Origin: Chrysoperla carnea
Lineage: Eukaryota > Arthropoda > Insecta > Neuroptera > Chrysopidae
Reading direction: 5' to 3'
Assembly (NCBI RefSeq): GCF_905475395.1
Contig: NC_058339.1
Location: 56,119,172-56,183,171, forward strand
DNA length: 64,000 nt
The translations under genes and the position numbers were made by a program. This document shows, piece by piece, positions 1-64,000 of this stretch. The notes beneath the pieces are model-generated. The model worked only from the letters and a program-made list of their open reading frames with translations, searched no databases and was not told where the DNA came from. Position 1 is the stretch's first letter; every line of letters starts with the position of its first letter.

Positions 1-3000
1 TAGATGTTTAAAATGAAATTTGAGAATTCAGTTGATGGTTTTGATCTAGTTTTAAATCTTATAAAGTATTTTTACAGCCATATTTAAATTACGCTCTACA
101 ATTTTTTTTTTCATCCTCGAAAAATGTGGATATCTTTTTTTTAAGAAAATACAATTATTAAACATCACAAGTTTACTGAATTTTTTTTGTTTTTCAACTA
201 GAATCAAAAATCTCAACTAAAATATTTTTTAGTTTTGATTTCTAATATAAATATATATAATATATATTATTTATCTAATCTAGAATGTTTTAATTTTTTT
301 TTTAATTTTAAAGTAACTGAAATGATTTTGGCTTGCCACCCTGGTCCCCTGAGTGCTCAGACAGGCTTAACAGTTTCAAATGTATATTAAATTTTGTTGT
401 AAGCGACGATGTATGATACGAATGATTGATTACAAAAAACACAAATTGTAAAATTTTATGATCGTTAATGAATCCTTATTGTAAAATCCAAAGTATTTTT
501 TTTATATATTCGTAGCATCTGAGCAATTTTCCTGATAAATATATAAGTATTAAATTTGCATTTATTAAATATTGCCAAAAGTTATGATATCAAAAATAAA
601 TTAAAAAATAAATAAAAGACAACTTAATAAAAAATATATTATTAACCTGATTATAATTATTTTATAAGTAACAGTTTGAAGGCGTGAATTATTTTATAAA
701 TTTTTGTTTAGAATTGTTACCACGTTTTTTTTTTTTAAATTGTCCTATAAATCAAAATTGATTTTTATATTTAGTTTTATTGTGTTTTAATACTATTTAT
801 TTAAGTGTGCAAAAAATTTTGTACCAAAAATTTATTGAGCGTACACATCAATAATAAAATTATGTCACAGAATTTGTTGTTTTTTAATGTTTCGGACATT
901 AATAATTCATTAGACTAGATAATAATTCTCGATAATACCAATGGGGAAAAATGATGCATAAACAGCCAGAAAAATGATATGAAATTAAGTATGAAGCTGT
1001 TGATATTCGAAAATTAATGCACCACTTATTTTTATTATTGCAATAATTGACAAAAATGTTACGAAAATAATTTTACTGAGTTTTTTTTTTGCGCAAAGCC
1101 TTTTTTAATTAGGTCACTCCATTTTAAATAAATATCACAGAATATACATTAAAATCAAAACATGAAGACTTGATTTGGTAATAATTTTAGAATACCATAA
1201 TATAATAAAATTAAAATACTTTAGATGCTGCTAAGCGCAAAGTAAAAAAGAAAAAAAAAAAAAAGATATATAGGAGCACCAAAATTTTGAACCGTCAAGA
1301 AAATTTATGGAACTGTTTTTAGTTGGTGTTTGTTTAGAAGTTCAAAGACGGAAATATGAAATCTCTCTAACTCCTAGGCCAGACGATTCAACCATATTTA
1401 CCATAAGATATATAAACAAATCGATGACAACTTTTGTTAAAAATTTTTCGAACATACATTTATTTTTTTATTTTTTTAATATTACTTATTTTGTACTTAA
1501 CTTAAGTCTACAGCCAGTTAGTTATAATACTTAGAGTGCTTCATTTTTTACTTAATTATACCAAAAACCCATAATTTATTAATTAAATTAAAAAAAAATT
1601 AACAACTAATTGTCAGTATTTTTATTAATTATTAATATAGTATTGCATTTAGTTAACATGAAAAAACAAAGCGTTTGATATACACGATTTTCTTTTAATA
1701 ATTTGTACATTTAATTTATGATTACATAATAATTATCTTAATATTATTAATTAATGAGCAAATAGTGACAAAGAAGCAAATATAATATTTTGGCACGAGA
1801 CTAATTTGGTCACTTTTACAGTTATGTGCACTTTACCGTTTGGAATTTGTTCAATTAACAACTAAAAAAAAAGAAAATAAAAAAAGGAGATTTTTTTATT
1901 TTCATTATTTCTAATATATTTTTATAAGAAATATACACAAAAAGCTTAATTATCAAGGCAAAAATTATATACAAAATGTATAAAAATTCAATGCTCTTTT
2001 TTACAAAATTTTTTTTTTTATATTAAAAATATAATTTTTTTATATTTGAGAGATTCAACAAAATATTCCAAACAAAAAAATTTTTTATTTTGCTAAAATA
2101 TTAAGTGAGGAACGATAAAATAATTTCAGAAAGCGTCTTTTTTTAAATGAGCACCACATTATACAGTGAGCGGGCCTTATATTCTAAGAACGGGCAAATA
2201 ACCATATTTTAAGTATTAAGTACATTAAAATTCAATATCTATTTTAATATAACTTGCGCGATATTTACAAGCGATTTAAGCGAAAAAAGTATTTTTTTTT
2301 TTGGAAGTTTATAAGAGAACAAAAACAAGGAAAGTAAGTTTTGGTATTCCACGTTAAAAGTACCGTTAAATGTATGAAATGTTATAATTTAGGACACATA
2401 ACAAATTATACTAATTAAATATAATTGTTTATAAGAACGGGGGTGGGGGTGCAAATACATAAGTGAATAATAATATACTATTAATTAAATAATTTGTTAA
2501 AATATATACTGAATAACAATTAAAAGTGTAAGTTACACTCAAATGTGTTATTCAATGGAATATTTTAATCACCTGGTTCGTCCTACAGTCTTATGACTGC
2601 CATTTTCATTTACGAAAATGACACAAACGGTGTTCGTTAACACCAAACGCAACATACTTAACTATTACATTTAAATTATCTAACATCCCTGATTTTAATT
2701 TTTTTTTTTTTTTAATTCGATAATATCTGCTTATTGAACTCTTTTTAATTTTTTCATATTCTCATCCGTTTAATTGGTTAGTTATTTCTGGGTTCTATCA
2801 TTCCATTCTTTGAATTCTGATATAATTCTGTTAAAAGAATCGACAATCCATATAACAATTATCCCAAAAAAAAAAAAATTTTGGAAGTTCTTAAATTGCT
2901 CAATAGCTTGAAATATTATAGAAAACGTTTTGTAAAAAAATAAACTAAGTCTTGTACTTGGTATATAAGGATGAAAAATCGTCGAAGGCGATTCGAAATA

Positions 3001-3450
3001 TATTGAATCAACAATGAAATCAAAATTGTGATTTATAATTGAAAATTCAACTTAGGAGAGTCAATTCGCCCTTACCCTATTTTGGTGACGATTTAATAAA
3101 GAATTCGTTTCAAATGAATCACAATAAGAATGAAAATTTAAAAAGAATTCCTTAGCAGAATTTCGAAAAAGAATACATCTAATTCTACACTTTTTTTTAA
3201 TAGGCCAATTATAGAAATTTAGTAATCTTAATAGATATATATATACCAATTTTTATTTTTTTATTTAGATTTAATTTAGAAAATTTACCTTTCAATTAGA
3301 ATTTAACAATGTTACTAAAAAAAATACAATGTGTCCCATTTATCATTCAAACTGTTTTTAGCATAATAAATATTCTTAAACAATTGAGAAGACTAGGTCA
3401 AGAGAAGTTGTTTAATTTTAAATATTAACAAATTTTGGCCGAATTTCATA
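1..3450. other. AT-rich intergenic DNA, nothing recognisable
   Basis: Long T and A runs and chance ORFs under 80 codons of biased composition. No RNA gene or transposon end recognised. Confidence 0.6.
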
Positions 3451-3835
3451 ATAAATTTTATGACAAATATCAATCCTCTATTTAATTCATATGAAAAAAT
3501 AAATACTTTAAAAAAATGGGAATTATACGTGATTTTTGATTACGAAAGAAAAACTGAATGCGGGTGCATTTTAAGAGATACAGTTCATAGCGTTTATTTT
3601 ACAGCACCTGAGCATAAAATCCAACCACAAACAATGCATTCACACTGAACAAAAATTCACTTATCACATCCGTACTTAAGACAAAAATAACGTTTGAACA
3701 TTTCAATTGAACAAAATGATAAGAGATCTTCAAAATTAATGCATTTCGATTAATATTTTTAGTAGAAACAGTCTCTTTATTGAAAATACGCCATTTTTTT
3801 GTAATTTGATTTCGGTAACCAAAGAATTATTATAA

Positions 3836-4027
3836 AAATCTCAAAATAAAAAACATATTGGTAACAAAAATTATATTTCTCCCATTACTGGCCATATTAG
3901 GCAAGATATAGGCGCAATAAATTTTGAAATATATGATACAGAATCGAATATTAAGGCATATCTTTTAAGGGGCACTATTACTGAGCTTTCTATATTATGT
4001 GCTTACCTACTTCGCCTATTTGATTAA
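3836..4027 (+). pseudogene. Possible decayed coding fragment
   Basis: A 63-codon stop-free frame without a start codon reads like protein (ISPITGHIRQDIGAINFEIY, then AYLLRGTITELSILCAYLLR) and continues past a TAA as GTDFSSINERIYTQIFRWNF before further stops. A separate 62-residue ORF (3460-3648, with CGCILRDTVHSVYFTAPEHK) precedes it. No family recognised. Local GC is higher than around it. Confidence 0.3.
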
Positions 4028-4199
4028 TCCGGCACTGATTTTAGTTCTATTAATGAACGGATTTATACACAAATTTTTAGGTGGAATTTCGTATTTCATC
4101 AAACTTAGAAACACAGGAAAGAGTAATCCCCGTTTACTCGTGATTTCTGATATACGTGCGCCCGAAAGCTCTCGAAATGTTGGGACGCCAAAGGAATAA

Positions 4200-7100
4200 T
4201 TTAATTAAATATGAGTCCCCGAAGTTTCTAAAGGATCCAAATAAGTTTATTCCTTACTTAAGCCTGATAGTTTTTTGGCAAATCGATATTTTAGTCTATA
4301 TCTCCCTTCATTGACTGAACTAAGTGTGTTATCCCAAATTTACTACAAAGTGAAGCGACGTACGGCCCTTTTATATTATGAAATATTTTATATAATAAGA
4401 ATTTAATATATGCTACAAACAATTACTACTCTTTTCTATAAACAAGTTATGAAAACCCAATCAATTATTTTTCCCGATTCAAATTCGATGTATAAAAAAT
4501 TGGACGAGAAGATTCTGTATTTCATAACTTGTTCATAAAAATAAAACCGACAAGTAAGCTTAATTAAATTTTTTTTTTTTGATTATTTTTTTAAACTATT
4601 CCCTCTATTTAATTGTGACATACGATTAGATACTCTGTTATCAATTTTATATTTTTTTTCTTTATACAAGTTGGCAGTACACGCTAGCTCTCACATCTGA
4701 CCGATGCAAGTCGACAAACTTAAATATTTCCCTTACATTATTACAATCAATTAAAACAATATAAAAAGATTATTTTATAAATATTGGTATAATTTTTGTC
4801 CATTATTATTTAAGATTTAAATATTTTTAAATGAATAATTTTGATTAATAATTTTTAATTTGCACATTTCAAATAGGTAACTAGATTTGTTTGTATGTTT
4901 TTTTTTTTATATCTACATTCAAAATTGCTCTAAATAGTTCGTTACATTTAAAAGGAAAGAAATTTAATTTTTGTAAATTTTGTAAACAAATTTTACAATA
5001 TATTTAGTACCTGAATTTTATATACTTTTTTTCTTATATACATTGCACAAATGTTTTTGTGTTTTCTACATTTTTTTTTTTTGTTTGTTTTTATTTGAGG
5101 CACTTTAAATATAATTATTATTTTAATTATAATGAATAATTGTGCCCATAATTTTTTACATCTATAAAAAACTCACAAATAAAAACTAATGGTGTTCTTT
5201 TATTTTGGATCCTAATATTTTTACGTTCAAAAACCAAAAATTCAAAACATAAGGATATGTACTCACGATTTTAAATTGATAATATTTATTTAGTTTGTTC
5301 ATAATTTATTAAAAGGCAAGTTTATATTAATTGGTTAATATTAATAGGTATGCTTTTTCGAATCATTTTAAGACCAGAAAATTTTACATTTAGCTGCTGC
5401 AAACTAAAATTTAATTGATAATTTACGTGTCATATTAATACGAGAATTCGATAGATTAAACATTTGAAAATTTATGCAATTTGATGAAATTTATACTTGA
5501 ACCCAAAACGAAGATAAACATTTTACGTTCGTCGGCTTTAAACGATGGTTAGTAATCGTTTCTTCTTTCAATAGTTGCGACAAAAAATTAGCTCAATCTA
5601 TCAATCATTTTATTTACAGCAGCTGAATTAATTAATACTAATTAGCAGCAGCTGATTCATTTAATAATATTGTGAACTTTTTTGCACCGACTCGCTGTTA
5701 TGCTAGGAAAAGGCTTTAATTTTATCAAAAGCAACAGTCGTAGTCAACACCGAAAAATGAAAGAAATTGGCCGCTTGACCTATTTGTGTTATCGAATCTC
5801 AGATGGGCACTCCCATGATATTCGTTAGGTCGATCAAAGCCATATTACAAAATTTGAAGGCTATGTTGATAAATATCTTAAATAAGTGTTTCAAACACTG
5901 ATTTGAGCTCGCGTATTTTTTAAGGCAACCAAATAAATATTGATGATTTCCCGGATCTTTTGTCAAAGGATTAAATTTTTACGTTCGAACTTTGTGTATA
6001 AAAAGCATACCTGCGTATTATCTATACAAAAAATAATACCAACATATCCAAACCTTCTATTTAAGTAAAGATACTATTGCAAATTCAGTAGTATATTACA
6101 TATAACGTATATTAAATTGGATCTAGAAATTTTGTTACATTTAAATATTGTCATGATAAAATAAAAATTATTTAATAATAAATGGCAAGAAGTAACTTAA
6201 AAATTAAACAACCAAAACCAGTTTTTTTTTTTGTAAATGTATGTTCGAATTATTATTAACTGTAGTTGTCATATTAAAAGTAGAACAGAATTCGAGAATT
6301 ACTTTTGTTAGCAACTAAAATCATAGTAAGAATGGGGTTCTTTTAAAGTGACATTTGTTTTTGTTTTTTTTTTTTACATAAGAGATTTCTTAATATCCTT
6401 GATGAAAATTTATTTTCGTAAAACAAACATAGTACGTATTTATTGGAAAAATTTTGGGATTTGTTTGTTGTTTTTTAAATTACAAAATATAAATTTTTAT
6501 CAAGAATATAGAGAACGACAAATTCAGATTATTTTTATACACTAAATATTTTTAATATATATTAAAAAATTCAAATAAAATATTTGTTCAATTGTATAAG
6601 CTCTGATCATCATGTTACGAGGTTTTCTTTTTAAATTGTTATAATGGCATTATGTTCAGTTTATTTTTTTTAATATTCCCTAACAAAGGCTATTCATTAA
6701 ATCGCAGCTAATTAATTATATGCAAAAGGCCTCGACTGGACACATTAAAATGAACATTTAAATATCAAAAATTACTATGAAAATTTAAATTTTTTTTAAT
6801 GGAAGTTTTTGCCACTTTTCAATAATTAATATATCAAAGAAATTATTTCAATGCTATTTTTTTTTATGAAGTGAAACTTTTTGAGGCACAATATTTGGTT
6901 TAATTTATATCAATTATCAGATTTTGTAAATATATTGTGGCGATTAAAAAGATTGGCAAATTGGCCTATGGAGTCAAGAATTGATCATCGCCATTTTTTT
7001 CTAATTGAAAGCGTAAAACGTTAAGGAACAGGCAAAATAGACGATTGTTATTTGTTTTTTTCCTTTCACTGTAGTATATTTTTATTTATAAATGGATGTT

Positions 7101-10100
7101 ATCTTAAAATACACGCCAAAAATTTGTCAGACATTATTTTAGAAAAAAAATCTTGATCATTGATCAAATTTTGTTGTAGTTTTTCTTGAGGTAGTCCCAT
7201 TTTTCATGTTTGTTCTTAAATGATCTTGTTTATTGTCATGAGATAATTTTTTTTTCATGTCAACTATGTGATGTGTTGAGAATCAATGATCAAGATAAAT
7301 TAAAAATTTGTGCTTAAAAATACAGTTATTGTCAGCATCTCTTAGTGTTTTGTTCTTTACGTTTCATAACATCCTTTTATAAAATAATTTCAATTATATA
7401 ATGTTAATATTATACAAAGCATTTAAAGGCCACTAAAATTTATTATTTATTTTATTTATATATTTTTCATTTTTTTTTTTTTTTTGGTGTGAAACGTACT
7501 TAATTGTTAAATATTGCTATTTTTTGTACGACGAATTAACATCGAAAAATTTTTTTCTTCACTTTTTAGAAACGGATACATTAAATTTTCTTTAATATAT
7601 AAAATATTCGTGTAGTGACTTCAAATGCCTTAAATGTCAGTTTTTTGATGTGATGATACCTAAACGTAAAATACAACTGATTATTTTACACATCACAATT
7701 ACGATCAAAGCGAACCATTTTGATTTCAATAATAAAATGACTTGACAGTCAAATGAAAGCGTTTTAAAACTCGATGTTATAACATGGACCAAACAGTTTA
7801 TACGTTGACATGAGGTTTTACTGTTGGCTCGGATAAAATATTAAGATAGGTCCGTTTAAAGGAAATCATATGGCCGCAAACATCACTCACCATTCATTGA
7901 ATAATTTAAAGAAAATTAATTCGATGAATGATGATTTAAAATTTTCTTATTCATAACATTTCAAACTATTTTTAGCAAATATAATAATTTTTGTAAATAA
8001 CAATATATTTTTATATAAATATATATATTATATATTCAATAAATCATCAAATCAGTCTTTAAATGAATTTAACAATGATCAATATTCTTCCTTATCTAAC
8101 CCCCAATAATCAGTTGTTATTTGTGATTTAGGCATCATACACACTTAATAATTAATTATTTTGAATATGTTGAATATGTTATTTTATCACACTTTCATTT
8201 AAATTTATTACTTGTTTTCGTTTATAACTTTTTAGACCAAATGGTAAACTTTTGAATTTACATTGGCCAAATTTACACAAGTGGATAGCTTTCCTAATTT
8301 AATTAATAAATATAAGTAAAATAGTTCCACTTCGTATTAAATACGTCTTATTAATATTATATCCACATAATAGCCTAGGTAATTTTTACAAATATTAACA
8401 TATTAAACTTATTTAAAGCATTTTAGTAGATTTCTAGTTAAATTGCTTAAATTTTCCAACTATATTATATGGGTAATATTAAACACTATTTTTAATATGA
8501 CTTGAATAATAATCTACTTAAAAACTATTAAACAATGAATTTTATTAATTTTTTTTTTTGTAAATAACATTGATGGATATAATTAGGTGTAATTTAATAT
8601 TTTTTTATACAATAAATAAATATTGGATTAGCATAAAATTTGATCATGTAACATATTGTAATAAAAATCAGTACTTTATTTTTTTTTAAATTTAATTTAA
8701 AGAAAATTTCTTCTCGAAGAAGAATATTTTTAAAATCATATCACAAATTATGTTACATACAGTACACACCTCAAAAAAAATTTTCATGATGAAGAAAATT
8801 TCTTTGATTAAAAAAACTTTTCGTGTGTATATGCTGCACAATTCAATATTGATTTTTTGCTTATATTTTAATTATTTTTAAAATCACAATTTTCCCAAAA
8901 CCAATAAAGTATAATTATTTGTTCTACTTTTTAAACTATTAAATATCCTACGGAAGGCTTTTACTTGCTCCTTGTGATATATTTTAATTAAACATAATTT
9001 TTTTCACTTTTTTGACTTTTTTTTATATATTTTTTTTTTTTTAATTTTTTAATTTTTTTTTATTTTTATTTTAAATTAATAATATACTCTAAATATTGAA
9101 GTAGCTTGAGAAATCTTAAAACAGATAACCAAGAGAAAAATGGCATATATTTTTGTGTTTTGTCTTGAAAACGTCGTTTTTTTAATTAGAGAGACGTGTA
9201 TAACTTTTTTTTGTTTCTTAAATAAATTATTAATTATTATTATTATTACTATTATTATTATTATTAAATTGTTACAAGTTTTTGTTTAAAAATACAATAT
9301 TAATAGAATAGTAAACGTTTAAGTTAGATAATTTTGTATCAATAAGTTTTGGCAGACTTAAAGGTGACTTATGGCATTTACGTGACGGCTAGGTTTATAT
9401 TAAATATTTATTTATTGAATATTTCTCCAAAAACAATTTTGTATTTATTTAAAAAATAATATAAATATTATTTTTTATATTAAATACAAAAAGTAAAATT
9501 TTTAAATTGGTTCAATCATCACGGGGCAAGCCAGCAGTCACAAGATCGCAGACATAACGGTATTTTAAAATATATAATATCCCGTGTATATTTTTTTATT
9601 CCCTAAAAACTAATTTTTTTCAGACCAAATTGATATGGCGCTAGTAAAAAAAAATAGAGTTAACAAAAAAAAAAACAAGGAAAATTCAAGAAAAAAAACA
9701 CTTAAATTCTAAAGTACACACATATTTTTTATATTTTTTTATTTTCAAAAAATATTAATTTTTATTGTAACCTTATTTATTTATTTATTATTTTAAATAT
9801 CTTTTAAAAACAAGTACCCTCATTTTCTATTTTCTATAGTTATATATGAAATTGTATTATCTTATGTTTTATTTATTTTTTTTGTAAGAGATAATATTGA
9901 TTATTTTATAATATTTTTATCATTTGTCAAAGTTTATAATAATCATAATATTATGTCGTATTTACTTAGTCTTCACAGATTGTAGAGATATTAGTTTAAA
10001 TATTATTTTTTGTATTTTTTGATCATTTTTTATTTTTTAAATATTTTTTTTTATTCAATTAATGACTAAAATGATTTTTTATAAAATTAAATAACGAAAA

Positions 10101-13100
10101 ATGAGTTATTTTTAAGTAATTGACCAATTTTTTAGTTCACGTATTTTTATTTCAGCAAAACGCACGGATTTTCTTTTTGATCGTCTGAGTTTAAGAGAGA
10201 GTATTCTTTAATTATCGTGAACATTTTAATTTTTTTTTTGGTGGAAAGATCAAATTCCGTTTAACACCACCGAAGGATGATAAAAATTACAAAAAAAGAT
10301 ATGTTTATTGGAATAATGACTTAAATGTTTTGTACTTTGTATTACCGAGTATTTAAATTCTCAAAGCATAGCAATCAAGGTAATATGGATTTTTATTTAA
10401 CTGGGCGTTTAAAATATTTCACAGGGTGAATTCAAAATTTTCAAATATATTGCGAAAGAAATTGGAAGAGAATGAGAAATTTGCCCATACTTCTGATATC
10501 TTAAAATAAACCACCGTGCGTTTAGAGCTGATTAAATAATCCGTATTTTTTTAAATATTTAATCAAAAATGCACTAATAATAAATATTTTTTATATATGA
10601 AATATATTTTGAATAGATTTATCTGAAACACAGGTGGCACTGTTATCACAAATACTGTAAAATTTAATATTCTAACAGAAAAAAATACAATTGTTTCTGC
10701 ACATTTTTATACATACCACGCGACAAGATTTATGTTTCGGCACAAACGATTTTTTCCCGTTATTGTGATTATTCTTATTTAAATATTTTCTTTTTTTGGA
10801 AAACAAAAATATTATTCATCAGTTCGTATAAATTCCGTTATTAATTCGAATTTGCTCTAAGTTTAATATTTGTGTAAACCACTGATTAAATGTTTAAAAT
10901 GATTTTTTTGTGTGTAAATAAATTCAAATTAGGACTAGTTTCAATATCTTGGGTGGGAATGTAAGTAATATCGTTTCTGAAATCGTTATACCGAATTATT
11001 TAATACTTTTATTTTACGATAACGATTTCATAAATGTTATGACAAATATTAAACTTAGATAAAAGGGCTTAAATAGTTTTTTCTTATTAAAATTGTGCAT
11101 TTTAAAGATGAAAAAAAACTAATCTATATTTACTTAAGTCGTACTCTGTTACAATTGGATATATTTTAAGTTGAAAACATTTTTAAGCTGAGCTTACTTT
11201 AATTAAATATTTATTTTATTTTAATTTTTTTTATAGATTTTTTAAAATTATTTTTTAATTTTTTTTTATGTTTTGTTTTTATTTTTTTTTTTTTGCTTTT
11301 TTAATTTTAAATTACTTATTTTAAACATTAGTTTAAGTTAGGAGCATATATTTATCAACAGGGTAGGTACATATGATTAGACACATTCGTGTTAAGACGT
11401 AAATATGAGGAATTAAGAGATTGGTACAATATTTCCCAAATTATCTGAATACTTGGTTTTTGCATTTTTTGGAAAAAACGTACAACACAGAACTACATCA
11501 AATATTCATTATTAAAAAAAAGAGTGCCTTTGAATTTGATCAAGATAAGATCTGATCATATTAAACTTACGAAGGCTTCAGTTTACTTATTATGGGCTAC
11601 AACCACGATAACAAATGCTTCTAAAGCCATAATAAAGTCTCAAAATTTTCAGAACTTTCGAAGTTTTTTTTTGTCATGATATTCAAAAATTATTTAAATT
11701 TTCCTGTCTTATGATAGTTACTTGGTCATGGTAAAAGTTATACGTATGTGCTCACAAAGTGTGCTTTTTGACAAGAAATTGACATTCGTATCGATCAGAT
11801 GTTGTTTAACCACATAATTCTCATAACGTGCGTTTTATCAATTAATATTAACACAAATTTTAGTTCTTATTTTAACTTTTTAAATGGAGTTTCTATTAGC
11901 TGGAAAGTCCATGGAAACAATTTATTGTTATAAGTGCCTTTTGGGAGTTATCATTAATGATATTTATTATTGGAAATAACTTCACTTGTGTACACACAGC
12001 CATCCCAACATTTAACAACTGATTTGAGACACATATTACGTAGACAAAAATTTCCTGTAGTCAAAGCGATACTAAATTTCCATTTTTCTTGATTGTCCAC
12101 ACAGTGGACACTCAATATAAGATCTTATTTTGAACAAATTAATCAAAAATTACATTTCCGAAACGTCGAAAGACATTTTAATCCTTACTTATACCGTGGT
12201 TATAGCCTATAAGTACTAACAAAATAATAAACCTCCTTTTAAAACTGTCTAATACGATTGGGCTAAATTAAAATTAAACAAAAATAAAAATTGGAATTTC
12301 AAACTCCGCCAATCACGCATATTTTTGTAATAAATATAAACCTAATAAAAAAATTGCATTTACTTTAAAAATAAATTATATATTACGAATTAAAAAATGA
12401 GACTAAAATTGAAACAGACTTTTAAACGTAATTTTAAAATTAAGTTTTTTTTCCTTTATTTTGTAAAATCACAAAACCAATGTGTTTTGGTCACAGAGGT
12501 ATTTTTTATACTTAAATTTGCATAAGAGAAAATTCTGTAATAAAAAAAAAACACAACAAAAATTACGTGTGTGTATGTATGTATGTGTGAGCCAATTTGA
12601 ACGTATAATTTTGGCACATTAAAAAATTAAATAACGATCAATTTGGAAAATAAAAATTTTGGTCAATTTTTTTTACAACTTATTGTCTTTTATTTTTCTT
12701 TTTAAATATATTTTCTTTTGTCATTAAAAAATGGCGCGGATAATTACGTAAAATAAACAAAAATGACAATTTTTTCCTCATAATACAGTCATCAGAATGA
12801 ACACATATTGCTTTCTCGTATCTTATTCTCTATTGTAAACGGAAATTTGCAAATTTTTATTTAGTGAAATTTTTTTAAATAAAAATTCAAAGGGTAAAAC
12901 AAAATTTTATTTTAAAAACTTTGGCATTTCGTCAATAAATTTTTTTCGATCTAAGATACTTTCAAAAACATATTTAAAATAACAGATTTGAAAATATATT
13001 TTGGAAAAAAAACAATTAAAGCTTTGGAATTCATCGAAATAAAAAATGTAAACATAAAAACATTTAAATAAGATAAGAGCCTTAGCTACTATTGGCAATC

Positions 13101-13580
13101 TGTTTCAATCAGGGACTTATGCATTTATGAAATTTATTATATCATGATAATTTCAACTTAGCCAGCCTTGTACAGTTGTTTGTTTTTTTAATCCTATTTG
13201 AACTAAAACAACTTATAATACTTAAATGGTAGCTTTAAAATTGGAATGGAATATTTTAAAATTTGTATCAAATGCTTTTCTAAAATCTTTTTGTTTTTTG
13301 GAAATTTCAACTTTGTAAAAGTTTTCCTATATTTATTGTGATGATAATAGAAGCCAATCAAAAATTTGTTCGAGGTAGTTAATTTGCCAAAAGTATTAAC
13401 ATGTGGCAAGAACATTTAGAGTACGTTCTTGAAACTGATTAGTTAAGATGCTCGTTAAGAATTTGAATATATTGGCAACAGTGTACGTTTCTGGTAGGTT
13501 TAGCGTCAATTACCTTGCAATTAATAATATTATTCTAACACTGAGTCCATCAAGTATTTACAAAGGTGTTCAGAAAATTT
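4200..13580. other. AT-rich intergenic DNA
   Basis: Mostly homopolymer-rich sequence. Slightly more complex stretches at about 5520-6010 and 11530-12200 have short protein-like frames (for example MGTPMIFVRSIKAILQNLKA; FLSYDSYLVMVKVIRMCS) but too short to call. Confidence 0.5.
9233..9267. repeat. ATT microsatellite
   Basis: TTATTATTATTATTACTATT repeat run with one interruption. Shorter AAT runs occur near 19250 and 20745. Confidence 0.8.
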
Positions 13581-14037
13581 TCAATCCCCAGTATAAAAAA
13601 GGCGTTTGCCGTCAAAAGCATTTTCTTTTTGATTGCTCACATGTTCTGAACGATACTTTTTTGAAAATTTCAGCTTTGCTATCCGCCCAGTTATAGCTGT
13701 CGTAGGTGTCAGTCGATTTTTTAGAGTTAGGCGGCCTGTTCTGTCATCATTTGCCTCAGTGAAAGTTTGGAAGCTGATAACATCGAAACGTTCATTAAAT
13801 CGTATTAGGCGACCGTCGAATTAAGGGTAGAGATAGTGGAATCTGCAAGAATCTTAAAAGAATATATTTGCCATTTTGATCACATACTATTATTGGCCAT
13901 ACCTAATACCCAGCGATTTTCCTGTTTGCTAGGCTCAAAATTTTGCCCGTAAGGTACAAATTTTCATTACTAAGCAAGGCATCACATTCGTAAACACCTA
14001 TTTTGAATGACAAGATGTCAAATACTATTTGGACGGG
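13581..14037 (-). pseudogene. Decayed coding sequence, one stop and one frameshift
   Basis: An 80-codon frame (14037-13798) contains one internal TAG and reads ILSFKIGVYECDALLSNENL and KILSLANRKIAGY. It overlaps by 23 nt a second stop-free frame (13820-13581) that continues as FNERFDVISFQTFTEANDDR and KFSKKYRSEHVSNQKENAF. One frameshift and one nonsense change would make a single protein piece of about 150 residues. No start codon is visible and the family is not recognised. It shows no reverse transcriptase, integrase or transposase motif. Confidence 0.45.
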
Positions 14038-14797
14038 TTAAAGAGACTGGGGTATTATTATTTGACGCCAAAAAATATCTTCTTTTGTTTCGCTCAAATG
14101 ATTAAAATGATAATTTAGGATAAAATAATTTGGCAATATAAGCAGTTGTCTTAGTAAGGTAATAAAAATTTTGGTATGGTACCACTGACATACAAATAAA
14201 TCAAAAAGAATTTCGATAAATTTTAAGTCAGTAAGGTTTTTAATAAAATAGGCCAGCTAAAATTATTTTGCACCATTTATATTATACTTAAATCTAGAAT
14301 CTTAATTCTAAAATATATTTATATCCTAAAATTAAAAGCTAATTCGCAGCTTTTACGGTTTACTCTTGTTGTTTTTTTTTTTTTATTTGTTTCGTTTTTT
14401 TATTTTTAAATCAATTTTATGAAAATTTTGTTATGTTGTGTGAAAAATTGTTGTGTTCAGTGGAAAAACCGAAACATAAGCAGAAATTTTGTTGTTGTAT
14501 GTTTAAGAATGTAATGTTTTTATTTTATGTGTAATTGATAAATTCATAATATATTTTTACCATTTTTTTAATTTTTTTTTTTGTTTCAAAAAACATTTTT
14601 TTTATATAAATTAAAAAGCCACTCATTAGTCACAGCACAGTTGTGTACATAAAATACAATATGTAATAAGTTCCATATTTACTAAAATCTAAATTTTGGG
14701 ATTATACCTTACATAACTATTTTATCAATCAAATTGTATTGGTTGTAATGAAAATACACATACCGTAGTAAATAGCCAGTATTTGATTGATTAAGTG

Positions 14798-15031
14798 CTA
14801 CGCACGTAATAGACTATGAGCCATTACACACAGAACAATTTTTATCGCGATAAAAACATGTTTATCGCTGTCGTTGTTGCCACAGTAATGCATTAAAATT
14901 ACACAGGAGTTTGCACATTGAACCATAAAAAATATCAAACTATAAATTTGTCGTTGATGATAAGAAAAAACCCATTCATTGGTGTTCACAATTTGCCGTG
15001 ACTTTAACGGTCTAAAAAAAAGCGGAAACAT
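14798..15031 (-). pseudogene. Possible coding relic
   Basis: A 77-residue ORF with hydrophobic, Cys-containing segments (IYSLIFFMVQCANSCVILMH, IAIKIVLCVMAHSLLRA). There is no domain and no upstream exon. Weak. Confidence 0.2.
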
Positions 15032-15955
15032 TCGATTAACTAAAGATAATCGATTTTTTTCGATTCTATTTTATTCGATAGATGATAATAAAGTTATAAT
15101 TTACTATTTGTTCATTTAAAACTCCAAAATTCTAGGCAAATATTAAAAAAATAATGCAGTTAAATATAAGACACGTTTAACGTAGTTAATATGATATGAT
15201 AATCGAGTTTTATAAAAATTGCTAATTTGTTTGTTGTTTGTTCTTGGCAACGATAATTTTAACGTCGTTTTTGAACGACAGCAATAAAAAAATGTCGATC
15301 CGATAAAAATCATTGCGTGTGTTTTAGCCTTAGATCGATCAAGTATAACATTTGTTTGTTTGTTTCTCAATTCAAACAACGGACGCGTACGGATTTAACT
15401 GTTGTCTCTTCAAATTTTCAATACTTTAAAAACTATACTTTTTTTATATATAATAATATATGTATATACATATATATATTTTTAAATATATATCATGAAC
15501 ACTTTTATAACATTAAAGTGATTAGAACGATATATTTCTAAATTTGTACTTAATACACCTCTTTTCACAAGATTAATTTAGTTCTGATATTAACAATTAA
15601 TGTTCGATAAATAATAATTAGTTTTTTTTTTTTTTTTTTTACTCAACTAATGGAAGACAATCTACGTTTAGTTTTTTTTTTAAACTTTTTATTGTTGGTC
15701 GTTATTAAATATATGTAAATGATATTGCATTTTTTTATTAATTAAAATAAATTAATTTGGGAAGTTAAATTAGAATTCTGAGAGGTTGATTCAATGATTT
15801 TATGTAAGGGTCCGCACGAAATCCTAACTTTGTTTAAGATATCTTGCCAAATTTCAATTTAGAAATTTAGACATGAATTTATTAATGAGATAACAAGGTT
15901 TTAAATTTAAAATTTATATACGAGAGATAAGATTCAAATATAATTTAGAATTTAG

Positions 15956-16504
15956 ATGTTGATTGTGTACATCAGTAAATCTTCGTTTCCAAACAGACAC
16001 TTTTTCCTTCTCATTGGCGCCGTTCTTGTTATTCGAGTGTTTGAGTTTTGTTTTATTAAAATAAATTTTTTTATAAATATTACTAACCTATTCTTATCTT
16101 TATCTTCTGTTTCAAGAGATATTAAACAGGAGCATGTAGTCTTCGTTTTACTTGAATTGGAAAGATTTACTGACTTGCAATTCTCAATGTTTTAAAAATA
16201 TTATGAAGCGCTTACACGAGTCGAGTAATCGTTAGAAAAGGCCTCAATTGAGTTTTATCGAAAATGCGAGTTTACGAATGGTACGTTAAAGGATGACCAT
16301 AAAAACCACTTAAAGTCGCTCAATTTCGAAAAGACACGCAGTGAAAAAAAATATTATTTTGTCTTATTAAAACGTTTTGTGTTATGGACAATGTGTTATT
16401 CAACAGATTTGTTCACTAAACTAAAATTGCCAAAAAGCGGTATATTGTGTTTCCTTAAAAAGAGTGCCTATGAAATATATGTCGAAGACACACTTCGGCA
16501 CTGA
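15956..16504 (+). pseudogene. Decayed gene: 182-codon frame with two internal stops
   Basis: A single frame runs from an ATG at 15956 to the TGA at 16502-16504, broken only by TAA at 16193 and TAA at 16226. The first part is hydrophobic (FFLLIGAVLVIRVFEFCFI). The second, 91 codons, is charged and protein-like (SIEFYRKCEFTNGTLKDDHK, KLKLPKSGILCFLKKSAYEI). Such a long frame is unexpected in DNA this AT-rich. No family recognised. Confidence 0.45.
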
Positions 16505-18799
16505 CATCTGATTCAATTTATTTAATTCGTTTTTTCACTAATGTTAAGGATCGCAAGAACTTCGACTTCAATTCATTACCAATTTTATTAACGCGTTATT
16601 TTGTAACAAATTTTCTATAATCTATTGAAGTACGAAAATAAAATTTATAAATCTTATAGTAATCAACCTCGATATCGATAGCATGAAAAGAGTGAGTGTT
16701 AAGTACAAAATAAAAAAAATTCAATTAATCACCAAAATTAGTAGAATTGATCTTCTAATAATACCACAGACATACTAGTTTTTTTTTCATCATATGTTAA
16801 CATTTAATTTATTATTAATTAATATTATGATTTTTTTTAATAAGCTAATATCTAATAAATTCACATATAACCACAATTTTCGATATTAATTAAATATGTT
16901 TAAATATATATTTATATATAATATATAGATTTTCTTCCTTAATTCATTACTTGATTCAGAATTAAAACTTTCTTATTTTTATATAAATTAGAACATTAAA
17001 CACGACGATGTCTCGTTTATTCATTAATTAGTTATACCAATAATATAATTAATAATAGAATAAAATATGTTTATATGTTTTTTTATTTTCTAATTAATTT
17101 ATTACTAGATTTTTTTAATGATTATTATTAAATAACTTAATACTCTGCGTGCAGTCTAGTTGATTGTGGTGTTAAATTTTTTTTTTAAGATTTAAAACAT
17201 CAAAAATTTCACATACAAATTCATAAGATGATTGGATTTTTGGTTGAGTTGTTTGTACCAATCAAATTCGTATCGAAATTTCATGACTATAAACATTTTT
17301 AGCTATCAATTTTTTTTTTAAATTCCTGACTTAATTTCATTCATATAAATGGTTTCGTAACGTCTGATAATCAACGATATAAAATGAGGGATGCGATATT
17401 CCTACGATTCTGTCGTATAAATGCAGTTCTGTTCCGATAAAAATTCAGAAATAAAATTTGATTAAAAAAATTTGGAATCAACTTTACAGCTTTTAATGAT
17501 TTACAGCCAAGTTTCGTTGTAGGAATGTCCCTTTTAGATTCATTACAATCTATTTTATTTCTGAATTTTTATAATATCTGCTTTAATTGAGATTAATATC
17601 GCCAGTTCTAAAATATGTATGCTTTTGGTGACTAGCCACAAGAATAAAGTTTTCGAACGAGTTCGAAACAATACAAGGTTACAAAAAAAAAAAACGAAGA
17701 TTGTGTTAAATTTTTTTTATATACTTTTTGATATTTTTAGGAAGTTGAGATCACAGAGCAAAAAGGGCTTTTTGTTTATTAATAAATTTTTACATTATTA
17801 AGATTATTTAAACACAGTACCAAATTTTATAGATTATGATTTAAATTTTTATTATCTAAATTTAAATAACCCACTTGTTTTAAATGAATCAGAAAATTAT
17901 TTATGTTTATTTTTTAAAATATTAATTAACATTGGTATTCATTGTTTTATTTATTTTTTTTTAAATAATTTATTTTAGAAAAATCTCAGTTATGATTTAG
18001 AATTGTCGAATTTGTTTGTTTTATAGTTCAATGGATATTCAGTCATAAGATTCTTTTATTAAAATTTATAATTTTTTTCGTGATGTTTTTTTTTTTTTTT
18101 TTTTTTTATTAAGGTATTTGTTTTTAAATATGGCCATTGTTGTTAAATGTTTGTTCACAAAGTATAATTAAATATTATATATTAAAAACAACATTATTTT
18201 GGTATTTTACGTTTTGTTTTTTTGTGATTAAATCTTTCATTGCGTTTTTTATTATTTTGAACACAGTATTATTTTTTTATTTATTTTAATTTAAAATATT
18301 TATTTTAGGCTATGAAATGCTTTTTACAAGCATCAAGAATTGACGCTTGTAAAGTAAAATGTCTTTTTTATCACAAGTCTGAGTAAAAATTATGAATACC
18401 CTTCCTTTTTTTAAATATTCCATCCCATCGCTATCCGAATTATTCTTATTGTACAGCCTGTGCACAAAAACAAATCTTCAAGATAAATCTACAACTCTTA
18501 TAATAATTACACTGCGCGACAAATGTCGACTATTGTTTGATACCTTTGATTATAAAGTAGCTATTTTCTATAAAACTGAACTTGCTGATCACGTAAATAG
18601 CAATCAAATTTTTCTAATATATCTCGTTTTTTAAATATTATGTAAAAACTATCTTCATATACCCTCATTCTGAATATGAAAAGTTATGTATTACGGTATA
18701 TACTCAACGAATAAAAGTTTTTTATTTCTTAAAATTGTTCCACAGGCTGTTTTTTTGCTCAAAGGTTCATGCTGAACATCAAAACTTATACTGTGGTCG
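16505..18799. other. AT-rich intergenic DNA
   Basis: No gene recognised. A 25-base poly-T tract lies near 18085. The ORF at 18392-18634 (80 residues) has near-normal composition but no other support. Confidence 0.5.
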
Positions 18800-19096
18800 G
18801 TGTGTCAAAGCGTAAGAAGCACTGAAATTAATCTTATGGGCTTGAATTTCGTAAATGCCTAACTCCATCTAGACTCACGGGCTGATCTCACGTTTAAAAT
18901 AAATATTTATGATAAAAACCAAGGATTGCAGTAATTTGGGGAGAATGGATCAACTTTGCATGGAGTACATGAAAATAGTTTTTATAATTCAGAACCGTGG
19001 CGTAATACAAAAATTTGTGACTTGCGTTCATCTGCTTAATTTAGAAAATATCTAATATCATTCTGGATACCAAAATCGTTTCGCACAGTGTTATAA
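18800..19096 (+). pseudogene. Decayed coding fragment with three internal stops
   Basis: A 98-codon frame contains STEINLMGLNFVNA, LHLDSRADLTFKINIYDKNQ, FGENGSTLHGVHENSFYNSE and FRKYLISFWIPKSFRTVL, separated by three TAA codons. The segments have normal protein composition, unlike translated AT-rich noise. A frame shift near 18800 may link it to FFAQRFMLNIKTYTVVGVSK upstream. Unknown family. Confidence 0.4.
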
Positions 19097-20921
19097 GCTT
19101 TTTTCTTATACTTAATTAAAAACTATAAACTATGCATAATATTATCATACATTAATAATATATATATATTATATATCAATTAAAAACACTGGACTCTTTT
19201 GTGCGAGAATAAACAAAAAAAAAATAATTAAAAAAAAAATTAAAAGTTAATAATAATAATAATTATTGACAAATATGTAAATAGCAAATATAATCTGACT
19301 TTCAAAATATAACTAGTTTTAAGGTACAATTTTAAAAATAGTAACATACTTATTTTTTAAATATTAATTAAACATTGAAAACCAGGCACATAAAAATACA
19401 AGAAATTAACTTTCGTTAAATAATAGTTTTAAATATATTTTTTTTATATAATAATATTTTTTTAATAATACGTTTAATTTGGTGAAAAACAGAGAAAATT
19501 TTTTTTTTAAATAAAAAAAGAGGAAAAAAATACAGTTGTAGTTTAGTCATGTGTAAAAAACAAAAAAAAGAAACTAAATTATAATTTGAACTCTCATCGT
19601 TGTAATTTAAAAATTTTTTTTCCAACTGAAATATATTTATGAAGTTTCAATTCTGGACACACCTGTACAAATCTCAATTGTCAGTCATAGCAGAAAGTAT
19701 CAGTCAAATAAATAAGTGCATAACAGAAGCACTTAATCATCACATTTTGAACTTGTTAAAAAAAAATTTGAACTGAAGTACTGATTGCTACTGTTTTAAG
19801 AAAAGTTTCTATTATCAAGCCGATGTTATTAATTCTTAGAAAGTTGTTTTAGACAATGTGTTCTGAATAAATAAAATACGTATATTTCAAATAAATACAC
19901 ATTGAACTCATTTTAATTAAGTCTGTGCGCATCCATCAGTAAATTCGTGATCATATATGTACGTTGATGCAACTTTCTAAAATCATGGAATGATTCATGA
20001 TATAAAATTAACAACGTTTATCTGAATAATAGAATCAATTATATTTGAACTTGGATAATAATCTGAGCGATACATGAACATTCCTTGATTAACACATATT
20101 GTTTTTTACGCATATTAAAATCAACAATTAGGAACTAAGAAAATTTAAATCCAACAATTGACCATAAGAATAATAAAATTTTCGATATTTTCCCATTTAT
20201 TGTCGGCATGAAACACTCGCGTCTTAATTGGAAACGCTTATTTATTTTAGTCATAAATGATTAATAATGGTTAATTCTGTACATTTTAGAATATTCGAAG
20301 TACGGAAACGAAGGCGACTACATTGCATTGAATTCATTGCAATGTAGAAATCAATTTTATTACAGCTAATTTTCCCAAATTCATGATACGTTTGACAATA
20401 AAGATTACCTTGAACATAATTGATACTAAGGCAGAGAGAGCTGGAAAAAATCATCACGAGCATTGAATGCACCGTTCAGTCACAAGATTTATATGAATTA
20501 ATATATATCGTTCATTCCTAAATTGTTTTCGAAATTTTGCAGTACAGAATATAGTTAAAAAAGTGGTTTAGAATGTCATATATCGCCCTAGAATATAAAA
20601 TACGTCAAAGAATCAACACACACGACATCACTAGCAACACTTGCATATTCCATCACCTGTTTTTAAAAGTGATGTAGCTAAGATAAATGTTCGTCACATA
20701 ATTAATTATCACACATTTCCCTATCAAAATATACAATAATATTTAAATAATAATAATAATAATAATTAAAGAAAAAAAAAACAAAGATAGTAAAATTTCC
20801 CTTTCAAATATTTTGAAGAACAAAACTTGACTAGTATCGTAACAGTACACACGAAGTGATATGCAAAGTACATTTATATCATCATAAAATAAGTAGAAAT
20901 GCAATGTGAGATAAATAATAT
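19097..20921. other. AT-rich intergenic DNA
   Basis: Poly-A/T rich to about 19620, then more complex. The minus-strand ORF at 20251-20472 is unsupported. No RNA gene seen. Confidence 0.5.
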
Positions 20922-21167
20922 TTATATGTGTGATGTTATTTTGAAATAAGGGTCGTGGTGATTATCTAATACTCCGTGAGAACGAGCTCTTTGTAAATTT
21001 AACATTCTTTGTGTACTTTTCTGTAAGAAAAAGACAAGGTTATCAATGTATGCGGATGGTAAATTAACAAAGAGTGCGTCCGTTTTTAAAAAAACGTGCA
21101 AACGCATCGGAGTGTTTTCTAGCCACAACCATTTAACTGTCGTATATATTTGTAATACGCATGTCAT
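20922..21167 (-). pseudogene. Possible decayed or small coding fragment
   Basis: An 81-residue ORF of balanced composition (KWLWLENTPMRLHVFLKTDA, FLQKSTQRMLNLQRARSHGV) starts at an ATG but has no clear splice partners. It stands alone in AT-rich DNA. Unknown family; it could equally be a small hypothetical gene. Confidence 0.3.
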
Positions 21168-22119
21168 GTCATTTTTTTAAATTAATATGCTATGAAATGG
21201 AGAAGAGTCTTGAATTGAGCTGCTAATTATCTATAATACAATAAAATGATGATTGGTAGAGATTACATAATTAAATAATACTTAATAAAAATGATTGCGA
21301 TTATAAAATACAATTCGATAATATTTTGTGTTCACAAAACATGAACAAAATTATATAATCAGCTCTTATTTCAGTCTTTATAATTTTTTTTGTTGTATAT
21401 ATAAATCGCCATCATCAATTCATCCGCTATCGTCATTTATCTTATTTCTGTTATGACATGACAATGGAGTGGAGATTTTTAATCTTAAACAAGTCACATT
21501 CAATATACAATATCACCAAATATATAATTTTTTTAAAAAATGGAATACGATGTAGTCCAGAGATTGACTACAAATAATGTATATATGGGATCACTAATAA
21601 AATAATTGGTTTATTTAACATTATTTTTAGTCATTCGTTAACTACAATCGTAGCCTTTTTTTTTTAAATCACAAATAATAAAATTGAAGAAGGCCATTTT
21701 TAAGCAGCCGTCAATACTACTAATTATATGGTCGAGTATTCAGTATATTTTTTTTTTGGACTATTTTATTGTCCGTCTTTTTTTACAGGTAAATACTTGC
21801 AATTGTTTTTGTTTTTATAAATATATAGATAATACAAAAAAAAAGTTTAAAAATATTTGTATTAATTAATTAAATATATATTATTAGGATCGATTTTAAT
21901 AATATTAATTAAAATATTTTGCATAAATATTAGAATTTGTATAATTATACAAAAATTAATGCATTATCATGATTTTTTTATGTTTTTACAAGCTGGTCCC
22001 TAAAAGCTTTCAATCGAAAAATTCCTCTATTCATACACAATTTTTCGATATAAAAACTTTTACAACATTTTTAAACTTTTTTTTCCATCACTATTTACAG
22101 GATTGTTAATTTATAATTG
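21168..22119 (-). other. Region just downstream of the GW182 stop; 3' UTR expected here
   Basis: The GW182 3' UTR must begin at 22119 and run leftwards. Many AATAAA-like hexamers occur by chance, so I cannot place the cleavage site or the UTR length. Confidence 0.4.
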
Positions 22120-25100
22120 TTACATGGACTCACCACCCAACAAATCTCCTGGTAGGTATGAATTTAGACTTGATGGTGTGGCTCGTTGAGTATCGCTGTC
22201 CATGGTGGATGGAGGTGCCCCCCATAAACTAGCTGTTGGGGTTGGATTTGGTGGCCAACATGCGTTACCCCATGTATCGGTGCCAGCATTTAGATTGGCA
22301 CCGGGAGCACCTTTTGTTCCACCACCACCACCACGCCATCCAGCACCACTAGATCCACTTTGTTGTGCTAAATTTTGCATTAATGTGTTGACATCGCTGT
22401 CGCCGGGAGATTCGGCAAGAATTGTTGTGTTACCCAATACACAATTGTTTAATGCAGTTTGCGCCTATAATTACATGGAAATTTTATAATTAGTAGAATA
22501 TATTAGCAGCGGATATAAACGAGCTTTTAAGAAAATTTTACTCTCATATTTAGTGTTTGGAACTCATTTATCATCATAAATTGGATCCGTTGTTTTAATC
22601 ATTGGAAGTCTTTAAAACATTTACCCAAATTGTCTTTACTTATTTCTAAAGTCGTACTATACCAAAAAAAGTGAAGGTAGCTTTGAAAATCATAGAAAAC
22701 ATAAAAAGAAATTTATGGAAATTTAAAATATTCTTAGCAATGGACTACTTAGGTGATTCTATGACCCCTGTACCAAAATTTGGATACTACCTTAAATATA
22801 TTTTTAACAAATAGATCTTCAATAGGTCATTTTATGAACCCTTGTATCAAAATATTTGTTACAACCTAAAATATTTTTAAACAAATCTTACAAACTTTAA
22901 ACTTTATTCTAATATACAGTTAGAGTCTCGATAATCACAAATGTCTGGTAATAGGAATATTTTCGTCCACCAGAACTTTCCATACAGCTCTCTATATACA
23001 TCTAATATTCATTGCTATGATTCTAAAATAGCATCACAATAAGACGTTTTTTATGCAGTGTGTACAGTCTAGCTTAAATACATACATTCCAATACTGTTT
23101 TTTCAATGCTTTATTTTATTTATAATGAATTTTTCCATTCAATCTCAATAATCGAAACTTCCCCAGTTTTCATGGAGGCCCGATTATCGACACTCTATTG
23201 TATTTCATTTATAAGCAGGGTATAAAAATGATGCGTTACCTTGATAGCTTCTTCCCGAGATGAATATTTTGCAAGTGCAAATCCATGATTAGAATAAAGA
23301 TGGAAGCTTTGTAAAGGTCCATGCTGTTTGCATAATGTTTGTAGTGTAGAGCCGTCAATCTGTTGAGAAAATAATAATTGTTAGAAAATTAATTTAAATA
23401 ATTTTTAAAATTATTTAGTTGTGGTTTATTTACAGTACTCTCATAAAATATAAACGTTTGAAACTCATTTATTATCATCAATTGGATCCGTTTTTTTTAA
23501 TCATAGAAATTTCTTGTCGGGGGGTCAAAATTTAAAAGTATAAGAGCATATTTTCTTAATTAAATATGATTTGATGTTAAATGATTTATTATTCAATTTT
23601 AGAACCGCTATTTCTGAAGCATCAATCTAAGCTAGGCCAGTCTAAAATGTACCAAATAACTTAATAACTAAAAGGGAAAATATATAAAATTTTTATGTTC
23701 CAGTGTAAGTTATATAAAAACAAGAAAAATAAAATACCTGTGCAGTAAGATTTCTTAAAAGAAGCCATGAAGATCCCCAATTTGCAGAGCCCCAAGCGCC
23801 CGAGGCGGCTGATCGAGCACCACCAATTCCACTCCAACCATTTGTGGTAGCATTTGATCCACCAATTCCACCTTTAACAAGGCCAGGTGGTGGACCACGT
23901 TTTCCCATTGCTGGTGCACCCCATAATTCGTTTGCATTGGCCGTTGGCTGAGGTGTAATATCACCCCAAGTACCCTTTGTAGCTCCAATTTTATTTAAAG
24001 GACTAAAAAGAAGAAATTATTTAATTTCATTTTGATAACTACAGAAGCGTAATAAAAAATTACATACCTGGTAAATGAAGTAGTTGAGATTGGGTTGAAA
24101 CTCCATGTAGAAGAAGAGATGCTTAATGGTTCAACAGGAGGCGATGCTTTTGATGGAACGGTAGATGGAGGTTGAGCACTGAATATTTCAGTATCCTTGA
24201 TTGTAGCCAATGATAATGGTGAACGTACAACGCTTCCCGGAGTAATGGTTGGATCATCTTCAATACTCTTCATCTGATTGCCCTGAATAATGTCCAGTAA
24301 ACGATTAAAGAATTTTAGGATGAACTTACATTTAAAGAGAACACAAATTGACCACCTAGCATGCTTGACCATGCCAAAAGCTGTAATACATACACCTGTT
24401 AAAAATATTCGATAACCAACGGTTCCCATAAGAACAACATTGTTCATAATCTTAATCGAACACTATTTCTTTTTATAAATGAAGCCCATATATAAATACA
24501 AATTGTGGACAGTTTTTATACATTTTACAAAACGCATGCCACAATTAAAAAATAAATATAAAATTTTTTTTGGTCCTGTGTTTCACTTTTCAAGTTTACC
24601 ATCTGTTTACGTTATAGCATACCTTCCATGGTTTTCCAGGTTCAAATTCTGGAACTACATCTAAGAATGTAGCAGGTGATGCTTGAGCCGAAGGCCATGC
24701 ATCTTTTCCAGCACCGTCAGGACCATCAGTTCCTGAATCAGGCCATCCACCAGTATCATTTGAGCGACCAGTAGACCACGGTCTACAAAATAATATCAAA
24801 TTAAAATATCTCTCAAATTTTAATCAATTTATTAGAATTTATTAAATAATTTTATCTCATAATCAATGTTTGGAATTCATTTCTTATCATAAATTGGATC
24901 CGTTGTTTTAATCATAGAAAATTATTAAGATTAAACTTGTTTTTTGTTATTTAGCTACGGAACTATAAAAATAAAAAGCAACGAACAAGTGTAACTAGGT
25001 TCCTTTCTAACATAAGAAAAAAAAATTAGTAATAAAAATATAAAAGTAAAATTATTTTACCCATCACTTTGACCAAGACCAAGATTCATTGATGGTGACG

Positions 25101-28100
25101 AATGAGCTACTGGCGGTTTTGCAATAGAGCCTGGTGCACGACTAAATTCACCAGTGGTATCTTCTTTTTCAGGTTTAATCCATTGTTGTAATCGTGATTG
25201 GGATGATTGGGCGTATGAAGTCTAAAAAATATGATTAGTGATTCAAATTTGCATTTGTTAATTTAAACAGTGATGGCGTTTACGCATACAATATTAATTC
25301 TTAACATCCTAAACAAATTCGAAGGATTATAAAGAAAATATATTTAACCAAGACATACAACGTGATAAAAAAAATCGCTCTAAACTATGAATAATAACTA
25401 ATTTTACTTGTAAATAAGACAATTTAATGTGAATGTTGAAAATTTCGGACTACGGACTAATTTTAATCCAGAGTTCGTTGTTTGTTCCAAAATTTATCAA
25501 ACAAAAACAGTATATCTTAGCCATATTTCGAATCTATATCAATATGACACACTGTTCAGTGATTAAGTCGGGTAAAAATTTCTCAAATTATATTTCCTGC
25601 ATATGTTATACATTGAAAAAAAATTTAAAACGCAATTTAGCAAGATCAGGTAAATAAATAATGTAAAAGAATTAATTATTTACATGTTAACTCAATAATC
25701 CGTAAAGAATTGGCGTATTAAATACGTGGCACATCACTGATTGTTATAATTTTTTGTAAATCAATGTTTTTTTACCGGTGGTTCTTTGTTTAATGACAAA
25801 TCAGAGAAATTTCCTTGTAAAGCTGATATTGGATCATGCATGTTGGTCTTGAAGAAATCTTGACCAGCTCCACCACCGCCTCCTCCCATTTGTTTTACAT
25901 ACAATGCTTGATTGGCAGCAATTTGATTCTGAAACGAATTTTATTTTAATTTTGCTATCGATTACTTGAAGTCTTAACAAATTAATTGATGAAATAAATT
26001 ATTTAAAAATCAGACATCCAAGGAAGTTAAAAAATCATCAGTATCAACGAAAATTTGTATGGTTATCATCACTTAAAGTGTTGTTTTTAAAGTTGCGGTT
26101 TTTGTTAAAAGTGTTATTTTTGAGTGTATCCTAAATAAATAGAAAATGATGTACACACATTTTATCTATCTCAAAAAATATATAATTACCTGTAAATTAG
26201 TAATTTGTTGTTTTGTTTTAGTGATATTAACGGTAACTTGCAGTATTGCTTGAGAATTGGGTTTTCCTAATGAACTTTGTGATTGAAAGACGCTATGTTG
26301 ATTCATCAATGATTGTAACAATTTAATATGTTGCAATAATTGATTTAATAAAATTAATGTTTGTGGAGCTAATGGTTGATTTAGAATCTGCAAAAATAAA
26401 AATACCAATTTCAATCATATGTTAAATAAATATATTAAAACATATTTTTTTATATTTAAAATCAGACATCCAAGGAAGTTAAAAAATCATCAGTATCAAT
26501 GAAAAATTTATATGATTATCATCATTTAAAATGAAATTTTTTAAAGTTAAAATAATTATATTGACCCGCAAATGGATCGGAATTCTAATTTTAGTGTAAC
26601 TCACATTAATTGTTCGAAGATTTCTTCAAACATCAATTTGGGCCAACTCCCATAATTTTGATTCACGTTTACTTCGAAATAAAAGGATTTGAATTTTTTG
26701 TTCTTAAATCTTATCACTATATCAATACAAAACAAAATCATGGCAACAAAAAAAGGAATAAAGCATGGTTAGTTACTTTACCTTCAACTTGAAAACGTTA
26801 ACTTTTGTTTAACAGTCTGCCTTGCGCTAGTCCAGATTTGTATTCTTTATTTATCTATATTTATCTAGTTGCAGATTAATTGTATTATTTATCATTAGTA
26901 TAAAATTACAAATGGCGATCAGATTCAATTTCCGAATTAAAAAACAATCATTAAATCGTTATTTTTCGAAGTAAAGGTGAAAATGTCGGATGAGACAAAA
27001 AATGTTCTTTGAACCAATATCAACATTTGATGTGAATTGTTAGGATCAATGTACCAATCCATCTTCGGTCTAAATACCAGTCTTTTATATTTTAATAACA
27101 GAAAATTAATATCATGATTTATTACCTGGTGATTTAAATAACCAGCTTGAACAGCCATTTGAATTTGTTGTACAAGCATACGTAATTGTTGAGTACTTGG
27201 TTGAGATTGTGCTGGTGGTGGTTGTGATCGTGCTTGTGAACCTGTTGCACCATAACCAGGTATATTAGTAACCGCTGCAGATCCAGCATTTGCACCTCCA
27301 CTTGCTTGTAATATTTTCTGGACAACTGCAGGAGACATGTTATTAATGGATGGTATTGATGGATTTCCACCACTTCCACTCATATTGTTGATTAAATTAG
27401 GTGCATTTCCACCCTTAAAAAATGAAAACAAATTAATTAAATTATCAATTTTGAATTATTTATATATTTAACGTAATTCAAATATTTAAAAAAAGATCAG
27501 ACATCCAAGGAAGTTAAAAAATCATCAGTATCAACGAAAATTTAAATGGTTATCATCATTCAAAAGTATAATTTTAAATTTTTTCTAAATTTTAAACAAA
27601 AATAGACAAAGAACGAGATCTCTTTTGAAATTAACAAATTTGAATAATAAGAGGAAAATAGTTTTATACTTACAGGAGGAAATTGTATTTGACCTGGCCC
27701 GCCAGGCCCAAATCGTTGTCCATAAGGCCCTGCATTAGCATGGTCATATCCATGTTCATCATGTCGTCCTCCAACTGCACTGGCTGATCCACCAGTACTG
27801 TTACGCCAGGTATCAACAGACGGACGTAATGGACTTAAAATATCTAGTGCATCATCTAAGTTCATATCTCTTAAGCGTAATGCATTTTCTGCATCTTCTT
27901 TTTTGTAACCCATTTCTACAAGATGACGGAATTGTTTACTATTCCATACATGTTCTTTGGTAAGTTTTGGTCCTGGTTTATTCCAATCGATTTCTGAATC
28001 CCATGCAACAGGTGGAGCTTTTGGTTTTGTATTCCATGCTTCTTCACTCCAATGTTGTTGTGCATCATCACCCCATGAACCGTTACGACCCCACAGTGAC

Positions 28101-31100
28101 CCGTCGGTTGGTGGTTTACGATTACTGCCAACCATTCCTGGTGGACAAGCATTTCCACCACGGTTACCCATTGGTCCTCCTGAAGGTAAGTCTGTCCAAT
28201 GAGATAGTTTGCCTGAGGCTGTGAAAAATGTTTTTGTGCGGATGTTAATGCAAGCAATGAGGTGGTTAATCTTAATAAGGTTTTATTGAGATATAAAATT
28301 TTTTAACTTCTTTTTATTAAAAATGTAAAATTACTGATTTGTAAAGCTCACGATACACTAAAATTAGATAAGGTTATAGCCAAAAATTCATTTTGATAAC
28401 GTAAAGAAGGGATCGTTTCGCAATGGGACTTTACTCCTCGTACCATTTGAATCTATTCGAGAAAGCAATTCTTTATGATTAAAATGCGCAAGATCTGTCT
28501 ACCGTTTTGATTTTACGATAAAATGTGAAAAGATGAAATTATATAATGTTAAATCTCAATAAATATTTTTAAAAAGGTGGGGGAATGATTAATGAAAAGC
28601 GTAAGCAGTGGCTGTGCAATGAAATATTTACCAGGCATACGATTTGGTTGTTGAGTTGGGTTTCCCCACAACGATGTTCCATCATCAAAGTTTGGCATTG
28701 TTCGTCTCTGAGATGGAGGTGATGGTTCTTCCCAACCAGATTGTTTATTAGTCATCCCTATTTCTTTGGGTGGCGGTCCTGACCATTGATTTACACCTAA
28801 AAAATTAAAACGGTTTAAAGTAACTATCATAAATAAATTCGTTAAAATCCTTGTTATTAAATTGTTATCAGACATCCAAGGAAGTGAAATTAATCAGCGT
28901 CATTCATTTTAGGCAGAAATTTTATCATCATTAAGAATGGAATACATAAGTACTTATAACACGTAGAAAATCAATTAAGACTTTTTCTTTTTTCTAAGTG
29001 ATAAAGTAGGTATTCTAAAAAAGTAATAGTTTGGTCTAGTATCTGATATATCTATTGTTAACATACCATTTGGTGCAGGTCCAACCATTTTTCCAGGAGG
29101 TTGATGATGGCTCATTTGATGAGGAGGATGTGGAGGCGCTCCCCACATACCTTCACCGTTCAAACGACCAGAAATGCCACGTGGATCTCCACGCATATCT
29201 GGAATACCACGTAAATCACGAGGATCACGCATGCCATCTCTCATTGGATCACCGCCAATCATTCTCATAGATTCTCTTGGATCAGCAGCACCAGTTCCAG
29301 AATTTCGGGGATCTATTGATGTTGGTCGCATTGCTGCTTCACGTGGATCCATAGCTGCAGCACGTGGATCAGCTCTAGGATCACCCCATCCAGAGTTATT
29401 ACCGGTACCATTATTTCCCCAATCATTTTCCTTTTTAGGGCCACCCCACATGGCATTACTATTATTTTGCCCTTGAGCACCCCATTGTTGTGGATTATTC
29501 GGAACACCAGTCCATACATTTGAGGAATCGCTAACATCATCTTCTTCACCCCATGTTCCTCCTATATTTGTGGTTGGTGTATGACCCCATGGCGTTTTTT
29601 GTACTGGTTGTGCTGGAGGTTGGCCACCATTACGTAAATTAGCTTCCCATAGTTCTGTACCATTATTTACAGGTGGTTTCCAAATAGGTGCACCACCTGG
29701 TCCCTCTTTTTGACCAGGTTCTGGAGATGATGGTATATCCCAGTTTGTATCTTGATTAACGTGTTGCTAAAATAAAACAAATTTGATCAAAAACAGGTAT
29801 TTTAATGAATTAAACGATCGAAAATAGTTGTGCAAAATTTTTCAGATAAATTTTTTAATCAGAATAATCTGAGTTCATAAGGATCCATTGGTACATGAAA
29901 AAGATCATCATATAGACAAGATTGTGGCTAAAAATATCTGGATATGGCCATTGAGCTAATATGTATTGATATAAATACTCAAAGCGGGCACGAACGGAAT
30001 ATAGCCGAATTTCTAGCTTATGATCCCTTATTTAACTAGTATATATCACTTGACAGTGTCTTCAGGCCCGTGGAGAAACGACATTCAAATAAATGTATGT
30101 GAAATATGATTAAAATACAAATTTTTTAATAAATACTTACACCACCCCAACCATCTTGACTAAACAACGCTTCACGCATAGAATTCAATTGTTCCAATTG
30201 TTGTTTAGTTGAAGTTGTAGTTGGAGCTACTGTATTTGTCGGATTTGATGGACCTGTAGGATTTGGTCCGGCATTAGTAGAGGTTTTATTTGCATTATTT
30301 TGATTCCATCCTTGATTACCAGCCGTGTTAGATGTCGGTGGTTGATTTGGATTCGCATTTTGTGATGGATTTGCGTTTGAATTTCCGGTTTTGTTTGTAT
30401 TTGATGCTAAAAAATATTTTATTGTTAAAAATCTAAGAATATCTAAAAATGATTTTATGAATCTTTATAATTTATCAGATAAGAATTTTAATCAGAAAAA
30501 TCTGAGTTCATAAGGATCCATTGGTAAATGTAAAAGATCATCATTTAATAGTATGGCTAAAATATTAATTAAATTGGGCGAATATTTTTGTTGTTATCGG
30601 GTACAAGATTTTTTTCTGTTAAAACGATAAAATATTTTCGACTTTTCGAGTATCCTTTATAAGCGAGATTTTTCTACCAAAAATATAAAAATATTTAAAT
30701 ATTAACTTATAGAGGAAATAAGGCATTTGAACTAGGAATCGATTTCGCCTTTACTATATTCTTATGGAAGTCGGTGGAAAATATTTGCCTGTTCTTAACA
30801 ATATCATATTCGTACAAACTAAAGTTCGATTTTCGTCCATAAAGTGGGCCAAAAGTATCTTATTACCGGACACCATTTTTTTTATTTATTTAACATTTAA
30901 AAAAACTATTGGATTGTATACATTGGGCGATTTTTTTGATCGTTAACATTTTTTAACTAGCCTCATCGTTTTTATAGGAAATATCTTTTAGTTAATCTCT
31001 GTGCTTGAGAGTGTATTTTCCAAAAATGTGTTCGCAAATCAAATTTTTATTTTGAATTTTTTTAACCGTCGTAAATTTTTGAAAAAAATTATAAATGAGA

Positions 31101-34100
31101 TACATCAAAAATGTTTGTAAGAAAGAATTTAAGATATGAAAGCAATATTTTCATTTACTTACAGTCTTGTGAATTAGGTGGACCTTGTCCTGGTCCAGTG
31201 GTATTATTACGAGTTGAATTGTTATTCCAATTATTTTGATTATTTGGATTTTGTGCAGCAGGAGTACTTCCCCAACCAGTTGAATTATTTGCATTATTAT
31301 TATTTGAATTAGTTGCTGGTGGTGTACCCCAACCGGATGTACCTGTATTCAATGAACTTTCTCCACCACCACATAAACGTAATCGTCTTCCATTTCCATG
31401 TAAGCGTATCCATTGTTTCTCCCTGGTTTGTGCTTCATTCTGTTGCTCAATCAATTGACTAAACGTATAATATTGGTCATGGTGACGGTGTTTAGCAGCT
31501 TTGAATGAAGCCACAACATTGGTATTGGTATTTTTAATTAAATTATTGTTTATTGCATTGTTAATACTCATTGTAGTATTTATGGTATGCTTAGTCGTCA
31601 TGTAGATAAAATCGTTGTGGTTCTCGCAAGTATTGCTCTGTATATCGTTGGAAGTAATGGTGTGTTGTTGATGTATCCCTGATTTACTCTCAGACTCAGC
31701 GAAATTCGAAGCGTATTCATCAATCTCAAACAGTTTTTTTGTATTGTTTTTAAAGCTACATTTGGGTGGGTAGTAATTACTGTACTTGTTACCCTGGACA
31801 ATTGGCAATAATAATACGACGGGAATGTCTATATCAGGAATATATAGTTGATTTGCTTTATATTGATCATCATCATTCGGGAACAGGTTTAAAGCACCAT
31901 TATTATTAACGTTTTTAACATTAACTAATTCTAACAACTTAACACTATTATAAGAATTATTGTTTGGCTGTGTGACGACGTTGTCTATTCCTGTGCTAGT
32001 TACGTCGACTTCAGCCGCTTCTACAATTATATTACGTTGTGGTTCAGTAGTATTTGGTTCGGTAACAGCAGTTTCGCTCGAGAAATTATTTTTATTACCC
32101 TTATATTTATTTACCGCTAAACTACAATTAACGTTCACAGATTGCATCTTATTATTAGACTTAAGAATAGAGCTGCCGCCGAAAAGGATAACAGGATTTA
32201 TAGGAATATCAGAAAAGGATTGTTGATTTGATTTGGATGAAGTCACAGAGAACGAATATACTGAAACAAATGAAGAGGTGGCAGTGATGCTAAAAATGGG
32301 ATTTAATAGTGTTTTAAAGGTAGTCAAGGGTGTGAGAGATGACATACTGTCAATTTGGTTTGAGGTTAATAGTGGACGGGCGGAGGCGGGGCAACTTGAG
32401 CTGGGTATCACAGACAGGGGCTGTAGGGCCACAAGGGGGCCAGCTCGATCCCCCCGGGGGTCCACGGGGCACATTGGCCCACGTTGATATTGATAGAAGG
32501 TTGCTTGAGTACAGTCATCACAGGTGATTACACATCCTGTGCTATTAACTTGTGCTTGTACTGTGGGTGCGCTCTGAGGCAGGCAGGCGGCGCCACGGAA
32601 ATCAGTCGGAGCTGCCATTCTTGTTAAAACGATTGTGTCCTAAAATCGTTTTAAAAATTATTATTAGTTTTAATTAGAAAATAAACTCACACATTGAAAG
32701 TAGCAATGAATTACACCCTTACCCTCGGAACAGGCTGAGGCACTTGATCGGTAGGAAATGTGGAACAATGTTGTGCTTTCACACGTACTACATCCTCCTG
32801 AAATTTTAAATTAAAATTGTTTCAAACAATTTTCAACAAAAATACATGTACATAAATATACATTTGCATACAAACAACTAACTATATAATCTTTGGAACG
32901 ATATTTTCATAAAAAAAAAGTAGAACTTTTACCGTAAAAAAAAATATTTAACCCACAAAAATTTTTTTATAAAATTATCGACCTGATTTGAAATTTAGTG
33001 GAAATTTTAAAATTATCTCTATAGTCAAAGAATACTACAACTTGAGCAGAGATACTACAAGTTTAATTTTTGTACAAATAAATAGTAACACATTTATTAT
33101 CATTTTCCTGGAGGAGAGATTCTCTACCACCTTAGATACAACCTTGAACTATGTTATTCTCAAATTTGAAAACATATTTAAAAATTTGGCCCTAATTTTT
33201 TTTTAATAACGAAATTTGAAACAAATAAGTTTATAAAAGATGTATAAATGATATCTAATATTTTAGCGATTTGTGTATCATGACATTGGTATTTGATGAA
33301 TTGTGAATCGACCTCTATTAGTCCTTTCCATTTTAATTATGGTTCTTTTTATACCATGTATATATGAAATATACATAGTATATTAAGTTTAGTCCCAAGT
33401 TTGTAACGCTTAAAATATTGATGCTACGAAAAAAATTTTGGTATAGGTGTTCATAGAATCATCTAATTAGTCCATTTCCGGTTGTCTGTCCGTCCGTCCG
33501 TCTGTCTGTCAACACGATAACTCAAAAACCATCTTGTAAACCGTTAGAGATTGAACAAAAGTTTAAATATAAAAAATATTCCTTATAAAAAAATAAAGAA
33601 CATTTGTTTGAAAGGTTTTTTTTTAAACATCACTGTTTACCTGTTTAAATTTTATAGTATGTATTAATATAGGAATATCAGTTATGTGTGTGTGGCTATT
33701 TAAAAGTGGATATCTTTTGTTATTTACGTGACGTTAAAAAACAGACGATTGCGTCATCAACACTGTCTATACATGGTATTTCAACAATTAACTCAGTCAA
33801 TTGTTTGTTTTCACTTGTTTATTTTACACTGAATTACGAAAATAAGAGATATTAGTAATTTGTTAGGCAAATTAGTAGTTTAATAGTCTTCCCGAAACAA
33901 AAACTTAAATTTTAATTAAAGACGACACGGTCTATACTGACCATAAAACAGAAATATTTTCTAAAACTTTCGAAAATGTATTATTTGCTTAAGTGGTCCT
34001 AGAAGACAGTTGATTTCCGAGATTCTACATCGATTTTCAACATCGATAATACGGTAGAGCCTCGATAACAAAAAAAATTCTACAAATTACAATATGTGTT

Positions 34101-34418
34101 CTCTTCCTCATAGAAAACTAAAATCTCCCTCATTTATAGTCATGGAACCTCGGCAATTTTTAATTTAAACATTGCCCTAAGTAACTCTTCTTTTCTAAGA
34201 GTCTTTCGAGAATAAGCATTAACCCTAGTTTATAAACGACACTAAAACTCAAAATTTGAGTTTTTACCATAGTTTTATTATAATAAAATTAAGTTAAAAA
34301 AGGTTATACTTTTTCTTGATATATTTACCTTTATATTTTGTACGTGGGAGGTAAATACTCGAGATGGCTCGGAGAAGCGCGCGGGTCTATTCTTACTGGC
34401 TTTTATTGCCTCACTCAT
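22120..34418 (-). CDS. gw: GW182/gawky (TNRC6 family) miRNA-silencing scaffold, complete spliced CDS
   Basis: GW182 binds Argonaute through GW/WG motifs and recruits the poly(A)-binding and deadenylase machinery to repress miRNA targets in the cytoplasm. Coding exons, 5' to 3' on the minus strand: 34329-34418, 32723-32797, 31163-32639, 30141-30406, 29067-29766, 28632-28796, 27674-28218, 27126-27413, 26190-26387, 25776-25928, 25061-25221, 24623-24782, 24068-24282, 23738-24002, 23240-23359, 22120-22464. They sum to 5223 nt with matching phases and GT-AG borders, giving 1740 residues. Domains: [13 protein letters not shown] near residue 624, GW/WG-rich region to about 1000, UBA about 1015-1055, Q-rich part about 1107-1320, GKPWK and MKSIEDDP motifs in the silencing region about 1420-1440, RRM about 1574-1647, and a C-terminal tail ending GGESM. 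The start ATG at 34416-34418 is my choice; later in-frame ATGs exist. The roughly 620 residues before MREALF are unlike the fly protein as I remember it. Confidence 0.93.
22538..22608 (-). ncRNA. Intronic box C/D snoRNA-like element, family A copy 1
   Basis: It lies in the last GW182 intron, with its 3' conserved ATGAGA ending about 76 nt from the 3' splice site. The sense strand reads AATGATTA (near-C box), ACGGATCCAATTT, then ATGATGAT (D'/C'-like) and ATGAGA. Two relatives occupy other introns of the gene at the same distance from the acceptor. The boxes are non-canonical (AUGA instead of CUGA), and I found no rRNA target. Confidence 0.55.
22745..22882 (-). repeat. Two tandem fragments of the GTCY-core dispersed repeat
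   Basis: AGGTGATTCTATGACCCCTG and AGGTCATTTTATGAACCCTT are diverged reverse-complement copies of a segment found in the full repeat at 57541-58095 (GGTATAGGTGTTCATAAAATCACC). They lie side by side in the last GW182 intron. Confidence 0.55.
22917..23200. mobile_element. Short non-autonomous pogo/Tigger-like element in a GW182 intron
   Basis: The 284-bp segment starts CAGTTAGAGTCTCGATAATC, and its other end reads (reverse complement) CAATAGAGTGTCGATAATCG. It is flanked by TA on both sides. This end type, with CTCGATAA, is typical of pogo/Tigger-group TIRs, but it contains no transposase frame. Confidence 0.6.
23240..24002 (-). CDS. gw: GW182 exons carrying the RRM (first half)
   Basis: The exons 23738-24002 and 23240-23359 encode GWSGIGG and [14 protein letters not shown], followed by [14 protein letters not shown] and [14 protein letters not shown]. 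This is the typical RNP2/RNP1-like layout of the divergent GW182 RRM, which does not bind RNA in the fly protein. The last exon completes it with [18 protein letters not shown]. Confidence 0.9.
23435..23511 (-). ncRNA. Intronic box C/D snoRNA-like element, family A copy 2
   Basis: This is the same family as the element at 22538-22608, in the intron between the two RRM exons. TATGATTA, ACGGATCCAATTGATGATAA, AAATGAGTTTC and ATGAGAG are conserved, while the surrounding intron is not. The 3' ATGAGA lies about 78 nt upstream of the splice acceptor. Confidence 0.55.
24852..24922 (-). ncRNA. Intronic box C/D snoRNA-like element, family A copy 3
   Basis: This is the third copy of family A, with TATGATTA, ACGGATCCAATTTATGATAA, AATGAATTCC and ATGAGAT. 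It ends about 72 nt upstream of the 3' splice site. The C-like box carries one mismatch to RUGAUGA. Confidence 0.5.
26006..26077 (-). ncRNA. U14-like box C/D snoRNA, copy 1 in a GW182 intron
   Basis: On the minus strand: C box GTGATGA (26066-26072), internal CTGATGA (D'/C'), and D box CTGA (26010-26013) directly preceded by CTTCCTTGGATGT. These 13 nt are perfectly complementary to the conserved 18S sequence ACATCCAAGGAAG. By the fifth-nucleotide rule they place the methyl on the C equivalent to human C462, the known U14/SNORD14 target. The D box is 81 nt from the acceptor. Confidence 0.88.
26458..26530 (-). ncRNA. U14-like box C/D snoRNA, copy 2 in a GW182 intron
   Basis: It has C box ATGATGA (26519-26525), internal CTGATGA, and D box CTGA (26462-26465) after the same 13-nt 18S antisense element. 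It is nearly identical to copies 1 and 3 within the element, but flanking intron sequence differs. It sits 74 nt upstream of the 3' splice site. Confidence 0.88.
27493..27563 (-). ncRNA. U14-like box C/D snoRNA, copy 3 in a GW182 intron
   Basis: It has C box ATGATGA (27553-27559), internal CTGATGA, and D box CTGA (27497-27500) preceded by CTTCCTTGGATGT. The D box is 83 nt from the acceptor of this 260-nt intron. Confidence 0.88.
27674..28218 (-). CDS. gw: GW182 exon encoding the UBA domain
   Basis: After GW motifs ([16 protein letters not shown]) the exon encodes a UBA-like three-helix segment that contains [18 protein letters not shown] and ends near LDILSPL. The 5' border uses a CACAG acceptor that splits an Ala codon (G|CC) with the previous exon and gives [14 protein letters not shown]. 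The donor at 27672-27673 follows QFPP. Confidence 0.9.
28864..28935 (-). ncRNA. U14-like box C/D snoRNA, copy 4 (divergent) in a GW182 intron
   Basis: It has C box ATGATGA (28925-28931) and D box CTGA (28868-28871). The 13-nt 18S antisense element is intact, while the middle of the RNA has diverged strongly from copies 1-3. That pattern indicates selection on the guide and boxes. The D box is 71 nt from the acceptor. Confidence 0.86.
29855..29916 (-). ncRNA. Box C/D snoRNA for 18S A576-type site, copy 1
   Basis: It has C box ATGATGA (29905-29911) and D box CTGA (29859-29862). An internal D'-like ATGA is preceded by CCAATGGATCCTT, complementary to the conserved 18S GAGGATCCATTGG (one G-U pair). 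The fifth nucleotide upstream pairs with the A equivalent to human A576 / yeast A541, as I recall guided by SNORD93/snR41. It lies 92 nt from the splice acceptor. Confidence 0.8.
30488..30549 (-). ncRNA. Box C/D snoRNA for 18S A576-type site, copy 2
   Basis: This is the same family as 29855-29916. It has C box ATGATGA (30538-30544), D box CTGA (30492-30495) and the same CCAATGGATCCTT guide before an internal ATGA. TTAA on both ends can form a short terminal stem. It is 85 nt from the acceptor. Confidence 0.8.
31163..32639 (-). CDS. gw: Giant low-complexity N-terminal exon of GW182
   Basis: This 1477-nt exon encodes about 492 residues (56-547). It begins with [16 protein letters not shown] and a Cys-containing patch ([10 protein letters not shown]), passes through Ser/Thr/Asn-rich sequence, and ends in a GWG-containing Asn-rich segment ([10 protein letters not shown]). 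Its 5' third (around 32380-32480) is strikingly GC-rich for this locus. Both splice sites and phases fit the rest of the gene. It could be an insect-lineage-specific extension or an alternative exon; MAAPTDF at 32616-32618 could be an alternative start. Confidence 0.8.
33348..33818 (+). repeat. GTCY-core dispersed repeat, internally deleted, in a GW182 intron
   Basis: It begins with TTTATACCATGTATAT, carries CCATTTCCGGTTGTCTGTCC followed by a GTCC/GTCT microsatellite, and ends with the hairpin AACAATT-AACTCAGTC-AATTGTT. It lacks the middle present in the 57541-58095 copy. Its build resembles the Helitron-derived DINE-1/mini-me elements of flies, but the class is inferred. Confidence 0.65.
34052..34075 (+). 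repeat. Solo pogo/Tigger-like terminal repeat in a GW182 intron
   Basis: CGGTAGAGCCTCGATAACAA resembles the ends of the element at 22917-23200. No matching opposite end was found nearby. Confidence 0.35.
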
Positions 34419-34459
34419 TGTGTGGCTAGTGCTCCATGTCAGTCTGCCCACGCGGAGAT
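34329..34459 (-). other. gw: GW182 exon with the presumed start codon and a minimal uORF
   Basis: The exon is bounded by a pyrimidine-rich TTTTCTAG acceptor and an AAG/GTAAAT donor. The in-frame ATG at 34416-34418 opens [10 protein letters not shown] and joins without a shift to the next two coding exons. Just upstream, the ATG at 34435-34437 starts a three-codon ORF (M-E-H, stop), a possible weak translational brake. Start choice rests on frame continuity only. Confidence 0.7.
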
Positions 34460-34919
34460 CTAGAAAATAAAAGAAAAAAAATATTAGTTTAAAAAAAAAA
34501 ATTTTGATAATTTTTTTAAATAATCATAAACTTAAGTAAACACTTAAAATTAATAGTATCACATGAAAATTTGGTAATAAAATATATTAAAGTAGGTTAA
34601 AATTTACCAAAATTGTAATAATAATTTTTTTTGAAAACACATTATTTTAATTTATAAATACGACATTCGTAAATAGTACAAGAACATAGAAAATAATTTT
34701 ACACTGAAGAAACATACAAGCAAACAAAAACGAAAATAACCGAAGTAATAACAAAAATTTAAAAACACAGATTTTACTTATATGAACATATAAATTTACA
34801 CAAATTATAAAAATAATAATTGATCACATATTTATATTTGTTAATTAAGAAATTTTATTGTAAAAAATACCTTAAAATTGATTAAAAACAATGAAATTTC
34901 GTCAAAAGATTCCACTTAC

Positions 34920-35020
34920 ATTTCAGTAATGGAAGGCGTAACGAAGATTAACGAAGTTAACAACCAGTAAAAATAAAGTAGTATGTTTGACGAACACATT
35001 CACCGCGTCGTACATACATT
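34920..35020 (-). promoter_or_regulatory. gw: Probable non-coding first exon of GW182 and nearby promoter
   Basis: A good donor (AAAT/GTAAGT on the minus strand, exon edge 34920) lies upstream of the ATG exon, with no long ORF, as expected for a 5' UTR exon. The right-hand border is a guess. A locally GC-richer stretch at about 35210-35320 is the best promoter candidate for this orientation. I see no TATA box or initiator that fixes the start site. Confidence 0.4.
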
Positions 35021-35677
35021 TTGTAAATATTATTTTATATGAAAATTATATTTTGCAAATTAAAATTTTTTTTATGAAAATTTATTTATCCAACTATTTT
35101 CTACTAATTTTTAGAGTATTTACTTAAAAATTATGTGATGAAATATATTTAATATGACAGTCTTACAAATTTTAAATTTGGTATTAAAATATTGATCGCT
35201 GGTTTACGTGGCAATAAAGTAGCACACGGCACGGTAAGGGGGGACAGAGAAGAGGTATGGAGGCCCAAACATCTATTCCTCCGACTTGCGCACAGCAGGT
35301 GCGCTAGAGTTTAATACAGTATAAATAAACAAGGGTTTTCCAATTTATTAGCTAAACGCAATAATTTAAATTTTATTTTTAATTGTTATTAAAATCAAAA
35401 ACTAATTCACGAAAACTGGTAATTAAATAAAATTATTATCTTTTTCAATCGATAAATGAAGTCTCTTTATCTTTATATACATAACTGAAATTAACCACTT
35501 TGTAGACAAAAATATGGTTAAATTTAATGAAAAAATTTTTTATTTCAAATAGTTTTGAAGATATTTGCAATCAAAGTTTTTCTGGTCAGATAAGATCTAA
35601 AACTTTTATGGCATTTTTGATCGTTCTAAAAGAGCGCGCAAATGAAACCAGATATGTCGAGAATTAGATTATTATAT

Positions 35678-36028
35678 TCAGACAATTGTATATTTATTTT
35701 TTAATCAACTTCAAAAAAACGGGAAGAAGTTATTCAACTGTTTGTTTTTGCATACTTGTTACGCGATTACTCCCACTAATTATAAATTGATTTTGCTGAT
35801 TCTTCTTTTGTTTGGTATGTAATACGTCAGAAGTGTTCCCATATAAAATTTACCCTTTTTTGAAGGAGGTTAATGATATTTTATATGGGACTACCTCTGA
35901 AGTAGGATCTACCAAACAAAAAAAGAATCAGCAAAATCAATTCATAATTGCCGTAGTAATCACGTAAACAGTCGAATAACTTCCTCCATTTTTATGAAGT
36001 CGGTTTACAAATAAATATATAATTGTTT
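35678..36028. mobile_element. Foldback / MITE-like element with long inverted arms
   Basis: The left arm contains CAATTGTATATTTATTT, AACTTCAAAAAAACGGGAAG and GTTATTCAACTGTTTG. The right arm carries the reverse complement (AGTCGAATAACTTCC, GAAGTCGGTTTAC, AAATAAATATATAATTG). The arms are about 170 bp each with almost no loop, and there is no coding capacity. Confidence 0.65.
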
Positions 36029-36603
36029 GAAAACAGTAACTTAAAGCCATTCTCAACAAATCTGGTTTATTTTGCACGATTTTTTAGAGTTTTCAGTGTT
36101 CTAAGAAACACAAAATTATAAAAGTTGTCTATGACTAGTCACTTTTCTTCCGCAAGTGTTTATGCATTTGTATTATAAATTTTACGCATAATATATTTTC
36201 ATTTAAATTAATAATTTGTTTCGTAATAATATATTGACATTCTACTTAGCACTTAAATTTTCATATCTAATTCCGTCTAAACTTTTTTTAAATGTAATAA
36301 ATGCTCATATCGTAAATAACGGAATATACAAATTCATGCATACTATGTATAGGGGTTGCCTAACTTTTCTAATTGATTTGGCCTAATAACCTATTTTTTC
36401 TAGAAAGCCAGATTGAAAGCTATAATTTTACATGAAAATTATCCGGCTACCTGATGATCCAAAATGGTACCGCAAAAAAAAAAAAACTAAAGGTAGTCAA
36501 AGTTTTTCGACTAAGGCCTGATATATTTTGCATTGAAAATTGCCCCTTCCTCATTTTTGCAACCAGTCTCATTGGGTTGTCACAGTTGCAAACAAGAGGT
36601 TTA

Positions 36604-36893
36604 GGTTAGGTTATATTGGCTGTGCACGAAGGACACACTGAGGCTATAGAGCCCATTGGGATACCATTGTGTTTTACCACCTTTCCGCCGATAATTTCAT
36701 TTATCAGCTCCTCAATTTCAGAAGCTGAGTGCACATCCGTCATGCATATATCATGCACTACACCAGCCCATCACAACTATTAATTAAATTAATTTTTGTT
36801 ACGACGGCGGGAATCGAATCCGCTACCCTAAGCATACCGCGAACGGAATTGGTTACGCCTTAACCAACTGAGCTAATAAGGCGACAAACAGGA
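36604..36893 (-). mobile_element. Full-length tRNA-derived SINE with target-site duplication
   Basis: On the minus strand the 5' part has a perfect pol III A box (TAGCTCAGTTGG) and a B box (GGATTCGATTCCC) spaced as in a tRNA, followed by about 200 bp of unrelated body and a tail ending AACCTAACC. A 10-bp direct repeat, AAGAGGTTTA, flanks it (36594-36603 and 36894-36903). This marks a target-primed insertion of about 290 bp. A 3' fragment of the same family is at 40625-40710. Confidence 0.85.
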
Positions 36894-36903
36894 AAGAGGT
36901 TTA

Positions 36904-38528
36904 CCGATGAGACAAAAGATTTTGCGGTTCGCTCCCGGATTACCAATAGATTAGTTTTTTTAATACGTGTATTTACAACCCTAGTAGATACCTTTAAAAC
37001 ATTGTACTAACATTGATATAAAATCGTAAATACACACATACTTACATACACATATATAACATACAAATGTTGTATAGATATAGACAACAAAATATAAAAA
37101 TGTCTTTTGCAGCAAACAATAATAATTTATTTAAAAAAAAATCATATAAAAATATTATTTATTAATAAATAAATGGTCCCATAAGTTACGTAAATAAATA
37201 AATAAATGGTTCGTAAGATAATAATAATAGTTGTATGTTTGATCAAAGTTGTAATACAGTCAAAATAAGCTATGACGACATTGAAAGGTGTCGGCAAGCG
37301 AAATATCCATTTTATCGAAATGTTATAATAATCTTATGAGAGAAATATCACCAGTAGTTAATTTTGTGATTTTTTCACTAAAAATCACACTTATCCGATG
37401 AAAAATGAAAGCGTAAAGACCCCACCCTTTGGTTTTCAAACTTGTCTTTTATCAGCCGGAGTTTAATTTTTGTTTGGAGAAGAGCAATTTTAGTCAAAGG
37501 GCCACTAAATAAACCTCTAGTAACATATTCGACATTCATGGGCGTACAAAGAGGAATGCAGGTCATAATTGTCTTTGATTTTATTGGCTAAGTATATATT
37601 TATGCCAAAATACTGTTTAATTCATAAAATTTTTGGCCGTTGTAACCGACCTTTTATATCTAGTCGAGGAAATAAGGCATTTGACCGAGTTGAAATTTTT
37701 AAATTTGAAGAAAAAAATTCGCCGAAAACTCGTTATTGACGAAAATAAAGATTATTTTGTGGTTTCGACCAAAAATTTAATTTGAAAGCTATTAGATATT
37801 ATATTTTGGACGATTCTAAGCATTTTTTTGACTCTTGGCAATTTTCACTAAACCTCACCGTTTTCGATATATATAAGTGTTTGAAAAAAAAATTCGCCTT
37901 TTTAAGCTAAAATTTTGTCATCTATTCTAATTCATAAAAATCAACTGTCGAGAAATCGATCCCTGGGTCAGACTGTTTTTTTTGGTTTTATTGCCTCGAT
38001 TAATCGTTTTATCCGATTGTTGTTATAGATATTGCCATCTCGCCGATTTGCGATTACACGTTACGCCGTTATCTGTTTTGACTGTAATTGTATTTAATTT
38101 ACATAAATAAATTGCATCGTACATAATAATATTATTAAATAATAATATTTAAATCAATAGGTACGAAATTATTGTCATCTTTTACTAATAAATAACAAAA
38201 ACGATCATATTTCTGCTGAGTTGTTTATAAATCATTTTATATATCTTTGCAAATAATTCAATTTAATACAATAAAATTATAATAATTAGAAATATTGATT
38301 ATTTAATAAAATATATTTTATTTAAATTAAAAAAAAAAAAAAAACTAAAAATTGTGAATAATTAATTAGCATAAAATTTTATTTTTCACATTCATCAGCT
38401 AAAAATATTATTTCTTTAACGATCATTGTTATCCATTTATGTGTAACCGAAAACAACCCGTTAAAAAATCAACAACATCCTACTATCAAGAATACTTTCT
38501 TTCTTATATTTTCGTTAGAATAAATATT
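36904..38528. other. Intergenic DNA with a weak dispersed repeat
   Basis: No gene seen. GAGGAAATAAGGCATTTGA at about 37667 also occurs at about 30714 in a GW182 intron, so 37640-38000 and 30600-30990 probably share an old repeat. Confidence 0.4.
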
Positions 38529-39690
38529 ATACCATGTATATTATATAAAATATATCAAGGTATACTAAGTTTAGTACCAAGTTTGTAAATAGTGGTGTTC
38601 ATAAAATCACCTAATCAGTCCATTTCCGGTTGTCTGTCTGTTCGTCTGGAAGCAAGATAATTAAAATACAATTGACCGAGTTATTTGTTGAAATACCATG
38701 TATAGACAGTGTTGATTACACTGTCACATTACACACACACACATGTCACACATACATAACTGATATTCCCATATAATACATACTATACAATTTGCGCTTA
38801 ATTTACGCCCTCACAGGTAAACAGTGATGTTTACGAAAAAATGTTCCAAACAAAAGTTGTTTTATTTTTTTTAAGGAACATTTTTTACATTCAAACTTTT
38901 CTATCTCTAACGGTTTACAAGACCCAATATGTTGCTCATTTACGAACTCGCCCTCACTTTTTACGTCCTAAGCATTGTCCTAATTTGTCCCGCTACGAGT
39001 AAACAGTGATGTTTACGAAAAAATGTTTAAGACAAAAGTTGTTTATTTTTTTATAAGGAACATTTTTTGTATTCAAACTTTTGTTCTATCTCTTACGGTT
39101 TAGAAGATGGGTCCTACGCACCCAAGACTTAATTGACCTATGTTGCTTTTTTACAAACTCAAATTCACTTTTTATGTACTGAGCACGCTATAAAAATGGA
39201 CTAATTAGTTGATTCTATTCGCTCCGAGCGTGAATTTCGTTTCCATGACAACGATACACTACTTTAATTATAGAATTAATGGATGCATATATAATTGTGT
39301 GGATTGCATTGAAAACTTACATTTAAAATTTAATATTCTTGTTTCACAAATTTAAATAAATAATTACGATAATTAACATTTGAAAAATAATATTTGTACA
39401 ATTTGATTTCTTATTTTCACAATTTTTAATGCATTAAGTTTAATTAATTAGTGTTTTTCAATCATTTTAATTTGACAGTTTCTATATCATTAACATGTAA
39501 ATAATTGCAAATTAGTCATAACAGCCCACTTTATCTCCAAAATTTTTCACTTAAAGCGCTGGCATCGATTTTATTATCCCTACCATGACTACGCACACAA
39601 CGAATACCAAAATTTTGTTCGTATCATCAATATTTCTAAGCTTTACAAGCTTGGGACTAAACTTATATACCGTGATGTATATTTCATATA
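38529..39690. repeat. GTCY-core repeat, head fragment fused to an inverted copy with an internal duplication
   Basis: 38529-38660 is the head in plus orientation (ATACCATGTATA, TTCCGGTTGTCTGTCTG). From about 38668 the element runs in the opposite direction, ending near 39690 with the reverse of the same head. Inside, a segment beginning GTAAACAGTGATGTTTACGA occurs twice (38816 and 38998), a tandem duplication of about 182 bp. About 39200-39600 holds sequence not seen in other copies. Confidence 0.6.
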
Positions 39691-40483
39691 AGTACACAGG
39701 AAAATTATGGGAAAATTAAATTTTCCCTCTTACTACTTTTACTATTTTAATAGAATAACTTTCTTCCGATAGAAAATAATTTATTGAAAATAATTCTTTC
39801 GATTTCCCCTTATTAAGAAAATAAAAATCTTATTGCTATTAAACTTTTTGGGTCTTAAGGTTGAATGTTTTAGGATTTATAAAATAATATTTTACCGATT
39901 TACTCATCGGATATTAAATTATATTTATGATGATTGATTTTCTCTAAAGGCATAACTACCTTAAAATATTTTAGGTAAATCCTATTGAATTTTTAGAATA
40001 CCTACCTATTATAATCCTTATTTTAAAATTGATAGTATTTTTCAATACAAACTACAAGGACAAAATGCTAAACAAAGAAAAGTATATAGTAAAAGAGATA
40101 CAATGATTTTCTCTTTACTAATTCATAAAAGGTAAATAAGTTTTTAGAAAGTACAGTTGGGAATAAAATAATTACAAATACATATATTTAAGTACAATGA
40201 GAGAACCTTAAGCAACCACATGTATGCATGCATTTGCTAATAGGGGAATCATTAAGAATCATAATATGTATTTGTTTTAAAATATGATAACAAATTAATA
40301 TTGCTTTAAAGCTATCCATTTTATTCATTATTTTGTCAATAAGTCATAATAATAATACTTTTTCTGAAGTGCTCTGAACCGAATTTTGAAACTTAGTTAC
40401 TTTGGTCGAAAAAGTAAAAAAGATTTTTTTTCCTGAGTATGAAATTCTAGTGATAATAAAATCGAAAAGTGTTATTATTTATG

Positions 40484-40616
40484 TTTATACCATGTATATG
40501 AAAAGGTATATGAACGAAATTTTGGTATAGGTGTTCATAAAATCACCTAAGTAGTCCATTTCCAGTTGTCTGTCTGTCTGTCCACCTGTCATCACTATTA
40601 CTCAAAAACAAAAAGA
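40484..40616 (+). repeat. GTCY-core repeat, 5' fragment
   Basis: It carries TTTATACCATGTATATG, GGTATAGGTGTTCATAAAAT and the TCTGTCTGTCTG microsatellite, then breaks off and is followed by a SINE fragment. Confidence 0.6.
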
Positions 40617-40624
40617 GAGACACA

Positions 40625-40710
40625 TATACAATATGGTATCACAATGGGCTCTACAGCCTAAGTGTGTCCTTCATGGACAGCCAATTTAACCTGACCTAAC
40701 CTAAATATCA
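40625..40710 (+). repeat. SINE 3' fragment
   Basis: ATGGTATCACAATGGGCTCT and the following CAGCCAATTTAACCTGACC match the 3' end of the complete tRNA-derived SINE at 36604-36893 in opposite orientation, including the CCTAA tail. Confidence 0.65.
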
Positions 40711-42317
40711 TGGCCAAAAAGGCCCGTTAGAGAATTTTTTATAGCTCATTTTCAAGAAAAACTTTCGAGTGGTCTTGGAAGATTTGCTGTAAAAATAACT
40801 TTAAAAAATTTGTTTACGCTTCTGAACTTTATATAAAATTTAGGAATTACATTTCTTACCCTTTCAACCCTCAGTACAACCCGAATATTTTTCGCAAAGA
40901 TTCAGCTGTTTGAAATGTTGGTAAAAGTTTGTGTTTTTAAAACTTGCCTTTAATTTGATGAGTATATTATTTTATTTTATAGGTACCTACTTTTAGCTCA
41001 AAAATTCTAGAATATGTGGAAACAATTGTAAAGAAAAAATTTTAGTTATGAAACCTAACATTGCGCAAAATACCTCCGTCGACGTGTACATAGTGTTATC
41101 TGGTGTTATTTATTGGGTAATGGCAGGAATATTTGTTTGTGGGATTTTTATCAATTGATGGTTGCAGGAAGTGGTCATCGATATGATTCTTATTCATTTA
41201 TAATTTATTTTTGGCGCAACCAGCAGTTATTTTAGCCTTTTTTTTAATTGGAGTATTTTATAAATTTCATTTTCGTCATCTATGAATAGTGTAAAATGTT
41301 TCGAATCACAAATTTTGAATTTGTGCCGAGCAAAAGTTCTTCAATGTCAAATATTTTTCAAAAACTAACGAGCTTTGATATATTTGTTTCGAATTTAAAA
41401 AAATAAAAACCAAAATAATTGACCGTTTTATTGTTGAGATATAATAACGCAAAGTTAAAACATTTTGTTGTTGATAAGAAACGTCTATAGTTGGACTATG
41501 TTGGTTCAAAAGAAATAACTATATTAACATAATTTTAACAAACAGTTAAATAGTACAGTATAGTTAGAAATTATTCATTATTTTACTGCAATTTTGTATA
41601 CAATCCGAAACATTTTTTACAATATTGTAGGGAGACAAACACCTTAATTATGCACATTTTGAATGTTCTTAGTCCACAGATTGTGAACAAATTTCCTTTT
41701 TTTATTAAATAAAGAATACTTGAATTAATTTTATCGAATTCTTAACGAAAGCCATTTCACGTTGAACTACCTTAAAATAGAAATTTTGTAATGCAAACTG
41801 TTCTAAAATTGGTTGAGATATAGTAATACTTTTAAGTTTCAAAATAATAATATTAATTTTCTCTAAATAAACTTTTTGTAATGTTAAATATCAAGAAATA
41901 AATTCATTCTGTAGAGAAAAAACAGCTTGTTTTTATTTTGTCAATAATTTGGACATCCCTTATAAGTTTGATAGTAAATTATACAAAATAAATAAATGAG
42001 GTATATTCCATAAATTCTGAATGATAATTTTCATTAAATAACCGGAATTTTTATCTTGTTAAGGAAATTTTGTCTCGTGTAAAATTATTTTTTTCACTAC
42101 AAAATAAAAGATTTAATAAAATTAGTAATAGTGACAAAAAAATATACCTATATTATTTTTATAATGCTACACTGAAATTTAATAATACTTAAGATAGTTA
42201 ATAAGTATTCACATGGGTGACAAAGACATAAAATTTTATAACGTGTAAAATAGTATATGTTATCTTTTATTATGATAAAATAACATTATTATTATTCATA
42301 AGCTTGTTGCTATGCCC

Positions 42318-42372
42318 AACCAAGTTCGCCTTTCGCTCACTCGCTCGCTACTCGCTACTCGCTTCACTTGAA
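42318..42372. repeat. GC-rich short tandem repeat (CTCGCTA-type)
   Basis: TTCGCTCACTCGCTCGCTAC followed by TCGCTACTCGCTTCACTTG, in DNA otherwise near 25% GC. It is probably a microsatellite inside a dispersed repeat. Confidence 0.5.
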
Positions 42373-43699
42373 CGACAAACAAAACAGTATTACAATAATA
42401 ATAATATATTCCATATAGTGTGTGAAAAAGTAAGAATTATACGCATATCATGATATTCGATCCTTCTTGTTAACATGCAAATATAATAAGTTTTGCTATC
42501 ATTATTCAAATGGTCTATGGATATGTTTTATAAAATAACCATGCTTGTGAAAAACAAAGATGGAATATTAGGATTTAACTATAATACTAGATTTTTTTTT
42601 ATATTATACTAATTAAACAAAAATTGAGCCACTTTGAAAAATTCAATTTCCAAGAAACTTGCACAAACGAAATGCAAGAGGCCTTTCAGTCAAAGGGATA
42701 CTACTTATTCTTATATAGACGTTTACCGTTGTTTGAAATTTTGAAAAAACGGGAATTGATTTTTTTAGATGGATCGATTTTTTGTGGAGATGTATTGGAA
42801 AAATCTATATTATTGTAATGTATACATATTTTCGTTTTTATTTTCACTGCTAGATGCCGGACATGACTAGATTTGAGAATATCAAAAGAAGTTGAAATGT
42901 CTCTTAACTTTAAAAATTATTATTATTATAAAGTATCATAATATTGGAATTATTTACTTTATATTAAGTAGTTATGTTAGCCATCTAGTGGTGAAAATAA
43001 ACACGTGTATGCATTATTAGGATATGTTATTTTCCAATTGGTAACCGTTTCTCCAAAATAGTATGCAAATTATATCGATCAAGTGTGAAATTATGAATTT
43101 TTTTAACAATTCAGGTAATGAAGCGAACGCAGGACCGTTAACCTGAAAGAACTTCAGAAATCAAATGCTTCTCTCCTGCGCCCTTTGTTTTAATTCAATG
43201 ATTGATTAGATATTTTCATTGAAAGCTCAAAACTGAATTTTTTTACGAATCTTTTTTTTGCAAAAGGAAGGATTAATACTCTAATTCAGTTACCTCATAT
43301 CTAGTAAAGTAGGTGTTATTCCTCAGACATAGAGAATGGCCAAGTTGATTCTTCTTTTGGTCTATGCACAGACTTACGAAAAAAAGAGACATATTGCGTA
43401 GTCCATTCTTTATGTCCATGGCTGAGTTACTAACTTAGGTCTATCAGAAATCTTTTTAACCGCGCTGACTATTAAATTTTAGACATTGAGACTTATGAGT
43501 TCTTTATTTTCGGTAGCGAAGCGTTTACTTTCACGGAAAATTTTTGATAGCCCACTTTTTCAGTTTATTGGTTATTAATTATGATAGGAAGATCATCGGA
43601 TAATAAATGGCTAAATCATTTCTTCTGATATGCAATAAAAGAGTGTTCAACATAAATCCTCCTGAGTTCAGTAAATAAAAATTTTTTTTGATTATGTAT

Positions 43700-43870
43700 T
43701 TCATATTCAGGTAAATTCGACATTTTAGAGCAGCTTTTATTTTAAAATATTTAAGTTTTTAATTATGAAAAAGTATTAGTATTCGGTGATATAATTAGAT
43801 TAATTTCACTATTTCCCGGAACTTTGAGGTGACAACCGTACCCATTACCGATAATTTTCGCATATTGTTG
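43700..43870 (+). repeat. Dispersed repeat, copy 1
   Basis: It shares GCAGCTTTTATTTTAAA, TTTTTAATTATG, TGATATAATTAGAT and GGAACTTTGAGG(T)G(A)CAACC, in the same order, with 48478-48640. The family is unidentified. Confidence 0.5.
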
Positions 43871-45045
43871 TTGGATAAAAAATATTAAAAATGCAAGTAT
43901 TGAAATTGATCTAAATTTATAAAAATTAACTTTCTACAGATAAACTATAGACCATAGGAGGAGGCATAAAGATACACTGCAAGTCTGTAAATAGTCTGTA
44001 ACATATCTGAGAAAGATGGTTATATCTTCCGTAACAGTGAAAACAAGGTAAGTGATACATTTCAAACCACCACCAGCTGCATAAGTTACAAGGTCACATC
44101 GTACATATTTGCAACAAAATCAAAGCTTTTTACCTTATAAGTTTGCTTAAAAAGTCAGATTGAAATTGGATGGCAGTTGTAAGTTGTAATAAATCTACCC
44201 TACCCTCAAGTAAAACTAAATTGTATTACACAATATCAATATAATTATATCTAAATGTTATTTTTACACATTCTCGTGACATGAATGCACTCCTATAAAT
44301 GCAATAATTCAAGTCACAAGTGAGTAGTGAGTTACTGACTGTTATTTATATACCCAATGTATTACGAAGGGTAATTTTAATTATTATATTCTCGCATTTG
44401 TAACGTCCAGATATGGATTGTTCTACTAAAGTACAAACTAAAGTCGAAACAGATTCTGATTTCGGCTATTATCAAAAACAATTCTTTTGCGCTATGTTAA
44501 TTTTGGATAAAAGGCTTGATTTTTTTTCACATGAAGTTGGACTAAGTCTAAATCAATTCTGAAAATTTTAGGGAGGATTATTTAAATACTTAAAGGACTT
44601 TAAAAGTAGGCATATTTCATAGATTTCTCTAAAACTAGTCTATGGAAATTAAAAAAAAAAAAAAAAACTATTTAAGTTATAACCTTAATAAATTATTGAA
44701 AACAAAAAAAAACCCGTTGTGCCCGACTAATTAAGAATGTATGGTAGTGGGGACACAAATTAAAAAATATATATATTTTAAATTTTGATGAGTAAGTTTA
44801 AGAGTTTTGATGAGTGAGTTATAACAAAATTCATCATCAAAGTTGAAAACAAGGTACAACTTATTTCAACCACAAGTCTAAACTTGTCTTGGCGCTCGTA
44901 CTACCTTAAGTTGAAACGTCAAAATATTTTTAAGTTTTAGTTTTATGGCCATTAAAAAGAAATCAAGCCGTAGGAAACTGAGAGTGTCTGTCTGCAGGGA
45001 CTTCAGAATTCTGGGTGACTTGCCAGTAATAGGGGTCATTGGTCC

Positions 45046-45330
45046 GTAGTACCCATCTTGTAAACCGTTAGAGATAGAATAAAAGTTTAAATGTAAAAAA
45101 TGTTCCTTATCAAAAATTAAACAACTTTAGTTTGAAACATTTTTTCGTAAACATCACTGTTTACCCATGAGGGCGACAATTAGGGCGGAAATTTTATAAT
45201 ATGTACTATACTTGATTATCAGTTATGTATGTGTCACATGTTGGTATATGTAATGTGATAAAGAAATCAACACTGACTATACATGGTATTTCAACAATTA
45301 ACTCAGTCAATTGTTTGTTTTCACTTGTTA
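45046..45330 (+). repeat. GTCY-core repeat, 3' half
   Basis: It runs from CCGTAGTACCCATCTTGTAA through AACATCACTGTTTACCCATG to the end hairpin (AACAATT ... AATTGTT) and TTTTCACTTG. The 5' half is missing. Confidence 0.65.
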
Positions 45331-46251
45331 AGGTGTCATCTTTCGTTTATTGTACGAAACAATCTGGCAAGCCTGGTTGCAATATTTAATTTTGTTGCTG
45401 TTTACTTTTTAAAAGACCATCACACATAATTGAAATGATGTGTAAATTCTCAATAAAAATTTATCAATTAAAATTAACTCAATTTTGTAATGTAATGTAA
45501 ATCAAATACAAATAATTTAATTAATGAAATAGCACTAAACATTATTAAATAATTTTTCAAAATTGATAACATTATACATTATTATTGGTTACAGATAAGA
45601 TGGGTATATTCTGATAAAATGATAAAACTTCAAAAATTGTATAAACTGTGGCTAAAATTTATTTTGTAATTAACAAAAAGCGTTGCATAATGTTAAATAG
45701 AATAGCATAATAGTTGGAAACTTCAATCCGTTAAAAATATCAAACTCAAAATACGGAGCCAAAAAATTTATGGAATTGAATTAAGATGAAGTTGAACTGT
45801 TTACTAAAAATGGTGCTCTTCATAAACAAAAATTAAGTTTTGAAAAATTATTTACATTTCATTCAGATATTTTTTTAATAAAAATAATGATGATTTATGA
45901 TTTTTGTGTGAGCGCTTTTTGCATTTTAAGATTGCACCCTGAATAAAGAGAAAAGATTTTTTTTGTCCGATTTAAACAATTTTTTTAAATTCTTTTAGAA
46001 CTATCCATTAAACTCTATAAAATTGCGATTGAATCTTATTAGATTTTTCAATCATTAATATTATGGTGATTAATCACCTACATAGATTATAACATACGGT
46101 AATTTGCACTTTGCCCTTTTACTCTGCCTTATCAGTCGCTAGAGAAGTTGACACGGAAAATTCCTTAAAGAAAAAGCGGTCAAGTGCAAGTTGGACTCGC
46201 CTGGAGATGATTCCGTATGAATAATCTTTGTTCCTCTCGGAAATTTAAAGA

Positions 46252-46402
46252 CTTAAGGAGGGTGACTTGCCAGTAATAAAAAAAATTAATTAGTAGATGA
46301 GTTAACGAAATTAGATCAGTTAACGAAACATATTATATAAAACAAAAATTCAGTCAAATTCATTTAAATTAATAATTACTGGCTCGTCACTCTCCTTAAG
46401 AT
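46252..46402. repeat. Small foldback repeat
   Basis: CTTAAGGAGGGTGACTTGCC at the left end and its near-complement (GGCTCGTCACTCTCCTTAAG) at the right end frame about 100 bp of AT-rich DNA. GGGTGACTTGCCAGTAAT also occurs alone at about 45012-45030, so this is a dispersed family. Confidence 0.5.
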
Positions 46403-48477
46403 TTTTGCTCTACTCCGTTTAATAATAAACAATAAGAGAGGTAACTCAATCGGGTACCTAGCACTTAGACCTAAAATTCCTCTGTGCCCCCCTTGAGACT
46501 CGCCACGGAGGCTGAGTCGTCTGGAGTCAATGTAGAAATCACACAGTTTTTCTTCCGGAGTCTATGGCTACGTTTTCCATAAACACTCTATCTAGAGGAA
46601 TCTCTCAGATCTGCAAATTATTAAGGCGGTGATTTAATCGATGTTTTCTAATAACTCACTATCCTTCTCAACTGAACCAAGTAAATTTCAATCGAGCAGT
46701 CGAACAGAATCTGTTGTAGACATGCATAGTTTGAACTATATCATGAAATCACAGTCTTGTCGTAGCCACTCCCAGATTCAGGAATTCTTGGTACGATAAC
46801 AGAAAAAGAAAAAGTTTATTTACTCTAACTACTTCATCGTCTTAGACTCGTAAAGCGTAACAGTTTGAGGAATATTTTTAATATTCAACAAAAATTATAC
46901 CGCGATATAGCTTGCAATTTTATAGTACATAGGAGTGCATTATCTAGTTGCATAGGTTAAGGCTTCTTTGATAAGAATTAGTATTGTAGATATCCTTGGT
47001 ACTAATATGATAAAATACTTTTATTTCAACTAATAACTAACTACCTACATTCTAATAATTTACATTTAGAATTTTAAATAGTCCTCGATGAGATTTAATG
47101 AAGCCCCATTAATAAACTAAAAGAAAATATAATGTTTTGTCTACCAAGTAAAAACTTTTACAAAACATCGCAGAGGACTCTGTATATACACAAAATAGAA
47201 AATAAGGGTGTGTTTTTAAAAAATAATTTTTTTTTCTAGCAGTTTTCAACCACTAGGATACGCATTTTAAGTCATCTAATTAGAATCTAATTAGGACAAA
47301 ATGCATTTACTTAAAATAATAAAATTGTCTTTTTATTTCCGAAGCATAATAAGTAATTTTAGCCTAGTCAGTGACCGTATTAAAATGTTAAGCAACCTGA
47401 ACATTAAATACGAGAATCACAACCATTTAAACAATCACCGTTAGAAATACATAAAAGTTGTTTGACTATTGTAAAAAAATCTAATATAACATTTATAATG
47501 TTTACTATATAAGTATATAACATGGTGAGGGGAAATAAACACTCCTTTATTTACTAAAATTGCCATATTGTTTTTAGAAGTTATTTTAAAAAAAATTTAA
47601 TAAAAATCAATATAATTGATACAATAATTATTATTTATTAATAAAAAGAACACGTATCGTATTTTATTTATACGAATATTATACAATTTTAGTAAATAAA
47701 AACTTTCTATATGATTTAATTTTCATTTGGACTGTACCCACTATATACGATATTATATAGATTATTATTATTTTTCAATAATCATATTAAATAATTTTTA
47801 AAGAATTAATAAATATAATGCACATTACTAACCTTTGATTATAGTCTTTTTGTATAATTAATGTACGTACACTGTATTTTTTTAAATAAAATCACAATAT
47901 TTTAGAGTAATTTCAACTATCATTTATTAAATCCACACCATATATGAATGTTAGATACAAGACTCCATTTCTATTGAGAGACTTCGGGTATTATCGGCCT
48001 GCATTCTTAATTATACAATAATAGAGATATATTTTTTATATTTTTTACTATTATAAAATAATATTAATATGATTAAAAATATTTTTGTATCATTTGATTA
48101 TATTTATGTATTTTTATCATTTATTAATCGAATTTATTACAAATATTAATATAGAATTTTTTTCATTTGTAAAATTATCAAAAGTTTGTATGTACATCAT
48201 GTAACTTCCATTATTATGTGTGCAGTTTTTAAATTAATTGCGTAGAAGTAAAAAAAGTAAAATAATATATTAATATCATTCTTGACTCAATTTTAAGGAT
48301 AAACATTATTTACTAAAAATTACGCACGTTTATTGCATATCAATATTATTACTTGATCGGGAGATTCCAGAAATCGTGTAGTTTCTCCCGACTCCCGATA
48401 TCAACATAAATTCATCAATAAATTAAAAAATTTTGGATTATTTATTTCATTCAGATCGTTTTAATCACTCGTTTTAA

Positions 48478-48640
48478 GCAGCTTTCATTTTAAATTATTT
48501 GAAGGATAATTATTAAATTTTTAACTATGGAAAAACTGGGCATACAAAACGTCGAAAAATATCGTACAGTATTATGATTCTGTGATATAATTAGATATTA
48601 ATTTTACTATCTCTCGACTTTTCGGAACTTTGAATGGCAA
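48478..48640 (+). repeat. Dispersed repeat, copy 2
   Basis: It is the partner of 43700-43870 (GCAGCTTTCATTTTAAATT, TGATATAATTAGATATTAAT, GGAACTTTGAATGGCAACCC). The start of a chance ORF at 48634 lies in it. Confidence 0.5.
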
Positions 48641-49695
48641 CCCTATACGCAAATATTTTATATTTGATGAGCTGTTTCCTGAATTTTTTTTGTATTTATG
48701 GAAGCACGCTTAATATAATTAATTTTTTTAAAAATGCAGTTGTTTATAAGGAAATTTTGTTCCAAAAATACACAAAGAATTCATTTTACAATTGGATGGG
48801 TATTTCTGAATTACTGCCCAAAATCTCATAACAAATAGCGATTTTTTGATGGATTTCAGACTATTTCTTAGAAAATATTTATCTTATAGTGAAATGATTT
48901 GGATTTGTGTTACTTTTGGGCTCTAATTATTCTAAAAAATAAAAAGACCGAGGCCAACTTTTTTACGATTTTTTAAGTTAACCGATTCTTTAAATAACAA
49001 AAACATAACTAAGTAATTGATATTTAATTAACTCTGTACGTTGAACTTCAGTGTATATTCTCCGTATAAATAAAAAATATCAGATATTAAGATAGCCGCT
49101 TGCTTACTTCTTGTAATCAATGAGATCTTTCTAAAATGAAATTTTGATTTGGAAAACATTAATCTGAACCATTCTGTAACTAGTATGCAAGGCACAATGG
49201 AAGTTGTGAGGGCAAATTTAAAAGAAATAATAAATATAATTCAGCTACAAATTAAAAAAAAATTCAAATAAATTAGTTTTTTTTTTGGTAAAATGTAAAT
49301 ATAATATTAAATTAAAAATTATTAATGTCTATCATTCATGAAAACATTTTAAATTACGTACATTTTAAAAATAATTTTCATGAAACAAAGTACCATTTAT
49401 TTACATTACGTGGCAGCACCTATTTGAAATAAAAATAAATTGATGAGCGTATATGGCTTTCATATTATTTTCCACAGAATGTAAGTGTTTAGGCTACAAT
49501 GTTGTCAAATATATAAATATAAATGAATAAATTCTTAATAAATAAATAAATAGTGAATATTTGTGCTGTAAATAGAAATGTTCAAATAATATTTAATTAA
49601 GTTATAAACGTAAGCATTCATTAGCAAATAATATCAATTACATTATAAATGAACATTTCAAAGATACATAAGAGATTAATTTTGTAGAATTCAAC

Positions 49696-52600
49696 ATGGA
49701 TAATAAATATTGTCGTATTCAGGAAGTAAATTCACCAACTGTATATCCAAAATTTCCACAAATGCCGAAAAGACAATCATTAATTGTATCTCATCATACA
49801 TATGAAAAATATGAAAATAATGAACAAGCAAATGTTAATTATAAAACAAGCGCCTTCAAGAATTTTACACCATCTCGAAAGGTATTTTATACACCAGAAA
49901 TTGATTTTAACCTTTCTGATTCTGAATATGGTAGCTTAAAGAATGAAAAAAGTTTTAATCATTCGAAAACGTCGATTGTCCGAAAAATATGTGATTCAAC
50001 AACAGATATACCATCAATAAAACATTTAAAAGAAGTTTCACCCGAACCAAAAATTTCAACAACGTGTCAAACATTTAAAAATGTAATACAAAATAATAAT
50101 TGTGAATCATCATCAGATTATACACCAAATTATATGCAAGAAAATCGTTCAATACCATTTAAGAAACGATACATTATGAAATTACAGGAAACAGATAACT
50201 TGATCATTAAAAAACCACCTATTTTAAACGTGTCAAACAATAGAAATAGTTCACATACAGGTTTAAGTTACACATCATCCAGCTCGTCCATATCACAAGC
50301 AAATGATAAAACACAATACGAAGATCTTTCTGAATCAATAACAAAAGTGAAATCATGGAATGCTGATTTTGAGACTGCATATAATAATGAGTATGAAGCA
50401 AACGAATTTAATGATGAATTAATTGAGAAAATTCATGAAGATAAACTTCACTATGAAAATAATTTATTACGAAAAAATAATAAATCGAATTACTCAAAAT
50501 TATCGAATTTTGATAAAACTCGAATTATTCATAATGGTTTTAGCATGCGAATTAATGAACAAGGTTTAAAAACGATCAATATTCATTCCGGAAAAATGTC
50601 GATCGATAATCAAGGTTGTAATTATCAATCAATTACATGTCATGGTACAACTAAACACCACAATCTTGAATCACCACCAATTCAAGCAAAAAAACTAAAG
50701 TCTAATAATTTTAGTTTAGCAACCAGTTATTCGGGAAAAAGTTCATCGAATATGAAACGATATCGTAAGAAAATTAAATTCGCTGATACACCACTTAGTC
50801 CGGAAACAACGAAACGTAATGAATTTTATTCATATCTTCAATTAAACGTGAAACCACAGTTTCGAAGTGATGGAACACCTTTAGAACCCAGTCGACGTTC
50901 AGTTCGTGTTAAAAATATTGAAATCAATAAAGAACGAGATCGATCGATATCAGAAGAGATTAAACCAGAGAAATCAAATCCACCAGAAATATGTGTTAAA
51001 AAACAAGAAATCAAAAAATTATTTGTCAAACCAAAGTTATCGAAGCTAACGAAAAATAATAATACAAAAAATGTAAAAACAAAATTGTTACGAAATGATT
51101 TAAAAAAGAAATCGAAATATTCGTCAATTATACAAACACGTCGTTCATTGAAAAACAGTATTAATTTACGATCAAATCGAAAAATTGTCAATTTGATTAA
51201 TAAACAAACAAAGAAAAAATCTGATAAAATTATTGATAAAGTAAAAAGTAAAATTGAAGAGAATGGATTTAATGAAATTGGATTTTCTGTTGTTGATAAA
51301 GAAACATCGTTAAAATCTGAATCGATGTTGTTGTTAGCTAAAAATGAAATTGATAAATCATTAGAACAATTTAATAATTTAAGAGCGTTAATTTGTAAGA
51401 ATGATGTCGATGATAATAAAAATAAAGTGGAGAAAAAACTTGAGAAAAAAATATTAGTTAAGAAAAAATCACGAGATGAATCAGATACTGTATTAAATCA
51501 TATTAATGGACCAGTTACACGACATTCATTTGCGGTAATCCATAAAACACTAACACGTGGATCACATACAAAACTACCAAAATTAAATTTGGACGCTGTT
51601 ATGAAACGAATGTACAACAAGCATAAACCTAGTAAAATAATCGTACCGAAAGTACGATCAAAATCGTGTTCATTAGCTCAAAATACCGAGATAATAACAA
51701 ATATTGAATCAAGATTAGAGAATATTAGCATACGTCGTGAAAATGTTAGTAATTTATTAAATGCTGTGAATAATGAAGTTCTTAAAGTACAAAATAATAT
51801 ATTAGAATTATCATCGCAAAATTCATGTTACGAGGATGATTTTAGCGAATGTAGTAAAGTTTCTGAACATAGTTTTCGTGGTTTTGGAACACCGCTAAAT
51901 GGTGGCACATCATCGAGTGGAACAACTTCTGTATCATATTCCGAAGTGAGTTCATCACACAATGATAAATGTGGGATTCGATCACAGAGACGATATTCAT
52001 TACCAACATATATCAGTAATGAACGAGAATTAAAATTAAATGATTTAATTTCACCTGATTTACCAATTAAATCATCCCCTATTTGTACAAATGATAATAA
52101 TTTAGTGTGCCATCATAATTCAGTAGAAGACTTACTTAATAGTTCCATGCAAATAGAAGAATCATCACCGAAATTCATACCATTATCACCGCATCCAGTT
52201 CGTCCATTTCATCAAATTTTTAATAAACGAATACAAAAGCAACAAACGAATAATGCACCTTGTATATTTGGCAGTGAAACAAATGTTTTATATTCAAATT
52301 TTTTCTCGGAAGAATGGAATATGGTTAATAATTCGAGTAATAATTATTCAGAATATATACCAATTTTACGGCAAACAATACAAGATAAACTGAATATTAA
52401 ACAAAATAAAATATTAATGCCACATATCAATAAATCGGAACAGCATGTTGTGGATATTTCAAATGATGGGGGACAAGTATTAAGTGTTCATTTTTTAAAT
52501 AGTACGCTTATGATTGTACAGGATAAATGTATAAGTTTTTGGCAACAAACGCCATTGGGTTATATGCTTGGTGCTCAAAATATGTGGTTATCATTGGGTA

Positions 52601-55600
52601 AAATTCAACGATTAAATTTTGAAGTTGGTTATGTAAATATTCGTTGTGTATCACAGAGTTGTTTAAGTTCAGATAATGCAACAGCATTTATTGAATTATG
52701 GGCAAAGGAGCATAAATCGGAACGTAGAGAGCGACCGATTACGGATGTGTTTGCGGTTGTTTATTTTCATCAACAAACGAAAAAAGGAAATATTTTAGAT
52801 AAGAAAGTTATACAACTTGAAAATACTAAAAGGTATATAACAACTTTAGTACTTTTTTTAAGTCTAATAACTTCAGCTTTGAAAGAATGTATTACATTGT
52901 GAAGTTTCAATTAAAGAGAGCGTGAATCTCTCCTCTTATTATGTAGTTTAGACCAGGACTTAATTTGAGGCAGGGCGTTACGAAAAGGCATTCCGGCACT
53001 TTTCTATTATAGTATGGCTAGAGATTTTTTATTGTACTTGTTTGGTAAATCCAAATTATTCTACGGCACCTCAATCGTGCATTAGTTTTAGGGATACCAA
53101 CTCGTCAGTTTTGGACCGGATTCTCCGGTTTTCAAACCATTTCATCGGTCTCCGGTTTTCGAAACAATCTCCGGTTTTTTGGTCCTTTTCACAACAATAT
53201 TTTGTATGATTTTCTAAAAACGTTAATTATATTTATTTTTTATAATACAGTAGAATCTCGATAATTCGAATTTCAAGGGAAATTTAAAAAATTTTGAGTT
53301 AACCTAGTTTTCGTCTTAAGGAAAACATCCCTTTTAGATTTTATTGCTATGAGTTCGGGAAATTCCAAATAATAATATATCTTTTTCATTCATATATATT
53401 TTATTAAATTCGACTTACGAAGTTTTTTTTTTTTTAAATTAGAGTTATCAAGTACAAATATGCACTATAGATACTTCCTAGAGAAACAATATTTTGCTCG
53501 AGTTACAGGGGGCGTCGCAGATCAATGCACTAAGGGGGGAGCAAGATTAGAGATACAGAATACGATTTATAAGGGGGCGGGAATAATGAGACTCCCTGGT
53601 TACTAAAAAAGACAAAAAGTTATTATTATTTCCGCTTGTTTTGATTTTTTGAGCAACAAATAAATAACTAAATCACTGCAAGACTAATGAGGTATTTTTA
53701 AAATTCTTAGACGAGGTTCAGATTTGCTAGCTCCTATATTACATAGGGGGATATAAAAGTTAGATAATGATGTTAAACAGTCTTGAGTAGAGCCTACACT
53801 TAACCAGTTTCTATCAACACATTTATAAATACGAAAAATCAGTTTTTGTTCAATCGAATTTATAAATTTATTGGGTTTTAATTAAATTGCACTCGGGATA
53901 CCTTATGGCCCATCATGAATTAATTTTGTCACATAACACTTGTCATAATAACACTTGATATAAAAATCTGAATCCTAGTTATCCTCGATAAGATCCCATG
54001 TTCATAAAATGAACCCCATGTAACTTATGATTTTGGCATCAATTATTTTTAATGTGTAAAATTTATTCTATTACAGTTTTGCTCAAGATGTGCAATTTGT
54101 ATGTTTAAAGTATGGACGTAGTATCATTATTAGTTGGAGAGATCAATTCGCAAGTCCTCCAAAATCACAAATTCGTCGGTATCAGTTAGCAGTTGATTTT
54201 CAAACTATATCAAATGTCATGGAAATGGAGTCAGTGGAACATTATGTTAGTGAATTACATGATGTCAATGGTAAGTTTTATACCTATTTTTTAAAGAATT
54301 TTTAAAAAAATATTCCATACTTGAATAGAAAATTTCATAATTTATTTTTTAAAAGAAAGTTCAATCCAAAATTATAGTACAAAATGGGAAAATTTATACA
54401 TATTTTATATCATTACATTACTATTGATCTATTTATTACTAGGGAACAAAGGAACTTAAGTTTCTATATTGTAGATAGACGACAAATTCTTGACGTTTGT
54501 TTAATACTTGAACTCCTAGACTTCTTGCATTAGTATATGTCGATAAGACGATGTTGTATATATGACTAATAACTAGCGGCCTGAATGATATTCAGTCGTA
54601 TTGTCTAATACAACATTTAATAAAATGGCTGGCTGATGTTTAGGCCATTTATACAATAATAATGTGACCATTTGACAAAAAAAGATTAAATATCTGACAT
54701 TGAAGTTTATTTAACTGTTGTCGTAACTGTTTGTTTGAATGGCTGAATATAATAGTGCCGTTTAGTAAAAAGGTTACCCTGTGAATTATATATATATGAA
54801 TTGCGCTATCTTTTTTAGAAGTCTGATTTATTCAATTACTTCTTGTATTTTTAAAATATCATTGGTTACATTTTTTTAAATCTTGATTATCTAGACTGCT
54901 CTTTAGAATAAGGTGGTCAGCGGTATTTTGAAGACATAAGAAGTTCTTGAACCTCTTTACCATCGATAATTGAGTGTACAGCAACCACCTAACTTACGTA
55001 TATAAAGTAACTTCTCGTTTATTCGAAGTAATGTGTGGAGCAGGTACCTCGGATAAGAAAAGTAATACACGCGTACAGCAAAGCGTCTTTATCCGAATTT
55101 TCCGTACACCTCAATTAATATTGAGTGCTCAGATAAACCCGTTGACTCGAGGTTTTACTGTATACTAATACAAGAAGTCTACCGCACTATTAACAGTTAA
55201 CAGTTTTAGTTATGGTAAATTACGAGAAAATTCGTTTTTTGTTATTCCAAATAAATATTTTATTTAAAATTTTACGTTTTCTCTGTTGTATTTTTTAGAG
55301 TGCTTTGAAATGATTTTGGGAATTGGCGATCATCAAGTATCTATTTGGCATTTACTTCAAGGAAAATTAGTTACTACGGTGACTATACATAATCCTTTGC
55401 CTATTCATGAACAAATTAATGGTAATCAATATTACGATATTAATTGTGTTTGGGCGTTATGTGATCGCGTAAGTATTTATTTGAAGTATTTTATTTCTAT
55501 TTAATTTTAAGTTAAATCATTATTTTGAAAATCTTGATTGTCCAAGGTGTCGTAAAATCGTTTCCCCTTCCAGAAGAATGTGTATTTTTCGTATCAAGTT

Positions 55601-57202
55601 TTGACGCCAGGGCTGTAATTGAACAGACATCACTTAAATATCAGACACCGATCACTCCTATTAATGAAATTTAGCTTGATCTGAGTGGTCACAATACGGG
55701 AATTATTAGGGAATATGATTAACTGATTATCGATCGACTGACATTAATTATTCTATGCAATCAACTATTTTTAACCAAATCACAAACACACATTTTATGA
55801 TATTTTTGATTTTAATGATACCTAATTTTTGGGATTTTGTCGGTACGCTTAAAAAAATTATTATTAAGTAAATAAAATTTTTTGTTGTATCTTTTTTTGG
55901 AATACATAGAATAAACAAACGAAAAATTTTAAAATCTAGTTCATTTGTCGCTTAGAAGAGTATTTCTCGAAAATCACTGTAAAATTCTCCACGGTAGAAT
56001 TTGCATAGAATTTCGTGCAAAATCATAAAAAATACTCGACTAATCGCCTATTAAGAAACGCCGATAAATACTTTAATAAACTATACTTGATCAATCGCCG
56101 ATAAATGGTTAAATTAACCTTATAAACTGAGTTTTATCAAATTCCCAAAAAAAAGCAGATTTTTTCGATTTTATAAAATTGGGTACCCTTACGACAATAT
56201 TGCAAAAAATCGAGACAAATATTTTGTCCTTTTACGTAATACAATTTCTACCAATTTAAATAACAAAGATAATACAAAATAAAATTTATTGGGCAAAAAA
56301 TATTTTTTTTTAATTCAAGGCAAATACATTTTCTTAGTTTTAAGCCATGTGCATAATTTTTGATATTATTAACAATAAGAATTAAGACATAGTTTTAAAA
56401 AACAAATTTTTTTTCATTCTAGGGTTTTCTATTCCTAATCAATAAAACGGATAATAATGTTTTACATTTAATTGCCATAAATGGTTTGCGCAAAGATTGG
56501 AAAAATTTACAAAAATATAAGATTCCTGCTGATCATACAGAGTAAGTAGAGATTTTAAAAGAAATATATTGTATGTGATAAGAGTTTATTAGTAATACTC
56601 CTGTTTAACTCCTGTTTATTAAAAGCCACGATGTAGTTAAAATAGATAAAGCCCAAAATTAGCATCTATCACTGTCAAAAACAATGAGTCAGTCACCGCT
56701 AAAATCTGAACTCTAAAAGGGAACTTTTCGGATATGAGAAGTAAAAATATTGTTGGTTAGACCTTGATAATAGCTTCTGTACAAAAATGACATGACGAAA
56801 TATACGCAGGCCGTACGATGCTCAATGTGTCGCTGGGTCAAAGGTCGAAAAATTTTTTCAATAATAAAATTTATAATCAATAACAATAAATTTAAGCTGT
56901 GACTCTTTTTTACGAAAAACGCTCTTAACATACATGTGTATGACGTGAAAGTCAGTGATACTAAATTTGAATTATCATAATTTTTTTCTAGAATACAAAG
57001 TGTTGGAATCAATGGTGGAGTTCTACTAGCTTGTTCTAAAAAAGGAATCGTTTGCTGGTCATTACAATCAGGTGCAATGTTAATACAATGTCCTACAGGA
57101 TCAAATATATCGTTGTATCCATCTGATACATACATCTCGTTAATCGATCAACATTTAAATGTTGCTATAAAAAATATATTTGCGTTTTTACTCGAAGATT
57201 AA
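49696..57202 (+). CDS. PALB2-like protein: disordered basic N-terminus with C-terminal beta-propeller
   Basis: Exons 49696-52832, 54077-54270, 55299-55468, 56423-56541 and 56992-57202 have GT-AG borders and join in frame to 3831 nt (1276 residues). Residues 1 to about 870 are Ser/Asn/Lys-rich, with basic patches (RRSLKNSINLRSNRK, RRSVRVKN) and no recognised domain. From about 880 on, the protein reads as WD40-type blades: CISFWQQTPLG, SIIISWRDQF, HQVSIWHLLQGKLVTTVTI, GIVCWSLQSGAMLIQC. The blade order and spacing of the last three exons resemble human PALB2, the BRCA1-BRCA2 bridge in homologous recombination, and the size is close to PALB2 (1186). The name is inference from remembered sequence; another propeller protein remains possible. 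The start is the first ATG after TTTTGTAGAATTCAAC, which may follow a 5' UTR intron. Confidence 0.85.
52833..54076 (+). other. Intron 1 of the PALB2-like gene
   Basis: It is bounded by AAAAG/GTATAT and TTACAG. It holds a CT-rich tandem-like block (TCTCCGGTTTTC repeats near 53125-53180) and a solo transposon end at 53248. Confidence 0.8.
53248..53272 (+). repeat. Solo pogo/Tigger-like terminal repeat, forward
   Basis: TA then CAGTAGAATCTCGATAATTC in intron 1 of the PALB2-like gene. It shares CAGTAGAATCTCGA with the reverse-complemented end at 55140-55160 (12 of 14). Confidence 0.45.
55140..55162 (-). repeat. Solo pogo/Tigger-like terminal repeat, reverse
   Basis: On the minus strand it reads CAGTAAAACCTCGAGTCAAC next to TA, in intron 2 of the PALB2-like gene, facing the copy at 53248. 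Confidence 0.45.
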
Positions 57203-57280
57203 ATTTAAAAAAAATCTATAATACTGCAAAAATGAATTTATTGAATATTAAGTATAATATTATTATATAAAATGTACTGT

Positions 57281-57309
57281 AATAAAATTATTAGTACTAG
57301 GATAATAAA
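57281..57309 (+). terminator. Polyadenylation signals of the PALB2-like gene
   Basis: Two AATAAA hexamers occur about 80 and 105 nt after the stop codon (57281-57286, and in GGATAATAAAATT near 57304). Either would give a short 3' UTR. AATAAA is frequent by chance in DNA this AT-rich. Confidence 0.5.
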
Positions 57310-57540
57310 ATTATTTAATTTATGTAATATAAATTTTAAATAAATTTATTTTGATTACAGTGATAAAATGATAATTGTGAATTAAATGAAACTATATTAT
57401 TAGTTCATATTTTAATATAATATTTCAATGTTTACTTTGTTTGGTTTTTTTTTAATTTGTAGATTATAAGCATGATTAGATAAGCACCTATTTATAATCA
57501 AAAAGTGATCCCCTCTATATTAAATTTAAAATATCATACT

Positions 57541-58095
57541 TTTTATACCATGTATATGAAATATACCAAGGTATACTAAGTTTAGTCCCAAGTTTGTAAC
57601 GCTTTAAAATATTGATGCTATGAACTAAACTTTGGTATAGGTGTTCATAAAATCACCCCAATAGTCCATTTCCGGTTGTCTATTTGTCTGCCGCCTGTTC
57701 GTTTGTCATCACGATAACTCAAAAATGAAAAGAATATCAAGCTGAAATTTTTATAGCGTGCTGAGGACGTAAAAAGTGAGATCGAGTTCGTAAATGAGCA
57801 ACATAGGTCAATTGGATCTTGGGTCCGTAGGAACCAGCTTGTAAATCGTTAGAGATAGAACAAAAGTTTAAATGTAAAAAATGTTCCTTATAAAAAATAA
57901 ACAACTTTTGTATGTTTTTTTCGTAAACATCATTGTTTACCCGTGAGAGCGCATATTATGCGCAAATTGTATGGTATGTATTATAGGGGAATATCAGTTA
58001 TATATGTGTGACATGTATGTATGTGTACTGTGACAGAGTAATCAACAGAGTCTATTCATGGTGCTCCAACAATTAACTCAGTCAATTGTTTGTTT
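57541..58095 (+). repeat. GTCY-core dispersed repeat, most complete copy
   Basis: It begins TTTTATACCATGTATATG, then TTTAGTCCCAAGTTTGTAAC, TTTCCGGTTGTC with a decayed TCTG run, GTAGGAACCAGCTTGTAA and AAACATCATTGTTTACCCG. It ends in the hairpin AACAATT (58068-58074) / AATTGTT (58084-58090) with a 9-nt loop. It lies just downstream of the PALB2-like gene. No coding capacity is visible. Confidence 0.7.
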
Positions 58096-58929
58096 TACTA
58101 CAATATAAATTAATATAAGTGTTAGTTTAAGAACCGAATTAAGATCGACTTTCACCCATTTGTTTACCGAATGAAAGTTATTTCTTATGAAATATAAAAG
58201 GTTAATCAATATCCCTGCAAAATGTTGCCTAGAAAAATGAGGCTTAGACTACCATTAGTAGAAATACCAAGAGTAAAATTTATTGAAATTTTTTTGCCGA
58301 ATTATCGCATTTTTACAGTCATCTGTTAATTCATTGAATTGCATATCAAAATGAAGATAATTTTATTTCAAATACTGGTATATTGTTCACGAAATATCAA
58401 TAAAAAAGATGTTTGCAAGTTTTCGAATTTTTGATATCTTATTAAATGGTCAAGACTACCATATTTTCTTTAGGTAACCCAATACAAGGATATTTGTTAA
58501 CATTTAACATTTCATATAAGAAAAACTTTCATTCAGAAAACAGATGGGTGAAGGTCGACTTTAATTTAATACCGACTCCTGTACTATGGGATTATTATAG
58601 AAAGTTTGGATATGCATCTTTAAAGCATTTTCTCATTTGCATGAGAATATGTGGTTGGTAACGTTGCTTTTTCATCGAATATATACCATAGACGTGATAC
58701 GCATTACTTTGACAAAGAGAGAACGCTGCCTAAGTGGCTTTTCTGTTCATTTTTTAATAAAAAAAATTCTTAAACAGTGGGATTTTTGGGACTTTTTCTT
58801 TGAACGATAACATAAAATTATAAAAAGCCCGGTGACCTAGGAATTTTTTGTGATTTTTAGATACTTTGTTAATCAACAAATGTATTTTATTGAAATTCCT
58901 AGTATTATTCAATCCTTGCATATCGCTTT

Positions 58930-59028
58930 AAATGAAAAAATGTTCCTTGTAAAAACATAAACAACTTTTATTTGAAACATTTTTTCGTAAACATCACTGT
59001 TTGCCCTTGAGGGTGCAAATTAGGACAA
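58930..59028 (+). repeat. GTCY-core repeat, internal fragment
   Basis: The block AAATGTTCCTTGTAAAAA to TTTCGTAAACATCACTGTTT to GAGGGTGCAAATTAGG matches the middle of the repeat at 57541-58095. Both ends are missing. Confidence 0.55.
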
Positions 59029-59204
59029 GACTTCGGTGTCCATTTTCTCCAAAACTATAAAAGATATAAAGTTAAAATTTTGCAGAAAATTTTCCATTTT
59101 CTATTTTATTAAAAATAATGCAAGCGCTGGTATTATAATTCATATTTTCAGTATGTCAAATTCAATCATTTTATTTCAATTCCTTTGGGTAGATTATGCA
59201 AGTG

Positions 59205-59720
59205 CTCCCTTAAGGTATTTCCAGCATGGTATTTGCAGTTTCTATGTTAAAGCAATGGTACAATTTTTTTTTCGACAGAATTTAACGAAAAATTAAATTT
59301 AAGAATTTAATAATGCTTACTATTAATTCCCAAAGTTTCAGAAATTTTGACCGTTTAAAATGGGAAATAATTATGCCAACGTCCCAATTTCGATCAATTT
59401 ACGTCAAAATTAATATCTCGAAAGTGAAAATTAATTTCTAAATTTTTTTTTTAGAATTTTATTGTATAAACATTTTTTTCTACTTTTTCTTCAATATATA
59501 ATAATATCATAAAAAATAGTTGGAGAGACCGGACATTTTACATGCTTTAAATGGGACATGACCCTCAAAATCGCGAACTTTGTCTTTAAATATCTCGCGA
59601 TCTAAACGGTCAAAAATTATGAAATTTTAGGAATTCATAAATAAAGCTATTATAAACCCGAGAAAAAAAATTCGGCCAAATCTGTCGACAAGTGATTTCA
59701 TGCTGGTACTACCTTAAGAG
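59205..59720. repeat. Imperfect inverted-repeat element
   Basis: CCCTTAAGGTATTTCCAGCATGG near 59206 pairs with CATGCTGGTACTACCTTAAG near 59700. Further in, AATTTTGACCGTTTAAAATG (about 59345) pairs with ACGGTCAAAAATTATGAAAT (about 59610). This nested symmetry suggests a decayed foldback transposon between the PALB2-like and ZNF598-like genes. Confidence 0.45.
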
Positions 59721-60196
59721 TAACGTTAACTTTTTCCTACACGATTGCCACATGCATTCGTGAGAATGCAGCAATTTTGAAAATTCTGTAACTACTATGT
59801 TATATTTCTGTAATGATATTCGAAATTTTTATCAATACAAAACATAGATATTATAAAAATTGAAATATTTATAATGATAATATAAAAAAAACTAAAACGC
59901 AATTGGAACCATTTATTATTGAAAGTTAATATCCAGATGTTTAGATTAGTCCAATATGTCCAATATAATATTTTATTCAAAATTTAAAAAAAATGTTACA
60001 TTAGAATCCACTTCAAATTTCCCACCAGATAATGTATTATATCATTAACGCCATCTATTTAATTGTGCTTCAACTAATAGTGATTTTAGATTGCACGGCC
60101 ACGGTAGTAAAGTGTTGGAAGTACCTGTACTTCTAAAATTTTGTAGCTAATCTTCAAACTTGAGAGTATATAAATATTTTTTTGGAAAGCAAAACA

Positions 60197-63100
60197 ATGT
60201 CTACAAAAAAGGATCAAAATTTTAGTGAAAATGAAAACACGTGCGTTGTCTGTTTTAAGAACGTGGATATTTATTCAATTGGGGACTGTGATCATCCCGT
60301 TTGTTTTGAATGTTCAACGCGAATGAGGGTGCTGTGCTTACAAAATGAGTGCCCCATTTGTAGAAGAGATATGCCAAAAGTGAGCAAACTTTTATGCTAT
60401 TAAATTTTTAGCCTTTAATGAAAACGAATATTACATAATGTTGCACCCTTGTAACAGTGAATCGAATGACCCAGCTGTTATCATACAATTAATCAAATGA
60501 TAACGATTTAAATAAACCAAATGGCATAATAATACTGTAATTTATGAATATTTTAATGTATTTTAAAATAAATGTTTTTAGGTTATATTTACAACAGATG
60601 TGGAAACATTTGTACGTCTCAAACCGAAAGCTCTAAGTATTAACTTACTGGATAAGAAATTTGGTATTTATTTCATGACATCAGACATAGAACGAGCTTA
60701 TTTACAATTATTAATACATAGATGCTCAAAATGTGATAATGAAATATTTCAAACGTTTCAACAGTTAAAAGATCACATGCGACGACAACATGAAGTATTT
60801 TATTGTGATTTATGTTCTGAAAATTTGAAAATATTTAGTTTCGAGAGACGTTTTTACAACAGATCTCAATTAGCCTTACATCGTAGAAAAGGAGATCCTG
60901 ATGACAAATCACATAAGTATGTTTTTATTCAAGGCTATTTCATTTTATGTGTGACATGTATACTTGAAAGCAAAAAAATTGAACCAATTAAAATCTTTAA
61001 AGTGAAATTATAATTATATCATAAATTTCATATTATAGTGTGTCCCCGGATAGAGTTAATTATACTTGTAAATTTCCTTATTTTGCATTATAAGAAAAAA
61101 AAGTCATTCTTTATAAGAAGTATTCTGAAAAGTTTGTAGGTATATTTAAAATTTCTAAATAATATACAGAGTAGCCAAAAACTTGGAATCACTATTTTTA
61201 TTTTTGGTAAACTACCTTTCTTTTTTATAAGTTGGCGAAATGTTACTAAGAAAAGTTACTCACAATTAAAAATTATGACTCTATACAAAATATCAAGAAG
61301 ATCCGTGTACTTTAATTATAGCATCATTTTTTATTTGAACAAAAGCTCTAATTATAAAAAACGTAAGAAAGAAAATAATAATAAATCAATTAACATGTAC
61401 TATCCGAGAGTGTAATTTTTTGTGGACTAGTTAAGAAAATTAAAAAGAAAATTTATTGTCGCGGATAAACATTCAATAAGAATGGAATTGTCAAAGTTGT
61501 AAAGATCTTCTTGATATTTTGTATAGAGTCGTAATTGTTAATTTCGAGTAACTTTTTCTAGTAACATTAAGTCAACTTTTAAAAAAGAAGGGCAGTTTAC
61601 CCAAACGAAAAAAAAAATAGTGATACCAAATTTTTGGCTACCCTATACAATATTTAGAAGTTTTAAATATACCTACATACTTTTCATAATAAGCAAAACT
61701 TCTTATAAAGAATAACTTTTTTTCTTAAAATGCAAAATAAGGAAATTTACAAGTATAGTTACCTCTATCCGGGGACACACTGTATATACTATGAAAATTG
61801 TAAAACATCTATTTAGGTTTCGTTTTGACGTTCTTGTGACCGAAGTAAAGTCTCAATGTTTTATTATCTGTTCAAGGCCCGATCTAGCTATTTATATGAT
61901 GCTTCTGAACAAGTATACAAAAGTTCATGAGAGTAAAAGTCCATGTTTGTAAGTTCACAAGGGAAAAATAAGTGTAGGTTAGAAGGGTATTCCCCCAAAA
62001 ATATTCTAGTACTTATATACAAATTACTGGAAATAATCAACTCTGTGGGGAATCCCCGTCAAACACAGACGGAAGTAAAAAGATTTCCATTTCAAAATTG
62101 TGTTCTTAATTTAAAATTTATACATATTAAAATAGTTGGGTTCCTTCTTTCCTATTTAGGTATTTCTTCTTCTTTTCTCCTTGATTGTCTTATAATTTTC
62201 TTAGCATTTAAAAAAAAAAATACACATTAAAATATGTTGCTCTGTCTATAAGGATTTAAAGCTGCAAATGAAGCATTTTATTAAAGGAATACCTCAAAAA
62301 AACTTATTTGCTAAATAAAATTTATTTAACAATTTATTTTTCTAAGCATTGTAATTTTAATAACATTTCTCTCTCCAAGAGAAAAAACTGAGGACACTCC
62401 ATGAAATCGCCCAGCGCTCTCAATTTTGCGGCTCTGGGTATTAGCCCGGCTGATTGCACAGCCTAAGCCGTTAATCGTAGAGACCTGAAACTTGGAGAAC
62501 GTGATTCCTTAGCCCAATCTACTTCAAATTTTGCATAAACATTCTTTAACAGAATTGACGGAAGATGTGTTTCGTATTTTATTGAAACTCATCGCCTAAC
62601 ATGGCTAAAAAGGGGTATACAGTTATTTTGGGGGTTATTTGCATCGAAGTTATATCAATACTCTTTAGTACTTTTGATTTTAATTACATGCTATAACTCA
62701 GTAGCCTTTGTTTTTAACTTGAAATTATCCAGCGAAACGGATGGAAAACTGCTTGTTATTTAATTCATCTTTAATTTGTTTTAAGGGGTCATCCATTATG
62801 TGAATTTTGTGATACACGGTACATGGACAGCGATGAACTATATCGACATTTACGAAGAGATCATTTATATTGTCATTTCTGTGATGCGGATGGCAAACAT
62901 CATTATTACAGTTCCTATGAGTTTTTGCGCCAACATTTTCAAAATGAACATTTTCTTTGTGAAGAAGGTGATTGCAAAACAGAACAATTTACTTCAGTAT
63001 TTCGTACTGATATTGATTTAAAAGGTATGTATATAGTTTTTTTTTTTTAAATTAAAATCTTTAGATTCTATATCCTGAAATAATTTAAATTTTGTAGCTC

Positions 63101-64000
63101 ACAAAGCTTCTGCCCATGGACGTCAATTAGGTAAAATTGGAGCAAAACAGGCGCGTACTTTAGAATTAGAATTTCGGTTGGCACCTAGACCGCGACCGGG
63201 AGATCCACAGAATCAACAGCAAGCGAGACAAGCACGAATACCTCCGCCACAAACATTGGGCCAACATTTGGGAATGAATGTTGAACATGATTGGTATAAA
63301 TAACCTGCATTTTTTTGAAATTATTAAAAAATATTTTAAACTAAAGTTTTCAAGTTTGCTTTTAAACAAAAATTAGTTTTGGTGTAATTTATAAATTATA
63401 GAATTCATGATGAGTTAAACTGCGCATATAAAAATAAAAAACAATGAACATCATTTTAAGCGACTCTTTTGATTTTTGGCTCTTTTTATTCCATTCGGAT
63501 GTCTGTTGATTCGCTTGTGAATCGAATATGTAGACGAATCCGATTTAGCATATCTAAAGAGAAAGATTTAGCTACTTTTGGAAAAACTGATAAACGACAC
63601 TTAACGTCTTTTGGTCAAATTATTCATTTAAATAAAATGAACGGAGATATGATGAGATTTACTCAGGGCTATGAGCAAAATACTTTTAGGATTCATTCAT
63701 TTTTGGCATAGTATGTGTAATGGGAAGGGTAGAACTACCAACTGCTATGATATACAAAATGTTTACAAAGAAACAATTTAATAAATATACCCAACTTCTG
63801 TTTAAAATCTTTTAATAAAATTAAAAAAAAAATGCTCTTGTAACTTTTGACGTTAAATTTTTTGATATACATTTGCTATTTTTTTATATAGGCCCGACGA
63901 AGATGGTGCTATGGGTGGTTTTGATACAGCCCCTACTGAATCAAGAACACCACAAAATCCAATACATAAAAAACCTATAAATGCTTTGGATCCAAATTTA
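60197..64000 (+). CDS. Znf598: ZNF598/Hel2-like E3 ubiquitin ligase, 5' part, runs off the window
   Basis: Exons 60197-60379, 60582-60916, 62786-63024, 63098-63293 and 63892-end join in frame. The product opens with a C3HC4-type RING (CVVCFKNVDIYSIGDCDHPVCFECS ... CPICRRDMP, residues about 15-58). Then come KPKALSIN and YLQLLIHRCSKCDNEIFQTF, and a series of C2H2-like fingers (HMRRQHEVFYCDLC, LCEFCDTRYMDSDELYRHLR, HLYCHFCDADG, HFQNEHFLCEEGDC), then AHGRQLGKIGAKQARTLELE. RING plus this finger array is the signature of ZNF598/Hel2, which binds collided ribosomes and ubiquitinates small-subunit proteins. The upstream near-cognate TTG is rejected in favour of the ATG at 60197. The C-terminus is missing only because the window ends. 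Confidence 0.92.
61036..61782. mobile_element. MITE with about 270-bp terminal inverted repeats in the ZNF598 intron
   Basis: The ends are TAGTGTGTCCCCGGATAGAG and its complement (CTCTATCCGGGGACACACTG), flanked by TA, the duplication used by Tc1/mariner-type transposases. The arms continue to match inward (ATACTTGTAAATTTCC; TATTTTGCATT; GGTAGTTTACC-like; TATACAAAATATCAAGAAGAT) to about 270 bp each side. No transposase frame is present. Confidence 0.75.

Follow-up and report, generated by a model that had tools for sequence, protein, structure and literature searches.

Does the gene on the minus strand of this lacewing locus carry a set of box C/D snoRNA genes in its introns, and which nucleotides of the rRNA would such RNAs be aimed at? 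The original prediction, made from the 64,000-nt stretch of DNA analysed here (the window), was that gawky/GW182 hosts nine such elements. All nine blocks were confirmed: six form two families of 18S guide genes (A and B), whereas the other three (family C) have non-canonical boxes and their target was not found. Taken as a whole, we consider it very probable that gawky is an intronic multi-snoRNA host with A and B as 18S guides and C as probable diverged C/D RNAs, in a genome where the functions of U14 are divided.

The host gene and its intronic blocks

The minus-strand gene is gawky/GW182. Its 14 exons join into a reading frame with one stop, at the end (22120), and GT...AG borders are present in all 13 introns. 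The protein combines the features of the GW182/TNRC6 family, with Pfam matches to UBA, M_domain (6.7e-38), RRM_1 and TNRC6-PABC_bdg, the PABC-binding region, and a PDB match to 2wbr_A 'GW182' (6.3e-36). All 16 named proteins among its best 18 protein matches are beetle Gawky proteins (identity 53-59%). A search of viral contigs with the Tribolium protein gave no match to gawky.

Table 1. The gawky/GW182 coding region and the nine intronic blocks, with positions in the window and the distance from the D end to the 3' splice site
Feature	Positions	Strand	Intron	Distance to 3' splice site (nt)	Remarks
gawky/GW182 coding region as joined	22120..32604	(-)			14 exons, 13 GT-AG introns, single frame
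C1 C/D-like block	22544..22602	(-)	13 (22465-23239)	79	
C2 C/D-like block	23441..23504	(-)	12 (23360-23737)	81	
C3 C/D-like block	24857..24915	(-)	9 (24783-25060)	74	C ATGATTA, D ATGA
A1 box C/D guide gene	26010..26072	(-)	7 (25929-26189)	81	guide CTTCCTTGGATGT flush with CTGA
A2 box C/D guide gene	26462..26525	(-)	6 (26388-27125)	74	
A3 box C/D guide gene	27497..27559	(-)	5 (27414-27673)	83	
A4 box C/D guide gene	28868..28931	(-)	3 (28797-29066)	71	most diverged A copy
B1 box C/D guide gene	29842..29911	(-)	2 (29767-30140)	75	guide as B2
B2 box C/D guide gene	30475..30544	(-)	1 (30407-31162)	68 (outer D end)	guide CCAATGGATCCTT

A scan of the 13 introns bore out nine blocks, each in an intron of its own and in sense orientation. 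They belong to three families (A, n = 4; B, n = 2; C, n = 3) and occur one per intron; no element was found in the other 4 introns. Along the gene the families are grouped, with B in introns 1-2, A in introns 3, 5, 6 and 7, and C in introns 9, 12 and 13. From the start of the C box to the end of the D box the nine blocks measure 59-70 nt. Intron-encoded box C/D snoRNAs typically lie some 70-80 nt before the 3' splice site, and the equal placement claimed originally stands, although the range of 71-92 nt given for it does not: with the outer CTGA taken as the D box of family B and ATGA as that of family C, all nine blocks lie at 68-83 nt, the earlier range arising because the inner CTGA of family B yields 85 and 92.

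Canonical C and D boxes together with 18S matches had been proposed for six elements, and all six A and B copies have them. Pairs of RTGATGA and CTGA spaced 40-130 nt apart occur in 6 of the 13 introns on the sense strand and in none on the antisense strand; among 2000 first-order Markov resamplings, 1658 gave no intron with such a pair, 319 gave one, 23 gave two, and none gave more than two. Block identity within families is 77-95%, and that of the 60-nt flanks 52-68%, compared with a mean of 59%, a 95th percentile of 65% and a maximum of 68% in a background of 300 unrelated pairs of intron 60-mers. Slight similarity of the flanks is possible, since 5 of 20 flank comparisons exceed this 95th percentile. 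The closing stem beside the C and D boxes is weak, with 2-3 flush pairs in A, 1 in B and 0-1 in C; the corresponding numbers for two U14 genes in RpS2 (described below) are 3 and 0.

Further C...D pairs were sought throughout the window, giving 2 on the plus strand and 13 on the minus strand. Of the minus-strand pairs, six are the A and B elements, 2 fall within a gawky exon and 5 lie at other places. Among the 9 pairs outside A and B, 7 were examined for an rRNA guide flush with CTGA, and none has one; family B is also negative in this test because its guide adjoins ATGA. A comparison with Rfam gave no match in the window at the gathering threshold, a level that the RpS2 U14 genes likewise do not reach. 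At E values up to 10, 13 weak matches were obtained in 22000-34000, all below the gathering score; 12 of them overlap A or B elements in sense orientation and represent C/D families, and none lies over C.

Predicted guides of families A and B

A table in PMC3511168 assigns Cm414/Cm462 to U14 and Am541/Am590 to snR41/U62a. The C at position 414 and the A at position 541 of two yeast-like 18S records are those of the motifs with which A and B pair, and the numbering of a third is shifted by a few bases. Both A and B show at least 10 nt of rRNA complementarity directly upstream of D or D', with the fifth nucleotide at a published methylated site. This sequence anatomy supports the presence in gawky of six convincing box C/D guide genes with 18S rRNA as their target.

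The family A guide (TTCCTTGGATGTCTGA) forms 13 of 13 pairs with positions 431-443 of the lacewing's own 18S rRNA in all four copies, flush with CTGA. The N+5 nucleotide is C435, the counterpart of yeast C414 and human C462, which is the site of U14 domain B. The longest runs common to the four copies are the C box and the guide plus D box. Even A4, which is 77-80% identical to the other A copies, keeps C box, guide and D box: TGATGATAA is intact in it, as are an uninterrupted stretch of 19 bases spanning guide and D box and a shorter internal run, TGATT. The name U14, originally given to this family, was not retained, because domain A is absent and its sequence word is confined to introns of RpS2; pairing with 18S 82-95, in the 5' domain addressed by domain A, is poor in all A copies. 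Family A thus resembles U14/SNORD14 (RF00016) in its domain-B guide and in the 18S nucleotide addressed, and differs from it in the missing domain A, the C to D length of 63-64 nt, and the presence of four copies in gawky. The C. elegans RNA ceN33 (RF01866) aligns to A1 at 26.7 bits (gathering score 75 bits). The similarity concerns its 3' half, with AACUUCCUUGGA.GUCUGA, while ceN33 is a longer RNA of which only positions 55-113 of 118 are matched.

In B2, the boxes are ATGATGA (C), ATGA (D'), CTGATTA (C'-like) and CTGA (D). Both B copies form 12 Watson-Crick pairs and 1 G-U pair with positions 559-571 of the own 18S rRNA, flush with ATGA, which as a D' box is weaker than CTGA. The N+5 nucleotide is A563, that of yeast A541 (snR41) and human A590 (U62); a target was found for one of the two possible B guides. 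The name SNORD93, originally attached to this family, was given up, since the N+5 nucleotide coincides with the snR41/U62 site; SNORD93 is aimed at human A576. Covariance models of snR41 and SNORD62 gave no match to family B in 22000-34000 at E values up to 10. Family B is predicted by the N+5 rule to aim at the same nucleotide as snR41/U62 (SNORD62; 18S Am541/Am590), but it lacks an Rfam match to these RNAs and uses ATGA as its D' box; the likeness concerns the target site.

Copies in the genome and the U14 genes of RpS2

In an exact search for guide plus box, gawky is the sole detected genomic source of the A and B guides. Across the 559 Mb, the A guide plus D-box word is found without mismatch 4 times, each time in gawky, and its reversed control never; with one mismatch allowed there are 4 further matches versus 4 control matches, and a C box lies within 90 nt of none of the 4. 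The B guide plus D' word has 2 exact copies, both in gawky, although it is not rare in itself, as its reversed control occurs 5 times. The 17-mer CTTCCTTGGATGTCTGA was also encountered in seven viral contigs; these occurrences, with a C box in 0 of 7, were put down to chance.

The domain A word of U14 occurs twice in the genome (control, 0), in introns 1 and 2 of RpS2, both times without domain B. The D ends of these two U14 genes lie 75 and 72 nt from the 3' splice site, akin to the gawky blocks. Their scores against RF00016 are 25.4 and 21.4 bits, below the gathering score of 64 bits. A genome search with RF00016 (117 of 8311 candidates scored) gave 3 matches with E values of 1.7-7.3, a score that alone proves nothing because 9 of 14 prokaryote control genomes matched too; one match was accepted on its location in RpS2 and its domain A, and a further candidate was dropped because by eye it lacks a U14 domain. 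For Drosophila, Yuan et al. 2003, as cited in PMC6315972, reported a U14 without domain B and predicted that the U14 methylation site is served by an unrelated RNA of the box C/D type. The split of U14 is not new, since this source reports it for the fly. The same division of labour is seen here, and family A is likely the functional counterpart of the fly's separate RNA, a correspondence of function that implies neither homology nor residence in the fly's gawky.

Nature of the blocks and gawky as a probable host

We infer the following course of transcription, processing, RNP assembly and methylation for the gawky elements. Splicing and debranching of gawky pre-mRNA would release introns that contain box C/D RNAs some 70-80 nt ahead of the 3' splice site; the C/D core proteins would bind these RNAs, and trimming would leave products of roughly 65-75 nt. 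The D-box guide of family A would then direct 2'-O-methylation of 18S C435, and the D'-box guide of family B that of A563; family C is probably a diverged C/D RNA family. Local duplication would have spread the copies to neighbouring introns. Of the U14 functions, domain A, the pre-rRNA chaperone, stays with the two genes in RpS2 introns, and the domain-B guide lies in the gawky RNAs.

The clustering of related copies as three families within a single gene, and their local order along it, are also what might be left by an intronic repeat or transposon that spread in gawky without RNA function. We regard this as barely credible: all nine blocks lie on the sense strand at the narrow spacing given above, the longest runs in the four A copies coincide with C box and guide plus D box, and the N+5 rule places the A and B guides on two methylation sites known from the literature. 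Moreover, when whole elements of A, B or C were used in a genome blast, the matches listed were gawky copies only (at least 3, at least 2 and at least 3, respectively). A role for the elements in gawky itself, such as modulating the splicing of its own introns with rRNA methylation as a secondary matter, would suit the way in which each host intron holds a single element close to its 3' splice site, and intronic snoRNAs have been suggested to influence the splicing of their hosts (in a reference cited by PMC12309372). It is nevertheless very improbable, given that complementarity to rRNA sites is exact for the A guides and almost so for the B guides, that the RpS2 U14 genes have the same spacing, and that no element was found in 4 of the 13 gawky introns.

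It is a good deal more plausible, if still not the reading we favour, that A and B are real guide snoRNAs while C consists of decaying former snoRNAs or of a different conserved element of introns, such as one acting in splicing. All three C copies have AUGAUUA and AUGA at their ends in place of RUGAUGA and CUGA, and an Rfam match over C is absent even at E values up to 10. No guide beside the D-like box was found in the own 18S rRNA, 5.8S rRNA, the readable 5' third of 28S rRNA or a yeast-like rDNA record, the best pairings being short or misplaced. Several candidates were discarded. A site at rDNA 4436-4448 (28S) forms 11-13 pairs with C1 and C3, two of them G-U, but lies ~11 nt off the ATGA box and is absent there in C2; a pairing of C1 and C3 over 10 nt, with two G-U, to an animal-like 18S record is at a place where the own 18S differs; and an 8-nt match to U6 in the first C guide was judged to be chance. 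Against this reading stand the conservation of the blocks (C1 and C3 are 90% identical and C2 is 81% identical to both, with flanks at 52-65%), the retention of ATGATTA, GGATCCAATT and ATGA in all three copies, and a distance from D end to 3' splice site within the band of A and B. We keep to C as a probable family of diverged C/D RNAs.

Intronic snoRNA hosts decide when guides get made. The supply of these two 18S methylation guides would be tied to GW182 transcription because the guides were found in gawky alone. A stronger proposal, that gawky is the only genomic source of the two 18S guides, with guide supply inseparable from GW182 transcription, and that selection has kept this coupling of silencing to ribosome modification, appears unlikely. 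Protein-coding multi-snoRNA hosts are known in Drosophila, namely Sf3b3, with 6 C/D and 3 H/ACA snoRNAs (PMC12309372), and lola, Arpc2 and dom (PMC13228274). Like these, gawky is a protein-coding gene of non-ribosomal function with multiple snoRNAs in its introns; it differs in that the host is GW182 and the nine elements belong to only three families, grouped along the gene. As far as the literature seen goes, gawky as a host, and as the sole detected source of two guides, is new.

The lacewing represents a second insect case of divided U14 functions, in which the methylation half is traced to specific host introns. In the lacewing lineage, gawky null alleles or loss of gawky transcription could lower 18S methylation independently of silencing, and RNAi directed at the mature gawky mRNA should leave 18S methylation unlowered. 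Should gawky prove to be a host in other insects as well, the phenotypes of gawky mutants may merit a second look.

Identity of the host gene

The searched genome comprises 559 Mb in 337 contigs, and the window, with a G+C content of 19-38% in 2-kb steps, sits in contig C3 (94 Mb). On its minus strand, 14 joined exons gave one open frame with a stop at 22120 and 13 GT-AG introns; the gene model covers the joined coding exons to this stop, without the gene's 5' end. Because the C-terminal part carries a UBA, an M domain, a PABC-binding region and an RRM (Pfam) and matches PDB chain 2wbr_A, named GW182, the host is identified from its predicted protein as gawky/GW182. The named proteins among the best 18 of 248 matches to the C-terminal 818 residues, 16 in number, were from beetles (53-59% identity, 89-100% query cover); among the matches listed (120 of 248) were also two more beetles (51% and 48% identity), Homalodisca (50%) and two sand flies (46-47%), and none of those listed is named as a lacewing. 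Elsewhere in the window, a 1076-aa open frame (49672-52902, plus strand) had no Pfam match at E 0.01.

Intron elements and their duplication

As originally predicted, nine elements were found in nine different gawky introns, with none found in introns 4, 8, 10 and 11, and six carry canonical C and D boxes: RTGATGA followed by CTGA at 40-130 nt occurred in 6/13 introns in sense and 0/13 in antisense orientation, and in at most 2/13 in every one of 2000 Markov resamplings. The predicted proximity to the 3' splice site also held for all nine, although the end of the D or D-like box lies 68-83 nt upstream rather than the claimed 71-92 nt; in two U14-like genes of RpS2, used as an internal control, it lies 75 and 72 nt upstream. 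Closing stems are weak, with 2-3 (A), 1 (B) and 0-1 (C) flush pairs, and 3 and 0 in the RpS2 genes.

Intron elements of gawky and U14-like genes of RpS2 (gawky coordinates in the window; RpS2 coordinates in record L022, the gene region G000:C4:33600000-33609500)
Element	Host intron	Strand	Coordinates	Type
B2	gawky 1	sense (-)		family B
B1	gawky 2	sense (-)		family B
A4	gawky 3	sense (-)		family A
A3	gawky 5	sense (-)		family A
A2	gawky 6	sense (-)		family A
A1	gawky 7	sense (-)		family A
C3	gawky 9	sense (-)	24857-24915	family C
C2	gawky 12	sense (-)	23441-23504	family C
C1	gawky 13	sense (-)	22544-22602	family C
U14-like	RpS2 1		4490-4571	domain A, without domain B
U14-like	RpS2 2		4918-5004	domain A, without domain B

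In transcript order, families B, A and C each form one unbroken block. Since this is improbable under random order (6/1260, ~0.005, computed post hoc with the order already seen), the copies likely arose through local duplication into adjoining introns. Elements are 77-95% identical within families and 61-67%, near background, in five between-family pairs; their flanks are 52-68% identical, close to the mean of 59% for unrelated intron pairs, although 5/20 flank comparisons exceed the 95th percentile of such pairs (65%). The four A copies share TGATGATAA, the C box, and ACTTCCTTGGATGTCTGAT, which joins guide and D box, as their longest invariant runs, a pattern that would be expected under guide-RNA selection; a short internal TGATT is also shared.

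The A guide word TTCCTTGGATGTCTGA has four exact genome copies, all in gawky (reversed control 0). One mismatch added four sites, compared to four control sites, and none of these four has a C box within 90 nt. Both genome copies of the B guide word CCAATGGATCCTNNTGA are in gawky; the word is not rare in itself, since its reversed control gives five sites. Whole-element blast returned gawky copies only, at least three (A), two (B) and three (C), the A count omitting the fourth, diverged copy.

Predicted 18S targets and the division of U14

The lacewing's own 18S was located by similarity and then read (Rfam SSU_rRNA_eukarya, 1753.7 bits). At 2155 nt in rDNA record L043 (G000:C52), it is long for an insect, with A+T-rich stretches seen by eye at ~740-850 and ~1560-1700; adjoining 18S copies are mostly 10.1 to 13.9 kb apart, and part of the unit reads N.

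The predicted match of six elements to conserved 18S was confirmed. CTTCCTTGGATGT, flush with CTGA in 4/4 A copies, pairs 13/13 with 18S 431-443, its 5th nt upstream of D facing C435; CCAATGGATCCTT, flush with ATGA in 2/2 B copies, forms 12 pairs and one G-U with 559-571, its 5th nt upstream of the ATGA box facing A563. Two yeast-like 18S records number these nucleotides 414 and 541, the numbering being shifted in a third; a table in PMC3511168 assigns Cm414/Cm462 to U14 and Am541/Am590 to snR41/U62a. The spacer preceding the outer CTGA of family B differs between the two copies, and the rRNA scan found no flush match for it. For family C, no acceptable target was found in yeast-like rDNA or in the readable part of the own rDNA (18S, 5.8S and the initial third of the 28S gene, beyond which the sequence is N). 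C1-C3 (minus strand) contain conserved GGATCCAATT and GAGTTCCAAAC-like stretches close to their ATGA boxes.

A SNORD14 genome search gave three weak matches, the best at 25.4 bits (E 1.68), a score that prokaryote controls also reach. The best lies in an intron whose next exon encodes 40S ribosomal protein S2 (Pfam Ribosomal_S5, 3.1e-28; PDB S2, 7e-48), and a second U14-like copy lies in the following RpS2 intron. By eye, dense ACCGT/ACGGT words occur downstream of RpS2 (L022 ~8540-8830). Domain A of the two genes forms 12 pairs and two G-U, and 13 and one G-U, with 18S 82-95. In neither gene does the 13-nt stretch ahead of CTGA match the domain-B site, with 6/13 pairs in one and 6/13 and one G-U in the other. 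The suggested U14 link thus stands in part: the A elements hold the domain-B guide, but the domain A word TTTCGNGGTTTCCACC has genome copies only at the two RpS2 sites (control 0). This split is already known, since a passage in PMC6315972, citing Yuan et al. 2003, describes fly U14 without domain B and an unrelated C/D snoRNA predicted for its site; the addition is the placement of the second half in four gawky introns.

Gawky as a probable snoRNA host

Protein-coding multi-snoRNA hosts already known include Sf3b3 (PMC12309372) and lola, Arpc2 and dom (PMC13228274), and gawky is probably another. A literature search, mostly of titles and abstract openings and with the main fly snoRNA lists outside its scope, found no report of gawky/GW182/CG31992 as a snoRNA host; in passages of PMC11612316, the sole 'snoRNA' is U6, a reference RNA. 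A passage of PMC3511168 names broad expression as the main requirement for a host, which would suffice as an ordinary explanation of gawky's role.

By the established animal pathway for intronic C/D snoRNAs, gawky pre-mRNA would be spliced and its introns debranched, C/D proteins would assemble on the elements, an exonuclease would trim the introns to snoRNAs, and fibrillarin would catalyse the methylation that these guide. Further sources of A and B guides could hide as diverged guides or in unread or gap sequence. If these guides are made only in gawky, its transcription would be tied to the supply for two 18S marks.
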